This document shows, in pieces, positions 1 through 64,000 of a DNA stretch of 64,000 bases; the stretch's first letter is position 1, and the number at the start of each line of letters is the position of its first letter. The notes beneath the pieces were generated by a model. That model was not told where the DNA came from, did no database searches, and saw only the letters and a program-made list of their open reading frames with translations. The translations under genes and the position numbers were made by a program. Origin of the DNA: Hyphomicrobium sp. (GTDB taxonomy: Bacteria; Pseudomonadota; Alphaproteobacteria; Rhizobiales; Hyphomicrobiaceae); assembly GCF_019753045.1 (NCBI RefSeq), contig NZ_JAIELN010000012.1, forward strand, positions 124,001 to 188,000, given 5' to 3'.

Positions 1-41
1 CTCTGCAAACTATAAGAGCGAAGGTTTTCGACCGATCTACA

Positions 42-80
42 AAGCCGTCGGCCCGTTGATCCGGGCTGGCGGTTTTTTTT
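42..80 (+). terminator. Rho-independent terminator of an upstream gene
   Basis: A GC-rich stem pairs the left arm (about 43-55) with the right arm (about 61-73), allowing two G-U pairs, around a short TTGAT loop. An eight-T tract follows at 73-80. It separates nrdJ from a gene lying before the window. No gene end is visible in the first 42 bases. Confidence 0.75.
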
Positions 81-183
81 GTGTGGAGGGAGGCAGATCA
101 AACCGTTTGACAGCAGGGGTCCGAGAACATATAGTGAACAATAATTGAAGACGGGCTTTTGATACCCATATTCCGGGGACCTG

Positions 184-2598
184 ATGAGCGCGATTTTTTC
201 AGATCTTCCGGCCATTTCCGACGCCATTTGGCGGCGCAAGTATCGTTTTGCCGGTTCGCCTGCGGTCGCCGCCGACAAGACGATCGAAGACACGTTCCAG
301 CGGATCGCGGCGGCTGCGGCTTCGGTCGAGAAGCCTGCCAACCAAAAGAAGTGGGCTAGCGCCTTCTACGATGCGATGTCGGACTTCGGCTTTCAGCCGG
401 CCGGGCGCATCATCGCGGGCGCCGGCACCGACCGGAACGTCACGCTCTTCAACTGCTTCGTGCTCGGCCGGATCGGCGACGACCTTTCGAGCATTTTCGA
501 CAACGTCAAAGACGCGGCGCTGACGATGCAGGCGGGCGGCGGCATCGGTCATGATTTCTCGACGCTTCGCCCGCAGGGCGCGCCGGTCAAAAGCATCGGG
601 GCGGACGCCTCGGGCCCTGTCAGCTTCATGGATGTCTGGGACGCGATGTGCCGGACGATCATGTCGGCCGGGCAACGCCGCGGAGCGATGATGGCGACGC
701 TTCGCTGCGACCATCCGGATATCGAAACGTTCATCGCGGCGAAAGCGGATTCGCAGCGGCTACGGAATTTCAACCTTTCAGTTCTGGTGACCGATGCGTT
801 CATGGACGCCGTGAAGCGCGGCGCATCATGGGACCTCGTTTTCGAGGGCAAGGTCTACAAGACGGTCGAAGCGCGCGGGCTGTGGGACAAGGTCATGCGC
901 GCGACGTATGATTATGCGGAACCCGGCGTCATCTTCATCGACCGGGTGAATGCCGCGAACAATCTCGAATATTGCGAAACGATCTCGGCAACGAACCCGT
1001 GCGGAGAGCAACCGCTCCCTCCTTATGGCGCCTGCCTTTTGGGATCGATCAATCTCGCGCGCCTTGTCGAACATCCGTTCACGCCCGCCGCAGACATCGA
1101 CCGCGCGAAACTCGAAGCGCGTGTCGCGACGGCGGTTCGCTTTCTGGACAACGTTATAGATATCTCGCGCTATCCGCTCGAAGCGCAGGCCGCGGAAGCC
1201 CGTGCCAAGCGGCGCATCGGCCTCGGCATTACGGGCCTCGCGGATGCGTTGATTTTTCTTGGGCTTCCTTACGGCAGCCCGGCGGCGCGAGAAAAGGCGG
1301 CCGAATGGATGGCCGCAATCCAGAACGCCGCCTATCGAGCGAGCGCGGCTCTTGCCGCCGAGAAAGGCGCGTTTCCGCTTTACGATGCAAAAGCATTCCA
1401 GTCGCGTCCGAACGTGTTGCGGCTCGACGCCGATGTGCGCCAGGCGATTTCTGCAAGCGGCGTTCGCAACGGCTGCATCACGTCGATCGCTCCGACGGGT
1501 ACGATTTCTCTTCTCGCCGGCAACGTGTCGAGCGGCATCGAACCCGTGTTCGATTTCGTCTACCAGCGCCGCGTGCTGGGAGACGGACAGACGGCCACGG
1601 AAGAGACTGTCGAGGATTACGCTTACCGGAAGTTTCGCGCCGCATCGGGAGACGACGCGACGCTGCCCGAAGCATTCGTCACAGCGGATACACTATCGCC
1701 TGCCGAGCACATCGCGATGCAAGCGGCGCTGCAGCCCTATGTCGATAGCGCCATTTCGAAAACGATCAATTGCCCTGAGGATATTTCCTTCGAGCAGTTC
1801 GAACACATCTATGCCGAGGCGTTCGATCTCGGACTGAAGGGGTGCACGACCTATCGGCCGAACGCGATAACGGGCGCTGTTCTCTCGCGCGCCGCGCCGG
1901 TCCGCACAGACGAGGAGCCGCTCGATGAGATTTCGGCTTCCGCGATTTCCGCTCAGCGCGCGCCCGGGCTTAGAGCCGTCGAAGATCCGGCGAAGGCGGG
2001 CGATGTCGTTTACATGACGAAGCCGCTCGAGCGCGATGCGGCGCTTGAAGGCGTAACGTACAAAATCAAATGGCCGGCGAGCGCGCACGCGCTTTACGTG
2101 ACGATCAACGACATCGTTCGCGACGGGCGGCGTCGGCCCTTCGAAATCTTCATCAACACGAAGAACCTCGAACATTATGCCTGGACGGTCGCTCTGACAC
2201 GGATGATCAGCGCCGTCTTCCGCCGCGGCGGCGACGTCACATTCGTTGCCGAAGAATTAAAGGCCGTCTTTGATCCCGAGGGCGGCCGGTGGATGGGCGG
2301 GCGTTATGTGCCGAGCCTGTTGGCTGCCATCGGGGACGTCATCGAGCAGCATATGATCCACATCGGATTTCTCGTGCGTGACGATGCTCTCCCGGAGATC
2401 ACTCCGAAACGCCAGCCGATCGCGGCCGTTCAGCGAATTGTTGCGGATGGGGCTACGGAGCACCGTCGAGACGACACTCAGCCTCACGGCTTTCCCGTGG
2501 CATCGGCGCGTATTTGCCCGAAATGCGGAGAGCGGGCGCTGAGGCATATCGAAGGCTGCTGGACCTGCGCGAATTGCGATTATTCGCGGTGCGGATAA
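184..2598 (+). CDS. nrdJ: Adenosylcobalamin-dependent (class II) ribonucleotide reductase
   Basis: Reduces ribonucleotides to deoxyribonucleotides with coenzyme B12 as radical source, so it works with or without oxygen. The 804-residue protein shows the FNCFVLG segment (Cys91, one of the redox pair) and the NPCGEQP motif at 271-277 with Cys273, the expected thiyl-radical cysteine. The C-terminus (778-804) is a six-cysteine module, CPKC then CxxCxxC and a final Cys803, typical of the NrdJ_Z subfamily and probably involved in re-reduction. No N-terminal ATP-cone is evident. ATG at 184 follows GGGGAC; an overlapping upstream ORF is a frame shadow. No cobalamin riboswitch is recognisable in the 100 bases upstream. 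The gene stands alone after a terminator. Confidence 0.95.
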   Translation: MSAIFSDLPAISDAIWRRKYRFAGSPAVAADKTIEDTFQRIAAAAASVEKPANQKKWASAFYDAMSDFGFQPAGRIIAGAGTDRNVTLFNCFVLGRIGDDLSSIFDNVKDAALTMQAGGGIGHDFSTLRPQGAPVKSIGADASGPVSFMDVWDAMCRTIMSAGQRRGAMMATLRCDHPDIETFIAAKADSQRLRNFNLSVLVTDAFMDAVKRGASWDLVFEGKVYKTVEARGLWDKVMRATYDYAEPGVIFIDRVNAANNLEYCETISATNPCGEQPLPPYGACLLGSINLARLVEHPFTPAADIDRAKLEARVATAVRFLDNVIDISRYPLEAQAAEARAKRRIGLGITGLADALIFLGLPYGSPAAREKAAEWMAAIQNAAYRASAALAAEKGAFPLYDAKAFQSRPNVLRLDADVRQAISASGVRNGCITSIAPTGTISLLAGNVSSGIEPVFDFVYQRRVLGDGQTATEETVEDYAYRKFRAASGDDATLPEAFVTADTLSPAEHIAMQAALQPYVDSAISKTINCPEDISFEQFEHIYAEAFDLGLKGCTTYRPNAITGAVLSRAAPVRTDEEPLDEISASAISAQRAPGLRAVEDPAKAGDVVYMTKPLERDAALEGVTYKIKWPASAHALYVTINDIVRDGRRRPFEIFINTKNLEHYAWTVALTRMISAVFRRGGDVTFVAEELKAVFDPEGGRWMGGRYVPSLLAAIGDVIEQHMIHIGFLVRDDALPEITPKRQPIAAVQRIVADGATEHRRDDTQPHGFPVASARICPKCGERALRHIEGCWTCANCDYSRCG

Positions 2599-2888
2599 GC
2601 CCCGGCGATTAACACTACCATCGGCCGGTTATCGCGACTCGCGGCTTTACCCGAGGCTTTTCGGGCCTTGAATGCTAATGCGCGTTGACGTTTGCGGCGA
2701 TTTCGCCCGCGGGCTCGCGCCGAGTGTTTTTAATCCAAGCCGTTCTCAACACTTCGTTGACCATCGAGGCGCGGATGAGGCAATCGCGTCAAATTTTCGA
2801 ACCAAAGTTCACCATTCCTCACAGTCCGGCGGGTATCACGGTTTCAAAGAAGAATTCGGTGTGTGTTTGCCGATAAGGGGTGTGCGTT

Positions 2889-3311
2889 ATGAGTGCCGAG
2901 ATTATCCAGCTTTCCGCGTTCCGGGCTCGCCAGCAGACGGTCGAAGCCGCGCCGCAGGCAAGCGTCGGAACGATGGCTCCAGAAGCGCCGCCGAGATTTC
3001 ATTTCTGGACCGGAGCTTCGGGCAAGCGCTACGTGCACACGGTCTACAGCCTCTTCGACTGCCCGACACTGGAAGACGCCAATTACATTCTGGTCCGCCG
3101 CACGGACCGTTCACGGCGCACGGTGCTCGCCATCGGCCGGCTTTCCAACCGCTGCCCGACGCAGAACCTCGCAGAAATCCGCCAGCACTCCGCAGTGCTC
3201 GGCGCCGATGAAGTTCACGTGCACTTGCTCGCTTCTTCATCGCAGGAAGCGGAAGCCGTCGAGAACGATCTCATCACCGCGCAGTTTCTGATGGAGCCGC
3301 ACTCGGCTTAA
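2889..3311 (+). CDS. Conserved-looking hypothetical protein, 140 aa
   Basis: No recognised family. ATG at 2889 is preferred over the in-frame GTG at 2880 because AGGGG (about 2874-2879) sits at ribosome-binding distance. The protein has a variable Ala/Gln-rich N-terminus (1-35). A compact region follows (38-135) with HFWTGASGKRYVHTVYSLFD, then an Arg-rich stretch and an acidic helix near the end. It has no signal peptide and no membrane segment, so it is probably cytoplasmic. It stands alone, convergent with tyrA 21 bases downstream. Codon use matches neighbouring genes, which supports it as a real gene. Function unknown. Confidence 0.7.
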   Translation: MSAEIIQLSAFRARQQTVEAAPQASVGTMAPEAPPRFHFWTGASGKRYVHTVYSLFDCPTLEDANYILVRRTDRSRRTVLAIGRLSNRCPTQNLAEIRQHSAVLGADEVHVHLLASSSQEAEAVENDLITAQFLMEPHSA

Positions 3312-3332
3312 TGGTGCCCGTACGGCGCGAGG

Positions 3333-4313
3333 TTACTTCCCGCCGTCTTTCGTGCGTGCCGGGCTCCGGCCGAAATCAGGCTGCGTCGTATCCTGGCCGG
3401 CCTGAATGATGCCGCGGCGGATCGCGCGCGCTTCCGTGAAGAGACGCTCCAGCGTCGCGCCGTCGCCAAAGCGGATGGCGCGTTGAAGCGCGATGAGGTC
3501 TTCAGAAAAACGGCCGAGCATCTCGAGAACCGCGTCCTTGTTGTTCAGAAAAACGTCGCGCCACATCACCGGATCGGATGCCGCGATGCGCGTGAAATCG
3601 CGGAAGCCGCCGGCCGAGAACTTGATGACTTCGCTATCTGTCACGCGCTCGAGATGGGCTGCGGTGTTGACGATGTTGTAGGCGATCAAGTGCGGGACAT
3701 GGCTCGTGATCGCGAGCACCATGTCGTGATGCTCGGGCGACATGATCTCGACGTTAGAGCCGAGCTTCTGCCAAAATTCTTCGAGTTTCGCGAGCGCGGC
3801 AGGGTCTGCATCTGCCGCGGGCGTCAGGATGCACCAGCGTCCGTCGAAGAGTTCGGCGAAGCCTGCGTCGGGGCCTGACTGTTCGGTTCCGGCGATCGGA
3901 TGCCCGGCGATAAAGTGAACGCTCTCGGGAATATGGGGAGCGATGTCCTGGACGGGTGCGGCCTTTACCGATCCGACGTCCGAGACGATTGCGCCCGGCT
4001 CGAGATGCGGACCGATGGCTTCGGCGATTTTTTTGTACGCGCCGACCGGCGTGCAGAGGATGACGAGATCAGCGCCTCTCACGGCGTCTGCCGGATCGGC
4101 ATAGGCTTTTCTGACGAGGCCGAGTTCTTCGGCCCTCGCGCGTGTTTCGGGTGCTACCGCGCAACCGACGATGTCGCCGACAAGCCCAGCGCGGCGCGCG
4201 GCATGGCTGATCGATGAGCCGATGAGGCCTATTCCGATAAGGGACAGGCGCTTGAACATCGGCTTCGTCGCACTTGCGGGTGCGCTTTCAGTTGCGGTTT
4301 CGCTTTGGGCCAT
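3333..4313 (-). CDS. tyrA: Prephenate/arogenate dehydrogenase (tyrosine biosynthesis)
   Basis: Oxidatively decarboxylates prephenate or arogenate in tyrosine synthesis, using NAD(P). The 326-residue protein has an N-terminal Rossmann fold with GIGLIGSS at 27-34, then the helical dimerisation/substrate domain. HIAGHPIAGTEQSG and the later ITSHVPHLIAYN are typical of the TyrA family. No chorismate mutase or ACT domain is fused. The start ATG overlaps the hisC stop by one base, so the pair is translationally coupled. This hisC-tyrA order is common in alphaproteobacteria, where the HisC-type aminotransferase can also serve aromatic amino acid synthesis (family knowledge). Whether it prefers prephenate or arogenate cannot be told. 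Confidence 0.92.
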   Translation of the reverse strand: MAQSETATESAPASATKPMFKRLSLIGIGLIGSSISHAARRAGLVGDIVGCAVAPETRARAEELGLVRKAYADPADAVRGADLVILCTPVGAYKKIAEAIGPHLEPGAIVSDVGSVKAAPVQDIAPHIPESVHFIAGHPIAGTEQSGPDAGFAELFDGRWCILTPAADADPAALAKLEEFWQKLGSNVEIMSPEHHDMVLAITSHVPHLIAYNIVNTAAHLERVTDSEVIKFSAGGFRDFTRIAASDPVMWRDVFLNNKDAVLEMLGRFSEDLIALQRAIRFGDGATLERLFTEARAIRRGIIQAGQDTTQPDFGRSPARTKDGGK

Positions 4314-5416
4314 CAGGCCGCGCCCTTCAAGTAGCGAGCGAGCGCATCGATGACTCGCTTGTTGTCGCTCTCAGATCCGATCGTCATGCGCAGCGCGTTC
4401 GGAAACCCATAAGCGCCGACCTTGCGCAGAATGATGCCCTGCGATTTCAAGAACTCATCCGCTTCCGACGCCGTCTTGCCTTTGACGCCGTCGAAGTGGA
4501 AGAGGACGAAGTTCGCAACGCTCGGCGTGACGGCGAGACCGAGCTTTTTCAGTTCGCATTCGACCCACGGCAGCCATTTGTCGTTGTGAAGCTTGGCGCG
4601 CTCCAGGTGCGCGAGATCGTCCATCGCGGCTGCCCCGCTGGCGATTGCGGGCGCCGACAGATTGAAGGGTCCGCGAATACGATTGAGCACGTCGACGATC
4701 TCCGGCGGGCAATAGGCCCAGCCGATGCGGAGTGCAGCCAGTCCGTAAATTTTCGAGAACGTTCGCGTCATGACCGTGTTCGAGGTCGTGGCGACGAGTT
4801 CAAGCCCGGCTTCGTAATCGTTCTTGCTCACGTATTCTGAATAGGCGGCGTCGAGCACGAGCAGGATATCGCCGCGCAGACCGGCGCGCAGGCGGCGCAC
4901 TTCCTCGATCGGGATGTATGTGCCCGTCGGGTTATTTGGGTTGGCGATAAAAACCATGCGGGTTCGCGGCGTCACGGCTGCGAGGATCGCATCGATATCG
5001 GTTTTGAGGTCGCGCTCCGGCGCGACGACCGGCGTCGCGCCATTCGTCAGGATCGCGATCCGGTAAACGAGAAAGCCGTGGGCGGTGTAGATCGCCTCGT
5101 CTCCGGGGCCCAGGTAGCCGCGGGCCAAGAGGCCCAGCAGCTCGTCGGAGCCCGATCCGCAGACGATGCGGCGCGCATCGAGCCCGTAACGGCGGGCGAT
5201 GGCTTCGCGAAGCTGCGTCGCCTGGCCGTCCGGATAGCGCTCAAGTTCGCCCGCTGCCGCCTTGAATGCCGCGATTGCCGCAGGGCTCGGTCCAAGCGGG
5301 GTCTCGTTGGACGATAGCTTAACAGGGGGCAAGCCGCCGCCGGCCTTGCTTTCGCCGGGCACATAGGCCGCAATGTCCAGGATGCCAGGACGTGGAATTG
5401 GTGCGGTAACCACCAT
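4313..5416 (-). CDS. hisC: Histidinol-phosphate aminotransferase
   Basis: PLP-dependent fold-type I aminotransferase that converts imidazole acetol phosphate to histidinol phosphate and may also transaminate aromatic keto acids. Visible landmarks in 367 residues: [12 protein letters not shown] at 34-45, ANPNNPTG at 158-165, the D-A-A-Y segment at 189-192 that contacts PLP, and [16 protein letters not shown] with Lys222 as the Schiff-base lysine. Length is normal for HisC. It is the first gene of a two-gene unit with tyrA (one-base overlap), which suggests a dual role in histidine and tyrosine/phenylalanine synthesis (inference). It is divergent from metX across about 150 bases. Confidence 0.93.
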
Positions 5417-5568
5417 ATATTATCTCGAATTCTTGAACGGTATTGACGATTTCGCGCGCATTGATAGGGGCATCATCACTTGAAATCAAAGTTTAAAGTT
5501 GACTTTGTCTGCGGCAAGCCTAGCAAGCCCGCCCTACCGCTTAGCCCTTGGGATATCGAACAAATACG
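5417..5568. promoter_or_regulatory. Divergent hisC/metX promoter region with a small inverted repeat
   Basis: The intergenic region is AT-richer than its surroundings and must hold promoters for both directions. CAAAGT at 5487-5492 and ACTTTG at 5502-5507 form an inverted repeat with a 9-base spacer, a possible operator. I looked for a SAM-II riboswitch, common before alphaproteobacterial met genes, and could not match its conserved core. Confidence 0.35.
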
Positions 5569-6771
5569 ATGACTGGCGCATCGCCCAATCTTGTTGCCTC
5601 GGTTTCACGGCGGCATCCCGAGGTGGATACGCCGACGAGCCCGGTCGTGCATTTCGACACCGGTGCGCCGCTGCACCTTGCCTGCCAGCAGGATCTCGCT
5701 CCCTTTTCCATAGCTTACGAGACCTATGGCGAACTCAACGCGGCGAAGTCCAATGCCATCCTGATCTGTCACGCGCTGACCGCCGATCAGTATGTCGCGA
5801 GCCGTCACCCCATCACCGGCAAGCCGGGGTGGTGGGATAATATGGTCGGTCCGGGCAAACCTATCGACACGGACCGTTTCTTCGTCATCTGCTCGAACGT
5901 CGTGGGCGGCTGCATGGGATCGACGGGTCCGGCTTCGATCAATCCGAAGACCGGCGCTCCCTATGTCCTCACCTTTCCGGTCATCACCGTTGGCGACATG
6001 GTCGAAGCGCAGGCGCGCCTCATCGATTATCTCGGCATCGATCAGCTGTTCGCGGTGATCGGCGGCTCGATGGGCGGCATGCAGGTTCTCGAGTGGGCGT
6101 CGCGCTACAAGGATCGCGTGTTCGCGGCCGTGCCGATCGCGACGGCTGCCTGGCATTCCTCGCAGAACATCGCATTTCACGAAGTCGGCCGGCAAGCCGT
6201 CATGGCCGATCCCGAATGGTCGGGCGGCAACTATTATGCTGCCGGAACGGTGCCGAAGAACGGCCTCGCCGTCGCGCGCATGGCTGCACACATCACGTAC
6301 CTTTCGGAAGAAGCCCTGCACCGGAAATTCGGCCGCAACTTGCAGGACCGGTCGTCGTTGTCGTTCACGTTCAACGCCGAGTTCCAGGTCGAAAGCTATT
6401 TGAGGCATCAGGGGTCGACGTTCGTCGATCGCTTCGATGCCAACAGCTATCTCTACATCACGCGTGCTCTCGACTACTTCGACATGCGCGAAAGCGCCGG
6501 CGGTGTGCTCGCGAATGCCTTTCGTGGGACGAAGACGCGCTTCTGCGTGGTGTCGTTTACCTCCGACTGGCTTTATCCGACGCGCGAGAGCCGCGAAATC
6601 GTACAGGCGCTCAACGCGGTTGCCGCCAACGTTTCGTTCGTCGAGATCGAGAGCGACAAGGGCCACGATGCGTTTCTTCTCGAAGAGCCGACGTTTTTCG
6701 CGACGATCCGCGGCTTTCTCAATGCCGCCGCGATGAAGCGCGGGCTCGGCTCACCGGAGGCGCGGAAATGA
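5569..6771 (+). CDS. metX: Homoserine O-acetyltransferase
   Basis: Acylates homoserine in methionine synthesis (acetyl-CoA or succinyl-CoA, not decidable here). It has an alpha/beta hydrolase fold of 400 residues. The nucleophile is Ser167 in GGSMGGMQ, with acid Asp333 in FTSDWLYP and His366 in [27 protein letters not shown] and [10 protein letters not shown] are MetX signatures. ATG at 5569 is chosen over a TTG seven codons upstream; its ribosome-binding site is weak. The stop overlaps the metW start (ATGA), so the two are co-translated. Confidence 0.95.
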
Positions 6772-7433
6772 ACGCTCCCGATATCGGAAAAATCGCCGGG
6801 CAACCGAAAGCCCCGCGTGTCGACCATTTGCTCATCGCCGAGATGGTGGAAGCGGGCTCGCGCGTTCTCGACGTCGGATGCGGCGACGGCGAGCTTTTGC
6901 AGCTTCTGTCCGAGCGCAAGGGCGTCGACGGGCGCGGGGTCGAACTGCAGCGTGAGAAGGTCAACGCCTGCGTGGCGCACGGCCTTTCCGTCATCCAGGG
7001 CGACGCCGACCGGGACCTCGACAATTACCCCGATCAGGCATTCGACTACGCCATTCTATCGCTGACGATCCAGGCGACGCGGCAGCCAAAAAACGTGCTC
7101 GAGAATTTGCTCAGGATCGGACGGCGCGCCATCGTCTCGTTCCCGAACTTCGGCCACTGGCAGGTGCGCACGAAGCTGCTTTTCTCAGGCCGCATGCCGA
7201 TCAACGATAATCTGCCGGATGAGTGGTATCTGACGCCCAACGCGCATTTGTGCACGATTCGGGATTTCGCCGACTTGTGTGAGCTCGTTCATGCGGACGT
7301 CGAGCAGGCCGTCGCGTTCAACGCCTACGGCGCGCGTCTGCCGATCAAGTGGTCGTTGTCGATGCAGAACATGTTCGGGGAAAAAGCCGTGTTTCTCCTG
7401 CGCGGCCCCAAGCGGCCCACAGCCGGTGGCTAG
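6768..7433 (+). CDS. metW: Methionine biosynthesis protein MetW
   Basis: 221-residue class I methyltransferase-fold protein with the [15 protein letters not shown]-site motif near residue 30 and the MetW signatures VSFPNFGHW and [10 protein letters not shown]. MetW partners MetX in proteobacteria and is reported to be needed for full homoserine acyltransferase activity (family knowledge). The start ATG lies inside the metX stop (four-base overlap). A much longer open frame extends upstream through metX but is a shadow. The 3' end overlaps the convergent methyltransferase gene by four bases. Confidence 0.92.
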
Positions 7434-8170
7434 AAGCGGCGGATCCCGGTCGTGCTTCGCGTATCGGCCGGTTTCAGAATTGCGGGTTGAGCGACGCGCT
7501 TGCCACTGCCAACCGGCGCCATCACTTCCTTCTTTGCCTCGACCAGTATGACGCCGGCGACGCCGATCGACATGCTCGATCCGAAACGTTCGATGGGCCC
7601 CGCGATGCGCAGAAGCAGGCGCTGATTGACCGGGGGAAAGTAGAGCGCTTCACCCCAGTCGACAGGCGTGAAGAGCGCGTCGATGAGCTGCGTTTCGAGC
7701 TGTCCGCGGCTGAAGGGCAGTCCGTGACCGAATGGCGTTCGGTCCATGCGCGACCAAAGCCCCCGGCGATTTGGCACGACGAACAGCGCCCGGCCGTCCG
7801 GCTTCAGGACGCGCCATACCTCGCGGAGCAACGGGCCCGGCCGTTCCGCCTGCTCCAGGCAGTGGACGACCAGAAGTCGATCGACCGAGTTGTCAGGCAG
7901 CGGCCATTGGTTTTCCGTGACGAGAACCGAGTGGCAATGCCCTGAGTGCGGCCATACGATCGCGCCCTGGCGTGCCGGCATCAGGCACGCGAGACGCTGA
8001 GCTTCGGTGCGGAAAGTGCCGAGGAACGGTGTCGCGAATCCGGCGCCTGCCACCGTCAGTCCGCTAACCCGGCCCCACCGCTCGCGGATGGCGGTCGTGA
8101 GCTGGCGCCGAACGACCCGGCCGAGCGGGGTTCTGTAGAAATCTCTCAATGTCTTTGCGTCGAGAGGCAT
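7430..8170 (-). CDS. Class I SAM-dependent methyltransferase
   Basis: 246-residue methyltransferase-like protein of unknown substrate. The central region LPDNSVDRLLVVHCLEQAERP followed by LREVWRVLKPDGRALFVVPN matches motifs post-I to post-III of the Methyltransf_11 fold. The glycine-rich motif I is weak (GLTVAGAGFATPFLG). The N-terminus (LRDFYRTPLGRVVRRQL) resembles alphaproteobacterial proteins found next to gloB. The C-terminal 25 residues are Lys/Arg-rich and probably disordered. It is convergent with metW and divergent from gloB. This pairing with gloB is common in the group, but no role is established from sequence. Confidence 0.8.
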   Translation of the reverse strand: MPLDAKTLRDFYRTPLGRVVRRQLTTAIRERWGRVSGLTVAGAGFATPFLGTFRTEAQRLACLMPARQGAIVWPHSGHCHSVLVTENQWPLPDNSVDRLLVVHCLEQAERPGPLLREVWRVLKPDGRALFVVPNRRGLWSRMDRTPFGHGLPFSRGQLETQLIDALFTPVDWGEALYFPPVNQRLLLRIAGPIERFGSSMSIGVAGVILVEAKKEVMAPVGSGKRVAQPAILKPADTRSTTGIRRF

Positions 8171-8327
8171 CGTTCGCGCTTACCAGTCATGATAAAATCT
8201 ATTCTACCGGCATTGTCTCTAAACGATCCGGACCGCCAGAGACAGCCTTGGCTGGCGGTAACCCTCTTATCGCTGCGTCGTATCGTTCCGTTTGACACGG
8301 CCGACGCGTCCAACCAAAGTCCCGGCC

Positions 8328-9098
8328 ATGGGAGCACTCGATATCGTTCTTCTGCCGTGCCTGGCAGATAATTACAGCGTTCTTCTGCACGAGCCGGACA
8401 CGGGCGAAACGGCAGTCATCGACGCGCCGTGCGCTTCTGCGATCAAGGCGGCGCTCGCCGAACGCAGCTGGCGGCTGAACCATCTTTTCATCACGCATCA
8501 CCACACCGATCACACGGGCGGCATCAACGAGCTCAAGGCCCACTACGGCGCGAGCGTGACGGGTCCGGAAACGGAGGTCGACCGCATTGCCGGATTGACG
8601 CGTGTGGTCAAGGCCGGGAGCAAGCTCGAATTCGCGGGCCACCCGATCGAGGTTCTCGAAACGCCCGGGCATACACTCGGGCACCTCACGTATTACTTCC
8701 CGGACGACGGCGTGGCGTTCACGGGTGACACGCTGTTTTCGCTCGGCTGCGGAAAAGTTTTCGAAGGCGACCCGCAGATGATGTGGGAGTCCGTTTCGAA
8801 GATCGCGGCTTTGCCGGGCGATACAAAGATTTATTGCGGTCATGAGTACACGCTGAACAACGCCCGTTTTGCGGTGTCCGTCGAGCCCGAGAACGATGCC
8901 CTGAAAAAGCGGGTGGCCGAGGTCGAAGGCTTGCGCGCGGCGGGTCGGCCGACGCTGCCGACCACGATCGACGTCGAACGCGCGACGAACCCGTTCCTGC
9001 GGCCGCAGTCCCGCGCGATCCAGGCGCGCCTCGGGATGCTCGGCGCGCCGGATTGGGAAGTGTTCGCGCGCCTCCGGCAATTGAAGAACAAGGCCTGA
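8328..9098 (+). CDS. gloB: Hydroxyacylglutathione hydrolase (glyoxalase II)
   Basis: Hydrolyses S-D-lactoylglutathione to lactate and glutathione, the second step of methylglyoxal detoxification. It is a metallo-beta-lactamase fold of 256 residues, the usual length. The binuclear metal motif THHHTDH is at 56-62, followed by the second-half ligands in TPGHTLGHL, FTGDTLFS and YCGHEYT. The C-terminal HAGH substrate domain contains the conserved NPFLR. The start at ATG 8328 is preferred over an in-frame TTG 36 bases upstream because it begins directly at the conserved beta-strand. A cupin gene follows 20 bases later, probably in the same transcript. Confidence 0.93.
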   Translation: MGALDIVLLPCLADNYSVLLHEPDTGETAVIDAPCASAIKAALAERSWRLNHLFITHHHTDHTGGINELKAHYGASVTGPETEVDRIAGLTRVVKAGSKLEFAGHPIEVLETPGHTLGHLTYYFPDDGVAFTGDTLFSLGCGKVFEGDPQMMWESVSKIAALPGDTKIYCGHEYTLNNARFAVSVEPENDALKKRVAEVEGLRAAGRPTLPTTIDVERATNPFLRPQSRAIQARLGMLGAPDWEVFARLRQLKNKA

Positions 9099-9118
9099 TC
9101 AGCGGCGGAGGATCCACC

Positions 9119-9568
9119 ATGAAGGGCGATCTCTCCGGCGACGACGTGATCGAGATGCTTGGGCTTTCTCCTCACCCCGAGGGCGGGCATTTCCGCGAGA
9201 CCTTTCGGGATGCAGCGAAACCGGGCGAGCGCGCAGCGTCGACTGCGATCTACTTTCTTCTGAAGGCCGGAGAGCGCTCGCACTGGCATGCGGTGGACGC
9301 GGCCGAAGCGTGGCACTTCTATGCGGGCGACCCGATACTTCTGGAGATTTCGCCAACCGGCGGTCCGGTTCAACGCATTCGGCTGGGCCCCGATCTCGCG
9401 GGAGGAGAGCGGCCGCAAGCCGTCGTTCCTTCCGGGCATTGGCAACAGGCGCGCAGCCTCGGAAAATGGACTCTGGTTGGCTGCACTGTCGCGCCGGGGT
9501 TCATGTTCGAGGGCTTCACGCTGACCGCTCCGGACTTCGTGCCGGATGCGCCTCCGGTCGTCGACTAA
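9119..9568 (+). CDS. DUF985-family cupin protein
   Basis: 149-residue single-domain cupin. Recognisable segments are LSPHPEGGHFRETFRD near the N-terminus, STAIYFLLKAGERSHWHAVDAAEAWHFYAGDP in the barrel (split here only for description) and LVGCTVAPGFMFEGFTLT. These match the cupin_5/DUF985 family, which has no firmly assigned reaction. The histidines of the HWH segment and of AWHF are the likely metal or ligand contacts. A strong GGAGG at 9107-9111 fixes the start at 9119. It lies 20 bases after gloB and is probably co-transcribed. Confidence 0.88.
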   Translation: MKGDLSGDDVIEMLGLSPHPEGGHFRETFRDAAKPGERAASTAIYFLLKAGERSHWHAVDAAEAWHFYAGDPILLEISPTGGPVQRIRLGPDLAGGERPQAVVPSGHWQQARSLGKWTLVGCTVAPGFMFEGFTLTAPDFVPDAPPVVD

Positions 9569-9776
9569 GCGGCGAAGCTGCAACAGCAGAAAGCCTTTCG
9601 CAAACAATCCACACGCCGTCCCCAACTGCGTTTTTCGGCGGCGTGGCGCGATGGCCTTCCATCCACGGGTTAATTGCCCCTTTCCGACAACAGTGGTGTG
9701 GCGCTTCTTGTAGGCGGCGTTCGACTCGTCAACAGTGAACGGCGAATCATGTTCCGATTCACGGGGGTTGCAGTCC

Positions 9777-11810
9777 ATGAAACGCGAGTCCTCAGGACCC
9801 GTCCTATCTACGGTGTTTGTCGATTACGACAACATCTACCTATCTTTGAAACGTAAGAACGAAGACGCTGCGAAGCGTTTCGCCAAAGACAGTGCTGTGT
9901 GGCTGCAAGGAATTGCGTCCGGCGAACTCATCACGTCCACGAACTCGTACTCATTGCCTGGCGAACGCCGGATTGCGATGAACCGGTGCTACGGCAATCC
10001 TGTTCCTCGCCGTAATGCACACGACAATTCGACGGACATGAACTCGTTCCCGTTCATTCGGCACCATTTTCTGCGCTCGGGCTTCGAAGTGATCGATTGC
10101 CCGCCCTTGACGGCGCAGCTGAAGAATTCCGCCGACATTCGCATTGTGATGGACGTTCGCGATATCCTCAATCACGACACGTATTTCGACGAATTCATCA
10201 TTCTGTCGGGCGATGCCGATTTCACGCCGCTGCTTCACCGGCTGCGCGCGCACGCACGGCGGACGGTCGTTTTTGCGAACGACCACACTGCACAGCCCTA
10301 TACGGCGATCAGCGACGGCGAAATCCGCGAATCCAACCTCATTACGCTGTTGACGAGCGGCAACCGGGCGATTTCGGGCGAAAGCCCGCGCGAGATTGCG
10401 GCACCACCTCCGGCGATCGACGTCGAGGCTGCGCGCAAGGCCATTCTCTCCGAGGTCGTGGAATTCGTCCGCGTCGCTCCTCAGGCCGTTCCTCTTGAGA
10501 CGCTGGCGGACCGCGCGGTGCGCGTCGTCGGCCGCGATAAGACGGTCGGCACGAATTGGGGCGGATACGGATCTTTCCGGGATCTGCTGCTTGCGGATCT
10601 TCCGGAAGACATCCACTTGAGCGACACGGCGCCTTACACGGTGTTTGACGGCAACCGGCACATCTCGGCGGCCGGGCTGATCGCTCCGCAGCAGCTGGCG
10701 CCACCGGTCGCTGAACCGCGCCGGCCTGAGCCCGCTCGCGCCGAACCGCAGCAGGCTGCTTTGTCGGCTCCTTTGACCGCTCAGGCCCGGGTCACTCAAC
10801 CGGCCGCGTCCCCTGCAATTCCTCAGAGCACCTATCAGCCATCGGTCCCGCAATCGCGCTACATCGACCGGGTGACACCGGCCGCGCCTCCGGCGCCGCC
10901 GATGCCGACGTCGCGCATGCCGGAACTGACGGCCGCCACCCCTGCGGCTCCACAGGCGCTTACGCAGTCTGTCAGCGCTCAGTCTTCGGGGGCAGCGGCA
11001 TTGCAGCCGCGACGGCAACCCGTGGCTCCGCCGCCGCAGACGAGCTATCAGCCCGAACCGCGCCGGGAACTGGCACGGCCGCAGGGCCAGCAGACGCCCC
11101 CTCCTCCCATGAGTGCTCCCATGAGCGGGACGGCCATGGCTGCCGCGCCCCGGGGCGCCGATCAGGCGACGCAGATCCAGCAGTCGATCGCGCGGATCCA
11201 CGATGCCTGCCAGGCACCGGCGTTGGCTCCGGCCGAATATCGCGTTCTATTCGATGTGATGTCGCAAGAGATCACCTCGAACGGGCTGCAGGGCGCGCAA
11301 ACGCTCGTCAACATCACCCAGCGCGCTCGGGAGTTCGGCCTCGACATCAAGCGCGACGATCTTCGTTTCATCTACGACGTGGTGAGCGAGAGCGATCCGT
11401 GGTTCGAGCAGGGAACGTCGGCGAGCCTTTTTGCCGGCCGCTTCCGCAACTTCGTCGTTGCGCGCTGCCGGAGCCAGGGCCTCAGCCTGTCGGCCGATGA
11501 GCTCGATCTGATCGAAGCGTGGTTCTCGGCGCCCCAGCAGCAGGCACGCCAGCAGCATCAGCAGCAGCCGTCGGCGTACAACGCCCGCCCAGCGCCTGGC
11601 ACGCCTCCGACTCAGCAGCAGCCTCAGGCGTCCATGCCGGCGGTCGCCCCGCCCGCAGGCGAGCGCTGGTGGAGCATCGAAGAGGGACGCCAGCACATGG
11701 CTGAGCAGCACCGGGAAGCCGAGCAGCGGACGGCGAATGCCTACGCGCAGAACCAAAGCGAGAGCGAGGACGAGTTTCCGCGCATCGTGAGATCGCGCTT
11801 CCGCGGCTGA
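9777..11810 (+). CDS. NYN-domain putative RNase with OST-HTH/LOTUS-like domain
   Basis: 677-residue protein. Residues 10-200 form a NYN (PIN-like) nuclease domain of the LabA/DUF88 group, with acidic sites VFVDYDN (Asp16, Asp18), MDVRD (about 125-129) and SGDADFTPLL (Asp146, Asp148). Residues 218-292 look like an OST-HTH/LOTUS winged helix, an RNA-binding module that usually follows NYN. Residues 300-460 are Pro/Gln/Ala-rich and disordered. A second helical domain (about 470-585) follows, then a Gln-rich tail. ATG 9777 is chosen because GGGGG (9762-9766) precedes it; an in-frame GTG lies at 9735. It is monocistronic, ending at a strong terminator. Predicted role is RNA cleavage or RNP assembly (inference from domains). 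Confidence 0.85.
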   Translation: MKRESSGPVLSTVFVDYDNIYLSLKRKNEDAAKRFAKDSAVWLQGIASGELITSTNSYSLPGERRIAMNRCYGNPVPRRNAHDNSTDMNSFPFIRHHFLRSGFEVIDCPPLTAQLKNSADIRIVMDVRDILNHDTYFDEFIILSGDADFTPLLHRLRAHARRTVVFANDHTAQPYTAISDGEIRESNLITLLTSGNRAISGESPREIAAPPPAIDVEAARKAILSEVVEFVRVAPQAVPLETLADRAVRVVGRDKTVGTNWGGYGSFRDLLLADLPEDIHLSDTAPYTVFDGNRHISAAGLIAPQQLAPPVAEPRRPEPARAEPQQAALSAPLTAQARVTQPAASPAIPQSTYQPSVPQSRYIDRVTPAAPPAPPMPTSRMPELTAATPAAPQALTQSVSAQSSGAAALQPRRQPVAPPPQTSYQPEPRRELARPQGQQTPPPPMSAPMSGTAMAAAPRGADQATQIQQSIARIHDACQAPALAPAEYRVLFDVMSQEITSNGLQGAQTLVNITQRAREFGLDIKRDDLRFIYDVVSESDPWFEQGTSASLFAGRFRNFVVARCRSQGLSLSADELDLIEAWFSAPQQQARQQHQQQPSAYNARPAPGTPPTQQQPQASMPAVAPPAGERWWSIEEGRQHMAEQHREAEQRTANAYAQNQSESEDEFPRIVRSRFRG

Positions 11811-11837
11811 GCCCGTCGCTTCATCGTCGTCAAACGT

Positions 11838-11874
11838 AAAAGGCTCTGCCGGAGATTTCCGGCAGAGCCTTTTT
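11838..11874. terminator. Bidirectional rho-independent terminator
   Basis: The perfect inverted repeat AGGCTCTGCCGGA / TCCGGCAGAGCCT (about 11841-11870) has a four-base loop. It is flanked by A's on the left and a T-run on the right, so it can serve both the NYN gene and the convergent phaB. Confidence 0.9.
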
Positions 11875-11913
11875 CAATTGCGCAATTTGTTGTGGCGATC
11901 TCGCGGGCTGGAC

Positions 11914-12639
11914 CTACGCGAGGTACTGTCCGCCGTTGGCGGTAAGCGTCGAACCGGTGATGAAGCCCGAGTCGTCGGAAGCGAGAAACACGACGGCGCG
12001 GGCGATCTCGTTCGGTTCGCCGAGGCGGCCGACCGGGATCTGCGGAAGGATGCTCTTCTCGAGAACGTCCTGGGGAACGGCCTTGACCATTTCCGTCGCG
12101 ATGTAGCCCGGGCAGATGACGTTGACCGTGATACCAGCGCGGGCGCCTTCCTGTGCGAGCGCCTTCGTGAAACCGATGTCGCCTGCTTTCGATGCCGAGT
12201 AGTTCACTTGGCCCATCTGGCCTTTTTGGCCGTTGATGGAAGAGATGTTGATGACGCGTCCGAACTTGCGAGCGCGCATACCTTCCCAAACCTGTCGGGT
12301 GACGTTGAACAAGCCGTTGAGGTTCGTTCCGATCACTTCATCCCACTGCTGCTTCGTCATCTTATGGAACATGACGTCGCGCGTGATGCCGGCGTTGTTC
12401 ACCAGCACATCGATGGGGCCAACTTCCTTGGAGATCTGGGCGACTGCCTTCTCGGTCGCATCGTAGTTGCCGACGTCGAACTTGTAGACGGGGATTCCCG
12501 TCTCGACCTGGAATGCCTGCGCTGCGGCGTCGTTGCCGGCGTAGCTGGCAGCAACACGGTAGCCGTTGCTCTTAAGTGCGATCGAAATTGCGTGGCCAAT
12601 GCCGCGCGTGCCTCCCGTGACGAGGGCAACCCGTGCCAT
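11914..12639 (-). CDS. phaB: Acetoacetyl-CoA reductase
   Basis: NADPH-dependent reduction of acetoacetyl-CoA to (R)-3-hydroxybutyryl-CoA, the second step of polyhydroxybutyrate synthesis. It is a 241-residue short-chain dehydrogenase. The nucleotide motif TGGTRGIG is at 8-15, NNAG at 81-84 and the catalytic Tyr147/Lys151 in NYSASKAG. NGLFNVTRQVWEGM and SSINGQKGQMGQ are PhaB signatures. The open frame continues 63 bases further upstream, but the start at 12639 has AGGAGA at correct spacing. It lies downstream of phaA (95-base gap) and is probably in one transcript. Confidence 0.94.
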   Translation of the reverse strand: MARVALVTGGTRGIGHAISIALKSNGYRVAASYAGNDAAAQAFQVETGIPVYKFDVGNYDATEKAVAQISKEVGPIDVLVNNAGITRDVMFHKMTKQQWDEVIGTNLNGLFNVTRQVWEGMRARKFGRVINISSINGQKGQMGQVNYSASKAGDIGFTKALAQEGARAGITVNVICPGYIATEMVKAVPQDVLEKSILPQIPVGRLGEPNEIARAVVFLASDDSGFITGSTLTANGGQYLA

Positions 12640-12734
12640 ATCATTCTCTCCTGAATTTTTTTGTTGCGGCTTTTGGATGGATATAGAGACGCAGCCGTCC
12701 AACTCGGAACGGCTGCGTTAGAAATTGAGGGTAT

Positions 12735-13925
12735 TTAGTCTCGCGCGACGCACATGGCGACGCCCATGCCGCCACCAATGCACAATGTCGCGAGGCCCTT
12801 CTTGGCGTCGCGGCGCTGCATTTCGAAAAGGAGCGTATTCAGGATACGCGCGCCGGATGCGCCGATCGGGTGGCCGATCGCGATTGCGCCGCCGTTGACG
12901 TTGACCTTGTCAACATCCCAGCCGAGACCCTTGTTCACTGCGAGCGCCTGAGCTGCGAAAGCTTCGTTGGCTTCGATCAGATCGAGATCGTTGATCGTCC
13001 AGCCGGCTCTCTCGAGCGCCTTCTTAGATGCCGAGATCGGACCGGTACCCATGATCGAGGGATCGACGCCCGTGGTCGCCCACGAGACGATGCGCGCGAG
13101 AGGAGTGATGCCACGCTTCTTGGCTTCTTCCGCGGTCATCAGCACGACGACGGCGGCGCCATCGTTGATGCCGGACGCGTTCGCAGCCGTAACCGTGCCC
13201 TCTTTCGGATCGAAGGCCGGACGCAGCTTGGCGATGCTTTCGACAGTAACGCCTTCCTTAATGTATTCGTCCTGCTCGACGACGGTGTCGCCCTTCTTGC
13301 CCTTGATGGTGACGGGCGTGATCTCGTCCTTGAACTTTCCGGCCTTCCTTGCGGCTTCGGCCTTGTTCTGCGAAGCGGCAGCGAACTTGTCCTGCTCTTC
13401 ACGCGTGATCTGCCACTGGCGGGCGACGTTCTCGGCCGTCGTGCCCATGTGGTAATTGTTGAAGGCGTCCCAGAGGCCGTCCTTCACCATCGTGTCCGTG
13501 AACTTGACGTCGCCCATCTTCGTGCCGTCGCGCATGTGCGCCGCGTGGTTCGATTGGCTCATGCTTTCCTGGCCGCCGGCAACGACGATGGATGCGGCGC
13601 CCGTCTGAATTTGCTGCATTCCGAGTGCAACGGCGCGAAGGCCGGAACCGCAGATCTGGTTGACGCTCCAGGCGGGCGCATCGACCGGAACACCGGCGCC
13701 GACGGATGCCTGGCGGGCTGGGCCCTGGCCTTGCGCAGCTGTCAGAACCTGTCCGAGAATAACTTCCGATACGTCGCCTGCGGGAACGTTTGCCCGCTGA
13801 AGTGCGGCCTTGATGGCGATTTCACCCAGCTTCGAAGCGGGCAGCGATGCCAAGGCGCCGTTGAAGGAACCGACGGGTGTGCGTGCTGCACTCGCAATAA
13901 CGATTGTCGAAGCGTCCTGGCTCAT
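12735..13925 (-). CDS. phaA: Acetyl-CoA C-acetyltransferase (beta-ketothiolase)
   Basis: Condenses two acetyl-CoA into acetoacetyl-CoA, the first step of polyhydroxybutyrate synthesis; it is reversible in degradation. It is a thiolase of 396 residues with acyl-enzyme Cys92 in NQICGSGL, His352 in [10 protein letters not shown] and Cys382 in [16 protein letters not shown] precedes the ATG at 13925, so the upstream in-frame extension of 11 codons is not used. It is first gene of phaA-phaB and is divergent from the regulator phaR. The synthase phaC is not in the window. Confidence 0.95.
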
Positions 13926-14146
13926 TGGCGGCCCCTCCCTGGGCACGAAGTTTTGCATGAAGATTTATAGAACGCCCTGCCGTCGCGCCACTTATTACGG
14001 CTTCAATCAGCAGACAAAGGCACTTTGCAGCGCGTGGTTACTTTCAGCAATTGCGACCTCTTGCCTAGACTGCCCATCGGCGTTGGTTTCTACCCGCCCA
14101 AAAGAGTGACAGAAACGTCTGGCGGTGGGGCCCCAGGGTGTGGTAC

Positions 14147-14162
14147 GCTGCCGCAGTGCAGC
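14147..14162. promoter_or_regulatory. Possible PhaR operator before phaR
   Basis: CTGC-C-GCAG at 14148-14156, followed by another GCAG at 14158-14161, lies 41 bases before phaR. PhaR of Paracoccus is known to bind TGC-rich CTGC/GCAG inverted repeats, and autoregulation is usual. The match is short, so this is a hypothesis. Confidence 0.35.
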
Positions 14163-14202
14163 AACCTACTCTAAGCCGCCGTTAGTAGAGAACACGAACG
14201 CG

Positions 14203-14856
14203 ATGTTGACCAATCCTGATCCTCAGACGCAAGCCCCGAAACGCGAAGCTGTCGTTATTAAAAAGTACGCCAACCGGCGACTTTATAATACCGAGACAAG
14301 CACGTACGTAACGCTGGAAGATCTGGCGAAGATGGTGCGTGGCGACCGCGATTTCGTCGTTTACGACGCGAAGAACGGCGACGATCTCACTCACGCAGTT
14401 CTGACGCAGATCATAGTTGAGCAGGAAAGCCGTGAAGGCGGGCAGGCGCTTCTGCCAATTCCGTTCCTTCGGCAGCTCATTCGTTTCTACGACGACAGCA
14501 TCGCCCGCATGGTGCCGAGCTATCTGCAATTCAGTCTCGAGCACTTGGCGAAGGAACAGGTTCGTTTTCGCGAGCAGTTCGCTTCGGCGTTCTCAAACCC
14601 TGCGGCTGCGTTCGATTTTTATCAGCAGCAAGCCAGACAGAACATGGCGATGTTCGAGCAGGCCATGTCGATGTGGGCTTCGTTCGGAACGCCTGGCAAG
14701 GGCGGCAAGCCCGGAGAGGGCCAAGCCCAAGCCCCGGGCGCAGCTACCGCGCCTGTGCCGGAACAATCCGGTGATCGCGACGAGCTGAGCGAACTCAAGT
14801 CGCAGCTCTCAGCGATGCAGCAGAAGATCGAGAAGCTGTCGCAATCGCGGCCCTGA
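14203..14856 (+). CDS. phaR: Polyhydroxyalkanoate synthesis repressor
   Basis: DNA- and PHB-binding regulator of phasin and PHB genes. The 217-residue protein begins with the PHB/PHA DNA-binding domain (about 20-80: VVIKKYANRRLYNTETSTYV and LEDLAKMVR). The accumulation-regulatory domain follows (about 85-130: LPIPFLRQLIRFYDDS). A helical phasin-like stretch with FYQQQARQNMAMFEQAM comes next, then a Gly/Pro/Ala linker and a C-terminal coiled coil. ATG 14203 is the only start that fits the family; the frame is open further upstream but has no ribosome site. It is divergent from phaA, so the 277-base spacer probably holds promoters for both. Confidence 0.94.
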   Translation: MLTNPDPQTQAPKREAVVIKKYANRRLYNTETSTYVTLEDLAKMVRGDRDFVVYDAKNGDDLTHAVLTQIIVEQESREGGQALLPIPFLRQLIRFYDDSIARMVPSYLQFSLEHLAKEQVRFREQFASAFSNPAAAFDFYQQQARQNMAMFEQAMSMWASFGTPGKGGKPGEGQAQAPGAATAPVPEQSGDRDELSELKSQLSAMQQKIEKLSQSRP

Positions 14857-14923
14857 TCCAGACCGGCAAACTCACAGAAACGGCGCGTCGACGCAGACGC
14901 GTCACTGCGAACGTATTAGCGCG

Positions 14924-16696
14924 TCAGGCAGCTTTGACGTAGTCGGAGCTGTCGAAGGGCATGCCGTAATAGTAGCCTTGCATGTACGTGACGCCTGCAT
15001 CCGTCAGATATTTGGCGGAACGCTCATCGCCGACCCATTCGGCGACCGTTTCCATACCGAACGTCTTCGCGAGTTCGATCATGGTCTTTACGAAGATCTG
15101 ATCGCTCGCGTCGTTGGCGACGTTTTTCACGAACGCGCCGTCGATTTTCACCATGTCGACGTTGAGCAGTTTCAGATTTTTAAATGACGTGTAGCCCGCG
15201 CCAAAGTCGTCGATCGCGACGCGGCAGCCGAGCTCTTTCAGTGTGTTTACGAAATTGACGGACTGATCGAGTTCGTGAAGCGCGACGGTTTCCGTAATCT
15301 CGACGATCATGCGGCGGAGCACGTCGGGATGGCCCGCCGTCACCCGGCGCAGCGTCGTCAGCCATTCTTTGTCCGAGCACGTGAGGCCTGAGACATTGAC
15401 GGATAAAATCAACTCCCGGTGCTGCTTCAGCAGTTCGACTGTCAGCTCGAGAGTTCTGCGATCGATCAGGCGAGAAAGGCCAAGCTGCTCGGCGATCGGC
15501 ACGAATTCGCCAGCCGCAACAACGCTTCCGTCGTGACGCACCATTCGCAGCAAAGCCTCGTACACCTCGGGCTTGCCGGTTTTTGTCGAGACCATAGGCT
15601 GCAGCACGAGCCGCATGCGATTTTCATCGAGGGCGTTGACGACGCTTTCCGCGATCGTTTTGTTGCGCAGACGTGCGCCTTCTCCGGAGGGTGACGGCTC
15701 GTAGAGGACAAAGCAATCGAAGCGCTTCGATTTGGCGATGTCCAATGTCCGCAAGGCGAAGTTCACCGCGTCATGCACGGAGTTCGCCTGATCGGGAATG
15801 ATGACGCCGCCGAGTGAGACGGTTGCGGACAACTGAGCGGCAGACGTCTTGATCGTCGTGTCTCGCACGGCGTTGATGAAGCGCTCGGCTGCGGTGTGCA
15901 CGGCACCGGCGCCGCAGTTCATCAAGACGATACCAAATTTATTGGCCGAGTAGCGTCCGATGACGTCGCCGCCACGCAGCTTGGCGCGAATTCGCCGGCC
16001 GACTTCAGCGATCACCTCGTCGCCGACCTCGAGGCCGAACGTTTCGTTGATGACCGCCAAGTTGTTCACGGAGATCATGAGGAAGGCGCAGGATCGTTGT
16101 TCCCGTTCGGTGCGCGAGAGCACGGTGCCGAGGGCCTCCGTCAGGCGCATGCGGTTGAGCTGGCCCGTCAGCTCGTCGAGATCGTTCCGTACCAGCCGTC
16201 TCTGCTGCTCGAGATAGTGATCATCAACGATGCGAACGACACCGCGCGCCCGCTGAGGATGTCCATCCGGTCCCGGCCACCACCGCCCCTGGTCTTCGAG
16301 GCGCACTTCCTTGCCGCTCCGCAGGCCACCGGGCCGCAGACGATATTGAATGCGATACGGAACACCTCGTTCGGGGTCGGCTCCGACGCTGCGCGAAAAG
16401 ACTTCGAGACGGACGTTCAAATGCTCCGGCGCGATCAACGCATGATATGCGGCGCCCGTCGAGATCTTGCTCAGATCGCTGACGTCGAGAATTTCGGTAG
16501 CATTGCTTTCCCAGTCGAGGCGGCCTGTTCGAAGGTCCCAAACGTAAGCGGTTTCCTCAACGGACGACAGAATGCCAACGAGGTCGAGGCCTTCGTTCTC
16601 GGTTAGGGGATCATGTTTTTCGGTATCTGGAGATTTCGGGTTCTCCTCAGGCACCGCGGCCTGAGGCCGACCATCAGCGTCATGCGCAGGAACCAC
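14924..16696 (-). CDS. PAS-GGDEF-EAL protein, probable cyclic-di-GMP phosphodiesterase
   Basis: 590 residues, predicted cytoplasmic. A PAS-like sensor region spans about 45-160. A GGDEF-fold domain (about 165-330) has its signature replaced by SANKF at 250-254, so it should not make c-di-GMP but might bind GTP. The EAL domain (about 345-590) keeps EALLRM (380-385), NVSG, EITET and DDFGAG (496-501), consistent with an active phosphodiesterase. One late motif reads AEWVGD where AEGVE is usual. Start is GTG at 16696 with GAGGG upstream; no in-frame ATG precedes the PAS region. It is monocistronic. Likely to lower c-di-GMP in response to a PAS ligand (inference). Confidence 0.88.
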   Translation of the reverse strand: MVPAHDADGRPQAAVPEENPKSPDTEKHDPLTENEGLDLVGILSSVEETAYVWDLRTGRLDWESNATEILDVSDLSKISTGAAYHALIAPEHLNVRLEVFSRSVGADPERGVPYRIQYRLRPGGLRSGKEVRLEDQGRWWPGPDGHPQRARGVVRIVDDHYLEQQRRLVRNDLDELTGQLNRMRLTEALGTVLSRTEREQRSCAFLMISVNNLAVINETFGLEVGDEVIAEVGRRIRAKLRGGDVIGRYSANKFGIVLMNCGAGAVHTAAERFINAVRDTTIKTSAAQLSATVSLGGVIIPDQANSVHDAVNFALRTLDIAKSKRFDCFVLYEPSPSGEGARLRNKTIAESVVNALDENRMRLVLQPMVSTKTGKPEVYEALLRMVRHDGSVVAAGEFVPIAEQLGLSRLIDRRTLELTVELLKQHRELILSVNVSGLTCSDKEWLTTLRRVTAGHPDVLRRMIVEITETVALHELDQSVNFVNTLKELGCRVAIDDFGAGYTSFKNLKLLNVDMVKIDGAFVKNVANDASDQIFVKTMIELAKTFGMETVAEWVGDERSAKYLTDAGVTYMQGYYYGMPFDSSDYVKAA

Positions 16697-16871
16697 GTTT
16701 CACCCTCGAGCTGTCTTGCAGCACCCTTGGAATGGCGGGAATGGCAGATGCTTGAATTCAAGGGAAAACGAATTCGGCCGCCTTAACAAGCACCAAAATC
16801 GCGCAGCTTCGGTAAGTTTAACGGACTCCGAAAGCCGTGCTCCCGAAGTCCCAATTTTGAACGGTGAAAAC

Positions 16872-17276
16872 TTATTGATCGGCGCCGATGTTCAAGTCGC
16901 GGCGGGCGACGCGGATGCCGATCGTGTAGCCACCGATAACGTCGATGAGCGCAGCGATGAGGATCAAGAAGAAGACCGACGTCGCGGCCTGCGGAACCAT
17001 CAAGAACTCGGCTCCGACTGCGGTGAAGACGACCATCGAAAGAGCGTGATCGATCAACGTCGAGGTCGTCGTGAAAGTCGATTTCACGATCTCTATGAAG
17101 AGCAGGATCAGGGTGATGAGCAAAATGAAGTCACCCCAGTTGAATGACCAGTCGCCGCCGCTCAGGAGATGGACTGTGAAAATATCGCTTTTCAGAGCCT
17201 CTGGCCCCATCGTCAGGACGATCGCATTGTAAAGAATGAATGCGAGAACCAAGAGCGGAATGGCTCTAACGGACAT
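16872..17276 (-). CDS. Four-helix inner-membrane protein of unknown function
   Basis: 134 residues, about four hydrophobic helices: 5-23, about 47-65 (with the WGDFILLITLILLF segment), about 78-97 and about 101-120. A short basic tail RVARRDLN follows. The third helix is preceded by the polar run STFTTTSTLIDH. AGGAGAG precedes the ATG at good distance. No enzyme motif is visible. Such small proteins occur in many alphaproteobacteria without assigned role. It lies between the EAL gene and rpmF, all on the minus strand but separated by more than 160 bases, so it is probably its own unit. Confidence 0.75.
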   Translation of the reverse strand: MSVRAIPLLVLAFILYNAIVLTMGPEALKSDIFTVHLLSGGDWSFNWGDFILLITLILLFIEIVKSTFTTTSTLIDHALSMVVFTAVGAEFLMVPQAATSVFFLILIAALIDVIGGYTIGIRVARRDLNIGADQ

Positions 17277-17388
17277 GAAGCTCTCCTGACATTTCGATTA
17301 TCCCCCTGGGCGTCGCCTTGGGCGAGCACGCGCTTTTTGGCACGGCGGCCGTGTTTTGCCAAGCAACGGTGGCCGGCAAAAGGCAATA

Positions 17389-17414
17389 GGCGCCGCTGCG
17401 AAAACAACGGCGCC
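17389..17414 (-). terminator. GC-rich hairpin after rpmF
   Basis: GGCGCCG at 17389-17395 pairs with CGGCGCC at 17408-17414, a perfect 7-bp stem with a 12-base loop, 30 bases past the rpmF stop. There is no strong T-tract on the minus strand, so it is a weak or factor-assisted terminator. Confidence 0.4.
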
Positions 17415-17443
17415 TTGAATTTTCAATGGATCGGCGAAGACGC

Positions 17444-17629
17444 TTATTCTTCAAGTGCCGGCGGCAGGATCTGCCGGCCACGGTACTTGCCCGACTTCAG
17501 GTCGATGTGGTGGGGACGACGGCGCTCGCCGCTGTCCTTGTCCTCGACGTAGGCCGGTGCCGTGAGAGCGTCATGAGAACGACGCTGGCCCCGCTTCATG
17601 GGGGACGTCTTTTTGCGCGGAACTGCCAT
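17444..17629 (-). CDS. rpmF: 50S ribosomal protein L32
   Basis: 61-residue ribosomal protein beginning [20 protein letters not shown] and ending in the alphaproteobacterial pattern GKYRGRQI. It lacks the zinc-binding cysteines found in some L32 forms, so it is a C-minus paralogue type. Located between a small membrane protein and mtgA, a neighbourhood (rpmF-mtgA-ispA) common in Hyphomicrobiales. Confidence 0.95.
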
Positions 17630-17811
17630 CAGTCTTGCTCCAAATGTAATAACCGTGCCGCCGCCAAAGCGGACGGGCCGCCGAACGAGCGGCGGGAAAG
17701 CCTAACCCTATATCGCTGGATAAACCGGCGGCTCCGTTTCCAGGCGCTCGGTCCCTTGGGCGGGGCTTATACGCAAGTTATGCGGGAAATGCCAGTCCCC
17801 TGGCGAAACCT

Positions 17812-19197
17812 TTAAATGCGCCTTTTCGGCAGGACGCAGGCGAGCTGGCTGGAGGGCGCCAGCCGCATCCGGACCTGGATGGCGTTGGCGAGGCGCTGGA
17901 GGCCTGGACCCGGCTTTCCGGCGTTGCGCGTCAATGGGTTAGGCAGGGCGACCGCTAGGCGGGCTGCGTCTCGTTCGGAGAGGTTTTTAGCCGATTTGCG
18001 GAAATGGTATTCCGAGGCCGCCTCCACTCCGAATATGCCCGGGCCCCACTCGGCGATGTTGAGGTAAACCTCCATGACGCGATGCTTCGGCCAGAGGAGT
18101 TCCATCACGTAGGTGAGCGGCAGCTCGATCGCTTTGCGCAAATAACTCTTCGACGGCCAGAGGAACATGTTCTTGACGACCTGCATGGAGATCGTGCTGG
18201 CGCCGCGCGCCGCGGCTCCTCCCCCCGCTCTCTCCACAGCATCCTCCAATGCCTCGAAGTCGATGCCGGAATGCTGACAGAAGCGGCCGTCCTCGCTCAA
18301 CAATACGGCGCGGACGATATTCGGCGACATGTCTTCTATCGCCACCCACTTTTGCGAAATGGATTGGCCGGTGAGCCATTGCTGCAGCATCAAGGCCGAA
18401 GCCGGTGGATTGATGAAGCGGTAGGTGACCATCAGCAGCAGCACAATCACGAGCCATCCCAAAGCAATCAGCGATAAAAGCTTCAGGCCCCGTTTGATGA
18501 GCGAGCCACGTCCGGCCGAGATCTGCGGTACCGGCGGTTGCTTCTCGACTTCCGCGAGATCTGGCCGCATGGACCGATCAACGGTCAGACCGTCGAAAGC
18601 GGGTGGTGGGGGCGGCGCCCATAACTGCGGTTCCAGCATGCGCTGCGGGATCGTTTGGCCGAGAAATTCTTTCGCTGTCTCTGAGCCGTCTGGGAGTGCG
18701 ACCGCGAAGGGGTCAGCGCTTCCGTTTTCCGCTTTTGAGAACGAGCGCGACGAAACTTCAGCATCTATTGCGGAAAAAACATCTTCGGGCGCGGCCACGG
18801 TCGCTTCACCCGTGTCGGTCGGCGGCAATACTGCTGGCGGTTCAGGGGCGGACTGTTCCGGTTCGATCGCAGGCTCAGATGGAAGCACCGGCCGAATGAC
18901 TTCTCGCGGAGATGTCTCGAAGAAAGCACGCGCGGGAAGCGGCCTTGGAGGGAGCGGTAGCGGCGGCTGCCAGCGATTGGGCGACGTATCTGGAAGCGAC
19001 GTTTCGAGCGTCGCGCGGTATTCGCTCATCTCGGGGACGGTGGAGGCGCTCAGCGCGTTGGCGAGAGCAAGCGAACGTGCGAGTGCTGCGCCGACTTCAG
19101 CGGCCGCAATGGGGCGTGGCGGCGACAGCACGTCATGGTCGCCCAGTGGCGCCAGGGGCGCGGCAGTTGAGCCCGATGTTCCGTCCGGCCGATCCAT
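17812..19197 (-). CDS. mtgA: Monofunctional peptidoglycan transglycosylase with long N-terminal extension
   Basis: Polymerises lipid II into glycan chains at the outer face of the inner membrane. The GT51 domain (about 262-455) has LLSEDGRFCQHSGID with the catalytic Glu near 302, then ARGASTISMQVVKNMFLW, KAIELPLTYVMELLWPKHRVMEV (in part) and NIAEWGPGIFGVE. One membrane helix lies at about 239-259. MtgA is usually about 230-250 residues; this protein has 461 because a roughly 230-residue cytoplasmic Pro/Ala/Glu-rich extension precedes the membrane helix. ATG 19197 is chosen over an in-frame TTG four codons earlier. No ribosome site is strong. Divergent from ispA across about 50 bases. Confidence 0.92.
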   Translation of the reverse strand: MDRPDGTSGSTAAPLAPLGDHDVLSPPRPIAAAEVGAALARSLALANALSASTVPEMSEYRATLETSLPDTSPNRWQPPLPLPPRPLPARAFFETSPREVIRPVLPSEPAIEPEQSAPEPPAVLPPTDTGEATVAAPEDVFSAIDAEVSSRSFSKAENGSADPFAVALPDGSETAKEFLGQTIPQRMLEPQLWAPPPPPAFDGLTVDRSMRPDLAEVEKQPPVPQISAGRGSLIKRGLKLLSLIALGWLVIVLLLMVTYRFINPPASALMLQQWLTGQSISQKWVAIEDMSPNIVRAVLLSEDGRFCQHSGIDFEALEDAVERAGGGAAARGASTISMQVVKNMFLWPSKSYLRKAIELPLTYVMELLWPKHRVMEVYLNIAEWGPGIFGVEAASEYHFRKSAKNLSERDAARLAVALPNPLTRNAGKPGPGLQRLANAIQVRMRLAPSSQLACVLPKRRI

Positions 19198-19249
19198 GCT
19201 TTGATTCAATCGCTGATAGTGTGATACCGCCTCGCCATAGCGTCAAACC

Positions 19250-20203
19250 ATGGCCTTGGTTAAGCGGCTGAACGATCCCTGGGGAGAGCATAAGGCAGTG
19301 TCACCGTTTCTTGTCCAGCTTGGCAACTCAGCAACACTCGTGGAAGCCTTTTTAGCCTCCGTTCTTGCCGAGCAGGAGGCTGCTGGCACGCCTCCGAGGC
19401 TGGCTGAGGCTCTTCGCCACGCGGTTCTAGGGGGCGGCAAGCGTTTTCGGCCGTTTCTCGTTTTCCACAGCGCAGCGCTGTTCGGCGCTGAGAAAGAAGC
19501 CGCCCTTCCCGCGGCCGCCGCGCTCGAGTGCATCCACTGCTATTCGCTGGTGCACGACGATCTTCCTGCGATGGATAACGATGAACTCCGCCGCGGCCGC
19601 CCGACAGTGTGGAAAGCGTACGACGAGTGGACGGCCATTCTGGTGGGAGACGCGCTTCAGGCTCTCGCGTTCGAACTGATCGCCGGCTCAAAGGGCCGCG
19701 GCGATCCGAAGGCGCGGGCGGAGCTCGTCTACCTTCTCGCTGTGGCGTCCGGCGCCAACGGAATGGTCGGCGGACAGGTTCTCGATCTCGAAGCCGGAAA
19801 ACTCGGCGCGCGACCCGATCCGACCATCACCGACATCATGCGCTTGCAGGCGCTCAAGACCGGGAAGCTGATCACGGCAGCCTGCGAAATGGGGGCAATC
19901 GTCGGGGGCGCGAGCTTCGAACAGCGCGCAGCTCTTAAAACGTACGGCGAGCATCTCGGCGCCGCTTTCCAGATCAGCGACGATCTGCTCGATGCGGAAG
20001 GCTCAAGCGCGGATGTCGGCAAAGCGACAGGCAAAGACGCTGCCGCGGGCAAAGCGACGTTGATCGGGATGCTTGGAATTGCGGAGGCGCGTCGCTATCT
20101 CGACCGCTCCATCGCGTCCGGCATCGACGCCCTTGCGATATTCGGAGACAAAGCAGAGCCCCTCGCTGAAGCTGCGCGACTGATGGGCCGTCGCGAAAGC
20201 TAG
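19250..20203 (+). CDS. ispA: Geranyl/farnesyl diphosphate synthase
   Basis: Chain-length-limited prenyltransferase that joins IPP with DMAPP and GPP to make farnesyl diphosphate for quinones, hopanoids and undecaprenol. The first aspartate-rich motif DDLPAMDND is at 103-111 and the second, DDLLD, at 244-248; GGGKRFRP is at 61-68. The two residues between the first DD and the last D of the FARM motif are the bacterial FPPS type. Length 317 residues is slightly long, owing to an N-terminal 25-residue tail. Exact product length is inferred. Confidence 0.92.
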   Translation: MALVKRLNDPWGEHKAVSPFLVQLGNSATLVEAFLASVLAEQEAAGTPPRLAEALRHAVLGGGKRFRPFLVFHSAALFGAEKEAALPAAAALECIHCYSLVHDDLPAMDNDELRRGRPTVWKAYDEWTAILVGDALQALAFELIAGSKGRGDPKARAELVYLLAVASGANGMVGGQVLDLEAGKLGARPDPTITDIMRLQALKTGKLITAACEMGAIVGGASFEQRAALKTYGEHLGAAFQISDDLLDAEGSSADVGKATGKDAAAGKATLIGMLGIAEARRYLDRSIASGIDALAIFGDKAEPLAEAARLMGRRES

Positions 20204-20228
20204 AGCGGAGCTCTGCTTTAATTCACAT

Positions 20229-20876
20229 TCAGAACTTGTAGTTGAGACCGAGGCGCACGGTCTGGAAGTCGTTGTTTACGCCCAGCGCATCATCGCCCAA
20301 GCCGACGTAGAGATACTCGGCTTTGGCGCTCCAGTTCTGAGCGAAGGCCCATTCGATACCGCCGCCGACTGCGTAGCCGGTCTGCGTACCGGAGCTCTTC
20401 CATTTATCGCCGTCGCTAAAGCGAACGCGCGTGTCGACGTCTGCGAACGCGACGCCGCCCGTGCCGTAAAGGAGCCAGGGTCCGGTTGCGATACCGACGC
20501 GGCCACGTACGGTCGAGAACCAGTTGATGTCAGAGCGGACCTTATCGTCAAACGCCGTGGTGGTCTGGCCGCCGATGTCGCCGCCCTGGAAATCGCCCTC
20601 GATACCAAACACCAAACGCCCGCGCTGCCAGTTGTATCCGAGCTGCGCGCCGCCGTAGCCGCCTTCAGGCTTGGTAACGTTCGAATTCGACCAGCCATAG
20701 CCGCCGTTGATGCCGACATAGGCACCCTGCCAGATCGAAGGCGCCTCGTAGCGCGCTTCCGGCGGCGGCGTATAAGGCTGGTAGGGACCAAGATCCGCTG
20801 CCCAGGCGCCGCCGCTGCTTGCGGTCAGCAGGAACACAGCTCCGCCGAACGCGGATTTGACTGGAAACGATTGCAT
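20229..20876 (-). CDS. Outer-membrane beta-barrel protein (Omp25/31 family)
   Basis: 215 residues with an N-terminal signal peptide cleaved after SGGAWA (about residue 27). Residues 45-215 alternate polar and aromatic residues typical of an eight-stranded barrel. The protein ends in GLNYKF, whose final phenylalanine is the BAM-recognition signal. GAYVGINGGYGWSN, GYNWQRGRLVFGIEGDFQGG and SAKAEYLYVGLG are signatures of the Omp25/31 porin-like family abundant in Rhizobiales. Exact cargo unknown; such proteins often stabilise the envelope. Monocistronic and convergent with ispA. Confidence 0.9.
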   Translation of the reverse strand: MQSFPVKSAFGGAVFLLTASSGGAWAADLGPYQPYTPPPEARYEAPSIWQGAYVGINGGYGWSNSNVTKPEGGYGGAQLGYNWQRGRLVFGIEGDFQGGDIGGQTTTAFDDKVRSDINWFSTVRGRVGIATGPWLLYGTGGVAFADVDTRVRFSDGDKWKSSGTQTGYAVGGGIEWAFAQNWSAKAEYLYVGLGDDALGVNNDFQTVRLGLNYKF

Positions 20877-20994
20877 TTTAAACCCCGTATGACTTCGGCC
20901 GTCCGGCCATTCTTGAGCTGGTTAACGTCCTAACGGGATATAGGTTTCCAATTTGGCAACCGGGGCGCGGAAACCGGGAAACTGCTATGCATGA

Positions 20995-22359
20995 TTAATT
21001 TGATCTAAATTGAGTATTTCCAGACTCTTTATGCGCGTGCCGTAAGACGGCGTTTGCCGGATTTGAGCCCTTGTTTCCGAGTTTGCGCGCCAATCGGCGA
21101 TCCCGCAATTTCAGTAGCGGCAGGATCCAATGGGCGAGGCGAATCTCGCGACGCGATTTTTCCGGATCGACCAGGTGCGTCGTCGGCAATCGCTGCGTGA
21201 AAGAACTCTCCATGAGAGTTCCGAGAGGAAGCGTAAGTTCGTCCTGCAGCGTGATCATGCGCGCGTAAAGATCCGCCAGCGGCGTGATGAGGCGACCGAA
21301 GCCATTTCGGGCCTGAGCCCAGCCGACGATATAAAGTCCGCGAACGCCCGGCGGGAATGCGCCGCCGTAGACCTGCACCACGCCGTCCTTCACCTTCACG
21401 AGTCCATCGCGGAGGAATGGAAACGACGTATTGAAACCCGTTGCGGCGACGATCAGATCGTACTCACCCGTCGTGCCATCGACGAACGTCACCGTATTCC
21501 CGTCCACACGATCGATCGCCGGCCTCGGGTTGACGCGTCCGAGGCGGATCGCGTTGAGAAGGTCGGTTCCGAATGCCGGGTGGCGATCAAAGATCTTGTG
21601 GTTCGGCCTTTGAAGACCGTAGCGCCGATAATCACCAATGCTGACGGCGACCATCGATTTCAGAATTGCGCGCTGAAGAAATATCGGCAGTCCCCAAATC
21701 GGGATATCCGTCAGCGGACGACCTAAAAAGGTTTTCGGCAAATACCAATAACCGGTTTGCAGGCTTATATCGCAGTCGCGGCCGAAACGTCCGGCGTCAC
21801 ATGCCATGTCGACGCCGGAATTGCCGCCGCCAATAACAAGGACGCGTTTGTCCAGGAGTTGCTCCGGACCGACGTAATCTTTGGAGTGCAGAATTTCGCC
21901 GGCGAAGTTGCCGCGGAATTTCGGATAGCGCTTATCCCAATGATGGCCATTGCAGACGACTACGCCTTTGTATTTGCGTTCCTCGCCATCGGCGAATTTG
22001 ACGTTCCAGTTGCCGCTACTGTCTGGCGCCGCGAGCGTCACGCTCTTGTTGAATTCGCTCGACGTCAGGAGCCCGCGATCTGCGGCGAAGGCCGTCAAAT
22101 AGGCGAGCATCTGATCGGCTGACGGGAAATCGGGGTAATCCGCGGGCATCGGATAATCGGTATATTCCGTCGCCTTCTTGGAAGAGACGATGTGCGCGTG
22201 CCGATAAACGCCGTGAAGCCAGTTACCACCCACACCGGAAGCGGAATCGACGAGGTCGAAAGGAATACCGTGACGCTTCAATGCCGACGCCATCGCGAGA
22301 CCGACAGGTCCTGCGCCAATAACAAGATGGCGCTCGAGCGTGCTTATTCCTTCGCTCAT
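20995..22359 (-). CDS. Flavin-containing (FMO-type) monooxygenase
   Basis: 454-residue NADPH- and FAD-dependent oxygenase related to class B flavin monooxygenases. The FAD motif VIGAGPVG lies near residue 14. The FMO fingerprint occurs around FAGEILHSKDY, the NADPH motif VIGGGNSGVD follows, and ATGFN marks the second half. Class B FMOs oxidise soft nucleophiles (N or S) or perform Baeyer-Villiger reactions; methylotrophs use one for trimethylamine, but no substrate is indicated here. ATG 22359 follows AGGAAT. The extra 11 upstream codons are not needed. Monocistronic. Confidence 0.85.
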   Translation of the reverse strand: MSEGISTLERHLVIGAGPVGLAMASALKRHGIPFDLVDSASGVGGNWLHGVYRHAHIVSSKKATEYTDYPMPADYPDFPSADQMLAYLTAFAADRGLLTSSEFNKSVTLAAPDSSGNWNVKFADGEERKYKGVVVCNGHHWDKRYPKFRGNFAGEILHSKDYVGPEQLLDKRVLVIGGGNSGVDMACDAGRFGRDCDISLQTGYWYLPKTFLGRPLTDIPIWGLPIFLQRAILKSMVAVSIGDYRRYGLQRPNHKIFDRHPAFGTDLLNAIRLGRVNPRPAIDRVDGNTVTFVDGTTGEYDLIVAATGFNTSFPFLRDGLVKVKDGVVQVYGGAFPPGVRGLYIVGWAQARNGFGRLITPLADLYARMITLQDELTLPLGTLMESSFTQRLPTTHLVDPEKSRREIRLAHWILPLLKLRDRRLARKLGNKGSNPANAVLRHAHKESGNTQFRSN

Positions 22360-22592
22360 TCTACAAATATTCCTTCGTCGATGCTGATGCACACGTTCTT
22401 AGCAAACTGCGTTTGAAGCGTGGGGGTCCATTCGAAGAGGTGGTAACTTGTCGAAGAGGTGTTAACCGGGCCTCGATACATCATTAAGGGGGCGCAAGGC
22501 GAGCGCAGGATCGTCGCAAAGCGCCGGCGGGAGCTACCACTCCCGCGCTACTATACGAAAAGAACGCGCATTTCTTGGTTACCGGGGCGGGC

Positions 22593-23858
22593 CTATTCGG
22601 CCGCCGCGCCGCCGGCAATGTCTGCAACGCCGAAGCGGCGCTGAATGTAATCTTCGACGATCGCTTTGAAATCGCCCGCTATATTCGGTCCGCGAAGCGT
22701 CATCGCCTTTTTGCCGTCTATAAAGACCGGCGCCGCGGGGGACTCGCCGGTGCCCGGAAGCGAGATGCCGACATCGGCGTGCTTGCTTTCGCCAGGGCCG
22801 TTCACGATGCATCCCATCACAGCGAAATTGAGCGTCTCGACGCCGGGATACTGCGTTTTCCAATCCGGCATGCGATCGCGGATCATATCCTGGATGTCGC
22901 GGGCGAGTTCCTGGAAAACAGTCGATGTCGTGCGGCCGCAGCCGGGGCAAGCGGCAACGACGGGCACGAACGATCGCAATCCCATCGTCTGCAGCAGTTC
23001 CTGCGCGGCGCGGACTTCCTGCGCGCGGTCGCCACCGGGTTCCGGCGTCAGCGAATAGCGGATCGTGTCGCCGATGCCCTGCTGCAGGAGAATGCCAAGC
23101 GCCGCCGACGAAGCGACGATGCCTTTCGATCCCATGCCCGCTTCGGTGAGGCCGAGGTGGAGCGCGTAACGGCTGCGGTCGGCAAGCATCGCGTAGACGG
23201 CAAGGAGATCCTGAACCGACGATACCTTGCCCGACACGATGATCTTGTCGCGTCCGAGTCCCATCTCCTCCGCGCGTTCAGCAGAAAGGAGCGCCGATTG
23301 CACCATAGCTTCGTGCATGACGCTGCGAGCCGATTTCGGCTCCGGCGAATTGGCGTTCTCGTCCATCAGATGCGTCAGCAGCTCGGCATCGAGCGAGCCC
23401 CAGTTGACGCCGATGCGGACGGGTTTGTCGTGCTTCATCGCCGTCTCGATGATGGCGCCGAACTGACGGTCTTTCTTGTCTTTGAAGCCGACGTTGCCGG
23501 GATTGATGCGGTACTTGTCGAGCGCTTCGGCACAGGCAGGGTTATCGCCCAAAAGCTTGTGGCCGATGTAATGGAAATCGCCGATGAGAGGCACGTTGAC
23601 GCCGCGCTTGCGCAGCTGGTCGCGAATGTGGGGGACGGCCTTGGCAGCCTCATCACGATCGACCGTGATGCGGACGAGTTCGGACCCTGCCCGCGCCAGG
23701 TCTGCCACCTGCTTCACGGTCGATGCGACATCTGCCGTATCGGTGTTGGTCATCGATTGGACGACGACCGGCGCACCGCCGCCGACCTGAACACCGCCGA
23801 CGCTGACCGCAACGGTCTCATGCCGGGCTTTCATCGTGATGCTGCCGCCGTGCGACAT
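22593..23858 (-). CDS. ispG: (E)-4-hydroxy-3-methylbut-2-enyl diphosphate synthase
   Basis: Fe-S enzyme of the MEP isoprenoid pathway that converts MEcPP to HMBPP. The 421-residue protein has an N-terminal TIM barrel ([16 protein letters not shown]) and a C-terminal [4Fe-4S] domain with ligands in [16 protein letters not shown] and the usual glutamate of NGPGES. Length is normal for the proteobacterial form without the extra plant-like domain. It supplies precursors for ispA in the same window. The gene ends the run with znuB-znuC-zur on the same strand but 36 bases beyond znuB, so a shared transcript is possible. Confidence 0.95.
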
Positions 23859-23894
23859 CGTGTAGGCCTTTCCGGAACCCTGTGGAGCGAAGTT

Positions 23895-24698
23895 CTAGCG
23901 CCGTCTGAGGCTTCCCGCCAGAAGCGATATGGACGCGATTGTGCACAGCGCTATGACGATGCTGGGGCCGCCCGGGGCATCGCTCGAAAGCGACAGCCAA
24001 AGGCCGAGGATAACGCCTAAAATCGCCACCGCCCCAGCGAGCACAGCCATCCGCTCGGGCGTTTCGGATAGTGGCCGCGCGGCAACGGCCGGGACCACAA
24101 GAAAAGCCATAACGAGCAAAATGCCGACGATCTTCATCGCGACCGCAATCACCACCGCCAGAAGGAGGTCGAACGCCGCTCGCGGCAGCCGGGGGTTGAT
24201 GCCTTCAGCGGTCGCCAGATCTTCGTGCAATGAAAGCCGCACGAGAGGCTGCCAGAGATAGAGCGTGATGGCGACGACGACGGCGCCACCGCCGTAGATC
24301 CAATAGAGATCGGTCGCAGTCACCGCGAAGACGTCGCCGAAGAGATAGCTCATCAGATCGATGGCCGGGCCTTTGACCAATGCGATTGCCGCGATCCCCA
24401 GCGCCAGCGTCGCGTGGTGCATCAGGCCTAGCGCTGAATCGAGCGGCACCATTTTCTGGCGCGAGAGAAGCGTCAGGACGCCCGCCGCGGCGATGGCAGC
24501 GAGAATGACCGAAAACGTCAGATCGACGTTGGCCGCGAGGCCCAGCGCGACGCCCAGGAGGCCCGCCTGCGAGAGCGTCTCGCCGACGTAGGACATCCGT
24601 CTCCATACGACGATGCAGCCGAGGGGCGCGGCGATGATTGCTAGTCCGACGGCTGCGAATAATGCGCGCCAGACGAACGGCTCGGGCCAATCAAACAC
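23895..24698 (-). CDS. znuB: Zinc ABC transporter permease
   Basis: 267-residue inner-membrane permease of the ABC-3 family, predicted with seven to eight helices. Typical features: the N-terminal PFVWRALFAAVGLAIIAAPLGCIVVWRRMSYVGETLSQAGLLGVALG segment (positions about 5-50) and a C-terminal QPLVRLSLHEDLATAEGINPRL loop that contacts the ATPase. Start is GTG at 24698, directly abutting the znuC stop (TGA then GTG). With znuC and zur it forms a zinc-uptake unit; the periplasmic binding protein znuA is not in the window. Confidence 0.92.
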   Translation of the reverse strand: MFDWPEPFVWRALFAAVGLAIIAAPLGCIVVWRRMSYVGETLSQAGLLGVALGLAANVDLTFSVILAAIAAAGVLTLLSRQKMVPLDSALGLMHHATLALGIAAIALVKGPAIDLMSYLFGDVFAVTATDLYWIYGGGAVVVAITLYLWQPLVRLSLHEDLATAEGINPRLPRAAFDLLLAVVIAVAMKIVGILLVMAFLVVPAVAARPLSETPERMAVLAGAVAILGVILGLWLSLSSDAPGGPSIVIALCTIASISLLAGSLRRR

Positions 24699-25601
24699 TC
24701 AGGAGCCTCGCCCTGGCGGTGAGGCGCCGGCGAGAGGCTTGGGTTCGCCTGTCAAATCGTGCCGATGGTCGTGGTGATGACGGTAGACGCCGAGAACGGA
24801 GGCGGCCTGCGGTCCAAAGATGCGGGCGTAGGCGGCGTGTTGCGACACGTCCTCGGGCTTGCCCGAGCAACAGACATGCGCGTTCAAGCAAATCACGCGA
24901 TCGCTGCGCGCCATGACGACGTGAAGATCATGCGACACGAGAAGAACACCGAGGTTATGCTTGTCACGCAGGCGGCCGATCAGATCGTAGAGGTCGGCCT
25001 CGCCGGTGAAGTCGACGCCGCTCGCGGGCTCATCGAGAATAAGCAGGTTTGGCTTACGAAGCAGCGCGCGCGCAATCAAGACCCGCTGGGTTTCGCCGCC
25101 CGATAATTTCGACAACTGCTGATTGATCGTCTTCGCCGCGCCGGTTTCTTCCAGCGCCGCCTTGATGGCTTTCTGCGTTGTATGCTCACCGAGCGCCAGG
25201 AACGACTCGACCGTCATCGGGATCGCCGAATCGACTTCAAAGCGCTGCGGAACGTAGCCAATGCGCGTCGATGCCGGTTTTATGATGCGGCCGCGTTCGG
25301 GGTGCTCGATGCCGAGCAGAATTCGGACGAGCGTCGTCTTCCCGGCGCCGTTGGGCCCGATCAGCGTGACGATCTCGCCGCGTCTGACGTCGACGTCGAT
25401 GTCGGACAGTACCTCGCGGCTGCCGCGCCACATCGTGACGCCGCGGGCGGAAATCAGCGCGCCGGGATCGGGCTCCGCAGCCCGTTTCTCATCGGTTTGC
25501 TGATGGCCATGGCTGTGACCGCAGCTGCAAGGCGCGGCCGCGGCGTCAATTGCGCTTTTGCCGTTCGGCGTACCCGTTCCTGGTGCATCACGGGATGACA
25601 A
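24699..25601 (-). CDS. znuC: Zinc ABC transporter ATP-binding protein with Cys/His-rich N-terminus
   Basis: ATPase subunit energising zinc import. Walker A is GPNGAGKTT, the signature is LSGGETQ, Walker B is LLILDEPASGVD, and HDLHVVM carries the switch histidine. The N-terminal extension contains CSCGHSHGHQ, a likely zinc-binding stretch not part of the core fold. The open frame begins with TTG at 25634. I prefer TTG at 25601 because GGAGAA lies five bases before it; 300 residues result. Order is zur-znuC-znuB. The extension may sense or buffer zinc (inference). Confidence 0.9.
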   Translation of the reverse strand: MSSRDAPGTGTPNGKSAIDAAAAPCSCGHSHGHQQTDEKRAAEPDPGALISARGVTMWRGSREVLSDIDVDVRRGEIVTLIGPNGAGKTTLVRILLGIEHPERGRIIKPASTRIGYVPQRFEVDSAIPMTVESFLALGEHTTQKAIKAALEETGAAKTINQQLSKLSGGETQRVLIARALLRKPNLLILDEPASGVDFTGEADLYDLIGRLRDKHNLGVLLVSHDLHVVMARSDRVICLNAHVCCSGKPEDVSQHAAYARIFGPQAASVLGVYRHHHDHRHDLTGEPKPLAGASPPGRGS

Positions 25602-25661
25602 ATATGTTCTCCATGCGCGAAGGCTCGACGACAATTCGGGTCGCGGTCTTGCTGATATTGC

Positions 25662-26153
25662 CTATGCCTTGCGGCGCGCCGCGCACTCCTGGCATGTGCC
25701 GGAGACTTCGACAAAGCGCACGCGAGGCTCGAAATTGGCGCTTTCGGCCGCGGTATCGATGGCGTGGAAGATATCGTCACCATCGACTTCCTGCACAATC
25801 CCGCATTTCTCGCAGCTGAGAAACATCGGACGACGACCGGTTCTCGGCTGATGCAGGCGCCGGCAGGCGAAATAGGCATTCTTGCTTTCAAGCCGATGGA
25901 CGACGCCCGCTTCAAGAAGCGCGTCCAAGGCCCTGTAGACGGAAATCGGCGCGAGCCTCGTGCCCTTTTTGGCCAGGCGATCCAGGACCTCGTAGGCGCC
26001 TACGCTTGCGAGCGTCGAGGCGATTTCCTCGAACACTTTGCGGCGCAGGTCCGTGAACCTGATGTTCTTTTCCGCGAAGATGGCGGTTGCCTGCTCAAGC
26101 GACGTTTTTACTCGCTCGCGAGCGCGTTGGTCGTCGGCTGCCGTTGTCACCAT
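25662..26153 (-). CDS. zur: Fur-family zinc regulator
   Basis: 163-residue Fur-like repressor. A winged-helix DNA domain (about 20-95: RFTDLRRKVFEEIAS, ISVYRALDALLEAGVVHRLE) precedes the metal-binding dimerisation domain. CEKCG (about 117-121) and CQEC near the end form the structural zinc site. Identification as Zur rather than Fur rests on the adjacent znuCB. GAGGA precedes the ATG. Likely to repress znuCB, and itself, when zinc is sufficient. Confidence 0.9.
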   Translation of the reverse strand: MVTTAADDQRARERVKTSLEQATAIFAEKNIRFTDLRRKVFEEIASTLASVGAYEVLDRLAKKGTRLAPISVYRALDALLEAGVVHRLESKNAYFACRRLHQPRTGRRPMFLSCEKCGIVQEVDGDDIFHAIDTAAESANFEPRVRFVEVSGTCQECAARRKA

Positions 26154-26205
26154 AACAGTCCTCTAAACCGGCCAGACAAGCGCTTTGGAAACCCTCAGGC
26201 CACTG

Positions 26206-26221
26206 GACAATATAACATGTC
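26206..26221. promoter_or_regulatory. Candidate Zur box upstream of zur-znuCB
   Basis: Read on the minus strand the site is GACATGTTATATTGTC, 53 bases before the zur start. Its left half, ATGTTATA, equals the half-site of the proteobacterial Zur consensus (ATGTTATA-N-TATAACAT). The right half is degenerate, though the outer GACA/TGTC are symmetric. Confidence 0.45.
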
Positions 26222-26449
26222 GGGGTTGCCCGCCATTCGGTTCAAGGCGGCGGCGCGATTTTTGTGCGGCGCGGCTAGGCACTTGACCCCATTTGGATTA
26301 TCGCTCCAACTCCCGAATTCTAAAGGGAAGTTCATGCGATGAGCACATTTCGTCTTAATGTTGCCGCCAATCGGCCAGCTGGGCCGCGCATTTATTAAGG
26401 TAAGCAGCGGGCGATTCGCCACAAACGGAAGGCCGGAATCGGGCTCAGG

Positions 26450-29400
26450 ATGGACATCAAGTTTCTGATCGACAGGCTGGCGGAGCACACCCAGCCGATT
26501 GGCATCGCAGTTTTCTTGACGTGCAGCCTCATCCTTCTGCTTCGCACACGGGTTGCGAGGCGCCTCCGAGCCGTCATCGAAGACACCGTTTTCACCAATT
26601 GGCGGCTCGCTCTGCTCGGTACGACCGGCATCGTCCTGTCGGGCGCCGCGGGCTGGCGAACCTGGGAAGGAATGTACAATTTCACCGGCGAGCCCCTGCT
26701 CTCCGGCATGGTGACGTTCGGCATTCAAGGCATCATGCTGATCGTCGCCTGGCTGATCGGCGAAAGCTTTGCGACGGGAATGAACTCGCGGGCGCGCCCG
26801 GGCCAATCCTCGCTCGTCAGCTCGGCGGCGCAGCCGTGGATCGGCTCATTCATCGGCTTCCTCCTCTTCGTCACGGGGTTCGTTCTCTTCCTGCAATGGT
26901 CGGGACAGAGCGGCACGAAACATCCGGGTGTCGAAGACATCAACTGGTCCGCCGCCAGCGACAAGTTCCTGATGTTCGCTGCGGGACTGCTCCTTTTCGC
27001 GCTTTTCGCGCTTTATGCGGCCAGCGATCTGGTGCGGCCCTACGTGCAGGTGATCCGCGTCATCATCCGGAATTCGATGCTCTGGGTGATGTTCCTGGCC
27101 TGCATGGCGACGAGCGTCTTCTTCTCGTTCGACAGCTTCTTCACCTCTATCTTCCCGCAGTCGGAGCGTGTGCGCGCCGCCGAACTTCGCGCGCAGAACC
27201 AGGTTGCCGGAATCATCACCGACATCGAGCAGGCCATCGCCGCCCGTCGCGCGGTCCTGGCGGAAGAGCTTTTCACGACGGATGCGTGGAAGAGCTATGA
27301 GCAGCAGCTCGAACACGTCGCAAAAGCCGCGGCCCAGTCGCAGGGCGTGATCGAGCGCTTCGTCAACGATCAGATCGAAGAGCACCGGCGCTCGGTGAAA
27401 GAGCAGCAGGAGCGGATATCGTCGGCACAGGCAGGCCAAGCAGGGTTGGCCAATCGCAAGACGTCGCTGACGGATGAGAAGTCGAATCTTGCCGGGCAGC
27501 GGCCAGAGCTTGCAGCCGATTACGCGGCCAAGAAGGCCGAGTACGACGCCAAGCTGCGCGATGTCGACGCCAAGCGCGTCGAGGCGCTTGCCGAGGACAA
27601 GGGAGTCGAAGGAAGCGGCAAGGCGGGCCGCGGGCCGCTTTATCGTGAGCGTATGGGCGAGCTGACGCAGCTTCAGGCCGCCGCTCAGATCGCGCAGGAG
27701 CGGATGAAGGACGCGCAGAAGCGTCTGGCCGCCGTCGAGTCCCGGCTTTCGGCAGTCGATCGCGAGCTCGCGACGCTCGACGGCGATCTCGCGAAGTACA
27801 AAGGCGAAGCGGAGACCGCTGAGCAGCGCATCAAGCTTGCCGAGGGCAGCGCGCAGACCGACACTGGCCCGAAAACCGATCCTGCGCGTATTCTTCCCCT
27901 CTTCGATCAGACGAAGGCGGAATTCCGCGCCGACCCGACGGTCGAGCATCTGGGCCAGATCCAGCGGATGTGCGGCGAGATCACCGGCGCCATGCAGGCG
28001 ACGCCTGAGACCCGCGCGCTCGTTTCGACGGTCGATTGCGATCCGAAGTCGACGGCTGACGCGGCGGCAACGCTGTTCGCACTGCAGGCAGGCACGAAGG
28101 TATTCGAGAATTCCTGCGCCGGTGGCGACAAACTCAATGCCAACAAATCGACCGACGATCTCTTCTCATTCGCGCGCGGTTGCCTTGCCGATAGCGCGCT
28201 TCCAAGCTCGGACACGGACGCGCTGCGGACGAAGATCAACCACATCGAGCTTTCACGCGATGACAAGGCGCACCGCTTCGTCGTGACGCTCAACGCGTTC
28301 CAGGACGGAAACCGGCTCGCGTATCTGGCGCTCGCCATTGCGATCGGCCTCGACGGGTTGATCTTCATGTCGGGCCTGTTCGGCGCCAATGCCGTGCGCT
28401 CACCGCTGTCGGATATTCCGAGCTTCAGAGCGCGGTCCGGCGCTCAGCTCGAGGCGACAATCAATGCCGCGCTCGGAGCGCATCCTTATGAGACAGCGTG
28501 GCTGACGCTGACGTCGCTCAAACCCATCACCAACCAGGACGGGTTTTCGGCACTTGCTGATTTGAGCAACATGGAGCGATCGCAAGCCGATCGCATCCGC
28601 ATGGTGCTGACGGCCGGCGCCGATATCGGCGCGGTCGAAAACGTCAGTCTAAATCCGGAGCGCTACCGCGTTCGGAGCGAACTGCGCGAATATCTTTCGT
28701 CGGTCTGCGATAAGCAGTTCAAAGCCGATTCCAGCGCCAAGGACCGGGCTAAACTCGAGCAGCTCGTGTCAGCCGCGCTTGCACCACATCCGCGTGAGCA
28801 TTCCGAAATCGTACTCAACACGCTGGAGCCGATCCGGGAGACCGAAGGCTTCACATCGCGCGTGACGCTGAAAGAGATCGACAACGATTACGATACGCGT
28901 GTCGTGCGTCGTGTGATCAATGCCGGCGCCGCCACGAAAGCCGTGGCGCCGGACCGCGACACCGACGATCTCTATTACATTCGACCGGCGCTCTACGAGA
29001 CGCTTCTCACGATCCGCGCAACAGCTCCCGAGAGCACCGGCTACGGGCGTGATCGGGCGCGATTCGAGGGCGTGCTGGAACGTCCTGCGCTGGATGGCGG
29101 CGTGCTTCGCAGTGCGCAGCCGGAATTGCCTTTGCCTACGGGAAGCGTTCCGAAAATCGAGCGCCGGCGGGAGCAGCAGCAGGCGCTACCCGGCGTCCAG
29201 CCGCTTTCACAGGAAGAGCGTCAACGGCTCATCGCCTACTACCGCGAACAGTTGCTTGAAGCGGTGAATTTGCGATCCGACATCGTCGATACGCGCTTGA
29301 ACCTTCCGCAGTCGCGAGATGCGATTTTGGAAGCATGGAAAGCTCTCAACGCACACAGCAAAAAGAATGAGAACCTCGATTTCTTGCTGCGCGAATTTCA

Positions 29401-29797
29401 GAATGGACAGGATCGCATTCTGAGTGAAGTTTATTCCCGCCTGCGCCGGGAAGCCGGCGGCGACGCGCAAAAACTATCGCTGCTCGATGGCGTCGACGGA
29501 CGCGTGCGCGACGAGCTGACGCTTTATTTGTTGTTCCCGGAAACCGGGCTCATCAGCACTCTGATCGACGATCTCGAAGCTGCCGCGCAGCCGGACGAGG
29601 GCCTTGCCCTCGGTGAGCAGGACCTGAAGGATCAGCTCAAAAACGTTCATGAGGCCATGGGCCGGCTGGACCTCGACAATCCGCGCTCATGGGACGAGAT
29701 TCGCCAGAAGCTCGCCCTCCGGACCGGAACGGATTTCCGGAGCCTGATGAAGAGGCCGTTGGGTCAGCCTCCTCCTGAAGAAGACGGCGATGCTTGA
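26450..29797 (+). CDS. Large membrane/coiled-coil protein with internal duplication, unknown function
   Basis: 1115 residues, not assigned to a family. Six N-terminal membrane helices are predicted at about 16-32, 53-69, 85-104, 130-150, 172-193 and 208-228. A charged coiled-coil region spans 240-465, a cysteine-containing region 500-600 (Cys508, 530, 556, 578), and a seventh helix about 622-644. Two similar modules of about 85 residues follow at 667-752 and 769-856, sharing the pattern L..xxxAALxxHPxE, TLxxLxPI, EGF/DGF and VxxAGA. The C-terminal 200 residues are helical. The odd helix count places the two long soluble parts on opposite faces or makes the seventh helix re-entrant. Codon use is like neighbours. 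It is convergent with the FAH gene (2-base gap) and appears monocistronic. Confidence 0.8.
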   Translation: MDIKFLIDRLAEHTQPIGIAVFLTCSLILLLRTRVARRLRAVIEDTVFTNWRLALLGTTGIVLSGAAGWRTWEGMYNFTGEPLLSGMVTFGIQGIMLIVAWLIGESFATGMNSRARPGQSSLVSSAAQPWIGSFIGFLLFVTGFVLFLQWSGQSGTKHPGVEDINWSAASDKFLMFAAGLLLFALFALYAASDLVRPYVQVIRVIIRNSMLWVMFLACMATSVFFSFDSFFTSIFPQSERVRAAELRAQNQVAGIITDIEQAIAARRAVLAEELFTTDAWKSYEQQLEHVAKAAAQSQGVIERFVNDQIEEHRRSVKEQQERISSAQAGQAGLANRKTSLTDEKSNLAGQRPELAADYAAKKAEYDAKLRDVDAKRVEALAEDKGVEGSGKAGRGPLYRERMGELTQLQAAAQIAQERMKDAQKRLAAVESRLSAVDRELATLDGDLAKYKGEAETAEQRIKLAEGSAQTDTGPKTDPARILPLFDQTKAEFRADPTVEHLGQIQRMCGEITGAMQATPETRALVSTVDCDPKSTADAAATLFALQAGTKVFENSCAGGDKLNANKSTDDLFSFARGCLADSALPSSDTDALRTKINHIELSRDDKAHRFVVTLNAFQDGNRLAYLALAIAIGLDGLIFMSGLFGANAVRSPLSDIPSFRARSGAQLEATINAALGAHPYETAWLTLTSLKPITNQDGFSALADLSNMERSQADRIRMVLTAGADIGAVENVSLNPERYRVRSELREYLSSVCDKQFKADSSAKDRAKLEQLVSAALAPHPREHSEIVLNTLEPIRETEGFTSRVTLKEIDNDYDTRVVRRVINAGAATKAVAPDRDTDDLYYIRPALYETLLTIRATAPESTGYGRDRARFEGVLERPALDGGVLRSAQPELPLPTGSVPKIERRREQQQALPGVQPLSQEERQRLIAYYREQLLEAVNLRSDIVDTRLNLPQSRDAILEAWKALNAHSKKNENLDFLLREFQNGQDRILSEVYSRLRREAGGDAQKLSLLDGVDGRVRDELTLYLLFPETGLISTLIDDLEAAAQPDEGLALGEQDLKDQLKNVHEAMGRLDLDNPRSWDEIRQKLALRTGTDFRSLMKRPLGQPPPEEDGDA

Positions 29798-29799
29798 GG

Positions 29800-30648
29800 T
29801 CAGAGCTTGAATTCAACGACCTTCTGACGCTGCGTGCCGAGGCCCTCGATCTTGAGTTCCATCACGTCGCCCGCCTTCAGGAATTCCTTCGGGTTGCGCG
29901 CAGTGCCGACGCCCGGGGGCGTACCCGTCGTGATGATGTCGCCGGGGACCAGAACCATGAATTGCGTCACGTAGGCGAGAAGCTCGGGGATCTTGAAGAT
30001 CATCGTCGATGTCGAGCCGTTTTGCTTGCGCACGCCATTCACGTCCAAGGACATGGCTAGGTTATCGGTATCGGGCACTTCGTCGGGAGTGACGAGCCAT
30101 GGACCGATAGGTCCGAACGTCTCTGCCGACTTGCCCTTCACCCACTGACCCGCGCGCTTGCTTTGGAAGACGCGTTCCGACACGTCATTGCAGATGCAGT
30201 AGCCGGCGATGTAGTTCGCCCAGTCCTTTGCCTCCACATATCGCGCGCGCGCGCCGATGACGAAGGCGATCTCGCATTCCCAGTCGAGATGCCTGGAATT
30301 TCTCGGATACATCACGTCGTCATTGGGGCCGCAGATCGAGGTCGAAGCCTTGTTGAAGAGAATAGGCTCGGCGGGGATTTCCTGACCCGTCTCCTTGGCG
30401 TGGTCGGCGTAGTTGAGGCCGATCGCGATGAAGTTGTGCGTGCCCGCCACCGGGGGTCCGAGACGCGCGCCTTCTGGTGCTTTCGGCAGCGACGTCAGAT
30501 CGAGGCCCCGCAGCCGCGCCAGCGCTGCCGGCGCCAAGTGCTCGCCCGAAAGATCCGGAATGATCCCTGAAAGATCGCGGACGGCGCCTTCGTTATCGAG
30601 GATGCCGGGTTTCTCGGCGCCCGGGGCGCCAAAGCGTACGAGTTTCAT
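29800..30648 (-). CDS. Fumarylacetoacetate hydrolase-family protein
   Basis: 282 residues of the FAH fold. The C-terminal catalytic domain shows FIAIGLNYADHAKE, then DWECEIAFVIG with the metal-binding acidic residues, GYCICNDVSER and TTGTPPGVG. Relatives hydrolyse C-C bonds in 3-keto acids, for example 2,4-diketo-3-deoxy-fuconate hydrolase, or act as oxaloacetate decarboxylases; the substrate here cannot be fixed. The N-terminal domain (1-65) is the short type. It stands alone between convergent and divergent neighbours. Confidence 0.85.
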   Translation of the reverse strand: MKLVRFGAPGAEKPGILDNEGAVRDLSGIIPDLSGEHLAPAALARLRGLDLTSLPKAPEGARLGPPVAGTHNFIAIGLNYADHAKETGQEIPAEPILFNKASTSICGPNDDVMYPRNSRHLDWECEIAFVIGARARYVEAKDWANYIAGYCICNDVSERVFQSKRAGQWVKGKSAETFGPIGPWLVTPDEVPDTDNLAMSLDVNGVRKQNGSTSTMIFKIPELLAYVTQFMVLVPGDIITTGTPPGVGTARNPKEFLKAGDVMELKIEGLGTQRQKVVEFKL

Positions 30649-30895
30649 CTACAGGTATCTCCAGAGGTCGCCGTCGAGCGGGTCGGCGAGCTTCTAAGCA
30701 GAAAACGCCAGGGCTGCCAATCGCACGCCCCATGATGGCCCGGGTCGGCCGGCGGCGGCATCCCTCACAAAGATGAAATGCTGCCGGAACTTGCGCCCTC
30801 ACCGCTGGTTACAACCGCGCTGTCATGTGTTCTCGCGAATGCCAGCGAGCAGCGCAGAAGCGAAGTCCCGCCATATCAGGTCTGAGGATCGATCG

Positions 30896-31438
30896 ATGCG
30901 AAAGAGGTTTGCGGCGGGTCTTCTTCTTCTGGCCATCGCAGTCTCGGCGGGCACCGGACCACGACGGGCAGCCGCCGACACGCCACCAGCCCCCGCGCCA
31001 GCTCCCAAAGCGGAAGCACCTTCGCCTGCAAAGGCCGAAGAAAAAATTCCGCCGGTCGCGCCGTCACCCCTCGGGACGCCTGCAATCGTGGTCGACGACA
31101 GCACGGTTGAAACCCTACTTGGAAAGGATGTGAAAAGCACGACTGGGGAAAAGCTCGGGCAAGTTACCGATATCATCGTCGGACATTCGGGCGACGTGCG
31201 CGCCGCGGTGATCGATTTCGGGGGGTTCCTAGGGGTCGGCTCGCGCAAGATCGCCGTTGCCTGGCCGACACTACGCTTTTCCTCAGGAGGCATCACCCTC
31301 GAGATGGGGCGCGACGAGTTGCGCGTGACGCCGGAATATCATCCCGGCGAACCGATCGTCATTGTCGGGTCTGCCGGCGCGCCGCCGCCGCTAACCACGC
31401 CTTCGCCTCCCCCGCAATCTCCGGCGTCAACCAAATGA
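30896..31438 (+). CDS. Periplasmic PRC-barrel domain protein
   Basis: 180 residues: signal peptide (about 1-27, cleavage near GPRRAAA), a Pro/Ala/Lys-rich linker (28-60) and one PRC-barrel (about 70-150). The barrel shows LLGKDVKSTTGEKLGQVTDI, GDVRAAVIDFGGFLGVGSRK and a final beta pattern. The tail is Pro/Ser-rich. PRC-barrels bind protein or RNA partners; secreted alphaproteobacterial forms are common and largely uncharacterised. The start at 30896 is supported by GAGGA upstream; the open frame is longer on the 5' side without a ribosome site. Confidence 0.82.
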   Translation: MRKRFAAGLLLLAIAVSAGTGPRRAAADTPPAPAPAPKAEAPSPAKAEEKIPPVAPSPLGTPAIVVDDSTVETLLGKDVKSTTGEKLGQVTDIIVGHSGDVRAAVIDFGGFLGVGSRKIAVAWPTLRFSSGGITLEMGRDELRVTPEYHPGEPIVIVGSAGAPPPLTTPSPPPQSPASTK

Positions 31439-31491
31439 CGGCGGCGCATTCGTCCGCCGCAGCCGCTTTTTCCTGCGCCGCGGATTGAGCC

Positions 31492-32742
31492 ATGCGCGGC
31501 TTCAAAGCGCCGTTGGTGCAAGCGCCCTCCAAAAGAAGCCAAATCGGCGTCGACTGGTTTGCATTCTTCCTGGCCGACGCACAGGTTGGCTTTGGCCCAT
31601 TCCTTACCGTTTATCTGACCACCGAAAAATGGACGAACGCCGACATAGGGCTCGTACTGACGGTCGGTAGCGTCATTGCGCTGCTCGGCCAGCTGCCGGG
31701 GGGCGCGCTGGTCGACGCGGTCGGACGCGAACGAACGCTTGCTGCGGCTTGCACCCTTGTTGTCGGAGCCACGGCGCTGTCTATTGCGATCTGGCCAACG
31801 TTCTACGCTGTCTTTTTAGCGCAAGTGATTCACTCGGTTGCGAGCGTTGTGATCGGGCCTGCGCTTGCCGCGATCAGCCTTGGACTCGTGGGTCATAATC
31901 TCATCGGGGAACGTCTCGGGCGAAATGCCCGCTTTTCTTCGCTCGGCAGCATGTTCGCGGCCGCGACCATGGGGGCCATCGGCTATTACTTGTCGAGCCA
32001 AGCGGTGTTCTTCGTTTCGGCAGCGATGACGGTTCCGGCCGTGATGGCACTCTACCTGATCATACCGGCGGACTTTCACCGCGAAGAGCTCGAGCCGAAA
32101 CCGGAACCCGAATATCACTTCGTCCACGCAGCGAAGACTCTTCTGGGCATACGGCCGCTGCTCATCCTGGCGGGGTCCGTCGCTCTCTTCCATCTTTCCA
32201 ACGCCGCCGTGCTGCCGCTCGCCGCGAACCTGATCACGTTGCGCTCGACCCAGTCGGCGACCGTCCTCGTTGCGCTTTGCATTATCGTTCCTCAATTCAT
32301 CGTCGCCCTGATTTCCCCATGGTTTGGCCGATACGGCGACCGGCACGGCCGGCGTCCTCTTCTGTTGTTGGGATTTGCGGCGCTCCCGGTTCGTGCGGCC
32401 TTGCTGTCGTTCAGCTCCGATCCGACGACCATGGTCAGCATCCAATTGCTCGACGGCATATCGGCGGCGGCGCTTGGCGTCCTCGTTTCCGGCGCCGTCG
32501 CCGACGTGACGCGTGATACCGGAAACTTCAATCTCGCGCTTGCATTCGTCGGGGTTGCGATGGGCGTCGGCGCGTCGATCAGCACGACGCTCGCGGGCGA
32601 AATCGCGGCCCACTTCGGTACTTCGGCAGCGTTTCTGACGCTCGCCATGATCGGATTGTTCGCGTTTCTTCTCATAACGCTGGCGTTGCCCGAGACGAGG
32701 ATTGTCGAAGAGCCAACCGAACCAGCCGCCGAGCCTGCTTAG
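31492..32742 (+). CDS. MFS transporter
   Basis: 416-residue major facilitator with about twelve helices. The loop 2-3 motif GGALVDAVGRER and the loop 8-9 motif GRYGDRHGRRP are the two MFS signatures, one per half. The N-terminal tail (1-18) is short and basic. Substrate unknown; it could be an efflux pump or a small-molecule exporter. The gene is on the plus strand 53 bases after the PRC-barrel gene and is convergent with the RND permease (four-base overlap at the 3' ends). Confidence 0.87.
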   Translation: MRGFKAPLVQAPSKRSQIGVDWFAFFLADAQVGFGPFLTVYLTTEKWTNADIGLVLTVGSVIALLGQLPGGALVDAVGRERTLAAACTLVVGATALSIAIWPTFYAVFLAQVIHSVASVVIGPALAAISLGLVGHNLIGERLGRNARFSSLGSMFAAATMGAIGYYLSSQAVFFVSAAMTVPAVMALYLIIPADFHREELEPKPEPEYHFVHAAKTLLGIRPLLILAGSVALFHLSNAAVLPLAANLITLRSTQSATVLVALCIIVPQFIVALISPWFGRYGDRHGRRPLLLLGFAALPVRAALLSFSSDPTTMVSIQLLDGISAAALGVLVSGAVADVTRDTGNFNLALAFVGVAMGVGASISTTLAGEIAAHFGTSAAFLTLAMIGLFAFLLITLALPETRIVEEPTEPAAEPA

Positions 32743-35700
32743 GTTTCCGCGGCCTTCGCTCCTTGTGGCGGCGCATGCGGCTCGGCATGCCCGGTTTTGC
32801 CCGGCACCGGCGCTGCGGACTTTTCACGCGGGGTGCGCGTCACCCAGTCGGACAGGCGATCCATGTAGAGGAAGATGACCGGCGTCGTGAACAGCGTCAG
32901 AACCTGACTAATGGCCAAGCCGCCGACCATCGCGTAGCCCAAGGGCTGACGAATTTCAGCACCTGTTCCCGTTCCCAGCATCAACGGGACACCGCCGAGA
33001 AGCGCTGCGAGCGTCGTCATCATGATCGGCCGGAAGCGCAACAGCGAGGCCTTGCGGATCGCTTCGCGGGCCGAGAGATGCTCGTTTCGTTCGGCATGAA
33101 TGGCGAAGTCGACGAGCATGATGCCGTTCTTCTTCACGATGCCGATCAGCAGAATGATGCCGATCATCGCCACCAGGTTGAAATCGTATCCAAAGATCAT
33201 CAGCGTCGCCAGCGCGCCTGCACCGGCCGACGGCAGCGTGGAGAGAATCGTGATCGGGTGAATGTAGCTTTCGTAGAGGATGCCGAGGATCAGATAGACC
33301 ACGAACAGCGCGGCCGCGATCAGCAGCGGAATTGTCGTCAGCGATTGCTGGAAAGCTTGAGCGTTGCCTTGGAATGTCGTCTGCATCGACGCGGGAAGAC
33401 GAAGATCGCGTTCGGCCGCCTTGATCGCGTTCGTTGCAGTACCGAGGGACACATCCGGCGCCAGGTTGAAGCTGATCGTGACCGCGGGGAACTGCCCTTG
33501 GTGCGAGATCGATAGCGGCGCGGTTGGGCGCGTTGTCCAACTCGCGAAGGTCGCGAGCGGAACGAGGCCGCCGGTCGTCGGAGATCGAATATAGACATCG
33601 TCGAGGCTTCCCACGTCGCCCTGGATGGATGGCAGCACCTCCATGACGACGTGGTAGCTGTTCTGCTGCGTGTAATACTGAGCGATTTGGCGCTGGCCGA
33701 ATGCATCGTAAAGCGTCGCATCGATCGCATCGGGAGTTAGCCCGTAGCGCGAGGCTTCGTCGCGGTTGATGTCGATGGTGAGCGTCGTTCCGGCGAGCTG
33801 CTGATCTGTCGCTACGTCGCGAAGCTCGGGCAAGGTTTTCAGCTTATCGAGAACCTTCGGGGCCCAGGTGTTCAGCTCATTCACGTTCGCATCCTGCAGC
33901 GTATACTGGAACTGCGTTCGCGAGGCGCGGCCGCCGACAGTCACGTCCTGCGCTGCTTGCATGAAGAGACGCACGCCTTCGACTTTTGCAAGCTTCGGCT
34001 GAAGCCGGCGAATGATTTCAAATGCCGAAGAATCGCGCTGGCCCTTTGGCTTCAAGGTTATGTAGACGCGGCCGCTGTTGAGCGCGGAGGTTGGGCCTCC
34101 GGCTCCGATGGCCATGGCGACGGTTGCGACCGCTGGATCGCTTGCGACCACGTCACCAATCTTCTCCTGGCGGCTCAGCATGGCCTGGAAGGAAATGTCC
34201 TGGGCTGCTTCGGAAATGCCCGTAATGAGGCCGGCATCCTGTTGAGGGAAGAAGCCCTTCGGTATCTCGATGAAGAGATAGGCTGTGAGCGCGAGCGTCG
34301 CGAAAAATGTCATCAGCGTAAAGAACTGATGGCGGAGTACAAAGTCGAGGCCGTGGGTATAGCCATTGAGCATCGCCGTGAAACCGCGTTCGCTCAGATT
34401 GTAAAGCCGGCCATGCTTGACGTCCTTCTCGCTCTTTAAAAAGCGTGATGCCATCATCGGTGTCAGCGTCAACGAAACGAAGGCGGAGACCGCTATCGTC
34501 ATCGTAACGGTGACGGCAAACTCCCGAAAGATGCGGCCGATGATGCCGCTCATGAGCAACAGCGGAATGAAGACGGCAACAAGCGAAACGCTGATCGATA
34601 TGACGGTGAAGCCGATTTCCTCGGCGCCTTTCATCGCCGCATCAAAGGGTTTGTCGCCGTACTCGACGTAGCGGACGATGTTTTCCAGAACGACGATGGC
34701 GTCGTCGACGACGAAGCCGACGGAAATCGTCAGCGCCATGAGCGAAAGATTATCGAGGCTGTAGCCCATGACGTACATCAGGGCGCAGGCGCCGAACAGC
34801 GCAAGCGGAACGGTGACGCTCGGAATGACGGTCGCCCACAAGCTTCGCAAAAACACGAAGATAACCGCAACGACAAGCGCCACCGATAGGAGAAGCGTGT
34901 ATTCCACGTCGGCAATGGACGCGCGGATCGTTTCCGTCCTATCGCTCAGAATTTCGATTTGAATCGCCTTCGGCATCGATGCCTTAAGGCGCGGCAGTTC
35001 GGCTTTGATGCGGTCCACGGTTTCGATGACGTTCGCACCGGGTTGCTTGAATACGATGAGAAACACGCCACGCTTGCCGTTCGTCCACGCCGCCTTTTTC
35101 GCGTCCTCGGGACCGCGGATTGCCTTACCCACATCGCGAACGCGGATCGGACTGCCATTGCGGTAGGCAAGGATTACATCATCCCATGACTTCGCATCCG
35201 TCAGCTGGTCGTTGGTGTAGATCGTGTAGCCGCGATTGGTGCTGTCGAGCGATCCCTTGGGGCTGTTGACCGTTGTGATCGACAGCGGGATGCGGACCTC
35301 TTCGAGAGTAAGGTTGCGCGCGTAGAGCTTCGCGGGATCCAATTGAATGCGGATCGCCGGCTTCTGCTCGCCACCGATCGTCACCTGTCCGACGCCACTG
35401 ATCTGGCTGATCTGCTGCGCGAGCTTGGTGTCGGCGTTGTCGTCGACCGTCGTCAGGGGCATTTCTTCGGACGACGCCGACATGATCAAAATGGGGCTGT
35501 CTGCCGGATTGACCTTCCGATAGATCGGCGGCTGAGGCAGATTTTGCGGCAGCTGGCCGCTGGCGGCGTTGATGGCCGCCTGGATGTCGTTGGCGGCACC
35601 ATCGATATCGCGATTGAGGTCGAACTGCACGACGACAGTTGTGACGCCGAGGCCGCTGGTCGACGTCGTCTGAGTGACGCCGGGTATCTGCGCAAACTGA

Positions 35701-35915
35701 CGCTCAAGTGGTTGCGCCACGTTCGACGCCATCGTTTCAGGGCTGGCGCCGGGAAGCGTGGCCGAAACCTGGATTGTCGGGAAGTCGATCTGCGGCAGCG
35801 GCGCGACTGGCAGGTTCAGGAACGAGACGACGCCGACGAACAGAATGCCCACCATGATGAGCGAGGTGCCGATCGGATAACGGATAAATATGCCAGATAC
35901 GCCGCCGGTCGCCAT
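32739..35915 (-). CDS. RND-family efflux permease (AcrB/MdtB-like)
   Basis: 1058-residue proton-driven efflux pump of the HAE1 type with the usual two-fold repeat of one helix, a large periplasmic domain and further helices. Signatures: IRYPIGTSLIMVGILFVGVVSFLNLPVAPLPQIDFP at the N-terminus (in part), SVGFVVDDAIVVLEN in helix 4 with the proton-relay aspartates, and FNLVAMIGIILLIGIVKKN in the C-terminal half. Start ATG 35915 lies one base after the adaptor stop, so the two are co-translated. An in-frame upstream extension overlaps the adaptor gene and is rejected. Similarity leans to MdtB/MdtC. No outer-membrane channel gene is adjacent. Confidence 0.93.
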   Translation of the reverse strand: MATGGVSGIFIRYPIGTSLIMVGILFVGVVSFLNLPVAPLPQIDFPTIQVSATLPGASPETMASNVAQPLERQFAQIPGVTQTTSTSGLGVTTVVVQFDLNRDIDGAANDIQAAINAASGQLPQNLPQPPIYRKVNPADSPILIMSASSEEMPLTTVDDNADTKLAQQISQISGVGQVTIGGEQKPAIRIQLDPAKLYARNLTLEEVRIPLSITTVNSPKGSLDSTNRGYTIYTNDQLTDAKSWDDVILAYRNGSPIRVRDVGKAIRGPEDAKKAAWTNGKRGVFLIVFKQPGANVIETVDRIKAELPRLKASMPKAIQIEILSDRTETIRASIADVEYTLLLSVALVVAVIFVFLRSLWATVIPSVTVPLALFGACALMYVMGYSLDNLSLMALTISVGFVVDDAIVVLENIVRYVEYGDKPFDAAMKGAEEIGFTVISISVSLVAVFIPLLLMSGIIGRIFREFAVTVTMTIAVSAFVSLTLTPMMASRFLKSEKDVKHGRLYNLSERGFTAMLNGYTHGLDFVLRHQFFTLMTFFATLALTAYLFIEIPKGFFPQQDAGLITGISEAAQDISFQAMLSRQEKIGDVVASDPAVATVAMAIGAGGPTSALNSGRVYITLKPKGQRDSSAFEIIRRLQPKLAKVEGVRLFMQAAQDVTVGGRASRTQFQYTLQDANVNELNTWAPKVLDKLKTLPELRDVATDQQLAGTTLTIDINRDEASRYGLTPDAIDATLYDAFGQRQIAQYYTQQNSYHVVMEVLPSIQGDVGSLDDVYIRSPTTGGLVPLATFASWTTRPTAPLSISHQGQFPAVTISFNLAPDVSLGTATNAIKAAERDLRLPASMQTTFQGNAQAFQQSLTTIPLLIAAALFVVYLILGILYESYIHPITILSTLPSAGAGALATLMIFGYDFNLVAMIGIILLIGIVKKNGIMLVDFAIHAERNEHLSAREAIRKASLLRFRPIMMTTLAALLGGVPLMLGTGTGAEIRQPLGYAMVGGLAISQVLTLFTTPVIFLYMDRLSDWVTRTPREKSAAPVPGKTGHAEPHAPPQGAKAAET

Positions 35916-35916
35916 G

Positions 35917-37128
35917 TCACTCGGCCTCCAGCACCGTGTGCTTGGATTCGGACACCGGGGAGCCCGGAGGCGTTGCCTTCTGTTTCTGTTCCTCCTTTTT
36001 CCGATCATCCGGCAGTTCGACGGCCGAACCGGGTTCCAGGCGATAGTATCCGGCGGTGACGACCTGCTCTCCGGCCTTCACGCCACTCTTGATGACTGCC
36101 TGGCCATCTTGGATTTCGCCGACGACGAGATCGCGCCGTTCAGCTTTTCGGTCGGGCCCGACGACATAGGCGAACATTTTATCGGGTCCGCGCTGGACGG
36201 CGGCATCGGGAATAACGACGACATTCTTTTCCGTCGTGATCAGCAGTCGCGTCGCGACGGTCAGGCCGGGCCAAAGAGTCATTTCGGTGTTCGGGAATCT
36301 CCCCTTCAGCTTGATCGAGCCGGTGGTCGTGTCGACTTGGTTATCGACGAGCGAAAGCTCGCCCTTGGCGAGTTCCTGTTTGCGGTCCGACGTGAATGCG
36401 GTGACGGACAACGGTCCGTGCTTCAGCTCATCGAGGATGCGCGGGAGACGTTCTTCCGGCTCCGTGAAGATCACGGCGATCGGCTGAATTTGCGCGATGG
36501 TCACGACGCCGCCCGTGTCTCCTGCGTGGATGATGTTGCCCTGATCGACGAGACGAAAACCGACGCGGCCGGAGATTGGGGCCTTGATAGTCGTGTAGAC
36601 GACCTGAACCTCCGTATTTGCGATCGCTCCGGCATCGGCCTTGAGGAGCGATTCCTGCTGCGCGATGTTCGACCGTTGCGTGTCGATCTGTTGTTGCGTG
36701 GTTGCTAGCGTGCCGACTTTTTCGAAACGCTCGAGATCGCGCTTAAGGTTGGCGAGGTTGGCCTCGTCCTGCGCCTTCTTGGCGACGGCCTGATCGAGAG
36801 CGGCCTGATACGGCCTCGGGTCAATCTGGATCAAAAGATCGCCGGCCTTGACGAATTGGCCCTCCTCGAAGGCGACCTTGGTGATCTCGCCGTCGACGCG
36901 CGAGCGAACCGTCACCGTATTCCAGGCTTGCACTGTACCGAGGCTGTCCAAATAAACCGGGAAGTTCTTGGCGACAGCGTCCACGGCCGTGACGGGCACG
37001 CGCTCGTCCGGATTTTTTTCCACTGTTCTTGTTTCGGCGCGGTGATGCTGCCAGACCCAATAGCCACCGCCAGCCAAGCCGGCCAAGAAAACCAACCAGA
37101 TAAATGTCTTAACCAGCGACCTCAACAC
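35917..37128 (-). CDS. RND efflux periplasmic adaptor (membrane fusion protein)
   Basis: 403-residue HlyD/MdtA-like adaptor that links the RND permease to an outer-membrane channel. The N-terminal anchor is at about 8-27. The first lipoyl half, VTVRSRVDGEITKVAFEEGQ, and the second, IKAPISGRVGFRLVDQG, flank an alpha-helical hairpin with AKKAQDEANLANLKRDLERF. The beta-barrel and membrane-proximal domains follow. Start is GTG at 37128 with GGAG five bases before it. The tail is Lys/Glu-rich. It is first gene of the operon. Confidence 0.92.
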   Translation of the reverse strand: MLRSLVKTFIWLVFLAGLAGGGYWVWQHHRAETRTVEKNPDERVPVTAVDAVAKNFPVYLDSLGTVQAWNTVTVRSRVDGEITKVAFEEGQFVKAGDLLIQIDPRPYQAALDQAVAKKAQDEANLANLKRDLERFEKVGTLATTQQQIDTQRSNIAQQESLLKADAGAIANTEVQVVYTTIKAPISGRVGFRLVDQGNIIHAGDTGGVVTIAQIQPIAVIFTEPEERLPRILDELKHGPLSVTAFTSDRKQELAKGELSLVDNQVDTTTGSIKLKGRFPNTEMTLWPGLTVATRLLITTEKNVVVIPDAAVQRGPDKMFAYVVGPDRKAERRDLVVGEIQDGQAVIKSGVKAGEQVVTAGYYRLEPGSAVELPDDRKKEEQKQKATPPGSPVSESKHTVLEAE

Positions 37129-37619
37129 GACTGCTCCATGCGTGGCAGCGGAGAAGTTGTGAGGCGGACAGCCCGCCTCGAATAAACGACGGTTCAGGAC
37201 GGCTGTTCCGTCGGACGTCGTTTCACATTTCCCGTCCGCAACGGCCGAAAAACATTCCGCATCCGGATAAACTTGGGATTTCAGCCGTCGATGTCGACCA
37301 TGATGGCGTTTATTTAACGCGGCTCTGCCTTGGGATCATCAGTTTGCGGATCGACGGACGCTGTCTTGCGCCTGATGGCGCTCGCCGACTCTCGCATAGT
37401 ACTCGTGGTTTACCGCGAGCAGCTGCTCCCGCCGTCGCCCAATCTCAATTTGCGTGAGCGTCGCGGTAAACAAAATCCGCGGATTCTAAGCTTCTGAGCA
37501 TGCCGATCTCTCGCGTGGCATGACGCCCCTCAACGATGAGGCGCGGTCAGCGTTCCGAATGCAGGGAAGGCGTCGATGCCCTTTGCGCAAGTTCTCAAGT
37601 TATGACGAGCAGGTAGCGC
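37129..37619. other. Intergenic stretch with one possible gene remnant
   Basis: About 490 bases between the efflux adaptor and cysC. The adaptor promoter should lie at 37129-37300. The only coding-like segment is the short minus-strand frame at 37339-37473 listed separately. No RNA gene, repeat or clear operator was recognised. Confidence 0.4.
37339..37473 (-). CDS. Possible small ORF or gene remnant, 44 aa
   Basis: A TTG-initiated open frame ends at TGA (37339-37341). It encodes LTQIEIGRRREQLLAVNHEY, then YARVGERHQAQDSVRRSAN. Codon use is plausible, but there is no clear ribosome-binding site, and a stop codon lies just upstream. It could be the tail of a decayed gene or chance. Confidence 0.2.
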   Translation of the reverse strand: MFTATLTQIEIGRRREQLLAVNHEYYARVGERHQAQDSVRRSAN

Positions 37620-38279
37620 CTACCAGCGCCGGGCGTTCGGAGCGCTCTCTCCCAAGAACCGCAGAATCCGGTCCACAAGCTCGTCGGGGCAGTTCGAGCC
37701 GTTCAGAACAATTTCCGGATTTTTTGGTGGTTCGTATGCGGACGAAATGCCTGTGAAGTTCGGGATGAGACCTTGACGCGCCTTCTTGTACAGACCCTTC
37801 GCGTCCCGCTTTTCGCACGTTGCCAAAGGCGTATCGACATAGACCTCTATGAATTCATCCTGATCAAAAATCTGTCTCGCCTTTTGCCTCTGCTCGATGA
37901 GAGGCGAGATCAGCGAGACGATCACGATCAGTCCCGCGTCTACCATCAGCTTCGCGACTTCGGAGATTCTGCGGACATTCTCCATCCGGTCTTCGGACGA
38001 GAAATCGAGATCGCTGCAGATGCCGTTGCGGCAACAGTCTCCATCCAGCACGAACGTATGGCGGCCGGCGGCGTAGAGCGTCTCATCAAGAAGGTTTGCC
38101 ACCGTTGTCTTGCCGGCGCCCGATAGGCCGGTGAACCAAATGCAGCACGGCCGTTGTGCCTTCAGATCGGCGCGATGAGCCTTGGTGATGGCAGAATCCT
38201 GCCACTGCAGGTCACCCGCTTTGCGTGAGGGGCGTTTTGGCGCTTCAACTTCAAGTATATGAGATTGCGCTCTCTGCAT
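37620..38279 (-). CDS. cysC: Adenylylsulfate (APS) kinase
   Basis: Phosphorylates APS to PAPS, the sulfuryl donor for sulfotransferases. 219 residues with P-loop GLSGAGKTT at 51-59, the LDGDCCRNG segment that binds APS (usually LDGDNVRHG), the DRMENVRRI motif and the IVSLISPL segment. Stand-alone kinase without a fused CysN. GGGGGA precedes ATG 38279; the long upstream extension is not coding. A sulfotransferase gene lies 217 bases upstream on the same strand, which suggests PAPS made here feeds sulfation rather than only assimilation (inference). Confidence 0.92.
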   Translation of the reverse strand: MQRAQSHILEVEAPKRPSRKAGDLQWQDSAITKAHRADLKAQRPCCIWFTGLSGAGKTTVANLLDETLYAAGRHTFVLDGDCCRNGICSDLDFSSEDRMENVRRISEVAKLMVDAGLIVIVSLISPLIEQRQKARQIFDQDEFIEVYVDTPLATCEKRDAKGLYKKARQGLIPNFTGISSAYEPPKNPEIVLNGSNCPDELVDRILRFLGESAPNARRW

Positions 38280-38495
38280 GTGTCCCCCAAGTGCTTGTAG
38301 GGACAGGCTAGCTGCAAATCGGTCGTCGCGAACTATTTGAGCGACGGGAAACCGGATATTTCGGTGGCTATGACAGATCAGCCACAACATCCGGTAGGAA
38401 AGTGGGAAAATTATTCCCGTCCGCTGGGCAGAGCACGGAAGGGAACGCATGCGGTAGACACGCTCGGAAGAAATTCCCTGAGCGCTGCTAACGCC

Positions 38496-39212
38496 TCACC
38501 ACTCATATCCAAAGTAGTCGAGTTCAGCTTTTGCGTGCTTCTCGATATAGGCACGCGCGGCCGGGTTTAGATAATCCCGATGGCTCGCCGTGCGCGGGCG
38601 CAACCCCGCCTTGGCGTCGGGCAGCGCGATCGGCTCTTGGATGCCCAATCGATCGAGGGTCGTGCGGAGACCGGACTCAAGCTCCTCGTAGCGAATGAAG
38701 TGGTCGACGAGCACATTTTGCCCGGAAGCATACATGAACCAGTTGGTCAGCATGACCGGCGGGATCTTGTGGAGAATGTAGTCGTTGACCCTCTCCTTGG
38801 TGTGATCCGACGTTTTCCGGTTGTTCCAGAAATACTGGCTTATCGCCCGGTCGTAGGGATTACGCACGACCGTGAACTTGAAATATTCGTTCCAAACCTT
38901 TTTCGACAGCCCGCGCTGAATCCGGAAGGCCGGCATGTGATCATAAAAGGTCATGCGGGGACGATGATGCTTTTCCAGCGGAACGAACGGAGGAATCGGC
39001 AGAGACACATAGGCAGCCCGGTGAAGCGGGATTCGCAAATTGCGCGGCCTGCGAGATTCCAAGAATTGCGCGTATTTTGGATCCTTCGCTTCCATGCCTG
39101 GCGTGACGATGTCCTCGGGTCCGCAAAAAAGGGACAGCTGCATTTCCACGCTGGATCCGCCCGTCTTGCCCGTTTTGACAAAAATGAACTTGTGACGGTG
39201 CGAGACGATCAT
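38496..39212 (-). CDS. PAPS-dependent sulfotransferase family protein
   Basis: 238 residues. The N-terminal FVKTGKTGGSSVEMQL is the 5'-phosphosulfate-binding loop. VRNPYDRAISQYFW near residue 120 is the 3'-phosphate-binding motif (Arg and the Ser after it). The remainder is helical with HKIPPVMLTNWFMY and ends in LDYFGYEW. This matches the sulfotransferase-2-like group that modifies carbohydrates or lipids at the cytoplasmic membrane. ATG 39212 is chosen; the frame could start at TTG 39218. The acceptor is unknown. cysC lies downstream on the same strand. Confidence 0.83.
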   Translation of the reverse strand: MIVSHRHKFIFVKTGKTGGSSVEMQLSLFCGPEDIVTPGMEAKDPKYAQFLESRRPRNLRIPLHRAAYVSLPIPPFVPLEKHHRPRMTFYDHMPAFRIQRGLSKKVWNEYFKFTVVRNPYDRAISQYFWNNRKTSDHTKERVNDYILHKIPPVMLTNWFMYASGQNVLVDHFIRYEELESGLRTTLDRLGIQEPIALPDAKAGLRPRTASHRDYLNPAARAYIEKHAKAELDYFGYEW

Positions 39213-39307
39213 TTCCAACCCTGAGTGCTTATGAAGTGCCGCGAGGCGGTTGCCGCCTGATGAGACGGCAATCGCATGACTCGCGGGATCATAATGTACT
39301 TATTTTC

Positions 39308-39337
39308 CCTCATCCACGGGGTTGTTCGAGGATGAGG
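39308..39337. repeat. Short hairpin related to the 61.7-kb repeat
   Basis: CCTCATCC at 39308-39315 pairs with GGATGAGG at 39330-39337. The right side, TTGTTCGAGGATGAGGTGA, resembles TGTTCGAGGATGACGTGA in the large inverted repeat near 61.84 kb, so it may be a degenerate half copy of a dispersed intergenic element. Confidence 0.45.
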
Positions 39338-39391
39338 TGAAATTTGCCGCCGACGAGCGCAGGGGCACGCCCCTTCGTTTTCGATGCGGCG

Positions 39392-40711
39392 TCAGATCAA
39401 CAGGAACACCAGTGTTGCGACCGCCATTGCGACGGTGGCGATCCAGCCGATCACGAGCAACGGGCGCGGGAGCGTTAGCCGCCCCATGATGTGAGGATTC
39501 ATCGCCATCACCATCATCACGGCCATGAGCGGCGCTGCCAATATTCCATTGACCACTGCGGTCCAGTACAGCGCCTTGATGGGATCGATGGACGTGAAAT
39601 TGAGCAACACCCCGCCGAGCGTCGCGACCGCTATCGTCGCATAGAACGCCTTTGCTTCTTGTAGCTTGTAATTGAGACCTTGCCTCCAGGAGAAAAGTTC
39701 GCTCACGCCGTAGGCCGCCGAGCCGGCCAGTACCGGTACGGCCAGCATGCCAGTAGAGATGATCCCGATCGCGAAGAGCGCAAACGTGAATGCCCCCGCA
39801 ACGGGTCGCAGAGCTTCTGCCGCTTGCGAAGAGGTTTGGATATCGGTCACGCCGGTGGCGTTCAACGTCGCCGCCGTCGCGAAGATGATGAACAGAGCGA
39901 TGACGTTCGACACGCCCATTCCAACCATCGTGTCGATGCGAATGCGCGAAAGCTCCGGACCCGCATCTCGCGGCGTGACGCATAGGGGTTTGACGTGACG
40001 CCGATGCAGCTCTTCCACTTCCTGCCCGGCCTGCCAGAAAAACAGATATGGGCTGATCGTCGTACCGAGAACAGCGACGAGCGCCATGGCATGGGGACCA
40101 TCAAATTCGAAATGCGGAACAAACGTTCCGAGAAGGGCCGTTCCCCACGGCACATGCGCCGTGAAAGCGACGCCCACATACGTGAATAAGCAGAGCGTGG
40201 CCCATTTGAGCACGGCCGCATACCTGGCATAGCTGACGAACGTCTCGAGTAGAATGCACACGATGCCGAACAACACGGTGTAGACGCGTTCCTGGCCGCC
40301 GATCAGCAAACCTAATGCAGCACCCATGGCGCCAAGGTCGGCACCGAGATTGATCACGTTCGCCACGAGCAGGAGAAAGACAACGGCACGGAGCAACCAC
40401 GGCGAATAGTGGCGTCGCAAATTGTGCGCGATGCCGTGACCGGTTACGCAGCCGATCCTTGCGGCGATTGCCTGGATGGCGGTCATCAGTGGAAAGCTGA
40501 AGAGCATGGTCCATGCGAGGCCATAGCCGAATTGCGCCCCGACCTGGCTGTAAGTCGCGATCCCGCTTGGATCATCATCGGCGGCGCCCGTGACCAACCC
40601 GGGTCCCAGTCTTGCGAAGAATCCCGTCGAAGATGGCGACCCAGCCGCGACCCCATTGGGAGGATTGACGATATCAGCAGTCGTTTCAGTCGCGTTCGGA
40701 TCCGTAGACAT
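39392..40711 (-). CDS. NRAMP-family transporter with altered metal-site motifs
   Basis: 439 residues, about eleven helices. The first helix carries DDDPSGIATYSQ (45-56), where typical MntH/NRAMP has DPGN. The sixth-helix region reads TTISPYLFFWQAGQ, lacking the canonical MPHN/H methionine. The fold is clear, but manganese/iron selectivity is therefore doubtful; such variants are found in NRAMP-related groups with other substrates (family knowledge). ATG 40711 is preceded by AGGAAGG. The frame extends 16 codons further upstream without a site. Monocistronic, divergent from a small secreted protein. Confidence 0.85.
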   Translation of the reverse strand: MSTDPNATETTADIVNPPNGVAAGSPSSTGFFARLGPGLVTGAADDDPSGIATYSQVGAQFGYGLAWTMLFSFPLMTAIQAIAARIGCVTGHGIAHNLRRHYSPWLLRAVVFLLLVANVINLGADLGAMGAALGLLIGGQERVYTVLFGIVCILLETFVSYARYAAVLKWATLCLFTYVGVAFTAHVPWGTALLGTFVPHFEFDGPHAMALVAVLGTTISPYLFFWQAGQEVEELHRRHVKPLCVTPRDAGPELSRIRIDTMVGMGVSNVIALFIIFATAATLNATGVTDIQTSSQAAEALRPVAGAFTFALFAIGIISTGMLAVPVLAGSAAYGVSELFSWRQGLNYKLQEAKAFYATIAVATLGGVLLNFTSIDPIKALYWTAVVNGILAAPLMAVMMVMAMNPHIMGRLTLPRPLLVIGWIATVAMAVATLVFLLI

Positions 40712-41033
40712 ACCCTTCCTGCGCAGGTTTGACGTCGATTTAGCCAGTTCGACAGGCAAGCTTAAGAGGCTGGCGAACGTCGTTTGTGCGCTGAATACTC
40801 AAGGTGCGCAATTTGCGGCTCTTCTACAGCAACGGTGCGCTGTTGTGAATGTTCGACGCGGTCCGCCCAGCCAGGACACCATCCAAACACGCGGTTTCTA
40901 GCCAGACAGTAAGTACCAACTGGCTAGGTCAAGAAGTCTATTTGCGGGCGCGGCTCCATCCACATTTCTAGACCTTGGGTGGCCTCGGATGCAGTGCCGG
41001 GCTCGTGCGCTGCAAGTTCAATGGAGTTGACCC
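40712..41033. promoter_or_regulatory. Divergent intergenic region with a perfect inverted repeat
   Basis: CTAGCCAG at 40898-40905 and CTGGCTAG at 40920-40927 form a perfect 8-bp inverted repeat with a 14-base spacer. It lies about 107 bases before the small secreted protein and 187 before the NRAMP gene, so it could be an operator or a leader hairpin. Nothing else coding is visible. Confidence 0.4.
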
Positions 41034-41318
41034 ATGAAAATCGCTTCAAAACATATCGCCGCCGCGGTCGGTTCTCTTGCGCTCCTCGCCGTAGCTGCAC
41101 CAATCGCGAATGCAAACTATTTGGGCTTGGCTGATGGCAACCCTGGACCTGCCGATATCTGGGCTGCAACGCATCCGGAGTTCGGCAAAGTTGTGCATTC
41201 CCATCAGACAACGATGGGCTTCCGAGCTTCGAGAGATTGCGCGAGCTTGCGCGAAGCCGCATTGGATACCGGATCGCGGCGCATGTGGCATCGCTATCAG
41301 GTTTGCAGGGGTGGATGA
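41034..41318 (+). CDS. Small secreted protein of unknown function
   Basis: 94 residues with a clear signal peptide (SLALLAVAAPIANA, cleavage near residue 27). The mature part is about 67 residues with two cysteines (CASLRE and the penultimate QVCRGG) that could form a disulfide. GGAG lies about 9 bases before the ATG. An opposite-strand frame of similar length lacks these features. Divergent from the NRAMP gene. No known family. Confidence 0.5.
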   Translation: MKIASKHIAAAVGSLALLAVAAPIANANYLGLADGNPGPADIWAATHPEFGKVVHSHQTTMGFRASRDCASLREAALDTGSRRMWHRYQVCRGG

Positions 41319-41365
41319 ACTACCCTCGCGGTCCGCTAAAATGACCGCGCGATGAATTTCGTTTC

Positions 41366-41500
41366 ATGCATTGCCTCGCATCTCTATCAAAGGGGTGGGA
41401 GGCAATCGCGCTAGGCCGGCAATCCTGGCGAGCGCGCGAGGGCGGCATCTGGGGGATTGAGGAATTCCTCGACTACGATTTTTCGCTTGAAGACGTTTAG
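41366..41500 (+). CDS. Possible 44-aa ORF, perhaps the tail of a lost gene
   Basis: The frame ends LGRQSWRAREGGIWGIEEFL then DYDFSLEDV and a TAG stop at 41498-41500. Trp-rich, acidic and codon-balanced, it reads like the C-terminus of a real enzyme. The frame is closed upstream at 41342, and the ATG at 41366 has no convincing ribosome site. I do not recognise the parent family. Confidence 0.3.
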   Translation: MHCLASLSKGWEAIALGRQSWRAREGGIWGIEEFLDYDFSLEDV

Positions 41501-41738
41501 CCATCAAATTCACACGCGACGCACACACTTTGACCTGTGCGGCGCGCGTGCGGCGTGGATTGCGAAAGCGCGAAATTCTCGCGATCCGCTAAAATTTCGA
41601 GCAGTCGAAGAGATTAGGCATCCACTGATATGACGAGGCCACGTCAGAAAGCGCCTGATTCACGCCGGTTTCTGACGTTTCCCAATCTGGCACCGAAGTT
41701 GCAGCTCCTCCATCGAAGCTCATTTCGCAAGATGCCGG

Positions 41739-42722
41739 ATGTATCGCGAATTCTCAGTCCAAACCACGCCTCTGCCGCAACGGGCCCGGTCATGGCAGGA
41801 GGCGGTATCTCAAATTATCTTGCCGTTCGAAGCCTCGTTTCGGCATCCAGATAGCTTTAACGCAATCTTGAGAAGTTGGGACCTTGGGACCGCGTCGCTG
41901 ACGTGGATGCGTACAGACGCGGTCCGTTACATTAGAAGAGTCGGACACGTCCAAGGCGATCACGAAGAGAATATTCTGGTTTCCTTCTCATCGCATTCCG
42001 ACGTCTGCTTCGAGCAAGACGGCATTCGGCTTCAATGCCCGAAGAAGCAGTTCTTCATCGAAAAGGGCCGAGAACCCTCGGATTTTCTGCAAACCGACAG
42101 CAACGAAATTTGGGTGCTCAAGATACCTCTGGCATCCGTCAAAAGGCACATCCGATCCATCGACCCCTTCTATGGCAGACTATTCGATGGGGATTCAGGC
42201 GTCGGCGGCCTCTTGTTCGACATGGTGCAGCAGGTGCCTCGCCGGTTCGGATCTTCGAACGATCGCTCGGCGGAAGGGGTCGGCAATACTTTCATCGAGC
42301 TTCTCGTCCTTGCGATCGAGTCTCACAATCGCGCGGTGAATAGCTCCCAATCTTCGGTGCAGCGCGCGCACCTCAGCCGCGTCGAGCGCTTCGTGAAGCA
42401 AAACATCGGCAACCCCAACCTTTCGCTCGAGATGATTGCGGGTGCCTGCAATATCTCCGTGCGCTACCTGCACACGCTTTTTCAAGGCAGCGGGACTTCG
42501 ATAGCGCATTGGATCCGGGACATGCGGCTGGAGGCTTGCCGGGCGCAACTGTCGGAAACAAATCGACGGGAGCGCATAAGCGAGATTGCATATCGGTGGG
42601 GCTTCAGCGATCAAGCTCAATTCAGCCGGCACTTCAAATCTCGTTATGGAATGACGCCTCGAGAAATGCGCGCGACCGCAGAACGAGACACTCTGAACAA
42701 GTGCTCACCAATCATCACTTAG
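41739..42722 (+). CDS. AraC-family transcriptional regulator
   Basis: 327 residues. The N-terminal effector domain (about 20-190) is of the AraC_binding_2 type. The C-terminal double helix-turn-helix (about 215-315) has LSLEMIAGACNISVRYLHTL in the first and ISEIAYRWGFSDQAQFSRHF with GMTPREMR in the second. ATG 41739 is the most plausible start. It sits 348 bases upstream of the ABC importer on the same strand and is the obvious candidate activator of that module. Effector unknown. Confidence 0.9.
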   Translation: MYREFSVQTTPLPQRARSWQEAVSQIILPFEASFRHPDSFNAILRSWDLGTASLTWMRTDAVRYIRRVGHVQGDHEENILVSFSSHSDVCFEQDGIRLQCPKKQFFIEKGREPSDFLQTDSNEIWVLKIPLASVKRHIRSIDPFYGRLFDGDSGVGGLLFDMVQQVPRRFGSSNDRSAEGVGNTFIELLVLAIESHNRAVNSSQSSVQRAHLSRVERFVKQNIGNPNLSLEMIAGACNISVRYLHTLFQGSGTSIAHWIRDMRLEACRAQLSETNRRERISEIAYRWGFSDQAQFSRHFKSRYGMTPREMRATAERDTLNKCSPIIT

Positions 42723-43070
42723 CACCGCAAAAATCTGTCCGATCGAGTGCTCGGCCGCTATCGGTTCGCGAGCTTACCGATGCCACGCGTTCATTCTCAT
42801 GTGGCATCCCGGCCGGGACGCTCGTGTGGAAAATTCAAAACTCTGCGGTGCACTATCGCGCAATGGTTTGTGCACTCATTGGCAAGTTGACGCCGGTCAG
42901 ACTGCTATCGTGTCAGTCAAGTCGACCGGCACCTGAGACCGTGGTCTCGCCAATCGGACAAAGCACACCACGACTTCCCAAACACCCGAGCCATCGTGGC
43001 TGTTCGGCATCGCCGGCGGCTTGCTGGACATGTGTATCAATTCTCGATTGAGGCAACCCAGGAAACATCG
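42723..43070 (+). promoter_or_regulatory. Regulatory region before the ABC importer with a 22-bp-spaced direct repeat
   Basis: GTGCACTAT begins at 42848 and GTGCACTCAT at 42870, a direct repeat with exact 22-base periodicity (two helical turns), the arrangement bound by AraC-family activators. A TTGACG -35-like element starts at 42887, just after the second repeat. I found no ykkC/guanidine or other known riboswitch core here. Confidence 0.5.
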
Positions 43071-44141
43071 ATGCACAAGCGCTTCCTCACGACCGTCGTC
43101 GCTCTCACGGCATGCTTGGCCTTCTCCTTGACGCCCGCGCGGGCCGAAAAGAAGGATCATTTTCGGGTCGCCTGGTCGATCTATGCAGGATGGATGCCGT
43201 GGGGTTATCTAAAAGACCAGGGCATTTTGAAGAAGTGGGCGGACAAGTACAACATCACCATCGAACTCGTCCAACTCAACGACTACATCGAGTCCATCAA
43301 CCAATACACAGCCGGCAAGTTTGACGGATGCGGCATGGCTACCATGGACACGCTGACGATCCCGGCTGCGGGCGGCGTCGACACGACCATCCTCGTCATG
43401 GGTGATTACTCAAACGGCAACGACGGCATGGTTATGAAAACCGGCAAATCCGTAGCCGACCTCAAGGGACAGAAAGTCAATCTCGTCGAATTCTCCGTGT
43501 CGCATTATCTGCTTGCCCGCGCGTTGAACAGCGTCGGCCTGACCGAGCGCGATGTGACGACCGTCAACACATCCGAAAGCGACTCGGTCGCTGCATTCAC
43601 CGGCTCAAACGAAATTCAGAACATCGTGAGCTGGAACCCGATGCTCAGCGACATCAAGAAAGTGCCCGGCGCTAAGTCCGTTTTCGATAGCTCCCAGATT
43701 CCTGGCGAGATCATGGACGTGATGGCCGTGAACTCGGAAACGCTGAAAGACAATCCAGCCCTCGGCAAAGCGCTGACAGGCGCATGGTATGAAATGTTGA
43801 CCTTGATGAATTCCGGTACGCCGGAAGCGGAAAAAGCCATCGCCTCAATGGCGGCAGCGTCTGGCACGGATGCCGCCGGATTCAAGGCGCAGCTCGCCAC
43901 GACTTACATGTTCTACACGCCGGCTGATGCACTCAAGTTCCAGGATTCCGCTTCTTTGAAGAAGACGATGGAACTGGTCCGCACCTTCTCATTCGATCAC
44001 GGACTGCTGGGTCAAAACGCAAAGTCGAAGGACGTCGTCGGAATCCAATTTCCAGATGGGTCGACGATCGGCGACGCGAACAACATCAAGTTCCGCTTCA
44101 ACACGACCTTCACAGCGATGGCTGCAGAAGGAAAGCTGTGA
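43071..44141 (+). CDS. ABC importer substrate-binding protein (NMT1/SsuA-like, urea-carboxylase-region type)
   Basis: 356 residues with a signal peptide (cleavage after TPARA, residue 25). The mature protein has VAWSIYAGWMPWGYLKDQGI, VQLNDYIESINQYTAGKFDG and IPAAGGVDTTILVMGDYSNG. These resemble the family of periplasmic proteins seen beside urea/guanidine carboxylase genes and, more widely, the nitrate/sulfonate/taurine binding proteins. AGGAAA precedes the ATG. It is first of three coupled ABC genes. Likely cargo is a small organonitrogen or organosulfur compound; no carboxylase is in the window. Confidence 0.88.
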   Translation: MHKRFLTTVVALTACLAFSLTPARAEKKDHFRVAWSIYAGWMPWGYLKDQGILKKWADKYNITIELVQLNDYIESINQYTAGKFDGCGMATMDTLTIPAAGGVDTTILVMGDYSNGNDGMVMKTGKSVADLKGQKVNLVEFSVSHYLLARALNSVGLTERDVTTVNTSESDSVAAFTGSNEIQNIVSWNPMLSDIKKVPGAKSVFDSSQIPGEIMDVMAVNSETLKDNPALGKALTGAWYEMLTLMNSGTPEAEKAIASMAAASGTDAAGFKAQLATTYMFYTPADALKFQDSASLKKTMELVRTFSFDHGLLGQNAKSKDVVGIQFPDGSTIGDANNIKFRFNTTFTAMAAEGKL

Positions 44142-44142
44142 G

Positions 44143-44958
44143 TTGACTCGCGTCATAAACAGAAGGCCCAACCCGAGGATCGCTCGCCTCCTCGGGTTGG
44201 TGCCATTCGGCGCAGTCCTCATCCTGTATGTCATTTGCTCGGACATACGACTGCACGAAAATCCCAATGACAAGCTCCTGCCTTCCTTCGGCTCGATGTG
44301 GTCGGCAATCGGCCAACTTGCCTTCACCCCCGACGTCCGCACTGGCAACTACCTGTTCTGGGCCGACACTCTTTCCAGCCTGAAGAGACTCGCGTGGGGA
44401 ATGGGCGCTTCCTTCGTGATTGCGATCGTCTTTGGTATTGCTTTGGGACTGATCCCCTACGCTGCAGCTCTGGCTAATCCATTCGTCGCCGCACTGTCAT
44501 TGGTGCCACCCCTTGCCCTTCTCCCAATCCTATTCATTGCCTTAGGGCTCGACGAGCTTTCCAAGATTGTCCTCATCATCTTGGGCGTGGCGCCATATCT
44601 CATTCGCGAGCTGGCATTGCGCATTGAGCAGATGCCATACGAGCTTTTGGTGAAGGCTCAAACGATGGGAGCATCGACGTTTCAAATCATCGCGCGGATC
44701 ATTCTGCCGCAAATGCTTCCGCGTGTGCTTGATGGGCTTCGCTTTTCGATCGGGCCGGCGTGGCTGTTTCTGATCGCCGCCGAGGCCATCGCATCGACGG
44801 ACGGTCTTGGCTACCGCATTTTTCTCGTCCGAAGATATCTGGCGATGGACATCATCATCCCGTACGTCGCGTGGATTGCGGCACTCGCATTCCTCATGGA
44901 TTTGGGACTTAGAGTTCTGAGCCAGCGATTGTTCCCGTGGGCAAGGGCATCGACTTGA
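44143..44958 (+). CDS. ABC importer permease (BPD-type)
   Basis: 271-residue inner-membrane permease with about six helices. The EAA loop is MPYELLVKAQTMGASTFQII, followed by ILPQMLPRVLDGLR. Closest type is SsuC/TauC/NrtB. Start is most likely TTG at 44143, one base after the binding-protein stop, with AGAAGGAAA upstream; no in-frame ATG precedes the first helix. The stop overlaps the ATPase start by one base, so all three are co-translated. Confidence 0.88.
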   Translation: MTRVINRRPNPRIARLLGLVPFGAVLILYVICSDIRLHENPNDKLLPSFGSMWSAIGQLAFTPDVRTGNYLFWADTLSSLKRLAWGMGASFVIAIVFGIALGLIPYAAALANPFVAALSLVPPLALLPILFIALGLDELSKIVLIILGVAPYLIRELALRIEQMPYELLVKAQTMGASTFQIIARIILPQMLPRVLDGLRFSIGPAWLFLIAAEAIASTDGLGYRIFLVRRYLAMDIIIPYVAWIAALAFLMDLGLRVLSQRLFPWARAST

Positions 44959-45770
44959 TGAGCCAAATATCGATCAAGAATGTCTGGAAGGAATATGGCG
45001 CCGTCACCGTGCTGGAGCGGTTGGACTTCGAAATCCAGAGCGGCGAGTTTTGCGTTCTTGTTGGACCATCGGGTTGCGGGAAGACGACTTTCCTCCGTCT
45101 ACTCCTTTCGATGGAACCTATCACTCGCGGTGAAATTCTCATCGATGGAGTCAAGATCGCGTCGGAGCCAGCAAGGGATCGCGGAATCGTCTTCCAGCGG
45201 TATTCCGTCTTCCCTCACCTGACGGTTCTCGGCAATGCGATGCTCGGGGTGGAGCTCGCCGAAGCGAAGTTCGGCGGACATCTCTTTGGTCGGAAACGTG
45301 GTCGCGCTCGAAACGCCGCAACCGACATCTTGGGCCGCGTTGGCCTCGGTCATGTCCTGAACCACTATCCCGCTCAATTGTCCGGCGGCATGCAGCAGCG
45401 TTTGGCAATCGCACAAGCTCTCCTCTGCCAACCCAAGATTCTGCTTCTTGATGAAGCTTTCGGCGCGTTGGATCCTCCAACCAAAACCCAAATTCATTTG
45501 TTGATGCTGGAACTTTGGAAGGACCGGGGCATGACCGTATTCATGGTCACGCACGATTTGGACGAAGGTTTCTCATTGGGCACGCGCGTCATCGAATTCG
45601 GGAAAGTGAGACGCGATCCTCAGGCACCGGACGCGTTCGGCGCGACGCTTGTTCGCGATGTGGATTTGAGGGGCCAAACAGACAAGGAACGGAGCCTGTC
45701 TCTCGCATCATGGGAGCGCAACACGAAGAGTCCGCCCGTCGTCGACATGTTTCAGCGCGGGCGAAGTTAG
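44958..45770 (+). CDS. ABC importer ATP-binding protein
   Basis: 270 residues. Walker A is GPSGCGKTT, the signature LSGGMQQRLAIAQAL, Walker B ILLLDEAFGALD, and the switch histidine is in VTHDLDEGF. The Q-loop lies in FQRYSVFPHLT. An insertion, FGGHLFGRKRGRARN, before the signature is slightly longer than in SsuB. C-terminal 60 residues form a tail of unknown role. ATG at 44958 lies inside the permease stop. Confidence 0.92.
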   Translation: MSQISIKNVWKEYGAVTVLERLDFEIQSGEFCVLVGPSGCGKTTFLRLLLSMEPITRGEILIDGVKIASEPARDRGIVFQRYSVFPHLTVLGNAMLGVELAEAKFGGHLFGRKRGRARNAATDILGRVGLGHVLNHYPAQLSGGMQQRLAIAQALLCQPKILLLDEAFGALDPPTKTQIHLLMLELWKDRGMTVFMVTHDLDEGFSLGTRVIEFGKVRRDPQAPDAFGATLVRDVDLRGQTDKERSLSLASWERNTKSPPVVDMFQRGRS

Positions 45771-45915
45771 CGCGCATTTTTTGAAGCGAGAATGATCTTT
45801 TGTCGATTAGCGTAGAGTGCGCAGAATCTCATTGGGACGATCCGCCAGTAGCTCTAATCCTGCTCGATCAGAGGCGAGCTATTCGACGGCAGCGTCGCAA
45901 GGGAGATACTGATAA

Positions 45916-47232
45916 ATGCCCGCAAAGCCCTTCCATCTAGGCTGGTTCACGAACTTTACGTCCGATGAGTGGAACGGACCATTCTCCAACGGCGGTGCAC
46001 CTTGGGACGGCAAGTTCTACGTTGAAATGGCGCAGTCGCTGGAGCGCGCGTGCTTCGACTACATCATGTTCGAAGACAAACTCGCGATTTCAGAATCCTA
46101 CGGTGGGACAGCCGAAATCTCTCTGAAGCATGCACTCGGCTTTTCCCCGAAGCATGACCCCGTCCCGCTTGCAGCAATGATCAGCGCAGCTACGAGACAT
46201 ATCGGCGTCGTCGCAACGATGTCGACGTTGTCGTATCCTCCGTTTTTGCTGGCGCGTCTCGCGTCGACTGTCGACAGCATCGCCGGCGGCCGCTTCGGCT
46301 GGAACATCGTCACATCGGCGGAGAACGCCGCTGCGCAGAATTTCGGAATGGACGCGCTCCCGCCACGCGAGCTTCGCTACGACATGGCGGATGAGTATAT
46401 GGACGTTTGTTATAAGCTCTGGAATTCCTGGGAGCCCGATGCGGTCGTTCGCGATCGCGCAACCGGCACCTATGCCGATTTCAAAAAGGTTCACACGGTC
46501 AACTTCGAAGGAAAGTTTTTCAAGTGCCGTGGGCCGCTCAACACCGTTCGGTCACCGCAGGGTGTTCCGGCACTCGTGCAAGCCGGCGGTTCACCAAAGG
46601 GGCGCGACTTCGCTGCGAAGCATGCGAATGCCATCGTCGCGGTTGCACCGGGCGTTGAGAAAATGAAGGAATATCGCGACGACATACGGGCGCGCGCAAA
46701 GGCCCACGGACGTAACCCGGACGACATCAAGGTGCTCTTCCTGATCGCTCCCGTCCTCGCCGAGACGGAAGAAGAAGCGTTTGCCAAGGCCAAGCGAAAG
46801 TCTTCCGATCCCGTATTTCTGGAACAGTGCCTGGCCCTCATATCGGCAATTACCGATATCGACTTCAAAAAGTACGAGCTCGATAAGCCATTGCCTGAAA
46901 AGCTCCGCACGAACGGCGAGCAAGGCTCACTCGATATGTTCCAGCAGTGGGGATCGAACAAAACCCTCCGTGAGCTTGTCGTGGAAGCCTCCGGTGGCAT
47001 TGTCGCTTCGGTGGAACTCATCGGCACACCCGAGCAGGTCGCGGATAAGATGGCTGACACCATGGCGCAAGTCGGCGGTGACGGGTTCCTCATCACGACG
47101 CCCGTACAATCCACCAACCGCCGCACGGTCATCGAGGTGTGCGACGGGCTCGTGCCCGCCCTGCAGCGCAAGGGATTGGTCCGCACCGAATACACGGGCA
47201 AGACGCTCAAAGAGAACCTTTTGGCGTTCTAA
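45916..47232 (+). CDS. FMNH2-dependent monooxygenase of the NtaA/SnaA/DszA family
   Basis: 438-residue bacterial-luciferase-like oxygenase. LERACFDYIMFEDKLAISES, GRFGWNIVTSAENAAAQNFG and YDMADEYMDVCYKLWNSWEP are signatures of the group that includes nitrilotriacetate, dibenzothiophene-sulfone and dimethyl-sulfide monooxygenases. These use reduced FMN from a separate reductase and cleave C-N or C-S bonds. GGGAGA lies upstream of the ATG. The gene follows the ABC importer by 145 bases, and an FMN reductase is convergent 108 bases downstream. The substrate is not readable; it is shorter than DmoA-type enzymes I recall. Confidence 0.88.
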   Translation: MPAKPFHLGWFTNFTSDEWNGPFSNGGAPWDGKFYVEMAQSLERACFDYIMFEDKLAISESYGGTAEISLKHALGFSPKHDPVPLAAMISAATRHIGVVATMSTLSYPPFLLARLASTVDSIAGGRFGWNIVTSAENAAAQNFGMDALPPRELRYDMADEYMDVCYKLWNSWEPDAVVRDRATGTYADFKKVHTVNFEGKFFKCRGPLNTVRSPQGVPALVQAGGSPKGRDFAAKHANAIVAVAPGVEKMKEYRDDIRARAKAHGRNPDDIKVLFLIAPVLAETEEEAFAKAKRKSSDPVFLEQCLALISAITDIDFKKYELDKPLPEKLRTNGEQGSLDMFQQWGSNKTLRELVVEASGGIVASVELIGTPEQVADKMADTMAQVGGDGFLITTPVQSTNRRTVIEVCDGLVPALQRKGLVRTEYTGKTLKENLLAF

Positions 47233-47323
47233 GACGGGGGCACTAAACGGCGGAGGCGAAGCGTCAACCCTCCGCCGCGTTCTCAATACTGTTTGCTATA
47301 CTTCAAGGACACATTATCGAGCT

Positions 47324-47341
47324 GGCGGCTCTTAAGCCGCC
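47324..47341. repeat. Hairpin between monooxygenase and reductase genes
   Basis: GGCGGCT-CTTA-AGCCGCC is a perfect 7-bp stem with a four-base loop abutting the ssuE-like stop. A second stem (GGCGGAGG / CCTCCGCC, about 47250-47276) precedes it. Neither has a T-tract, but together they may end the two converging transcripts. Confidence 0.45.
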
Positions 47342-47883
47342 TATGCCGCCTTCCTGGCGTAATTGACCGCGCCATCGAACTGGCCGATCACCTCTGTAAG
47401 CATGTCTCCATAACGTTTGTCTGTGATCAGCTCGGAAGAGGCCGGATCAATCACGCTTTCTATGACGAAGTGACCCTGAACGCAGTGACGCGCGCCCAGC
47501 GAATGAAGAACAGGCCGCAAAGCGTAATCAAGCATCAGTGCATGCGCTAACGTTCCCCCGGTTGCCAATGGAAGTATGGCTTTGCCGGCGAGCGCGTATT
47601 GGGGAAGCAGATCGAGAAACACCTTCAACAGGCCAGAGTAAGACGCCTTATACGTTGGCGTGACCAGCACGACGCCGTCGGCATATTTCACAAGCGCCGC
47701 AGCCTCGGCAACAGCCGGATCGCTCGTATCGGCCCGGACGAGAGCTGCCGGTGGCAAATCCCGCAATCGCAGGTGCCGAGCATCCATAGCAATCGACGAC
47801 AAATGGTCTGTCACATACTGCGCCAAGGCCGCGGTTTTCGACTTCTCGGAAGGGCTGGAAGAAACGACAAGGACGGTTGGCAT
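47341..47883 (-). CDS. NAD(P)H-dependent FMN reductase (SsuE-like)
   Basis: 180-residue flavodoxin-fold reductase. VSSSPSEKSKT near the N-terminus is the FMN-phosphate loop. TPTYKASYSGLLKVFLDLLP and LATGGTLAHALMLDYALRPV are hallmarks of the SsuE group, which supplies FMNH2 to two-component monooxygenases. It is convergent with the monooxygenase and divergent from the C-N hydrolase, so it is the evident partner of the former but transcribed separately. Confidence 0.9.
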   Translation of the reverse strand: MPTVLVVSSSPSEKSKTAALAQYVTDHLSSIAMDARHLRLRDLPPAALVRADTSDPAVAEAAALVKYADGVVLVTPTYKASYSGLLKVFLDLLPQYALAGKAILPLATGGTLAHALMLDYALRPVLHSLGARHCVQGHFVIESVIDPASSELITDKRYGDMLTEVIGQFDGAVNYARKAA

Positions 47884-48121
47884 CGAAATCTCGCAAACTT
47901 GCTGGGTTGGCCTGTTATCTCATAACGACGATAAATGTTGCCTTAAGCAGATCTTGCGGCTGAACGCATAAGGTGTTGCCGTTCAGCGCACGCCGAAGCC
48001 GTGGGCTAAGTCGACGCTTGAACTCGCGAGCGTTTCTCAAGAAACTTGGACTTCGGCGCACGAGATACTGGATTATGCGCGCCGAACTCCAATTGGCGCT
48101 CCTGCAAGAGACCCCGGCCCA

Positions 48122-48895
48122 ATGCGAATCGCGGTTTGCCAGACAAGCTCCAATCCTGGAGACAAAGCGAAAAACATCGAGACCATTCGCGCGACTGCCC
48201 GGACGGCTGCGTCATGGAAGGCCGATCTCCTGGTCCTGCCGGAATTGTTTTTGACCGGGTACAACGTCGGCTCGCGTCTACGCGATCTTGCGGAAACGGC
48301 TGACGGCCCGTCGCTCAAATCGATCGGAGAGATCGCACGCAACGAAGCATGCGCTATTGTCGTGGGCTTTCCCGAGATAAGCGGCGACGAACTTTTCAAC
48401 TCGTCGGCGTTATTCGATGCGCAAGGGAATCTCGCTGCCGTCTATCGAAAAATCCATTTGTTCGGCCCTGACGAAAGGGAGCTCTTCGCTCCCGGCAAAG
48501 AACTTGTCGTGGCTCGCCTTGGAGATCGCGTTCTCGGTATGGCTATCTGCTACGATATCGAATTCCCCGAGATGGCGCGCGAACTGAAGCGACGCGGGGC
48601 AGACATCATCATCGTTCCGACGGCGAACATGGCTCCGTATTTTGAGGTTCCAACCACCTTCATTCGCGCCCGCGCACTCGAGAATGGCGTGTTTGTGGTT
48701 TACGCAAACCTCTGTGGGAGTGAAGGAGATCTCGTGTACACCGGATTAAGCGGGATCGCCGGGCCTGATGGGATCGATTTGGCGAGAGCGGGCCCCCGTG
48801 CGGAGACATTGCTGCTTGCAGAACTGCCAGACAAAAGCCCGGACGACCTGTTCTCAACGCAGATCGAGGACTTACAGCTTCCCTTCTCCCGGTAG
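48122..48895 (+). CDS. Carbon-nitrogen hydrolase (nitrilase superfamily amidase)
   Basis: 257 residues with the nitrilase catalytic triad: Glu41 in LPELFLTGY, Lys110 in YRKIHLFG and Cys143 in [11 protein letters not shown] further glutamate follows in the cysteine motif (EFPE). Members hydrolyse amides, nitriles or N-carbamoyl compounds to acid plus ammonia. The substrate here is unknown. It lies divergent from the FMN reductase (238-base gap) and downstream of the monooxygenase, which fits hydrolysis of a nitrogenous product of the oxygenase (inference). The remnant of a glutaminase gene follows. Confidence 0.9.
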
Positions 48896-48989
48896 AACCG
48901 GCTTGTCTTTTGGGACGTTCACCGTTTCCGCATCGCTCCACAACCGTAAGCCATCATTCAGAAGCGCGTCGACGCGGACGTTCTGCAAT

Positions 48990-49385
48990 TGTTGCTGCCT
49001 CGATAGAGACTCCGAGCTCACCCTCGGTGTCTACTTTCATCAATGCGCCATCGCAATGACCTGTCGCCAACTTGCAAAGGCCGGCCTGTTCCTTGCCAAT
49101 GGAGGACGGATGCGAAGCGGACACTCCGTAATCCCAAGGGAACGAGCACGGCGCATTTGCGCATTGATGCTTACGTGTGGACATTATGATGCTTCAGGCG
49201 ATTTCGCATTTCGTGTGGGTTTACCAGCGAAAAGCGGGGTTGGAGGCGGCATCCTGGCCGTTGCTCCAGGCCATGCCTCCATCGCCGTTTGGTCGCCCGG
49301 CTTGGATCGACACGGCAACTCCCAACTCGGAACCCGGGCGCTCCAAGCAATCGCGGAACGTGCCGGCTGGTCTATCTTTGACTAA
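48990..49385 (+). pseudogene. 5'-truncated glutaminase (C-terminal fragment)
   Basis: One frame, open back into the nitrilase gene, encodes [28 protein letters not shown], then [20 protein letters not shown] and GVGGGILAV. These match the C-terminal third of the serine-type glutaminase family (usually about 300 residues). The N-terminal half with the S-x-x-K nucleophile is absent, so no activity is expected. The exact 5' boundary is not visible. It ends at TAA 49383-49385. Confidence 0.78.
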
Positions 49386-49438
49386 TTCCTTTGCGGGCCG
49401 GCGGCTGCTTCCTACGCTCGGCCGATTTCGATGCGGCG

Positions 49439-49753
49439 CTATTTCTTGTGTGGTTGGCAGACAGCGCCGTTGGCCTTGGCAATTTTGATGAGATCGGGTG
49501 CGGCAGTGACGATCGCGCTTATCTTCCCGCGCGCCAACGCGAACGGCGCGCTTTCCGTGTCGTAATCGCGGATGCCTTCGGCGCCGAATGATTCTGCTAT
49601 CGCGCATCCTGTATCGGAATAGCACGCAACGGTGCTGTCAGGTCCGGGTGGGTCATCCTTGGGGTTGATGCAGACGATTTCGTCTTGCCCGGCATGCACT
49701 GAAGGACAAGTGAAGCAAGCGAAGACGAGGAGAAGAAGGGGCAACGTCCGCAT
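49439..49753 (-). CDS. Small secreted cysteine-containing protein
   Basis: 104 residues with a signal peptide (LLLLVFACFTCPSVHA, cleavage near residue 22). The mature part has four cysteines (IVCIN, VACYS, GCAIAES, AVCQPHK), suggesting two disulfides in the periplasm. GAGG lies upstream of the ATG. No family recognised. Convergent with the glutaminase remnant. Confidence 0.55.
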   Translation of the reverse strand: MRTLPLLLLVFACFTCPSVHAGQDEIVCINPKDDPPGPDSTVACYSDTGCAIAESFGAEGIRDYDTESAPFALARGKISAIVTAAPDLIKIAKANGAVCQPHKK

Positions 49754-50164
49754 GGAAACCTCGCAGATGTGAAAGATCCATTATGCCTCTTGCGCGCCGA
49801 AAGCCCATGCAGATTCGTTGCAGATCGAAGCTTCGAGGCGGCGCGAAGGCTTATGAGCCTCATCCGCTTGACTGAGCCGATTCACGGCCTGGCGCTTGCG
49901 CCATACCGGCCATACTGCAGTCATGGACCGGGAGGAACGTGGATTTGTCCAAGTTATTGAGTTTTGCGGCGGCTGATCCCCGGTCGGCCGCCGCCATTCG
50001 TTGTCATCGCGAAGCCCCGCATTGTGCTCGATGTCTGTTTTCGAGCCGATAAAGTCGCAAATGTGTTCCCTGACTTAACGGAAGGCAATGTAATGCGTTA
50101 GGTCTACGTTCAGGCGAAAACTGCTCTGCTGGGCTGGTCGATTTCATCACCTTGGGGAGGTCCA
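49754..50164. other. Intergenic stretch without a supported gene
   Basis: About 410 bases. One inverted repeat, GCGGCGGC at 49966-49973 with GCCGCCGC at 49987-49994, forms a stem without a T-tract. Short frames here lack ribosome sites and codon bias. The promoter of the next small gene presumably lies near 50050-50150. Confidence 0.4.
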
Positions 50165-50422
50165 ATGATCGCCAACGAAAACAGCCTAGCCGTAGCCAAG
50201 CGCGCCTACGACGAATACTTGGAAGACCTATTCGGCAAGGCTGTTCCGCGTCCGCATTTCCGCCAGAGTCTCGCGAGCGCGTTCCTCTATATGGCCGGCG
50301 CAGAGCAACAGGAATGGGAGCGCATGGCCCAACACACTGGTTCTTCCCCGTCCAATCTTCTTCGTGAGCGAAGCGTCCTGGTGCGTCAGCATCAATCAGA
50401 CGCCGCTAAGCGGTTTCAATGA
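50165..50422 (+). CDS. Small hypothetical protein, 85 aa
   Basis: Strong GGGGAGG about seven bases before the ATG supports expression. The protein is helical and charged (AVAKRAYDEYLEDLFGKAVP, QEWERMAQH), soluble, with no cysteine. No known family; likely lineage-restricted. Confidence 0.55.
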   Translation: MIANENSLAVAKRAYDEYLEDLFGKAVPRPHFRQSLASAFLYMAGAEQQEWERMAQHTGSSPSNLLRERSVLVRQHQSDAAKRFQ

Positions 50423-50618
50423 GCCCGGCTTTCGACAACGAAGTTTTGCTTGAAGAAGCGGCCACGCTATTTGTGTGACTCTCGTCAATCGGGATGGATG
50501 TAAGATTGCGGTCCCAAGCTGGATAGCCGCCTTTCCCCCGGGCTCCAGTGAACAGGGCGTCTGCCTCTTCCGGCTGGCGCCCTTTCCATTTCTCCGCGCG
50601 CAGAAAAGAAAACGACAT
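50406..50618 (-). CDS. Doubtful small ORF, 70 aa
   Basis: Begins MSFSFLRAEKWKGRQPEEAD and ends KAGLIETA. Codon use is acceptable, but no ribosome site is seen, and the 3' end overlaps the preceding plus-strand gene by 17 bases. It may be chance. The rest of 50423-50828 shows nothing else. Confidence 0.25.
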   Translation of the reverse strand: MSFSFLRAEKWKGRQPEEADALFTGARGKGGYPAWDRNLTSIPIDESHTNSVAASSSKTSLSKAGLIETA

Positions 50619-50828
50619 CGAGGCTGGATCACGTTTCGGCTTTCGGTTTAGGAGCCGACATCGCCTACACTTGAGTCAGGTCTCTTACTGACCCTTGACG
50701 GGGCGTGGGTGGCGTGGGCTGGGGCGGTTAGAACCGATCCCAGCGAAGCATCAAGGTGGATCGCGCAGTTAGGTTTTCTGCAACCGCACTTGGTCTGACG
50801 CTCGACTCCAAGTCGGTCTTCGTCGCCT

Positions 50829-51041
50829 CTATTCAGCAATATAGTTCTCAGCTTCTTCCAACGAGAACGAATAGGGGTGTGCGCGGCTGTGGGAACGAAT
50901 TGGCCCGCCAAAGTCAGGATCGATAAGCAAGTATCGACCACGATCCTGGCCGAGGCTCGCTTTACGAATTGCGAGACCCTTGTGCGCCGCTCTGCGACGC
51001 AGGCGGCGCTCACGAGCTGAGAGCATATCCTTCTGAGCCAT
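50829..51041 (-). CDS. Small basic hypothetical protein, 70 aa
   Basis: Arg-rich helix SARERRLRRRAAHKGLAIRK, then a beta-rich GRYLLIDPDFGG segment and an acidic end FSLEEAENYIAE. This pattern recurs in small Rhizobiales proteins without known role. GAAGG precedes the ATG. Divergent from the next gene. Confidence 0.6.
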   Translation of the reverse strand: MAQKDMLSARERRLRRRAAHKGLAIRKASLGQDRGRYLLIDPDFGGPIRSHSRAHPYSFSLEEAENYIAE

Positions 51042-51178
51042 ACACCTTCACTTTCTCTCTGGTCCCAGCGAAGTCTATAGGCGCGTCTTTGCCATGCGCC
51101 GCTCGACGACAAGAAGGATGTAAGCACTGTGCGTAAGGAGTTAAGTTCAGCGACGAAGGGGGAGATTGGAGACTTGCC

Positions 51179-51523
51179 ATGTCAAAGCCGATTAAAGTTC
51201 AGATCCTGGAAAGGGCCCGAGCCCTGATTGATGACCGACGGCGTTGGTGCCGGGGCGAGCTCGCGCGGGACGCAATGGATGTTTCGGTCGGCCCAACAGA
51301 CAGCAACGCTGAGCGACGTTGTGCCTTGGGCGCTCTTGTGGCAGCGGCTTGCGAATTGACGAACGATCTTCATCTGGCGCACGAGCTTGCCATGACAGCA
51401 ATGAGGCCGTTAGTCGGAGCCACTGCGCTGACGCATATAAACGACACTGAAGGTCACGCTGCCGTACTGACTCTTCTCGACATCGCCATCGAGCGAAATC
51501 AGGAAGGTCGGACTAGTGCCTGA
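51179..51523 (+). CDS. DUF6197-like hypothetical protein
   Basis: 114 residues. The pattern DDRRRWCRGELARDAMD, RRCALGALVAAACEL and THINDTEGHAAVLTLLDIAI resembles DUF6197 proteins, common single-domain helical proteins of unknown role in alphaproteobacteria. A weak purine-rich site lies upstream. It stands alone, just before the oxidase operon. Confidence 0.6.
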   Translation: MSKPIKVQILERARALIDDRRRWCRGELARDAMDVSVGPTDSNAERRCALGALVAAACELTNDLHLAHELAMTAMRPLVGATALTHINDTEGHAAVLTLLDIAIERNQEGRTSA

Positions 51524-51662
51524 ACTTTTCCAAGCTCGCAGAAGAGTTGGAGCACCCCTCCGCTGATATTTAAAATCTGAATATATGAATCCTTACACTG
51601 AAGGATTTCTTATCTATTAGGGGTTCATCCTCTCCTTAAGAGAGCGCCGGTCAAGGTGGTGC

Positions 51663-51863
51663 ATGTCGACTGACCGTCCAACACCAACGTTGCCAAGTGA
51701 TAACGGCGCTCCCGAGCAACCCGGCGCTGAAGAACTCGAGCGCGTACTCAAGACGGTGCCGAGTGGCGCATTTGCGCTTGCGGGAACAACAGTGGGTCTT
51801 CTCGTCATGGCGTACCTCGCGCTTTACTTTCTCGTTTTCATTCCGCGAGGTCCGATCGAATGA
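51663..51863 (+). CDS. Small single-helix subunit of the ba3-type oxidase
   Basis: 66 residues with one membrane helix (about 36-58: AFALAGTTVGLLVMAYLALY, FLVF). The N-terminal part is polar and cytoplasmic. It precedes the CuA subunit by nine bases, the place occupied by the subunit-IIa (CbaD-like) peptide in B-family haem-copper oxidases. AAGGTGG precedes the ATG. Assignment rests mainly on position. Confidence 0.7.
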   Translation: MSTDRPTPTLPSDNGAPEQPGAEELERVLKTVPSGAFALAGTTVGLLVMAYLALYFLVFIPRGPIE

Positions 51864-51872
51864 TGGCGTATT

Positions 51873-52412
51873 ATGAGCGAAGAGGACATACATCGATCTG
51901 AGCTCAGGTGGGGCGCTATCGCCGCATTTGCGGTAGGAATCATGATTGCGGTGATCGTCGTATCAAGCTTCGCGATGGCGATCCATCCGCCGAGTCACGT
52001 CGAAGCAATAGATCCGACCACGCTCAATACAAATGTCGAGTTCGCAGAATGCAATCTCGGCACCCGTGTCAATCCGGACGGCTCCGTAACCGTACGTATC
52101 ATCGCGACGCAATTCGAATTCCTGCCACGATGCATTCCAGTTCCGAAGGGCCAGCAAGTGACGTTCCGCGTCACGAGTCCGGACGTGATCCATGGATTTT
52201 TCATCGCGGGCAGCAATGCCAACACCATGGTCGTGCCCGGGTATGTCGCCCAACTCCGTACCGTCTTCAGCACAGCCGGCAACTATCTCATGCCCTGTCA
52301 TGAATTCTGTGGGCTGGGACACAGCGAGATGTGGGCACTGGTGAAGGTTCTGGAGGGGGCGCAGTGGAAGACGGACGCGAGCGGAAAGGCAAGCTGTGAA
52401 ATACCGCGTTGA
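51873..52412 (+). CDS. cbaB: Cytochrome c oxidase subunit II, ba3 type
   Basis: Electron-entry subunit. 179 residues with one N-terminal helix (about 13-36) and a periplasmic cupredoxin. CuA ligands are His107 (VIHGFF), Cys142, Cys146, His150 and Met153 in CHEFCGLGHSEMW. The single helix and short length are typical of the B-family rather than aa3 enzymes. It overlaps the subunit I gene by 17 bases. Confidence 0.92.
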   Translation: MSEEDIHRSELRWGAIAAFAVGIMIAVIVVSSFAMAIHPPSHVEAIDPTTLNTNVEFAECNLGTRVNPDGSVTVRIIATQFEFLPRCIPVPKGQQVTFRVTSPDVIHGFFIAGSNANTMVVPGYVAQLRTVFSTAGNYLMPCHEFCGLGHSEMWALVKVLEGAQWKTDASGKASCEIPR

Positions 52413-54024
52413 AAATCTGATCTTGGCCCATATCGGCGTCTCATTCGCGACGCTTGCCGCAGCGGCCGTACTTGGCGCCTGGCAGATGACCGTTCGGAGC
52501 GGTATTGATCCACCGTTCGCTACGCCCGAGACTTATTTCGCGTCCGTCTCCGCTCACGGAACGATTATGGGCTACGTGATGCCGACGCTCTTCACGATGG
52601 GCTTCGGATACTTTGTGGCGGTGACGGCGCTCGATCAGCCACTGCCGAGCATGCGCCTCGCATGGGCTGGCTTCTGGCTCGCGGCGGTCGGCACCGTGGC
52701 CGCGATCGTTCCCATCGTCATGGGAAAGGCGACAGTCCTCTACACCTTCTATCCGCCGCTGACGGGCAGCGTCTTCTATTATCTCGGCGTGCTTCTCATT
52801 GTTGTCGGATCATGGGCCTGGGTCGCGCTCATGATCTGGGCGATGGCGATTTGGAAGCGAGACAATCCTGGCCGCCCCGTGCCGCTTGCTATGTTCGGCA
52901 CGGTTACAAATGCCTACCTTTGGCTTTGGACGACCGGCGGTGTGGCGGTCGAGATTATTTTTCAGCTCATTCCGGCGTCTCTCGGATGGACGCAGATGAT
53001 CGACGTCGGCCTCGCGCGCACGCTCTTTGCGTGGACACTCCATCCGATCGTCTATTTCTGGCTGCTGCCTGCCTACATCGCGTTTTACACGATGGCGCCG
53101 CAGGCCGCGGGCGCACCGCTCTACAGTGACGTGATGGGACGCCTCAGCTTCATTCTGCTGCTTCTCTTTTCGCTTCCGGTTGGAATGCACCATTTGTTTA
53201 TGGATCCCGAGCACGGCACCGCATTCAAGTTTTTGCAGGCGATGCTGACCGCGCTCGTCGTACTGCCGACGTTGCTGACGATCTTCACAATCAGTGCATC
53301 CATGGAAATCGCTGGCCGGCTGCGCGGCGGTAAGGGGCTCTTCGGCTGGATCGCCGCGCTTCCGTGGGATCGCCCTATGGTCTTGGCCACGTGCCTATCG
53401 TTCGTCCTTCTTGGATTTGGTGGCTTCGGCGGCGTTGTGAACATGGCGTACGGCATGAACGCGATGATCCATAACACGTCATGGGTGACCGCGCATTTTC
53501 ATCTCATCTTCGGCGGCGCGGTCGTGATCATGTATTATGCGATCACCTATCAGATCTGGCCCATCCTGCTCGGACGAGAAGCAGCTGACGTTCGACCGCT
53601 CCGGCTTCAGCTTTGGCTTTGGTTCATCGGCATCATCATCACGACGTTCCCGTGGCACGTACTCGGACTCTTGGGCCAACCACGGCGTATCGCGACGTTC
53701 GACTACGCCAATCCCGCCATCGCACCTTGGCAGCCCTGGGTTTTTGTTTCTATGTTCGGCGGCTATCTGATGCTCGCCTCAGCGCTGCTCTTCGTCTGGA
53801 ATATCGCGACGCTCTATCGAGCGCGTCCGGTTGGCGATAACCGCATGCACTATGCGGTTGCTGTGTATCCGCCGGCCCGACTGCCGAACGCGCTCAATGG
53901 TTTCGCGCTCTGGAATTGGCTGGTCCTTTTCTTAATGGTCGTCGCGTACGGTTATCCCCTTGGCCAGTTCTTCCTGATGGACGTGTACCCAGGCCTCGTC
54001 CACCGCGTTGACATTGGAAGCTAA
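52396..54024 (+). CDS. cbaA: Cytochrome c oxidase subunit I, ba3 type
   Basis: Catalytic haem-copper subunit, 542 residues, about thirteen helices. LILAHIGVSF has a low-spin haem ligand. HPIVYFWLLPAYI carries the CuB histidine and the cross-linked tyrosine, MHHLFMDPEHG the CuB His pair, and TAHFHLIFGGAVV the two other haem histidines. YFWLLPAY without the A-family D-channel residues places it in the B family, usually a high oxygen-affinity enzyme. Start is GTG at 52396 inside cbaB, after AAAGG. The cytochrome c gene follows after three bases. Confidence 0.93.
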   Translation: MKYRVENLILAHIGVSFATLAAAAVLGAWQMTVRSGIDPPFATPETYFASVSAHGTIMGYVMPTLFTMGFGYFVAVTALDQPLPSMRLAWAGFWLAAVGTVAAIVPIVMGKATVLYTFYPPLTGSVFYYLGVLLIVVGSWAWVALMIWAMAIWKRDNPGRPVPLAMFGTVTNAYLWLWTTGGVAVEIIFQLIPASLGWTQMIDVGLARTLFAWTLHPIVYFWLLPAYIAFYTMAPQAAGAPLYSDVMGRLSFILLLLFSLPVGMHHLFMDPEHGTAFKFLQAMLTALVVLPTLLTIFTISASMEIAGRLRGGKGLFGWIAALPWDRPMVLATCLSFVLLGFGGFGGVVNMAYGMNAMIHNTSWVTAHFHLIFGGAVVIMYYAITYQIWPILLGREAADVRPLRLQLWLWFIGIIITTFPWHVLGLLGQPRRIATFDYANPAIAPWQPWVFVSMFGGYLMLASALLFVWNIATLYRARPVGDNRMHYAVAVYPPARLPNALNGFALWNWLVLFLMVVAYGYPLGQFFLMDVYPGLVHRVDIGS

Positions 54025-54027
54025 CCC

Positions 54028-54861
54028 ATGTCCACGGATCAGGATAAAGGACCGCCTGACCGCCGAGCAGAGGATCGGCTTTGGCGTTTTTGGGTCAGCA
54101 TCGCAGCCGGCACTTTCGTCGTCGCAAGTTTGTTAGTCGGGCTCGTCGTTCTCCCACTCCGGGAAGAAGCTCGGTTCGATCCGTGGGGCGCGATCTGTAG
54201 AGCAATTGGAATCCGGAAAGATGCGCCGACGGCAACGGGAAAGTCTTCAGATCCCCCCGCTTCGAGCGTGACGTGGTCCGAGGGAACGAGGCTCGGCCTC
54301 TTGGCGGCCAATCCCGCAAGCGGCGGTACCATCGTGAAGGATACCTGTGCGGCCTGTCATGGCGAAGCGGGCGTTTCGGTCGACCCTCAGCAATTCCCTA
54401 ATCTCGCGGGCCAAACCCAAGAGGCCATTTTCAAGCAGCTGCGCGATTTTCAAACGGGGGCGCGGACATCTGACATCATGGCGCCGATTGCGCAGGCACT
54501 TACCGAAGCCCAGACGAAAGACGTTGCTGCTTACTTCGCGGCGCAGAAGCCTGTTGAAGCGGTCGGCAGTTCACCTTCTGTGTCGGCGAATATCGTCGAA
54601 CTCGCTCACATCGGAGCCCCTGCTCGCGGCATACCCTCTTGCTATTCCTGTCACGGTCAGAGCCGCAGTGGCCCCGAAGAAGCGCCGGTACTCTTTGGAC
54701 AATCTGCGAGCTATCTGGAAGATCAACTCAAGAAATTTGCGAGCGCCGAACGGCGGAACGATATGTTCGCGCGCATGCGGACGATCGCAAAGCAGCTCAG
54801 CCCCGAAGAGATGCACGGGATGGCCATGTACTACGGCAACAGCCGTCCGGCCAAACCATAA
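54028..54861 (+). CDS. Membrane-anchored dihaem cytochrome c
   Basis: 277 residues. One membrane helix at about 24-44, then two class-I c-type haem domains with CAACH at 107-111 and CYSCH at 205-209. Likely distal Met ligands lie near DIMAPIAQ and NDMFARM. This layout resembles cytochrome c4/c5 proteins that donate electrons to terminal oxidases. Three bases after subunit I, it is clearly part of the operon and the probable donor to CuA. Confidence 0.9.
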   Translation: MSTDQDKGPPDRRAEDRLWRFWVSIAAGTFVVASLLVGLVVLPLREEARFDPWGAICRAIGIRKDAPTATGKSSDPPASSVTWSEGTRLGLLAANPASGGTIVKDTCAACHGEAGVSVDPQQFPNLAGQTQEAIFKQLRDFQTGARTSDIMAPIAQALTEAQTKDVAAYFAAQKPVEAVGSSPSVSANIVELAHIGAPARGIPSCYSCHGQSRSGPEEAPVLFGQSASYLEDQLKKFASAERRNDMFARMRTIAKQLSPEEMHGMAMYYGNSRPAKP

Positions 54862-54987
54862 CGGCACCTCGATCTCGACATCGAACCTGACATGACGGTT
54901 TGGATCGAGGCTCCGCGCTCTTCATCGACGCAACGCAACGGGCAAGGATGAGATCGAAATACCCAAAGCTCGATCGCGGAGAACGTT

Positions 54988-55048
54988 ATGGATGCTTCAT
55001 TCATCTCCGCTCTGGCAGCCTTGGCGGGAGCTGCCATCGGCGGTCTTA
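54988..55048 (+). pseudogene. 5' stump of a small membrane protein gene
   Basis: GGAGAA and ATG at 54988 begin MDASFISALAALAGAAIGGL, a pattern I recognise from the start of common alphaproteobacterial membrane proteins. The frame then runs into unrelated sequence (RLGRRVHRAGIGK) and stops at TGA by 55089. The break coincides with the end of the rhodanese remnant on the opposite strand. Confidence 0.45.
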
Positions 55049-55277
55049 GGCTTGGCCGCCGCGTGCACCGCGCTGGCATTGGAAAATGATGTCGGCGTCG
55101 GCGGGGAATACGCTGATGAGGTCCGGCCCAACTGTTGCGGGGGGGAATCGAGGTCGCACAGCCGATGTGTTCGCTGGCGAATTACGAGGGTTCGCGCACA
55201 TCGATCATGATGACGTTGCCTTCCTTGACGAGATCATGGGCATTTTGCGTGGTGATGGTTTGGAGGGCCGAGGTCAT
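55045..55277 (-). pseudogene. Rhodanese-like sulfurtransferase gene, inactivated
   Basis: The frame starts MTSALQTITTQNAHDLVKEG and reaches IDVREPS, then TAA where rhodaneses have Glu (REPxEF). After the stop the same frame reads FASEHIGCATSIP, and a shifted frame continues GPDLISVFPADADIIFQCQR then GARGGQA, the region of the active-site Cys loop. So there is one nonsense change and at least one frameshift, and the C-terminus is lost. The start overlaps the arsR stop by four bases (ATGA), so the parent was co-translated with the regulator. Confidence 0.75.
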
Positions 55278-55588
55278 GGATGTTTCTTTCGTGGTTTGCA
55301 GTAGTGGTCGCTGAGTAGGACCATTATCGCCGAGGCCAGTGGATTGACGATGGCGTAGAGGAGTGTCCGGTGCTCGCGGCGAAAAACGACGATGCCTTCC
55401 TTCTTGAGCTTGGCAAGGTGTTGGGACATTGAGGTTTGCGGAATGCCGGTCGCGGCGATGAGGTCGCTGACGCATTTCTCTCCATCCGAAAGTTGGCAAA
55501 GGATTTTCATGCGGTGCGGACTCGCCAGCGCAGCGAGGAAGGCAGCAGCCTGCTCGGCGTGCCTTTCCATCTGGATGGTGGTTGCCAT
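55274..55588 (-). CDS. ArsR-family regulator, possibly persulfide-responsive
   Basis: 104 residues, winged helix with VSDLIAATGIPQTSMSQHLA as the recognition region and VVFRREHRTLLYAI as the wing. Cysteines are Cys31, Cys39 and Cys97 (HYCK, last helix). In the BigR/SqrR/YgaV group two cysteines, one in the early helices and one in the last helix, form a persulfide-dependent bond. The positions here are compatible but not diagnostic. AAGGAG precedes the ATG. The downstream partner was a rhodanese, now broken, which supports a sulfur role (inference). Divergent from an AhpD-like gene. Confidence 0.85.
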   Translation of the reverse strand: MATTIQMERHAEQAAAFLAALASPHRMKILCQLSDGEKCVSDLIAATGIPQTSMSQHLAKLKKEGIVVFRREHRTLLYAIVNPLASAIMVLLSDHYCKPRKKHP

Positions 55589-55598
55589 GCGGCACTCC

Positions 55599-55632
55599 TT
55601 GACAATTCATATTTTGATAATATCATAAATAT
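55599..55632 (+). promoter_or_regulatory. Promoter with overlapping AT-rich imperfect palindrome
   Basis: TTGACA at 55599-55604 and TATCAT at 55621-55626 (16-base spacer) form a good promoter for the AhpD-like gene. The segment 55609-55632 begins ATATTT and ends AAATAT with TGATA/TATCA inside, a likely operator for the divergent ArsR protein. Confidence 0.55.
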
Positions 55633-55653
55633 ATAAAATAAGGAAGACAAGAC

Positions 55654-56007
55654 ATGGATAAGGACTATAAGGCTATTACCGGCGGCATTTCGAAGTACGC
55701 GGGGGAGCTGAGGAAAGCTGCGCCTGAGGGCATGGCGGCGTTTTACGCACTGGCTAAGGCAGCGGGTGCGGAAGGCGCGCTCGACAAAAAAAGCAAGGAG
55801 TTGGTGGCGCTGGCCATCGGCGTTACGCAACGGTGCGACGGCTGCATCGGGTTTCATGTCAAGGCGCTGAAGGGACTTGGGACGACGCGTGCCGAGATCG
55901 TGGAATTGCTAATGATGTGCGTCTACATGGGCGGCGGCCCGGCTCTGATGTATGCGGCCGATGCGTTACGCGCCTACGATCAATTTGCCGAGGAGCAAAG
56001 CGCGTGA
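55654..56007 (+). CDS. Carboxymuconolactone decarboxylase/AhpD-like protein
   Basis: 117 residues, all-helical. KELVALAIGVTQRCDGCIGF holds the CxxC pair (CDGC) and the following His (FHVKAL), the AhpD-type redox site. Family members act as alkylhydroperoxidase partners or have unknown roles. AAGGAAG precedes the ATG. The gene is divergent from arsR over 65 bases and is probably in its regulon. Confidence 0.9.
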   Translation: MDKDYKAITGGISKYAGELRKAAPEGMAAFYALAKAAGAEGALDKKSKELVALAIGVTQRCDGCIGFHVKALKGLGTTRAEIVELLMMCVYMGGGPALMYAADALRAYDQFAEEQSA

Positions 56008-56200
56008 GTAATCCTGTTATGTTTGGCGGGCCGTGGATCTAGTGTTTTTTATGGCCTTCATCGTCATGCCCGAGCCGTCGATGGTGTGGACACTTGGAAC
56101 GATTTGGCTACGTTTGTCCTAACAGCGTGTCCTAACGACAACCTTGTTTCCGCAGGAGCGGAACACTCGACCAAACGCAATTTATCCTGGAATTTCGCGG

Positions 56201-56287
56201 TGGTGCGGACGGAGGGACTCGAACCCTCACGACGTTACCGTCTCAGGATTTTAAGTCCTGTGTGTCTACCGGTTCCACCACGTCCGC
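56201..56287 (-). tRNA. tRNA-Leu (UAA)
   Basis: Minus-strand gene of 87 nt. Acceptor GCGGACG pairs with CGTCCGC. The anticodon loop is CTTAAAA with anticodon TAA in stem CAGGA/TCCTG. A long variable arm (class II) is present, the T-loop GGTTCGAGTCC is intact, and the 3' CCA is encoded. Confidence 0.95.
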
Positions 56288-56356
56288 GCCGGTCGGACTT
56301 ATGGCGAGTCGGACGGCTAAGTGCAACATCTCGAATGCAAACATTCGTCGCGGGTA

Positions 56357-56869
56357 TCAGATTGGTTCCTTGTTGGCCGGTGGCGCCGCCGCAGGGGCCA
56401 TGTCGAAGACGCTGCGAGCCTTCTTCATCAGAGCCAGGAGCTCATCGGGCTTTTCGACGTCCAACGAATGGGGGTACTCCCGGTCCGAGCCGACAAGCTT
56501 ATTGGAAACGTTGCCGTCCGGATCGATGAAGAGCGTGCGCGGCACATACGAACCGTCGGTCGCGAATTCGCTGTTGAGCTCTTTCTCGCGATCGACATCG
56601 GCCAGGATCATGACGAAATCGCGCGAGGCTTCGACGACCCTCGGGTCTTTGAAGACCCGCCGGAACTGCTTGCACACCGAGCACCACGTCGCGTGGAAGA
56701 CCAGCAAAACGGGACGTCGGGTCTTCGACGCTTCGTAGATGCCCGAGCGGGCGTCGCGCCAGTTGATCTCGGCGCCATTCCAATCGCGCGCATGCTCCGG
56801 CGTTCGCGCAAGGGCTGCGAACGGCAACGCCGCCAATAAGAGCGCGACGCAGACAAGTGAACGGATCAT
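56357..56869 (-). CDS. Secreted thioredoxin-like protein
   Basis: 170 residues. A signal peptide (about 1-21, LPFAALA) precedes a thioredoxin fold with the redox motif ATWCSVCKQF, the cis-proline region YVPRTLFIDPDGN, and an Ala/Pro-rich tail. It resembles thioredoxin_7/DsbD-gamma-like periplasmic proteins. Likely reduces or isomerises periplasmic disulfides. Monocistronic, near the tRNA. Confidence 0.87.
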   Translation of the reverse strand: MIRSLVCVALLLAALPFAALARTPEHARDWNGAEINWRDARSGIYEASKTRRPVLLVFHATWCSVCKQFRRVFKDPRVVEASRDFVMILADVDREKELNSEFATDGSYVPRTLFIDPDGNVSNKLVGSDREYPHSLDVEKPDELLALMKKARSVFDMAPAAAPPANKEPI

Positions 56870-56969
56870 CCTTCAATCTCCAACGCTTGTGCTCTTTTGC
56901 TGCTTTTGCCGGCGGGGCGCAAGGCAGCTCGAATTTAACGACTGGTTATCTGCCCATTCAATGACTTAG

Positions 56970-57893
56970 CTAGACGCTTTTCGGGATTTGGTTTTCGTAA
57001 GCTTGCAAATGAATGAAGGCCGTATCGAGAAGGGGCGTTGCGACGTTCCTCGCCCGGCCGCGGCGAACTATGTCTCCGACGATCTGATCGGCCTCGATCC
57101 GCCCGCCACGTTGGATATCGCGCAGCATCGACGCGGAAATTTTCGAATGCCGGTCGCCCATCAGGGTGCGCGCGAAATCGAGCATCGCCTGCTTCGGGGG
57201 GTATCCGTTGGCGGAGGCAACGGCTATGCATTCGTTCACCAGGCTGCTCATGAACTCGGGGCCTCCATCGGTGCAATTGATTTCACCGACGCTTGCGCGC
57301 ATCAGGCATGTGGACGACGCAAGAGCTGCGATGAAAAACCACTTCTCCCACATCGAGGCGATGATGTCGGCTGAGTGACGCGCGTCGAAGCCCTGCGCGA
57401 AAACATCGTGAAGCTTCGCTGATCCATCCTTCTGTTCGGGAAGTCGCGGTCCCTGCGTGAGCGTTGCGAACGGACCGAAGTGGTGGATCGTGCCGTCGTC
57501 GTCCAGCGTGACGCTGATCTGGCACATCCCTCCGAGTACGCGTGCGGCACCGAATGCATCATCGAGAGCAGCAAGATGTTGCATGCCGTTGAGCAACGGC
57601 AAGACCAGACTGCTTTCGCCGACGGCGGGCCTGATCGTTTCGATCGCTTCAATCAGATCATATGACTTGGCACTTAGTACAACAGCATCGAATGGAGCGC
57701 CGATCTCGTCGCGCGTGATCGCCTTCACGGGCGTCACCAAATTGCCGACGGGGCTTTCGATCTTGATGCCGTCGCGCAGAAGCTGATCGCGGCGTTTCGG
57801 TCGAATGAGGAACGTCACATCGGCACCGGCCTTCGCCAGCCGGCCGCCGAAATATCCGCCGGTTGCCCCGGCGCCGAGGAAGAGAATTCGCAT
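56970..57893 (-). CDS. panE: 2-dehydropantoate 2-reductase
   Basis: NADPH-dependent ketopantoate reduction in pantothenate synthesis. 307 residues: Rossmann motif LGAGATGGYFGGRL at the start, VLSAKSYDL in the middle, then the helical domain with KWFFIAALASSTCL and the conserved Lys/Glu pair region. PanE-type ketoreductases are often duplicated, so the physiological substrate could be another 2-ketoacid. Confidence 0.87.
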   Translation of the reverse strand: MRILFLGAGATGGYFGGRLAKAGADVTFLIRPKRRDQLLRDGIKIESPVGNLVTPVKAITRDEIGAPFDAVVLSAKSYDLIEAIETIRPAVGESSLVLPLLNGMQHLAALDDAFGAARVLGGMCQISVTLDDDGTIHHFGPFATLTQGPRLPEQKDGSAKLHDVFAQGFDARHSADIIASMWEKWFFIAALASSTCLMRASVGEINCTDGGPEFMSSLVNECIAVASANGYPPKQAMLDFARTLMGDRHSKISASMLRDIQRGGRIEADQIVGDIVRRGRARNVATPLLDTAFIHLQAYENQIPKSV

Positions 57894-58094
57894 CGATCGC
57901 TAAGCTCGCTTTCTGTCTAGACGGTAATGTCCCGAGAAGTCCGGCGTGGCGGGATGGCTAACGCCATGATCACATCATTTCACGATTGGCAAGTTTTCAA
58001 GCACGGTGAGTTGTTTGGCGGAGAGGAGGGAAGCTCCCTATTTGAAAGATGGACGCGGAGAGAGAGTTCCGCAGCGAAACATAATGGAGTTTAT

Positions 58095-58385
58095 ATGATC
58101 CGCATAATCTCAATTGGACTGGCAACCGCCTGCTTTGCGCTTCCGGCCCTTGCGGAAGAGGCTTCCTCGATCGACGCCGGGAAATCGGCGGCATTTAGCG
58201 CCGAACTTGCAAGCGCCGCCAATTCCCAGCAGGCGCGTCTGCAGCTGGCTCACCAGGGCTATACGGCAATTTCACCGCTTCACCGTGATGCATCCGGCCG
58301 CTGGGTTGGCACAGCGATAAAGGACGGAAAGACCGTTTACGTCGCAGTCGTCGCGCCCCGTGCCGCAACCGTGACGACGGAATAA
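58095..58385 (+). CDS. Small secreted protein
   Basis: 96 residues. Signal peptide 1-21 (ATACFALPALA). The mature part LQLAHQGYTAISPLHRDASG, RWVGTAIKDGKTVYVAVVAP looks like one PepSY-type repeat, a fold that inhibits or modulates periplasmic proteins. GGAG lies seven bases before the ATG. The gene ends at a strong terminator. Confidence 0.7.
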   Translation: MIRIISIGLATACFALPALAEEASSIDAGKSAAFSAELASAANSQQARLQLAHQGYTAISPLHRDASGRWVGTAIKDGKTVYVAVVAPRAATVTTE

Positions 58386-58401
58386 TCGTCCGTCCACACT
58401 C

Positions 58402-58446
58402 AAAAAATCGGCGCCTTCCCATGAGTGGAATGGCGCCGATTTTTTT
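58402..58446. terminator. Bidirectional rho-independent terminator
   Basis: AAAAAATCGGCGCC at 58402-58415 and GGCGCCGATTTTTTT at 58432-58446 form a strong stem with T-tracts on both strands. It serves the small secreted protein and the convergent aspS. Confidence 0.93.
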
Positions 58447-58473
58447 GTTTCGATCAGTATCGGGCTCGAGACG

Positions 58474-60285
58474 TCAGCTCTTCTTCTCCGGCGCGACGAC
58501 GCGGATGGAGAGTTCGCGAAGCTGCTTGGGGGCTGCTTCGCTCGGTGCGCCCATCAAGAGATCGGCGGCTTGCTGGTTCATCGGGAACAGCGCGACCTCA
58601 CGCACCGTTTTGCCGCCCGTCAGCAGCATGACGATGCGCTCGATGCCGGCCGCCATGCCGCCGTGCGGAGGCGCGCCGTACTGGAAGGCACGGAAGAGAC
58701 CGCCGAAGCGCTGCTCGACAACCTCCGGACCGAGCCCCGCAATGCCGAACGCCTTGATCATATCGTTCGGCTTGTGATTGCGGATGCCGCCCGACGCGAT
58801 CTCATAGCCGTTGCAGACGATGTCGTACTGATAGGCTTTGAGCTTCAGGCGATCTTCGGTCGTCGTCGCCGCATCGAGAGCCTCGCCGCCGCCTTGGGGC
58901 ATCGAGAACGGGTTGTGCGAGAAGTCGATCTTCTTTTCTTCCTCGTTCCACTCGTAGAACGGGAAGTCGACGATCCATGCGAGTGCGAACTGGTTCTCGT
59001 CGACGAGCTTCAGCTCTTGGCCGACGCGGTCGCGTGCGAGACCTGCGAACTTGTAGAAGTTCGCCGGGTTGCCGGCGACGAAGAACGCAGCGTCTCCTTC
59101 CTTCAAGCCGAGCTGCGATTTGATCGCGGTTGCGCGTTCCGGACCGATGTTTTTCGCGATGGGGCCGGCGCCGCCTTCCTCGCCTTCACGCCAGAAGATG
59201 TAGCCGAGGCCCGGCTGGCCCTCGCTCTGCGCCCATGAGTTCATGCGATCGCAGAACGCGCGGCTGCCCCCCGTCGGCGCGGGGACGGCCCAGACGCGCA
59301 CTTTCGGGTCTTTCTCGATCATGCCCGCGAAGACCTTGAAGCCCGAACCGCGGAAGTGCTCGGTGACGTCTGCCATCTCGATCGGGTTGCGCAGATCCGG
59401 CTTGTCGGAGCCGTACTTGGCGATGGCTGTGTCGTAGGGAATGCGCGGCCAGCCCTTCGTCACGGGCTTTCCTTCCGCAAATTCTTCGAAGAGGCCGGTG
59501 ATGACCGGTTCCATCGTCGCGAAGACGTCTTCCTGCTCGACGAAGCTCATCTCGACGTCGAGCTGATAGAATTCGCCCGGCAGCCGGTCGGCGCGCGGGT
59601 CTTCATCGCGGAAGCACGGTGCGATCTGGAAATAGCGGTCGAAGCCCGACACCATCAAAAGTTGCTTATACTGCTGAGGAGCCTGCGGCAGTGCGTAGAA
59701 TTTGCCGGCATGGATGCGGCTCGGCACCAGGAAGTCGCGTGCGCCTTCGGGGCTCGACGCCGTCAAAATCGGCGTCGGGAATTCGTTGAAGCCTTCGTCG
59801 TGCATGCGCCGGCGGATCGATCGCGTGATCTCGAGCCGCTTCATGATGATGGCGTGCAGCGTCTCGCGGCGAAGATCGAGGAAGCGATATTGCAGGCGCA
59901 GATCCTCGGGATACTCAGGCTCGCCGAAGACCGGAACCGGCAATTCCTTCGCTGCCGAGAGGACTTCGATCTCGGTTGCGTAAAGCTCGATTTCTCCCGT
60001 CGGGAGCTCCGAATTTACTGTGCCTTCGGGCCGGTCGCGCACCTTGCCGTCGATGCGCACGACCCATTCCGACCGCAACGTTTCCGCGACCTTGAAGGCG
60101 GGGCTGTCGGGGTCTGCGACGACCTGCGTCAATCCGTAATGGTCGCGGAGATCGATGAAGAGGACGCCGCCGTGGTCGCGGACGCGATGCACCCAGCCGG
60201 AAAGCCGCACGTGCGAGCCGACGTCGGTTTTCCTCAGAGCGCCGCATGTGTGCGAGCGATAACGATGCAGCTTAGCCTCGGCCAT
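58474..60285 (-). CDS. aspS: Aspartyl-tRNA synthetase
   Basis: 603-residue class II synthetase. The N-terminal OB-fold ([20 protein letters not shown]) binds the anticodon. The catalytic core has motif 2 [15 protein letters not shown] and motif 3 region [12 protein letters not shown]. The bacterial GAD insertion is present ([12 protein letters not shown] through the middle). Length is typical. Whether it is Asp-specific or also charges tRNA-Asn is not readable; many alphaproteobacteria use the non-discriminating form with GatCAB. Confidence 0.96.
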
Positions 60286-60532
60286 GGCCGGAAACCCTTT
60301 GATCGATGTGGGTGAAAATCGCCGCGGAAAAGCGCATGCGGCCGTTCGAAAGTCAAGGTTAGCACCCTACACGTTAACTGAGGAATGTCCCGGGGGCCTC
60401 CCTCGGGGCCCAGACCTTCGGTACAGCGGGCCGTCGCGGCGGCTACCGGAAACCCCTTGCGAAAAAACGCCCTACCTCCAGCACCGAACTAATGGCGACA
60501 ACTTCCGGACCATGCGCTATAGGGCTGCCCTG

Positions 60533-61687
60533 ATGCGAATGATCACGACCACGTCAGAGCTGGCGGCACTTTGTGAAGTGCTGGCCAAAAGCGAATATGT
60601 TGCTGTTGACACCGAATTTCTGCGTGAGCAGACGTTCTGGCCATTGCTGTGCCTCATCCAGCTCGCGGGCCCCGAGGCCGAAGCCGTCGTCGACCCGCTC
60701 AGCCCAGGTCTGGACCTGACGCCATTCTATCAGCTGATGGCTGACGCCTCGGTCGTCAAGGTGTTCCACGCCGCCCGCCAGGATATCGAAATTATCTTCC
60801 TGAAGGCGGAGATCGTGCCGACGCCGGTGTTCGACACGCAGGTCGCGGCGATGGTCTGCGGTTATGGCGACAGCATCAGCTATGTGAACCTCGTCAAGAA
60901 GACGACGTCCATCGATCTCGACAAAAGCTCGCGCTTCACCGATTGGAGCCGCCGGCCGCTTTCGGACAAGCAGCTCGACTATGCGCTCGCGGATGTGACG
61001 CATCTCAGAGACGTCTATCGGCGCCTGAAACAGACGCTCGAAAAGACCGGCCGTACGCCGTGGCTGCAGGAAGAGATGGAAGTTCTCACGAGCCCCGCCA
61101 CGTACGATGCGAAGCCCGAAAATGCCTGGCAACGCCTCAAGCTTCGGGTCAAAGGGCGGAAATCGCTTGCGGTGCTTATTGAACTTGCGGCTTGGCGGGA
61201 GCGCCTGGCGCAATCGCTCGATGTGCCGCGCGGGCGCGTGCTCCGGGACGACGCGTTGTACGACATCGCCAACCAGCTTCCGGCGAGCGCGGATTCACTC
61301 GGTCAACTCCGGACGCTTTCGGACGGGTTCGCACGATCGCAGCGGGCGAAAGAAATCGTCGACGTCGTCAAGGCCGGTCTCGCGCGCGATCCCAAGACGT
61401 TGCCGCAAATCGAACGGAACGAGGCGCTGTCGGCTGAAGCCAGCGCAACACTCGAACTGCTGAAAGTGCTTCTCAAGGCCGCCGCCGCTGAACACGGCGT
61501 CGCGCCTCGCATCATCGCCGACAGCGACGATCTCGAACAGCTTGCTACGTCCGATGAGGCGAACATCCTGGCGCTTCAAGGCTGGCGACGGACGCTGTTC
61601 GGCGATGCCGCGCTGAAGCTCAAGCGTGGCGAGCTGGCGTTGACGCTGGTCGATGGCGAAGTTCGCGCGGTGCCTGCCGCAAGATAG
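60533..61687 (+). CDS. rnd: Ribonuclease D
   Basis: 3'-5' exoribonuclease that trims tRNA and other structured RNA. 384 residues. DEDDy motifs: VDTEFLRE, then HAARQDIEI, and DYALADVTHL with the final Tyr/Asp. An HRDC domain follows (about 205-285) with LKLRVKGRKSLAVLIELAAW, and a second HRDC-like domain lies at the C-terminus. ATG 60533 is chosen for AGGG about ten bases before it; ATG at 60512 is an alternative. The open frame starts much earlier, opposite aspS. Confidence 0.93.
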   Translation: MRMITTTSELAALCEVLAKSEYVAVDTEFLREQTFWPLLCLIQLAGPEAEAVVDPLSPGLDLTPFYQLMADASVVKVFHAARQDIEIIFLKAEIVPTPVFDTQVAAMVCGYGDSISYVNLVKKTTSIDLDKSSRFTDWSRRPLSDKQLDYALADVTHLRDVYRRLKQTLEKTGRTPWLQEEMEVLTSPATYDAKPENAWQRLKLRVKGRKSLAVLIELAAWRERLAQSLDVPRGRVLRDDALYDIANQLPASADSLGQLRTLSDGFARSQRAKEIVDVVKAGLARDPKTLPQIERNEALSAEASATLELLKVLLKAAAAEHGVAPRIIADSDDLEQLATSDEANILALQGWRRTLFGDAALKLKRGELALTLVDGEVRAVPAAR

Positions 61688-61710
61688 ATTTTTCGGGCGC
61701 GCGGTCTTTC

Positions 61711-61853
61711 GTCATTCTCGGTCGAGTACGCCGGAGGCGTACCGAAGACCGAGAATCCAGCGCAAAACTTGTTGAAGACGCTATATCGAGCCTTCGGCCC
61801 TTCTTACGCTGGATCCCCGAACAAGCTCGCGAGCTCGCATGTTCGAGGATGAC
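61711..61853. repeat. Nested inverted-repeat intergenic element
   Basis: Several symmetrical arms nest within 143 bases. ATTCTCGGTC (61714-61723) pairs with GACCGAGAAT (61747-61756), with GTACGCC/GGCGTAC inside. GAATCCAGCG (61753-61762) pairs with CGCTGGATCC (61807-61816). CGAACA/TGTTCG enclose the palindrome AGCTCGCGAGCT (61824-61835). The outermost GTCATTCTCG (61711-61720) matches CGAGGATGAC (61844-61853). This resembles dispersed non-coding repeats of Rhizobiales. It could also terminate rnd and the DnaJ gene. Confidence 0.8.
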
Positions 61854-61865
61854 GTGAGGGTGTTT

Positions 61866-62798
61866 CTACTTTCTACCCGGGTCATAGGCGTGCTTCTGAC
61901 GCCATTCGGAAAAGAAGTATGAGAGACTGTCGTCGATGTCCTGCGGCAGGACGATCTTGACCGTCACGCGCTGATCGCCGTGTACGCCGTTTTTGCCGCG
62001 AACGCCCTTGCCTTTGAGGCGGAAGGTCTTTCCCGAGCTTGTGCCCTTCGGAACGTTGAGCTGGACCCGGCCCGTCGGGGTCGGGACTTCGACCCGGCCG
62101 CCGAGGACCGCTTCGTCAATGGTAATCGGCAGATCGAGCAGAATGTCGTCGCCGTCGCGCTTGAAGTCCGGATGCTGGCGTATCTTTATTTCGACAAGAG
62201 CATCTCCGGGCTCCGAGCCCGGCCCTCCGGGTGTGCCCTTGCCCTTCAGCCGCAGCGTTTGGCCGTCAGTCACACCTTCCGGCACGGCGAGGTCGAGCAC
62301 ACCGCCGTCCGGCAGCGTCACGCGCTTTTTGGCGCCGAGTACGGCTTCGAGAAAATCGACCTCCAGCGAGTAGCGCAGATCCTGCCCGCGGTGCCCATGG
62401 CTGGTCCGCCGACCGCCTCCACCCGCGCCGAAGACATCAGAAAAGATGTCGGAAAAGCTGAAATCATCAAATCCGGTGGCTCCGGGGCGGCCCTCGAACC
62501 CCCTCGCTGAGAACGGACCTCGCTGGGCGCCTCCCGCCCGGTTCCACTGTGGCCGGCGCGGGTCGCCCTTGGCATCTATCTCGCCGGCGTCGTACTGGCG
62601 GCGCTTTTCGGGGTCGCTCAAGATATCGTTGGCGGCGTTGATTTTCTTAAATCGTTCAGCGGCCCCGGCGTTGGGGTTGACGTCCGGATGATTTGCTTTG
62701 GCCGCCTTACGAAACGCGCTGCGTATTTCATCCTCTGTGGCTCCCCGCGAGACGCCGAGAATGTCGTAAAGATCTTCCGCCATGGAGGCTGTCTTCAT
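61866..62798 (-). CDS. Class-B DnaJ (CbpA-like) co-chaperone
   Basis: 310 residues. J-domain (about 9-75) with HPD at 37-39, a Gly/Phe-rich linker (GGAQRGPFSARGFEGRPG), then two beta-domains (VDFLEAVLGAKKRVTLPDGG and VEVPTPTGRVQLNVPKGTSS). The zinc-finger region of true DnaJ is missing, so it is class B. It should stimulate DnaK ATPase. ATG 62798 is used; ATG at 62783 is equally possible. Confidence 0.92.
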   Translation of the reverse strand: MKTASMAEDLYDILGVSRGATEDEIRSAFRKAAKANHPDVNPNAGAAERFKKINAANDILSDPEKRRQYDAGEIDAKGDPRRPQWNRAGGAQRGPFSARGFEGRPGATGFDDFSFSDIFSDVFGAGGGGRRTSHGHRGQDLRYSLEVDFLEAVLGAKKRVTLPDGGVLDLAVPEGVTDGQTLRLKGKGTPGGPGSEPGDALVEIKIRQHPDFKRDGDDILLDLPITIDEAVLGGRVEVPTPTGRVQLNVPKGTSSGKTFRLKGKGVRGKNGVHGDQRVTVKIVLPQDIDDSLSYFFSEWRQKHAYDPGRK

Positions 62799-62860
62799 CC
62801 TGGGAACTTTTGTTACAGACTATCAGAAAATGCTGCGTTGCAAGCGAGGCTTACTGCCTC

Positions 62861-64000
62861 TCAACCGGTAATACGGATTTCCGGCCTTTTGCCGACCAAA
62901 GCCGCAAGTGTCTCGAATCGGCGTCGCAGCCTTTCCCCGTCCAGTGCTGCGTAGGCCGCCGGTATCGTCAAGACAAGCGTGCCGTTTTCGTAGCTGAGCG
63001 ACGTTTGGTCGATAACGCCGGCCATGCCGATTGAAAGCATATGGGCAGTCCTGATCGCTGCGCCAACGATCCGCGCCCGCCGCTGAACGCGTTTGGAGAC
63101 CAGGCTGCGGAGCCGGTCGGAGAGCTGGCCGCCGCCCTCCTCCTCTGACGTCTCATGGCGGTGGAAAACGGAGAGGGCGAGAAAGATGCGGCCCGGGTGA
63201 TCGACGCCGCCCAGACCCGCATGGGCGATCGTGTTGACGCTTTGCTCGCCGCGATAGTCGGGATGGGCTCGCCAGCCGACATCGGACAGAAGGCATGCGG
63301 CGTGCCGGAGGCGGCGCTCATCTGCCGTTTCTTCTTGCGCCGGGTCGGCGAAGAGCTGGTCGGTCCAGTCGCAGAGTTCAAAGGCATGGGCGACGGATCG
63401 CGACCGCAGGGCGGCGTAATCTTCGCAGAAGCTGATCAACGGATCGCGCGCTTTCTCGATGGGCGGCAGGAGACCGTAAATCAGTCCTTCGCGAATTCCG
63501 AAGACGGAGAAGACAATCTGGCGCGGCTCCATCTGGCGCAACAGCCGCTCCAAGACGAGCGCGCCGAACGGCAGGACTTCGCGACGCGCTTTGGCGACTC
63601 CGGCGATGCCTGGAATATCGAGAGGCTTTTTGGCTTTGCGAAACTGCTCGCAGAGGTCGAGCGCTTCCCGCGTCGTCAACTTGTATCCCTGCATCACCCG
63701 CAGCGGATAATCGACGCGATCCATTTGAAGCTTGGCAAGCGAACGCCACGTGCCGCCGACGGCATAGAACGTGCGGCCAGCGCCGTTTCGAACCCAGGGA
63801 AGGCTTGCGATGGCGGCATCGATGACGTCAGTCGCACGCTCGATCTTGTTGCCGGTCGTGTCGATCAGGCGCAAACCGCCGAGAGGCAGTGTTGCAGCCT
63901 CCTTCAAGCGCTCCTGCGCGAGATCGATCAGTTCGAGGCTGCCGCCTCCGAGGTCGCCGACGACGCCGTCCGGATCGACGAAGCCCATCATGATGCCTTG
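62861..64000 (-). CDS. ppx: Exopolyphosphatase/pppGpp phosphohydrolase (partial)
   Basis: Ppx/GppA family; the 5' end lies beyond the window. The visible 379 codons show VVGDLGGGSLEL (the second phosphate motif of the ASKHA fold), GGTWRSLAKL, and a C-terminal HD-like region with HAACLLSDVGWRAHPDYRGE. The N-terminal first phosphate loop is outside. The internal ATG at 63991 should not be taken as the start. Polyphosphate or pppGpp specificity cannot be decided. Confidence 0.9.
   Translation of the reverse strand, partial: QGIMMGFVDPDGVVGDLGGGSLELIDLAQERLKEAATLPLGGLRLIDTTGNKIERATDVIDAAIASLPWVRNGAGRTFYAVGGTWRSLAKLQMDRVDYPLRVMQGYKLTTREALDLCEQFRKAKKPLDIPGIAGVAKARREVLPFGALVLERLLRQMEPRQIVFSVFGIREGLIYGLLPPIEKARDPLISFCEDYAALRSRSVAHAFELCDWTDQLFADPAQEETADERRLRHAACLLSDVGWRAHPDYRGEQSVNTIAHAGLGGVDHPGRIFLALSVFHRHETSEEEGGGQLSDRLRSLVSKRVQRRARIVGAAIRTAHMLSIGMAGVIDQTSLSYENGTLVLTIPAAYAALDGERLRRRFETLAALVGKRPEIRITG

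Follow-up and report, generated by a model that had tools for sequence, protein, structure and literature searches.

A core Hyphomicrobiaceae membrane protein joins a predicted periplasmic hairpin with a DUF4407-like tip to duplicated winged-helix-like modules

What lies at this locus, and how widespread is it? The window, by which we mean the whole 64,000-nucleotide stretch of Hyphomicrobium sp. DNA analyzed here (contig NZ_JAIELN010000012.1, positions 124,001 to 188,000), contains an open reading frame with an ATG start at 26450..29797 that encodes a protein of 1,115 residues; it and all of its features below are on the forward (+) strand and numbered within the window. With a dN/dS of 0.07 against the gene of Hyphomicrobium facile (L031) and 0.10 against that of L032, the 1,115-codon frame is a genuine gene on which purifying selection acts. 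Within its taxonomic family it is a core gene, found in 94 of 99 genomes and in all 25 genera, while at the level of the order only 16 of 199 genomes carry it. Relatives with names belong for the most part to Hyphomicrobium and Filomicrobium. A class-wide profile search, which scored at most three candidates per genome, recovered the gene in 1 of 385 genomes, the window's own (the rows listed include four further genomes from the order), and the plasmids and viral contigs searched yielded no relative. One relative (L106) has a long N-terminal extension that looks like open frame upstream of the likely start, and a Pfam scan of this extension found no domain.

The neighboring genes encode a FUR-family protein, ABC transporter components, a thiolase, and an FAA hydrolase. 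Among 80 named loci, where many contigs end early and the thiolase was named by eye, these clusters recur at 50 (FUR), 40 (ABC permease), 39 (thiolase), and 41 (FAA hydrolase) of the 80. We rejected a shared pathway as an explanation, as the arrangement looks like inherited gene order. Control by Zur was likewise set aside: a scan with the Zur-box consensus found no similar site between the FUR-family gene and the 1,115-residue gene.

The original prediction of six N-terminal membrane helices, with a seventh ahead of the duplicated modules, held up with one qualification: hydropathy recovered five strong N-terminal stretches and missed TM2, which is supported by conservation and by a model helix. 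TM1 (residues 13-37; 26486..26560) is defined by hydropathy, is poorly conserved among homologues, and lies beyond the modeled stretch. TM2 (residues 50-67; 26597..26650) falls within model helix 14-42, equivalent to residues 51-79, in a strongly conserved region where W51, G74, and F78 are invariant in 39/39 homologues. Hydropathy and the model agree on TM3 (residues 81-108; 26690..26773), which ends in AWLIGESFA and contains E105, invariant in 39/39. TM4 (127-153) and TM5 (167-196), together at 26828..27037, are placed by hydropathy, spacing, and low-confidence model helices (block pLDDT only 40-66), and they vary in both sequence and spacing. TM6 (residues 205-231; 27062..27142), found by hydropathy, model, and conservation, carries the motif SVFFSFDS, in which D228 is retained by 35 of 39 homologues and replaced by Ile in the other 4. 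The seventh helix is TM7 (residues 621-646; 28310..28387), evident from hydropathy and conservation and marked by a mid-membrane aspartate, D635, invariant in 39/39.

How is the protein oriented? We infer that the N-terminus is outside, the region between TM6 and TM7 periplasmic, and the modules cytosolic. The four loops assigned to the cytosol have a basic excess (K+R/D+E of 4/2, 2/0, 3/1, and 3/1), and such an excess is absent from the TM2-3 and TM4-5 loops (1/2 each). The charge rule favors this topology only mildly, because the stretch directly after TM6 has a K+R to D+E ratio of 3 to 2 and the stretch before TM7 one of 3 to 3. The AlphaFold models have low pTM values (0.42 and 0.46) and therefore do not fix the relative positions of the domains.

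The long coiled coil that had been noticed after the sixth helix is, in the model, an antiparallel hairpin. Its outgoing arm (residues 298-384; 27341..27601) corresponds to model helix 261-347 (block pLDDT 83-90, 72 at the end) and its returning arm (residues 396-471; 27635..27862) to model helix 359-434 (83-91, 57 at the end). Between them, the tip (residues 382-399, EDKGVEGSGKAGRGPLYR; 27593..27646; block pLDDT 67-72) is conserved and common to DUF4407, with E382, G385, G393, and G395 invariant in 39/39 homologues. The arm from TM6 to the tip, counted from S229 to E382, is 154 residues long in 39/39 aligned homologues and in 87 of the 89 distinct proteins for which it was measured, a count without L106 (154 in the alignment) and the fragment L133, neither of which the script could measure; the two exceptions are outlying relatives, L025 (152) and L136 (158). 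In contrast, the span from TM3 to TM6 varies from 89 to 112 among the aligned homologues. Matches of the arms to coiled-coil proteins (SMC-like ASRP, SPAM, gp26, dynein stalk, YscO, MukB, and others) were set aside because long helices attract such matches. Beneath the hairpin lies a membrane-proximal, probably periplasmic helical domain (27890..28309; block pLDDT 79-93 up to residue 597 and 67-75 from there to 627) with four cysteines, Cys508, 530, 556, and 578, each invariant in 39/39. Four invariant cysteines between the hairpin and TM7 fit a location outside the cytosol, where disulfides presumably brace the hairpin base.

Does any known family share this design? The claim that no family has such a layout stands in that the protein matches no Pfam or NCBIfam model above its cut-off, but it overlooked a relationship to DUF4407 (PF14362), a family to which Pfam's description assigns no function and whose mentions in the accessible portions of the open-licence literature are table rows. 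The whole protein scores 24 bits against this model, and because the cut-off is 31.3 we do not file it as a member; its relatives L106, L025, and L136 score 28.3, 20.6, and 20.0 bits, L108 has no match, and at E up to 0.1 the model finds 17 of 39 homologues, the best at 2.1e-7. On sequence evidence, however, the hairpin and Gly-rich tip are homologous to those of DUF4407. An HMM from four DUF4407 proteins was applied at 15 bits, a limit chosen once the scores were known. It was exceeded by 79 of the 91 distinct family proteins, by none of their 91 reversed copies, and by 6 of 91 when the tip was overwritten; among 3,713 further open frames, a large share of which are not genes, none passed and the top score was 9.7. 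An earlier count covered 105 rows, of which 89 exceeded the limit intact, 5 once the tip had been replaced, and none when reversed; some rows were one protein taken with different ends, and removing these left the 91. An HMM from a wider alignment of 10 DUF4407-like proteins was weaker (5/105 above 15 bits, 0/105 reversed, 0/3,713 controls). A stricter regular expression for the tip fits 50 of 125 family ORFs, few because residue 390 is often Leu, and outside the family it hits 7 times in 1.86 million residues. Comparing a profile of the core with those of two DUF4407 sets gave probabilities of 97.1 and 95.5 over 136 and 111 columns, values that cover the hairpin only and have no control. The membrane helices gave no signal of membership, hhalign of their regions alone returning a probability under 1, and the order helix-hairpin-helix is common to both. 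By eye, acidic residues in DUF4407 helices 2-4 resemble those of TM3, TM6, and TM7, an observation on which we base no claim.

The DUF4407 members seen come from Prevotella Lak phages, Rhodococcus plasmids, and four genomes of the window's phylum. Like the window protein, they run from membrane helices through a coiled-coil stretch with a Gly-rich tip to a last membrane helix and a C-terminal part. The tip is present in 7 of 10 aligned DUF4407-like proteins, the other three being without the pattern; L139 and the Lak proteins have the same 18-residue spacing as the window family (E-x2-[GS]-x4-G-x2-G-x-G-x2-Y-R), and the Rhodococcus tips keep the glycines but not Y-R. Unlike them, the window protein has three more helices ahead of the hairpin, an outgoing arm roughly double the length of that in L139, and the four-cysteine domain. 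Its C-terminal part consists of winged-helix-like modules, whereas in DUF4407 there is either nothing or a kinase: a Pkinase domain follows the last helix in two of six proteins scanned, both from Rhodococcus plasmids (E 6e-24 and 2e-18).

PHROGs and PADLOC gave weak coiled-coil matches only, the sole PADLOC match being to LmuB (E 0.021), and the core-gene distribution is unlike that of a defence gene. Periplasmic adaptors of the HlyD/EmrA/AcrA type also have a long antiparallel hairpin with a conserved tip, but here both arms belong to a single large protein, with a membrane segment on either side. The coiled coil of EmrA is reported to measure 127 angstroms. No such adaptor was among the matches listed.

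Behind TM7 lie module 1 (residues 664-755; 28439..28714) and module 2 (residues 766-858; 28745..29023), each supported by self-alignment, hhalign, the model, and VIA-align. They are a true tandem duplication, as had been proposed: residues 664-752 and 766-855 align with a BLOSUM62 score of 112, which none of 5,000 shuffles of the second module reached (best 58), and profiles from 38 homologues match over 89 columns (hhalign probability 99.8, E 2e-29). Of the ordered matches originally listed, AAL (673/775), HP (678/780), GF (698/800), and AGA (722/825) are in register, but TLxxLxPI is exact in module 1 only (TLTSLKPI), module 2 having VLNTLEPI at the same register. AlphaFold2 predicts one element order for both, H-H-b-b-H-b-b-H (block pLDDT 86-96), and in the searches made the module was seen only in this protein's own family. 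A disordered linker precedes a C-terminal helical domain of lower conservation (residues 921-1089; 29210..29716; model residues 269-437), with block pLDDT 88-95, falling to 69-82 around residues 1043-1062 and to 79 where the domain ends; lengths past module 2 are imprecise because some rows stop at contig ends.

The predicted module fold resembles that of winged-helix regulators such as the CodY C-terminal domain, CRP/FNR, and CzrA/ArsR. VIA-align gave Z 6.7 to a CRP-type regulator (rmsd 3.0, 84 residues) and 6.4 to CodY (3.3, 91 residues), although a Z under 8 may reflect a common arrangement only. By our count, 31 of the 36 module matches listed are transcription regulators or DNA-binding proteins, three of which we take to be such; 9 are CodY and 5 CzrA. 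Foldseek E-values were all >0.2, and a viral structure library gave no useful match. Unlike these regulators, the window protein has a tandem pair behind a membrane helix, a modeled beta hairpin at the place expected for the first helix of the helix-turn-helix (HTH), and no significant sequence similarity for its own modules. Curated HTH models did not match the window's modules at the limits used; the strongest matches of this type among the 38 homologues are to SpoIIID (2, best E 0.0012), SelB_WH (1, 0.031), and NCBIfam spore_III_D (1, 0.011). DNA binding by the modules appears doubtful, and we consider protein-protein docking likelier.

What might such a protein do? The analysis shows a tandem duplication, a predicted layout, an arm of almost constant length, a hairpin tip that recurs in DUF4407, and a core-gene distribution. 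Beyond these findings we tentatively favor, at somewhat less than even confidence, an inner-membrane transducer that would probe the periplasm and pass its input via TM7 to the cytosolic modules. The hairpin, about 11-13 nm long, would stand in the periplasm on a presumably disulfide-braced base, and its Gly-rich tip would meet a partner at a defined height above the membrane, maybe near peptidoglycan. Engagement of the hairpin, or force on it, could then act through TM7 toward the cytosol, where the two modules and the helical C-terminal domain may recruit or release a partner. Because a kinase domain occurs in two of the six DUF4407 proteins that were scanned, "signal transducer" is our best guess. 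The original proposal of a membrane scaffold or signal transducer thus gains on its transducer side from these fusions and from the link between periplasmic part, TM7, and modules, and a scaffold role is also conceivable.

A purely structural protein, in which the hairpin fixes an envelope component's distance from the inner membrane and the modules anchor to a cytosolic growth or division machine without signaling, is a lesser but real possibility. The 154-residue arm and the presence in all 25 genera suit it, and winged-helix folds are frequent docking modules; it is not obvious, however, why such a spacer would need six helices at its N-terminus and, in the membrane, invariant residues like E105 and D635, and the kinase-bearing DUF4407 relatives point to signaling. 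Rather improbable is a membrane-tethered transcription regulator of the ToxR/CadC kind, with the tandem winged helices binding DNA once the periplasmic part is engaged. The likeness of both modules to the CRP, CodY, and CzrA domains and the SpoIIID match in 2 of 38 homologues argue for it, but the modules are slightly more acidic than basic (K+R/D+E 11/12 and 14/16), their predicted element order is without the first HTH helix, no HTH model picks them up at the limits applied, and they follow TM7, whereas in ToxR-type regulators the DNA-binding domain precedes the membrane segment. Least probable is an ion- or proton-coupled channel, transporter, or force generator whose acidic residues E105, D228, and D635 drive or gate hairpin movement: two of these are invariant, but D228 is Ile in some homologues, and no transporter or motor family matched above cut-off in Pfam or NCBIfam or appeared among PDB sequences.

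A more specific version of the transducer is a long shot: a family-specific envelope "ruler," whose set-length hairpin would gauge via its tip how far the peptidoglycan lies from the inner membrane, or feel its tension, and report through TM7 to the tandem winged-helix output. Our literature search found no description of a class of hairpin-tip sensors with exchangeable outputs; if the ruler were true, this protein and the DUF4407-kinase proteins would form such a wider class of transmembrane sensors with exchangeable cytosolic outputs. The kinase fusions themselves suggest one periplasmic input device coupled to different outputs. A near-universal large DUF4407 relative in a culturable bacterial family makes the question of DUF4407 function testable, and the defined tip, nearly fixed arm length, and recognizable cytosolic output fold provide the handles for doing so.

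Is the open reading frame at 26450-29797 (+) a real gene, and how is its 1115-residue product arranged in the membrane? Its dN/dS is 0.07 against the Hyphomicrobium facile orthologue (97% identical) and 0.10 against that of a second, more distant Hyphomicrobium, values that mark a real gene. The six N-terminal helices, coiled coil, and seventh helix of the original prediction were recovered by hydropathy and AlphaFold2 (models with mean pLDDT 84.9 and 78.6, pTM 0.42 and 0.46). The six helices lie N-terminal of residue 231; TM1 is placed by hydropathy, outside the modelled stretch, and TM4 and TM5 are poorly modelled (block pLDDT 40-66). AlphaFold2 then gives a hairpin of two long antiparallel helices (residues 298-384 and 396-471) and a helical domain up to residue 620, whose Cys508, 530, 556, and 578 are invariant in 39/39 homologues. 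TM7 (residues 621-646, by hydropathy) is followed in the model by two modules, a linker, and a helical domain starting at 921. Loop charges and the cysteines argue for a periplasmic hairpin and cytosolic modules.

The distance from TM6 to the hairpin tip is almost constant. From S229 at the end of TM6 to E382 at the start of the tip, the chain measures 154 residues in all 39 aligned homologues, with identity to the window protein as low as 33%, and in 87 of the 89 distinct proteins measured; the exceptions, L025 (152) and L136 (158), are both single-module relatives. The returning arm ranges over 97-101 residues and the distance from TM3 to TM6 over 89-112. With a helical rise of 1.5 angstrom per residue, the two hairpin arms would extend ~13 and ~11 nm.

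Does the protein belong to a known family? None had been recognized in the original prediction, and all Pfam and NCBIfam matches indeed fall below cut-off: DUF4407 (PF14362) scores 24 bits against 31.3, confined to the coiled coil, and no NCBIfam model comes close. Matches in PHROGs, PADLOC, and PDB sequences are weak and for the most part coiled-coil. The hairpin, however, is related to DUF4407. The tip spacing of the window protein (EDKGVEGSGKAGRGPLYR) is shared by clear DUF4407 proteins, namely L139 (EAQSGGKTGKRGIGPIYR) and one from a Lak phage (EAEGNALSGIAGHGTIYR); a Gly-rich tip occurs in 7 of 10 aligned DUF4407-like proteins and is absent, by the pattern used, from L140, L141, and L142. 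We built an HMM from four DUF4407 proteins, two of them near copies and none from the window protein's family. It exceeded 15 bits in 79/91 distinct family proteins vs. 0/91 reversed copies, in 6/91 once the tip was overwritten, and in 0/3713 further open frames from these loci, a set with many non-genes (best 9.7 bits). The signal thus comes mostly from the tip, and coiled-coil bias does not account for the match. The DUF4407 membrane helices, in contrast, do not align with those of the window protein. Because of this, and because the Pfam score is below cut-off, the protein is, judged by sequence, a distant DUF4407 relative via its hairpin and not a member. Among the literature matches listed, none describes this layout, and the passages retrieved that name DUF4407 are table rows; the protein is apparently so far without a published study.

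The proposed internal duplication was borne out. Residues 664-752 and 766-855 align with a score of 112 (best of 5000 shuffles, 58), and profiles of the two modules from 38 homologues match with probability 99.8 (E 2e-29, 89 columns). A tree of the modules (55 sequences, 28 loci, 92 columns) has many weak forks and no fixed root; in it, one branch (support 84/86) separates second from first modules; it appears in 86% of 200 bootstrap trees, with none of 500 label shuffles as low. One old duplication therefore explains the modules. Among 91 distinct proteins longer than 600 residues, at the limit used, 85 carry two modules, three carry one, two carry three, and one carries none. In the last (L075) a stop splits the gene, and one single-module case (L067) is truncated at the end of its contig; L025 and L136 are single-module relatives, and L138 and a broken gene in L137 are further candidates. 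Orthologues broken by a stop in the coiled coil or close to TM7 (L023/L078, L075, L087, and L137), mostly from metagenome bins, could reflect misassembly or gene decay. As for whether the module occurs elsewhere, matches in 199 genomes of the order (profile from both modules, E <= 0.001) always lie in core-bearing proteins, split genes excepted.

What might the modules bind? In VIA-align, the AlphaFold2 model of module 1 matches CRP-type Bd2879 (Z 6.7, rmsd 3.0, 84 residues) and that of module 2 matches CodY (Z 6.4, rmsd 3.3, 91 residues), while Foldseek returned nothing with E <0.2 for either; the predicted fold is accordingly probably winged-helix-like, yet not secure. By manual count, 31 of the 36 module rows among the matches listed are transcription regulators or DNA-binding proteins, in a redundant set with 9 CodY and 5 CzrA entries. 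DNA binding is nonetheless doubtful: SpoIIID is weakly matched by 2/38 homologues (E 0.0012), but the window's own modules match no HTH model, their charge is near-neutral to acidic, and in the AlphaFold2 model the expected position of the first HTH helix is taken by a beta hairpin. We favour modules that would instead dock proteins.

How widespread is the gene? It is present in 94/99 genomes and 25/25 genera of the window's taxonomic family (73/75 of the better assemblies), mostly as a single match per genome, and in one copy in its own genome. Order-wide, the module profile finds it in 16/199 genomes and 12/99 genera; in a draw of 385 genomes from the class, its own genome was the sole match. 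Named genomes gave 190 matching stretches, 110 of which encode a relative; the 80 retained include Hyphomicrobium, Filomicrobium, and Methyloligella, with other labels on some metagenome bins. Diverged extra copies beside a closer orthologue in G022 (C443, L027; 34% identity) and G993 (C1:1783032-1785761; 32%) form a paralogous branch, and genome G951 may have a second copy as well. Plasmid and viral-contig searches found no relatives.

Upstream of the window gene, and directed away from it, lie ABC-transporter genes and a FUR-family gene whose neighbours mark it as zur; an FAA hydrolase gene comes after the window gene. A thiolase gene (named by eye) stands immediately upstream in many relatives, and in part of the family, among loci L031-L110, FUR-family gene (-), thiolase (+), relative's gene (+), and FAA hydrolase (-) recur in order; in the window, no thiolase gene separates the FUR-family gene from the window gene. 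We rejected a pathway reading of these neighbours, which read as shared gene order. No Zur-like site was found between the window gene and the FUR-family gene. Elsewhere in the window, a near-palindrome at 47913-47927 (TGTTATCTCATAACG), lying between genes for an FMN-reductase-like protein (-) and a carbon-nitrogen hydrolase (+), has two mismatches to a Zur-box consensus; 27/100 shuffles contain equally many consensus matches.

DUF4407 proteins are encoded by Prevotella Lak megaphages and a related viral contig (L144, 238 bits; L145; L147), in frames open solely with TAG read as Gln, presumably the Lak phage genetic code. Two of six DUF4407 proteins searched with Pfam, both on Rhodococcus plasmids (L149:1887-4373 and L151:1962-4376), carry a protein-kinase domain (E 6e-24 and 2e-18) C-terminal of the last helix. 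These matches begin at profile position 71-73, so the kinase N-lobe is missing or diverged. NYN-domain genes lie close to both.

A hairpin on the periplasmic or outer side that leads to an effector in the cytosol is the arrangement of a transducer, and by analogy the two modules would fill the effector place held by the kinase in the Rhodococcus proteins. This parallel favours the signal transducer first proposed, which stays a best guess. The window protein is real, is well conserved, and belongs to the core proteins of the Hyphomicrobium family, and our best guess is that it serves as an envelope transducer.
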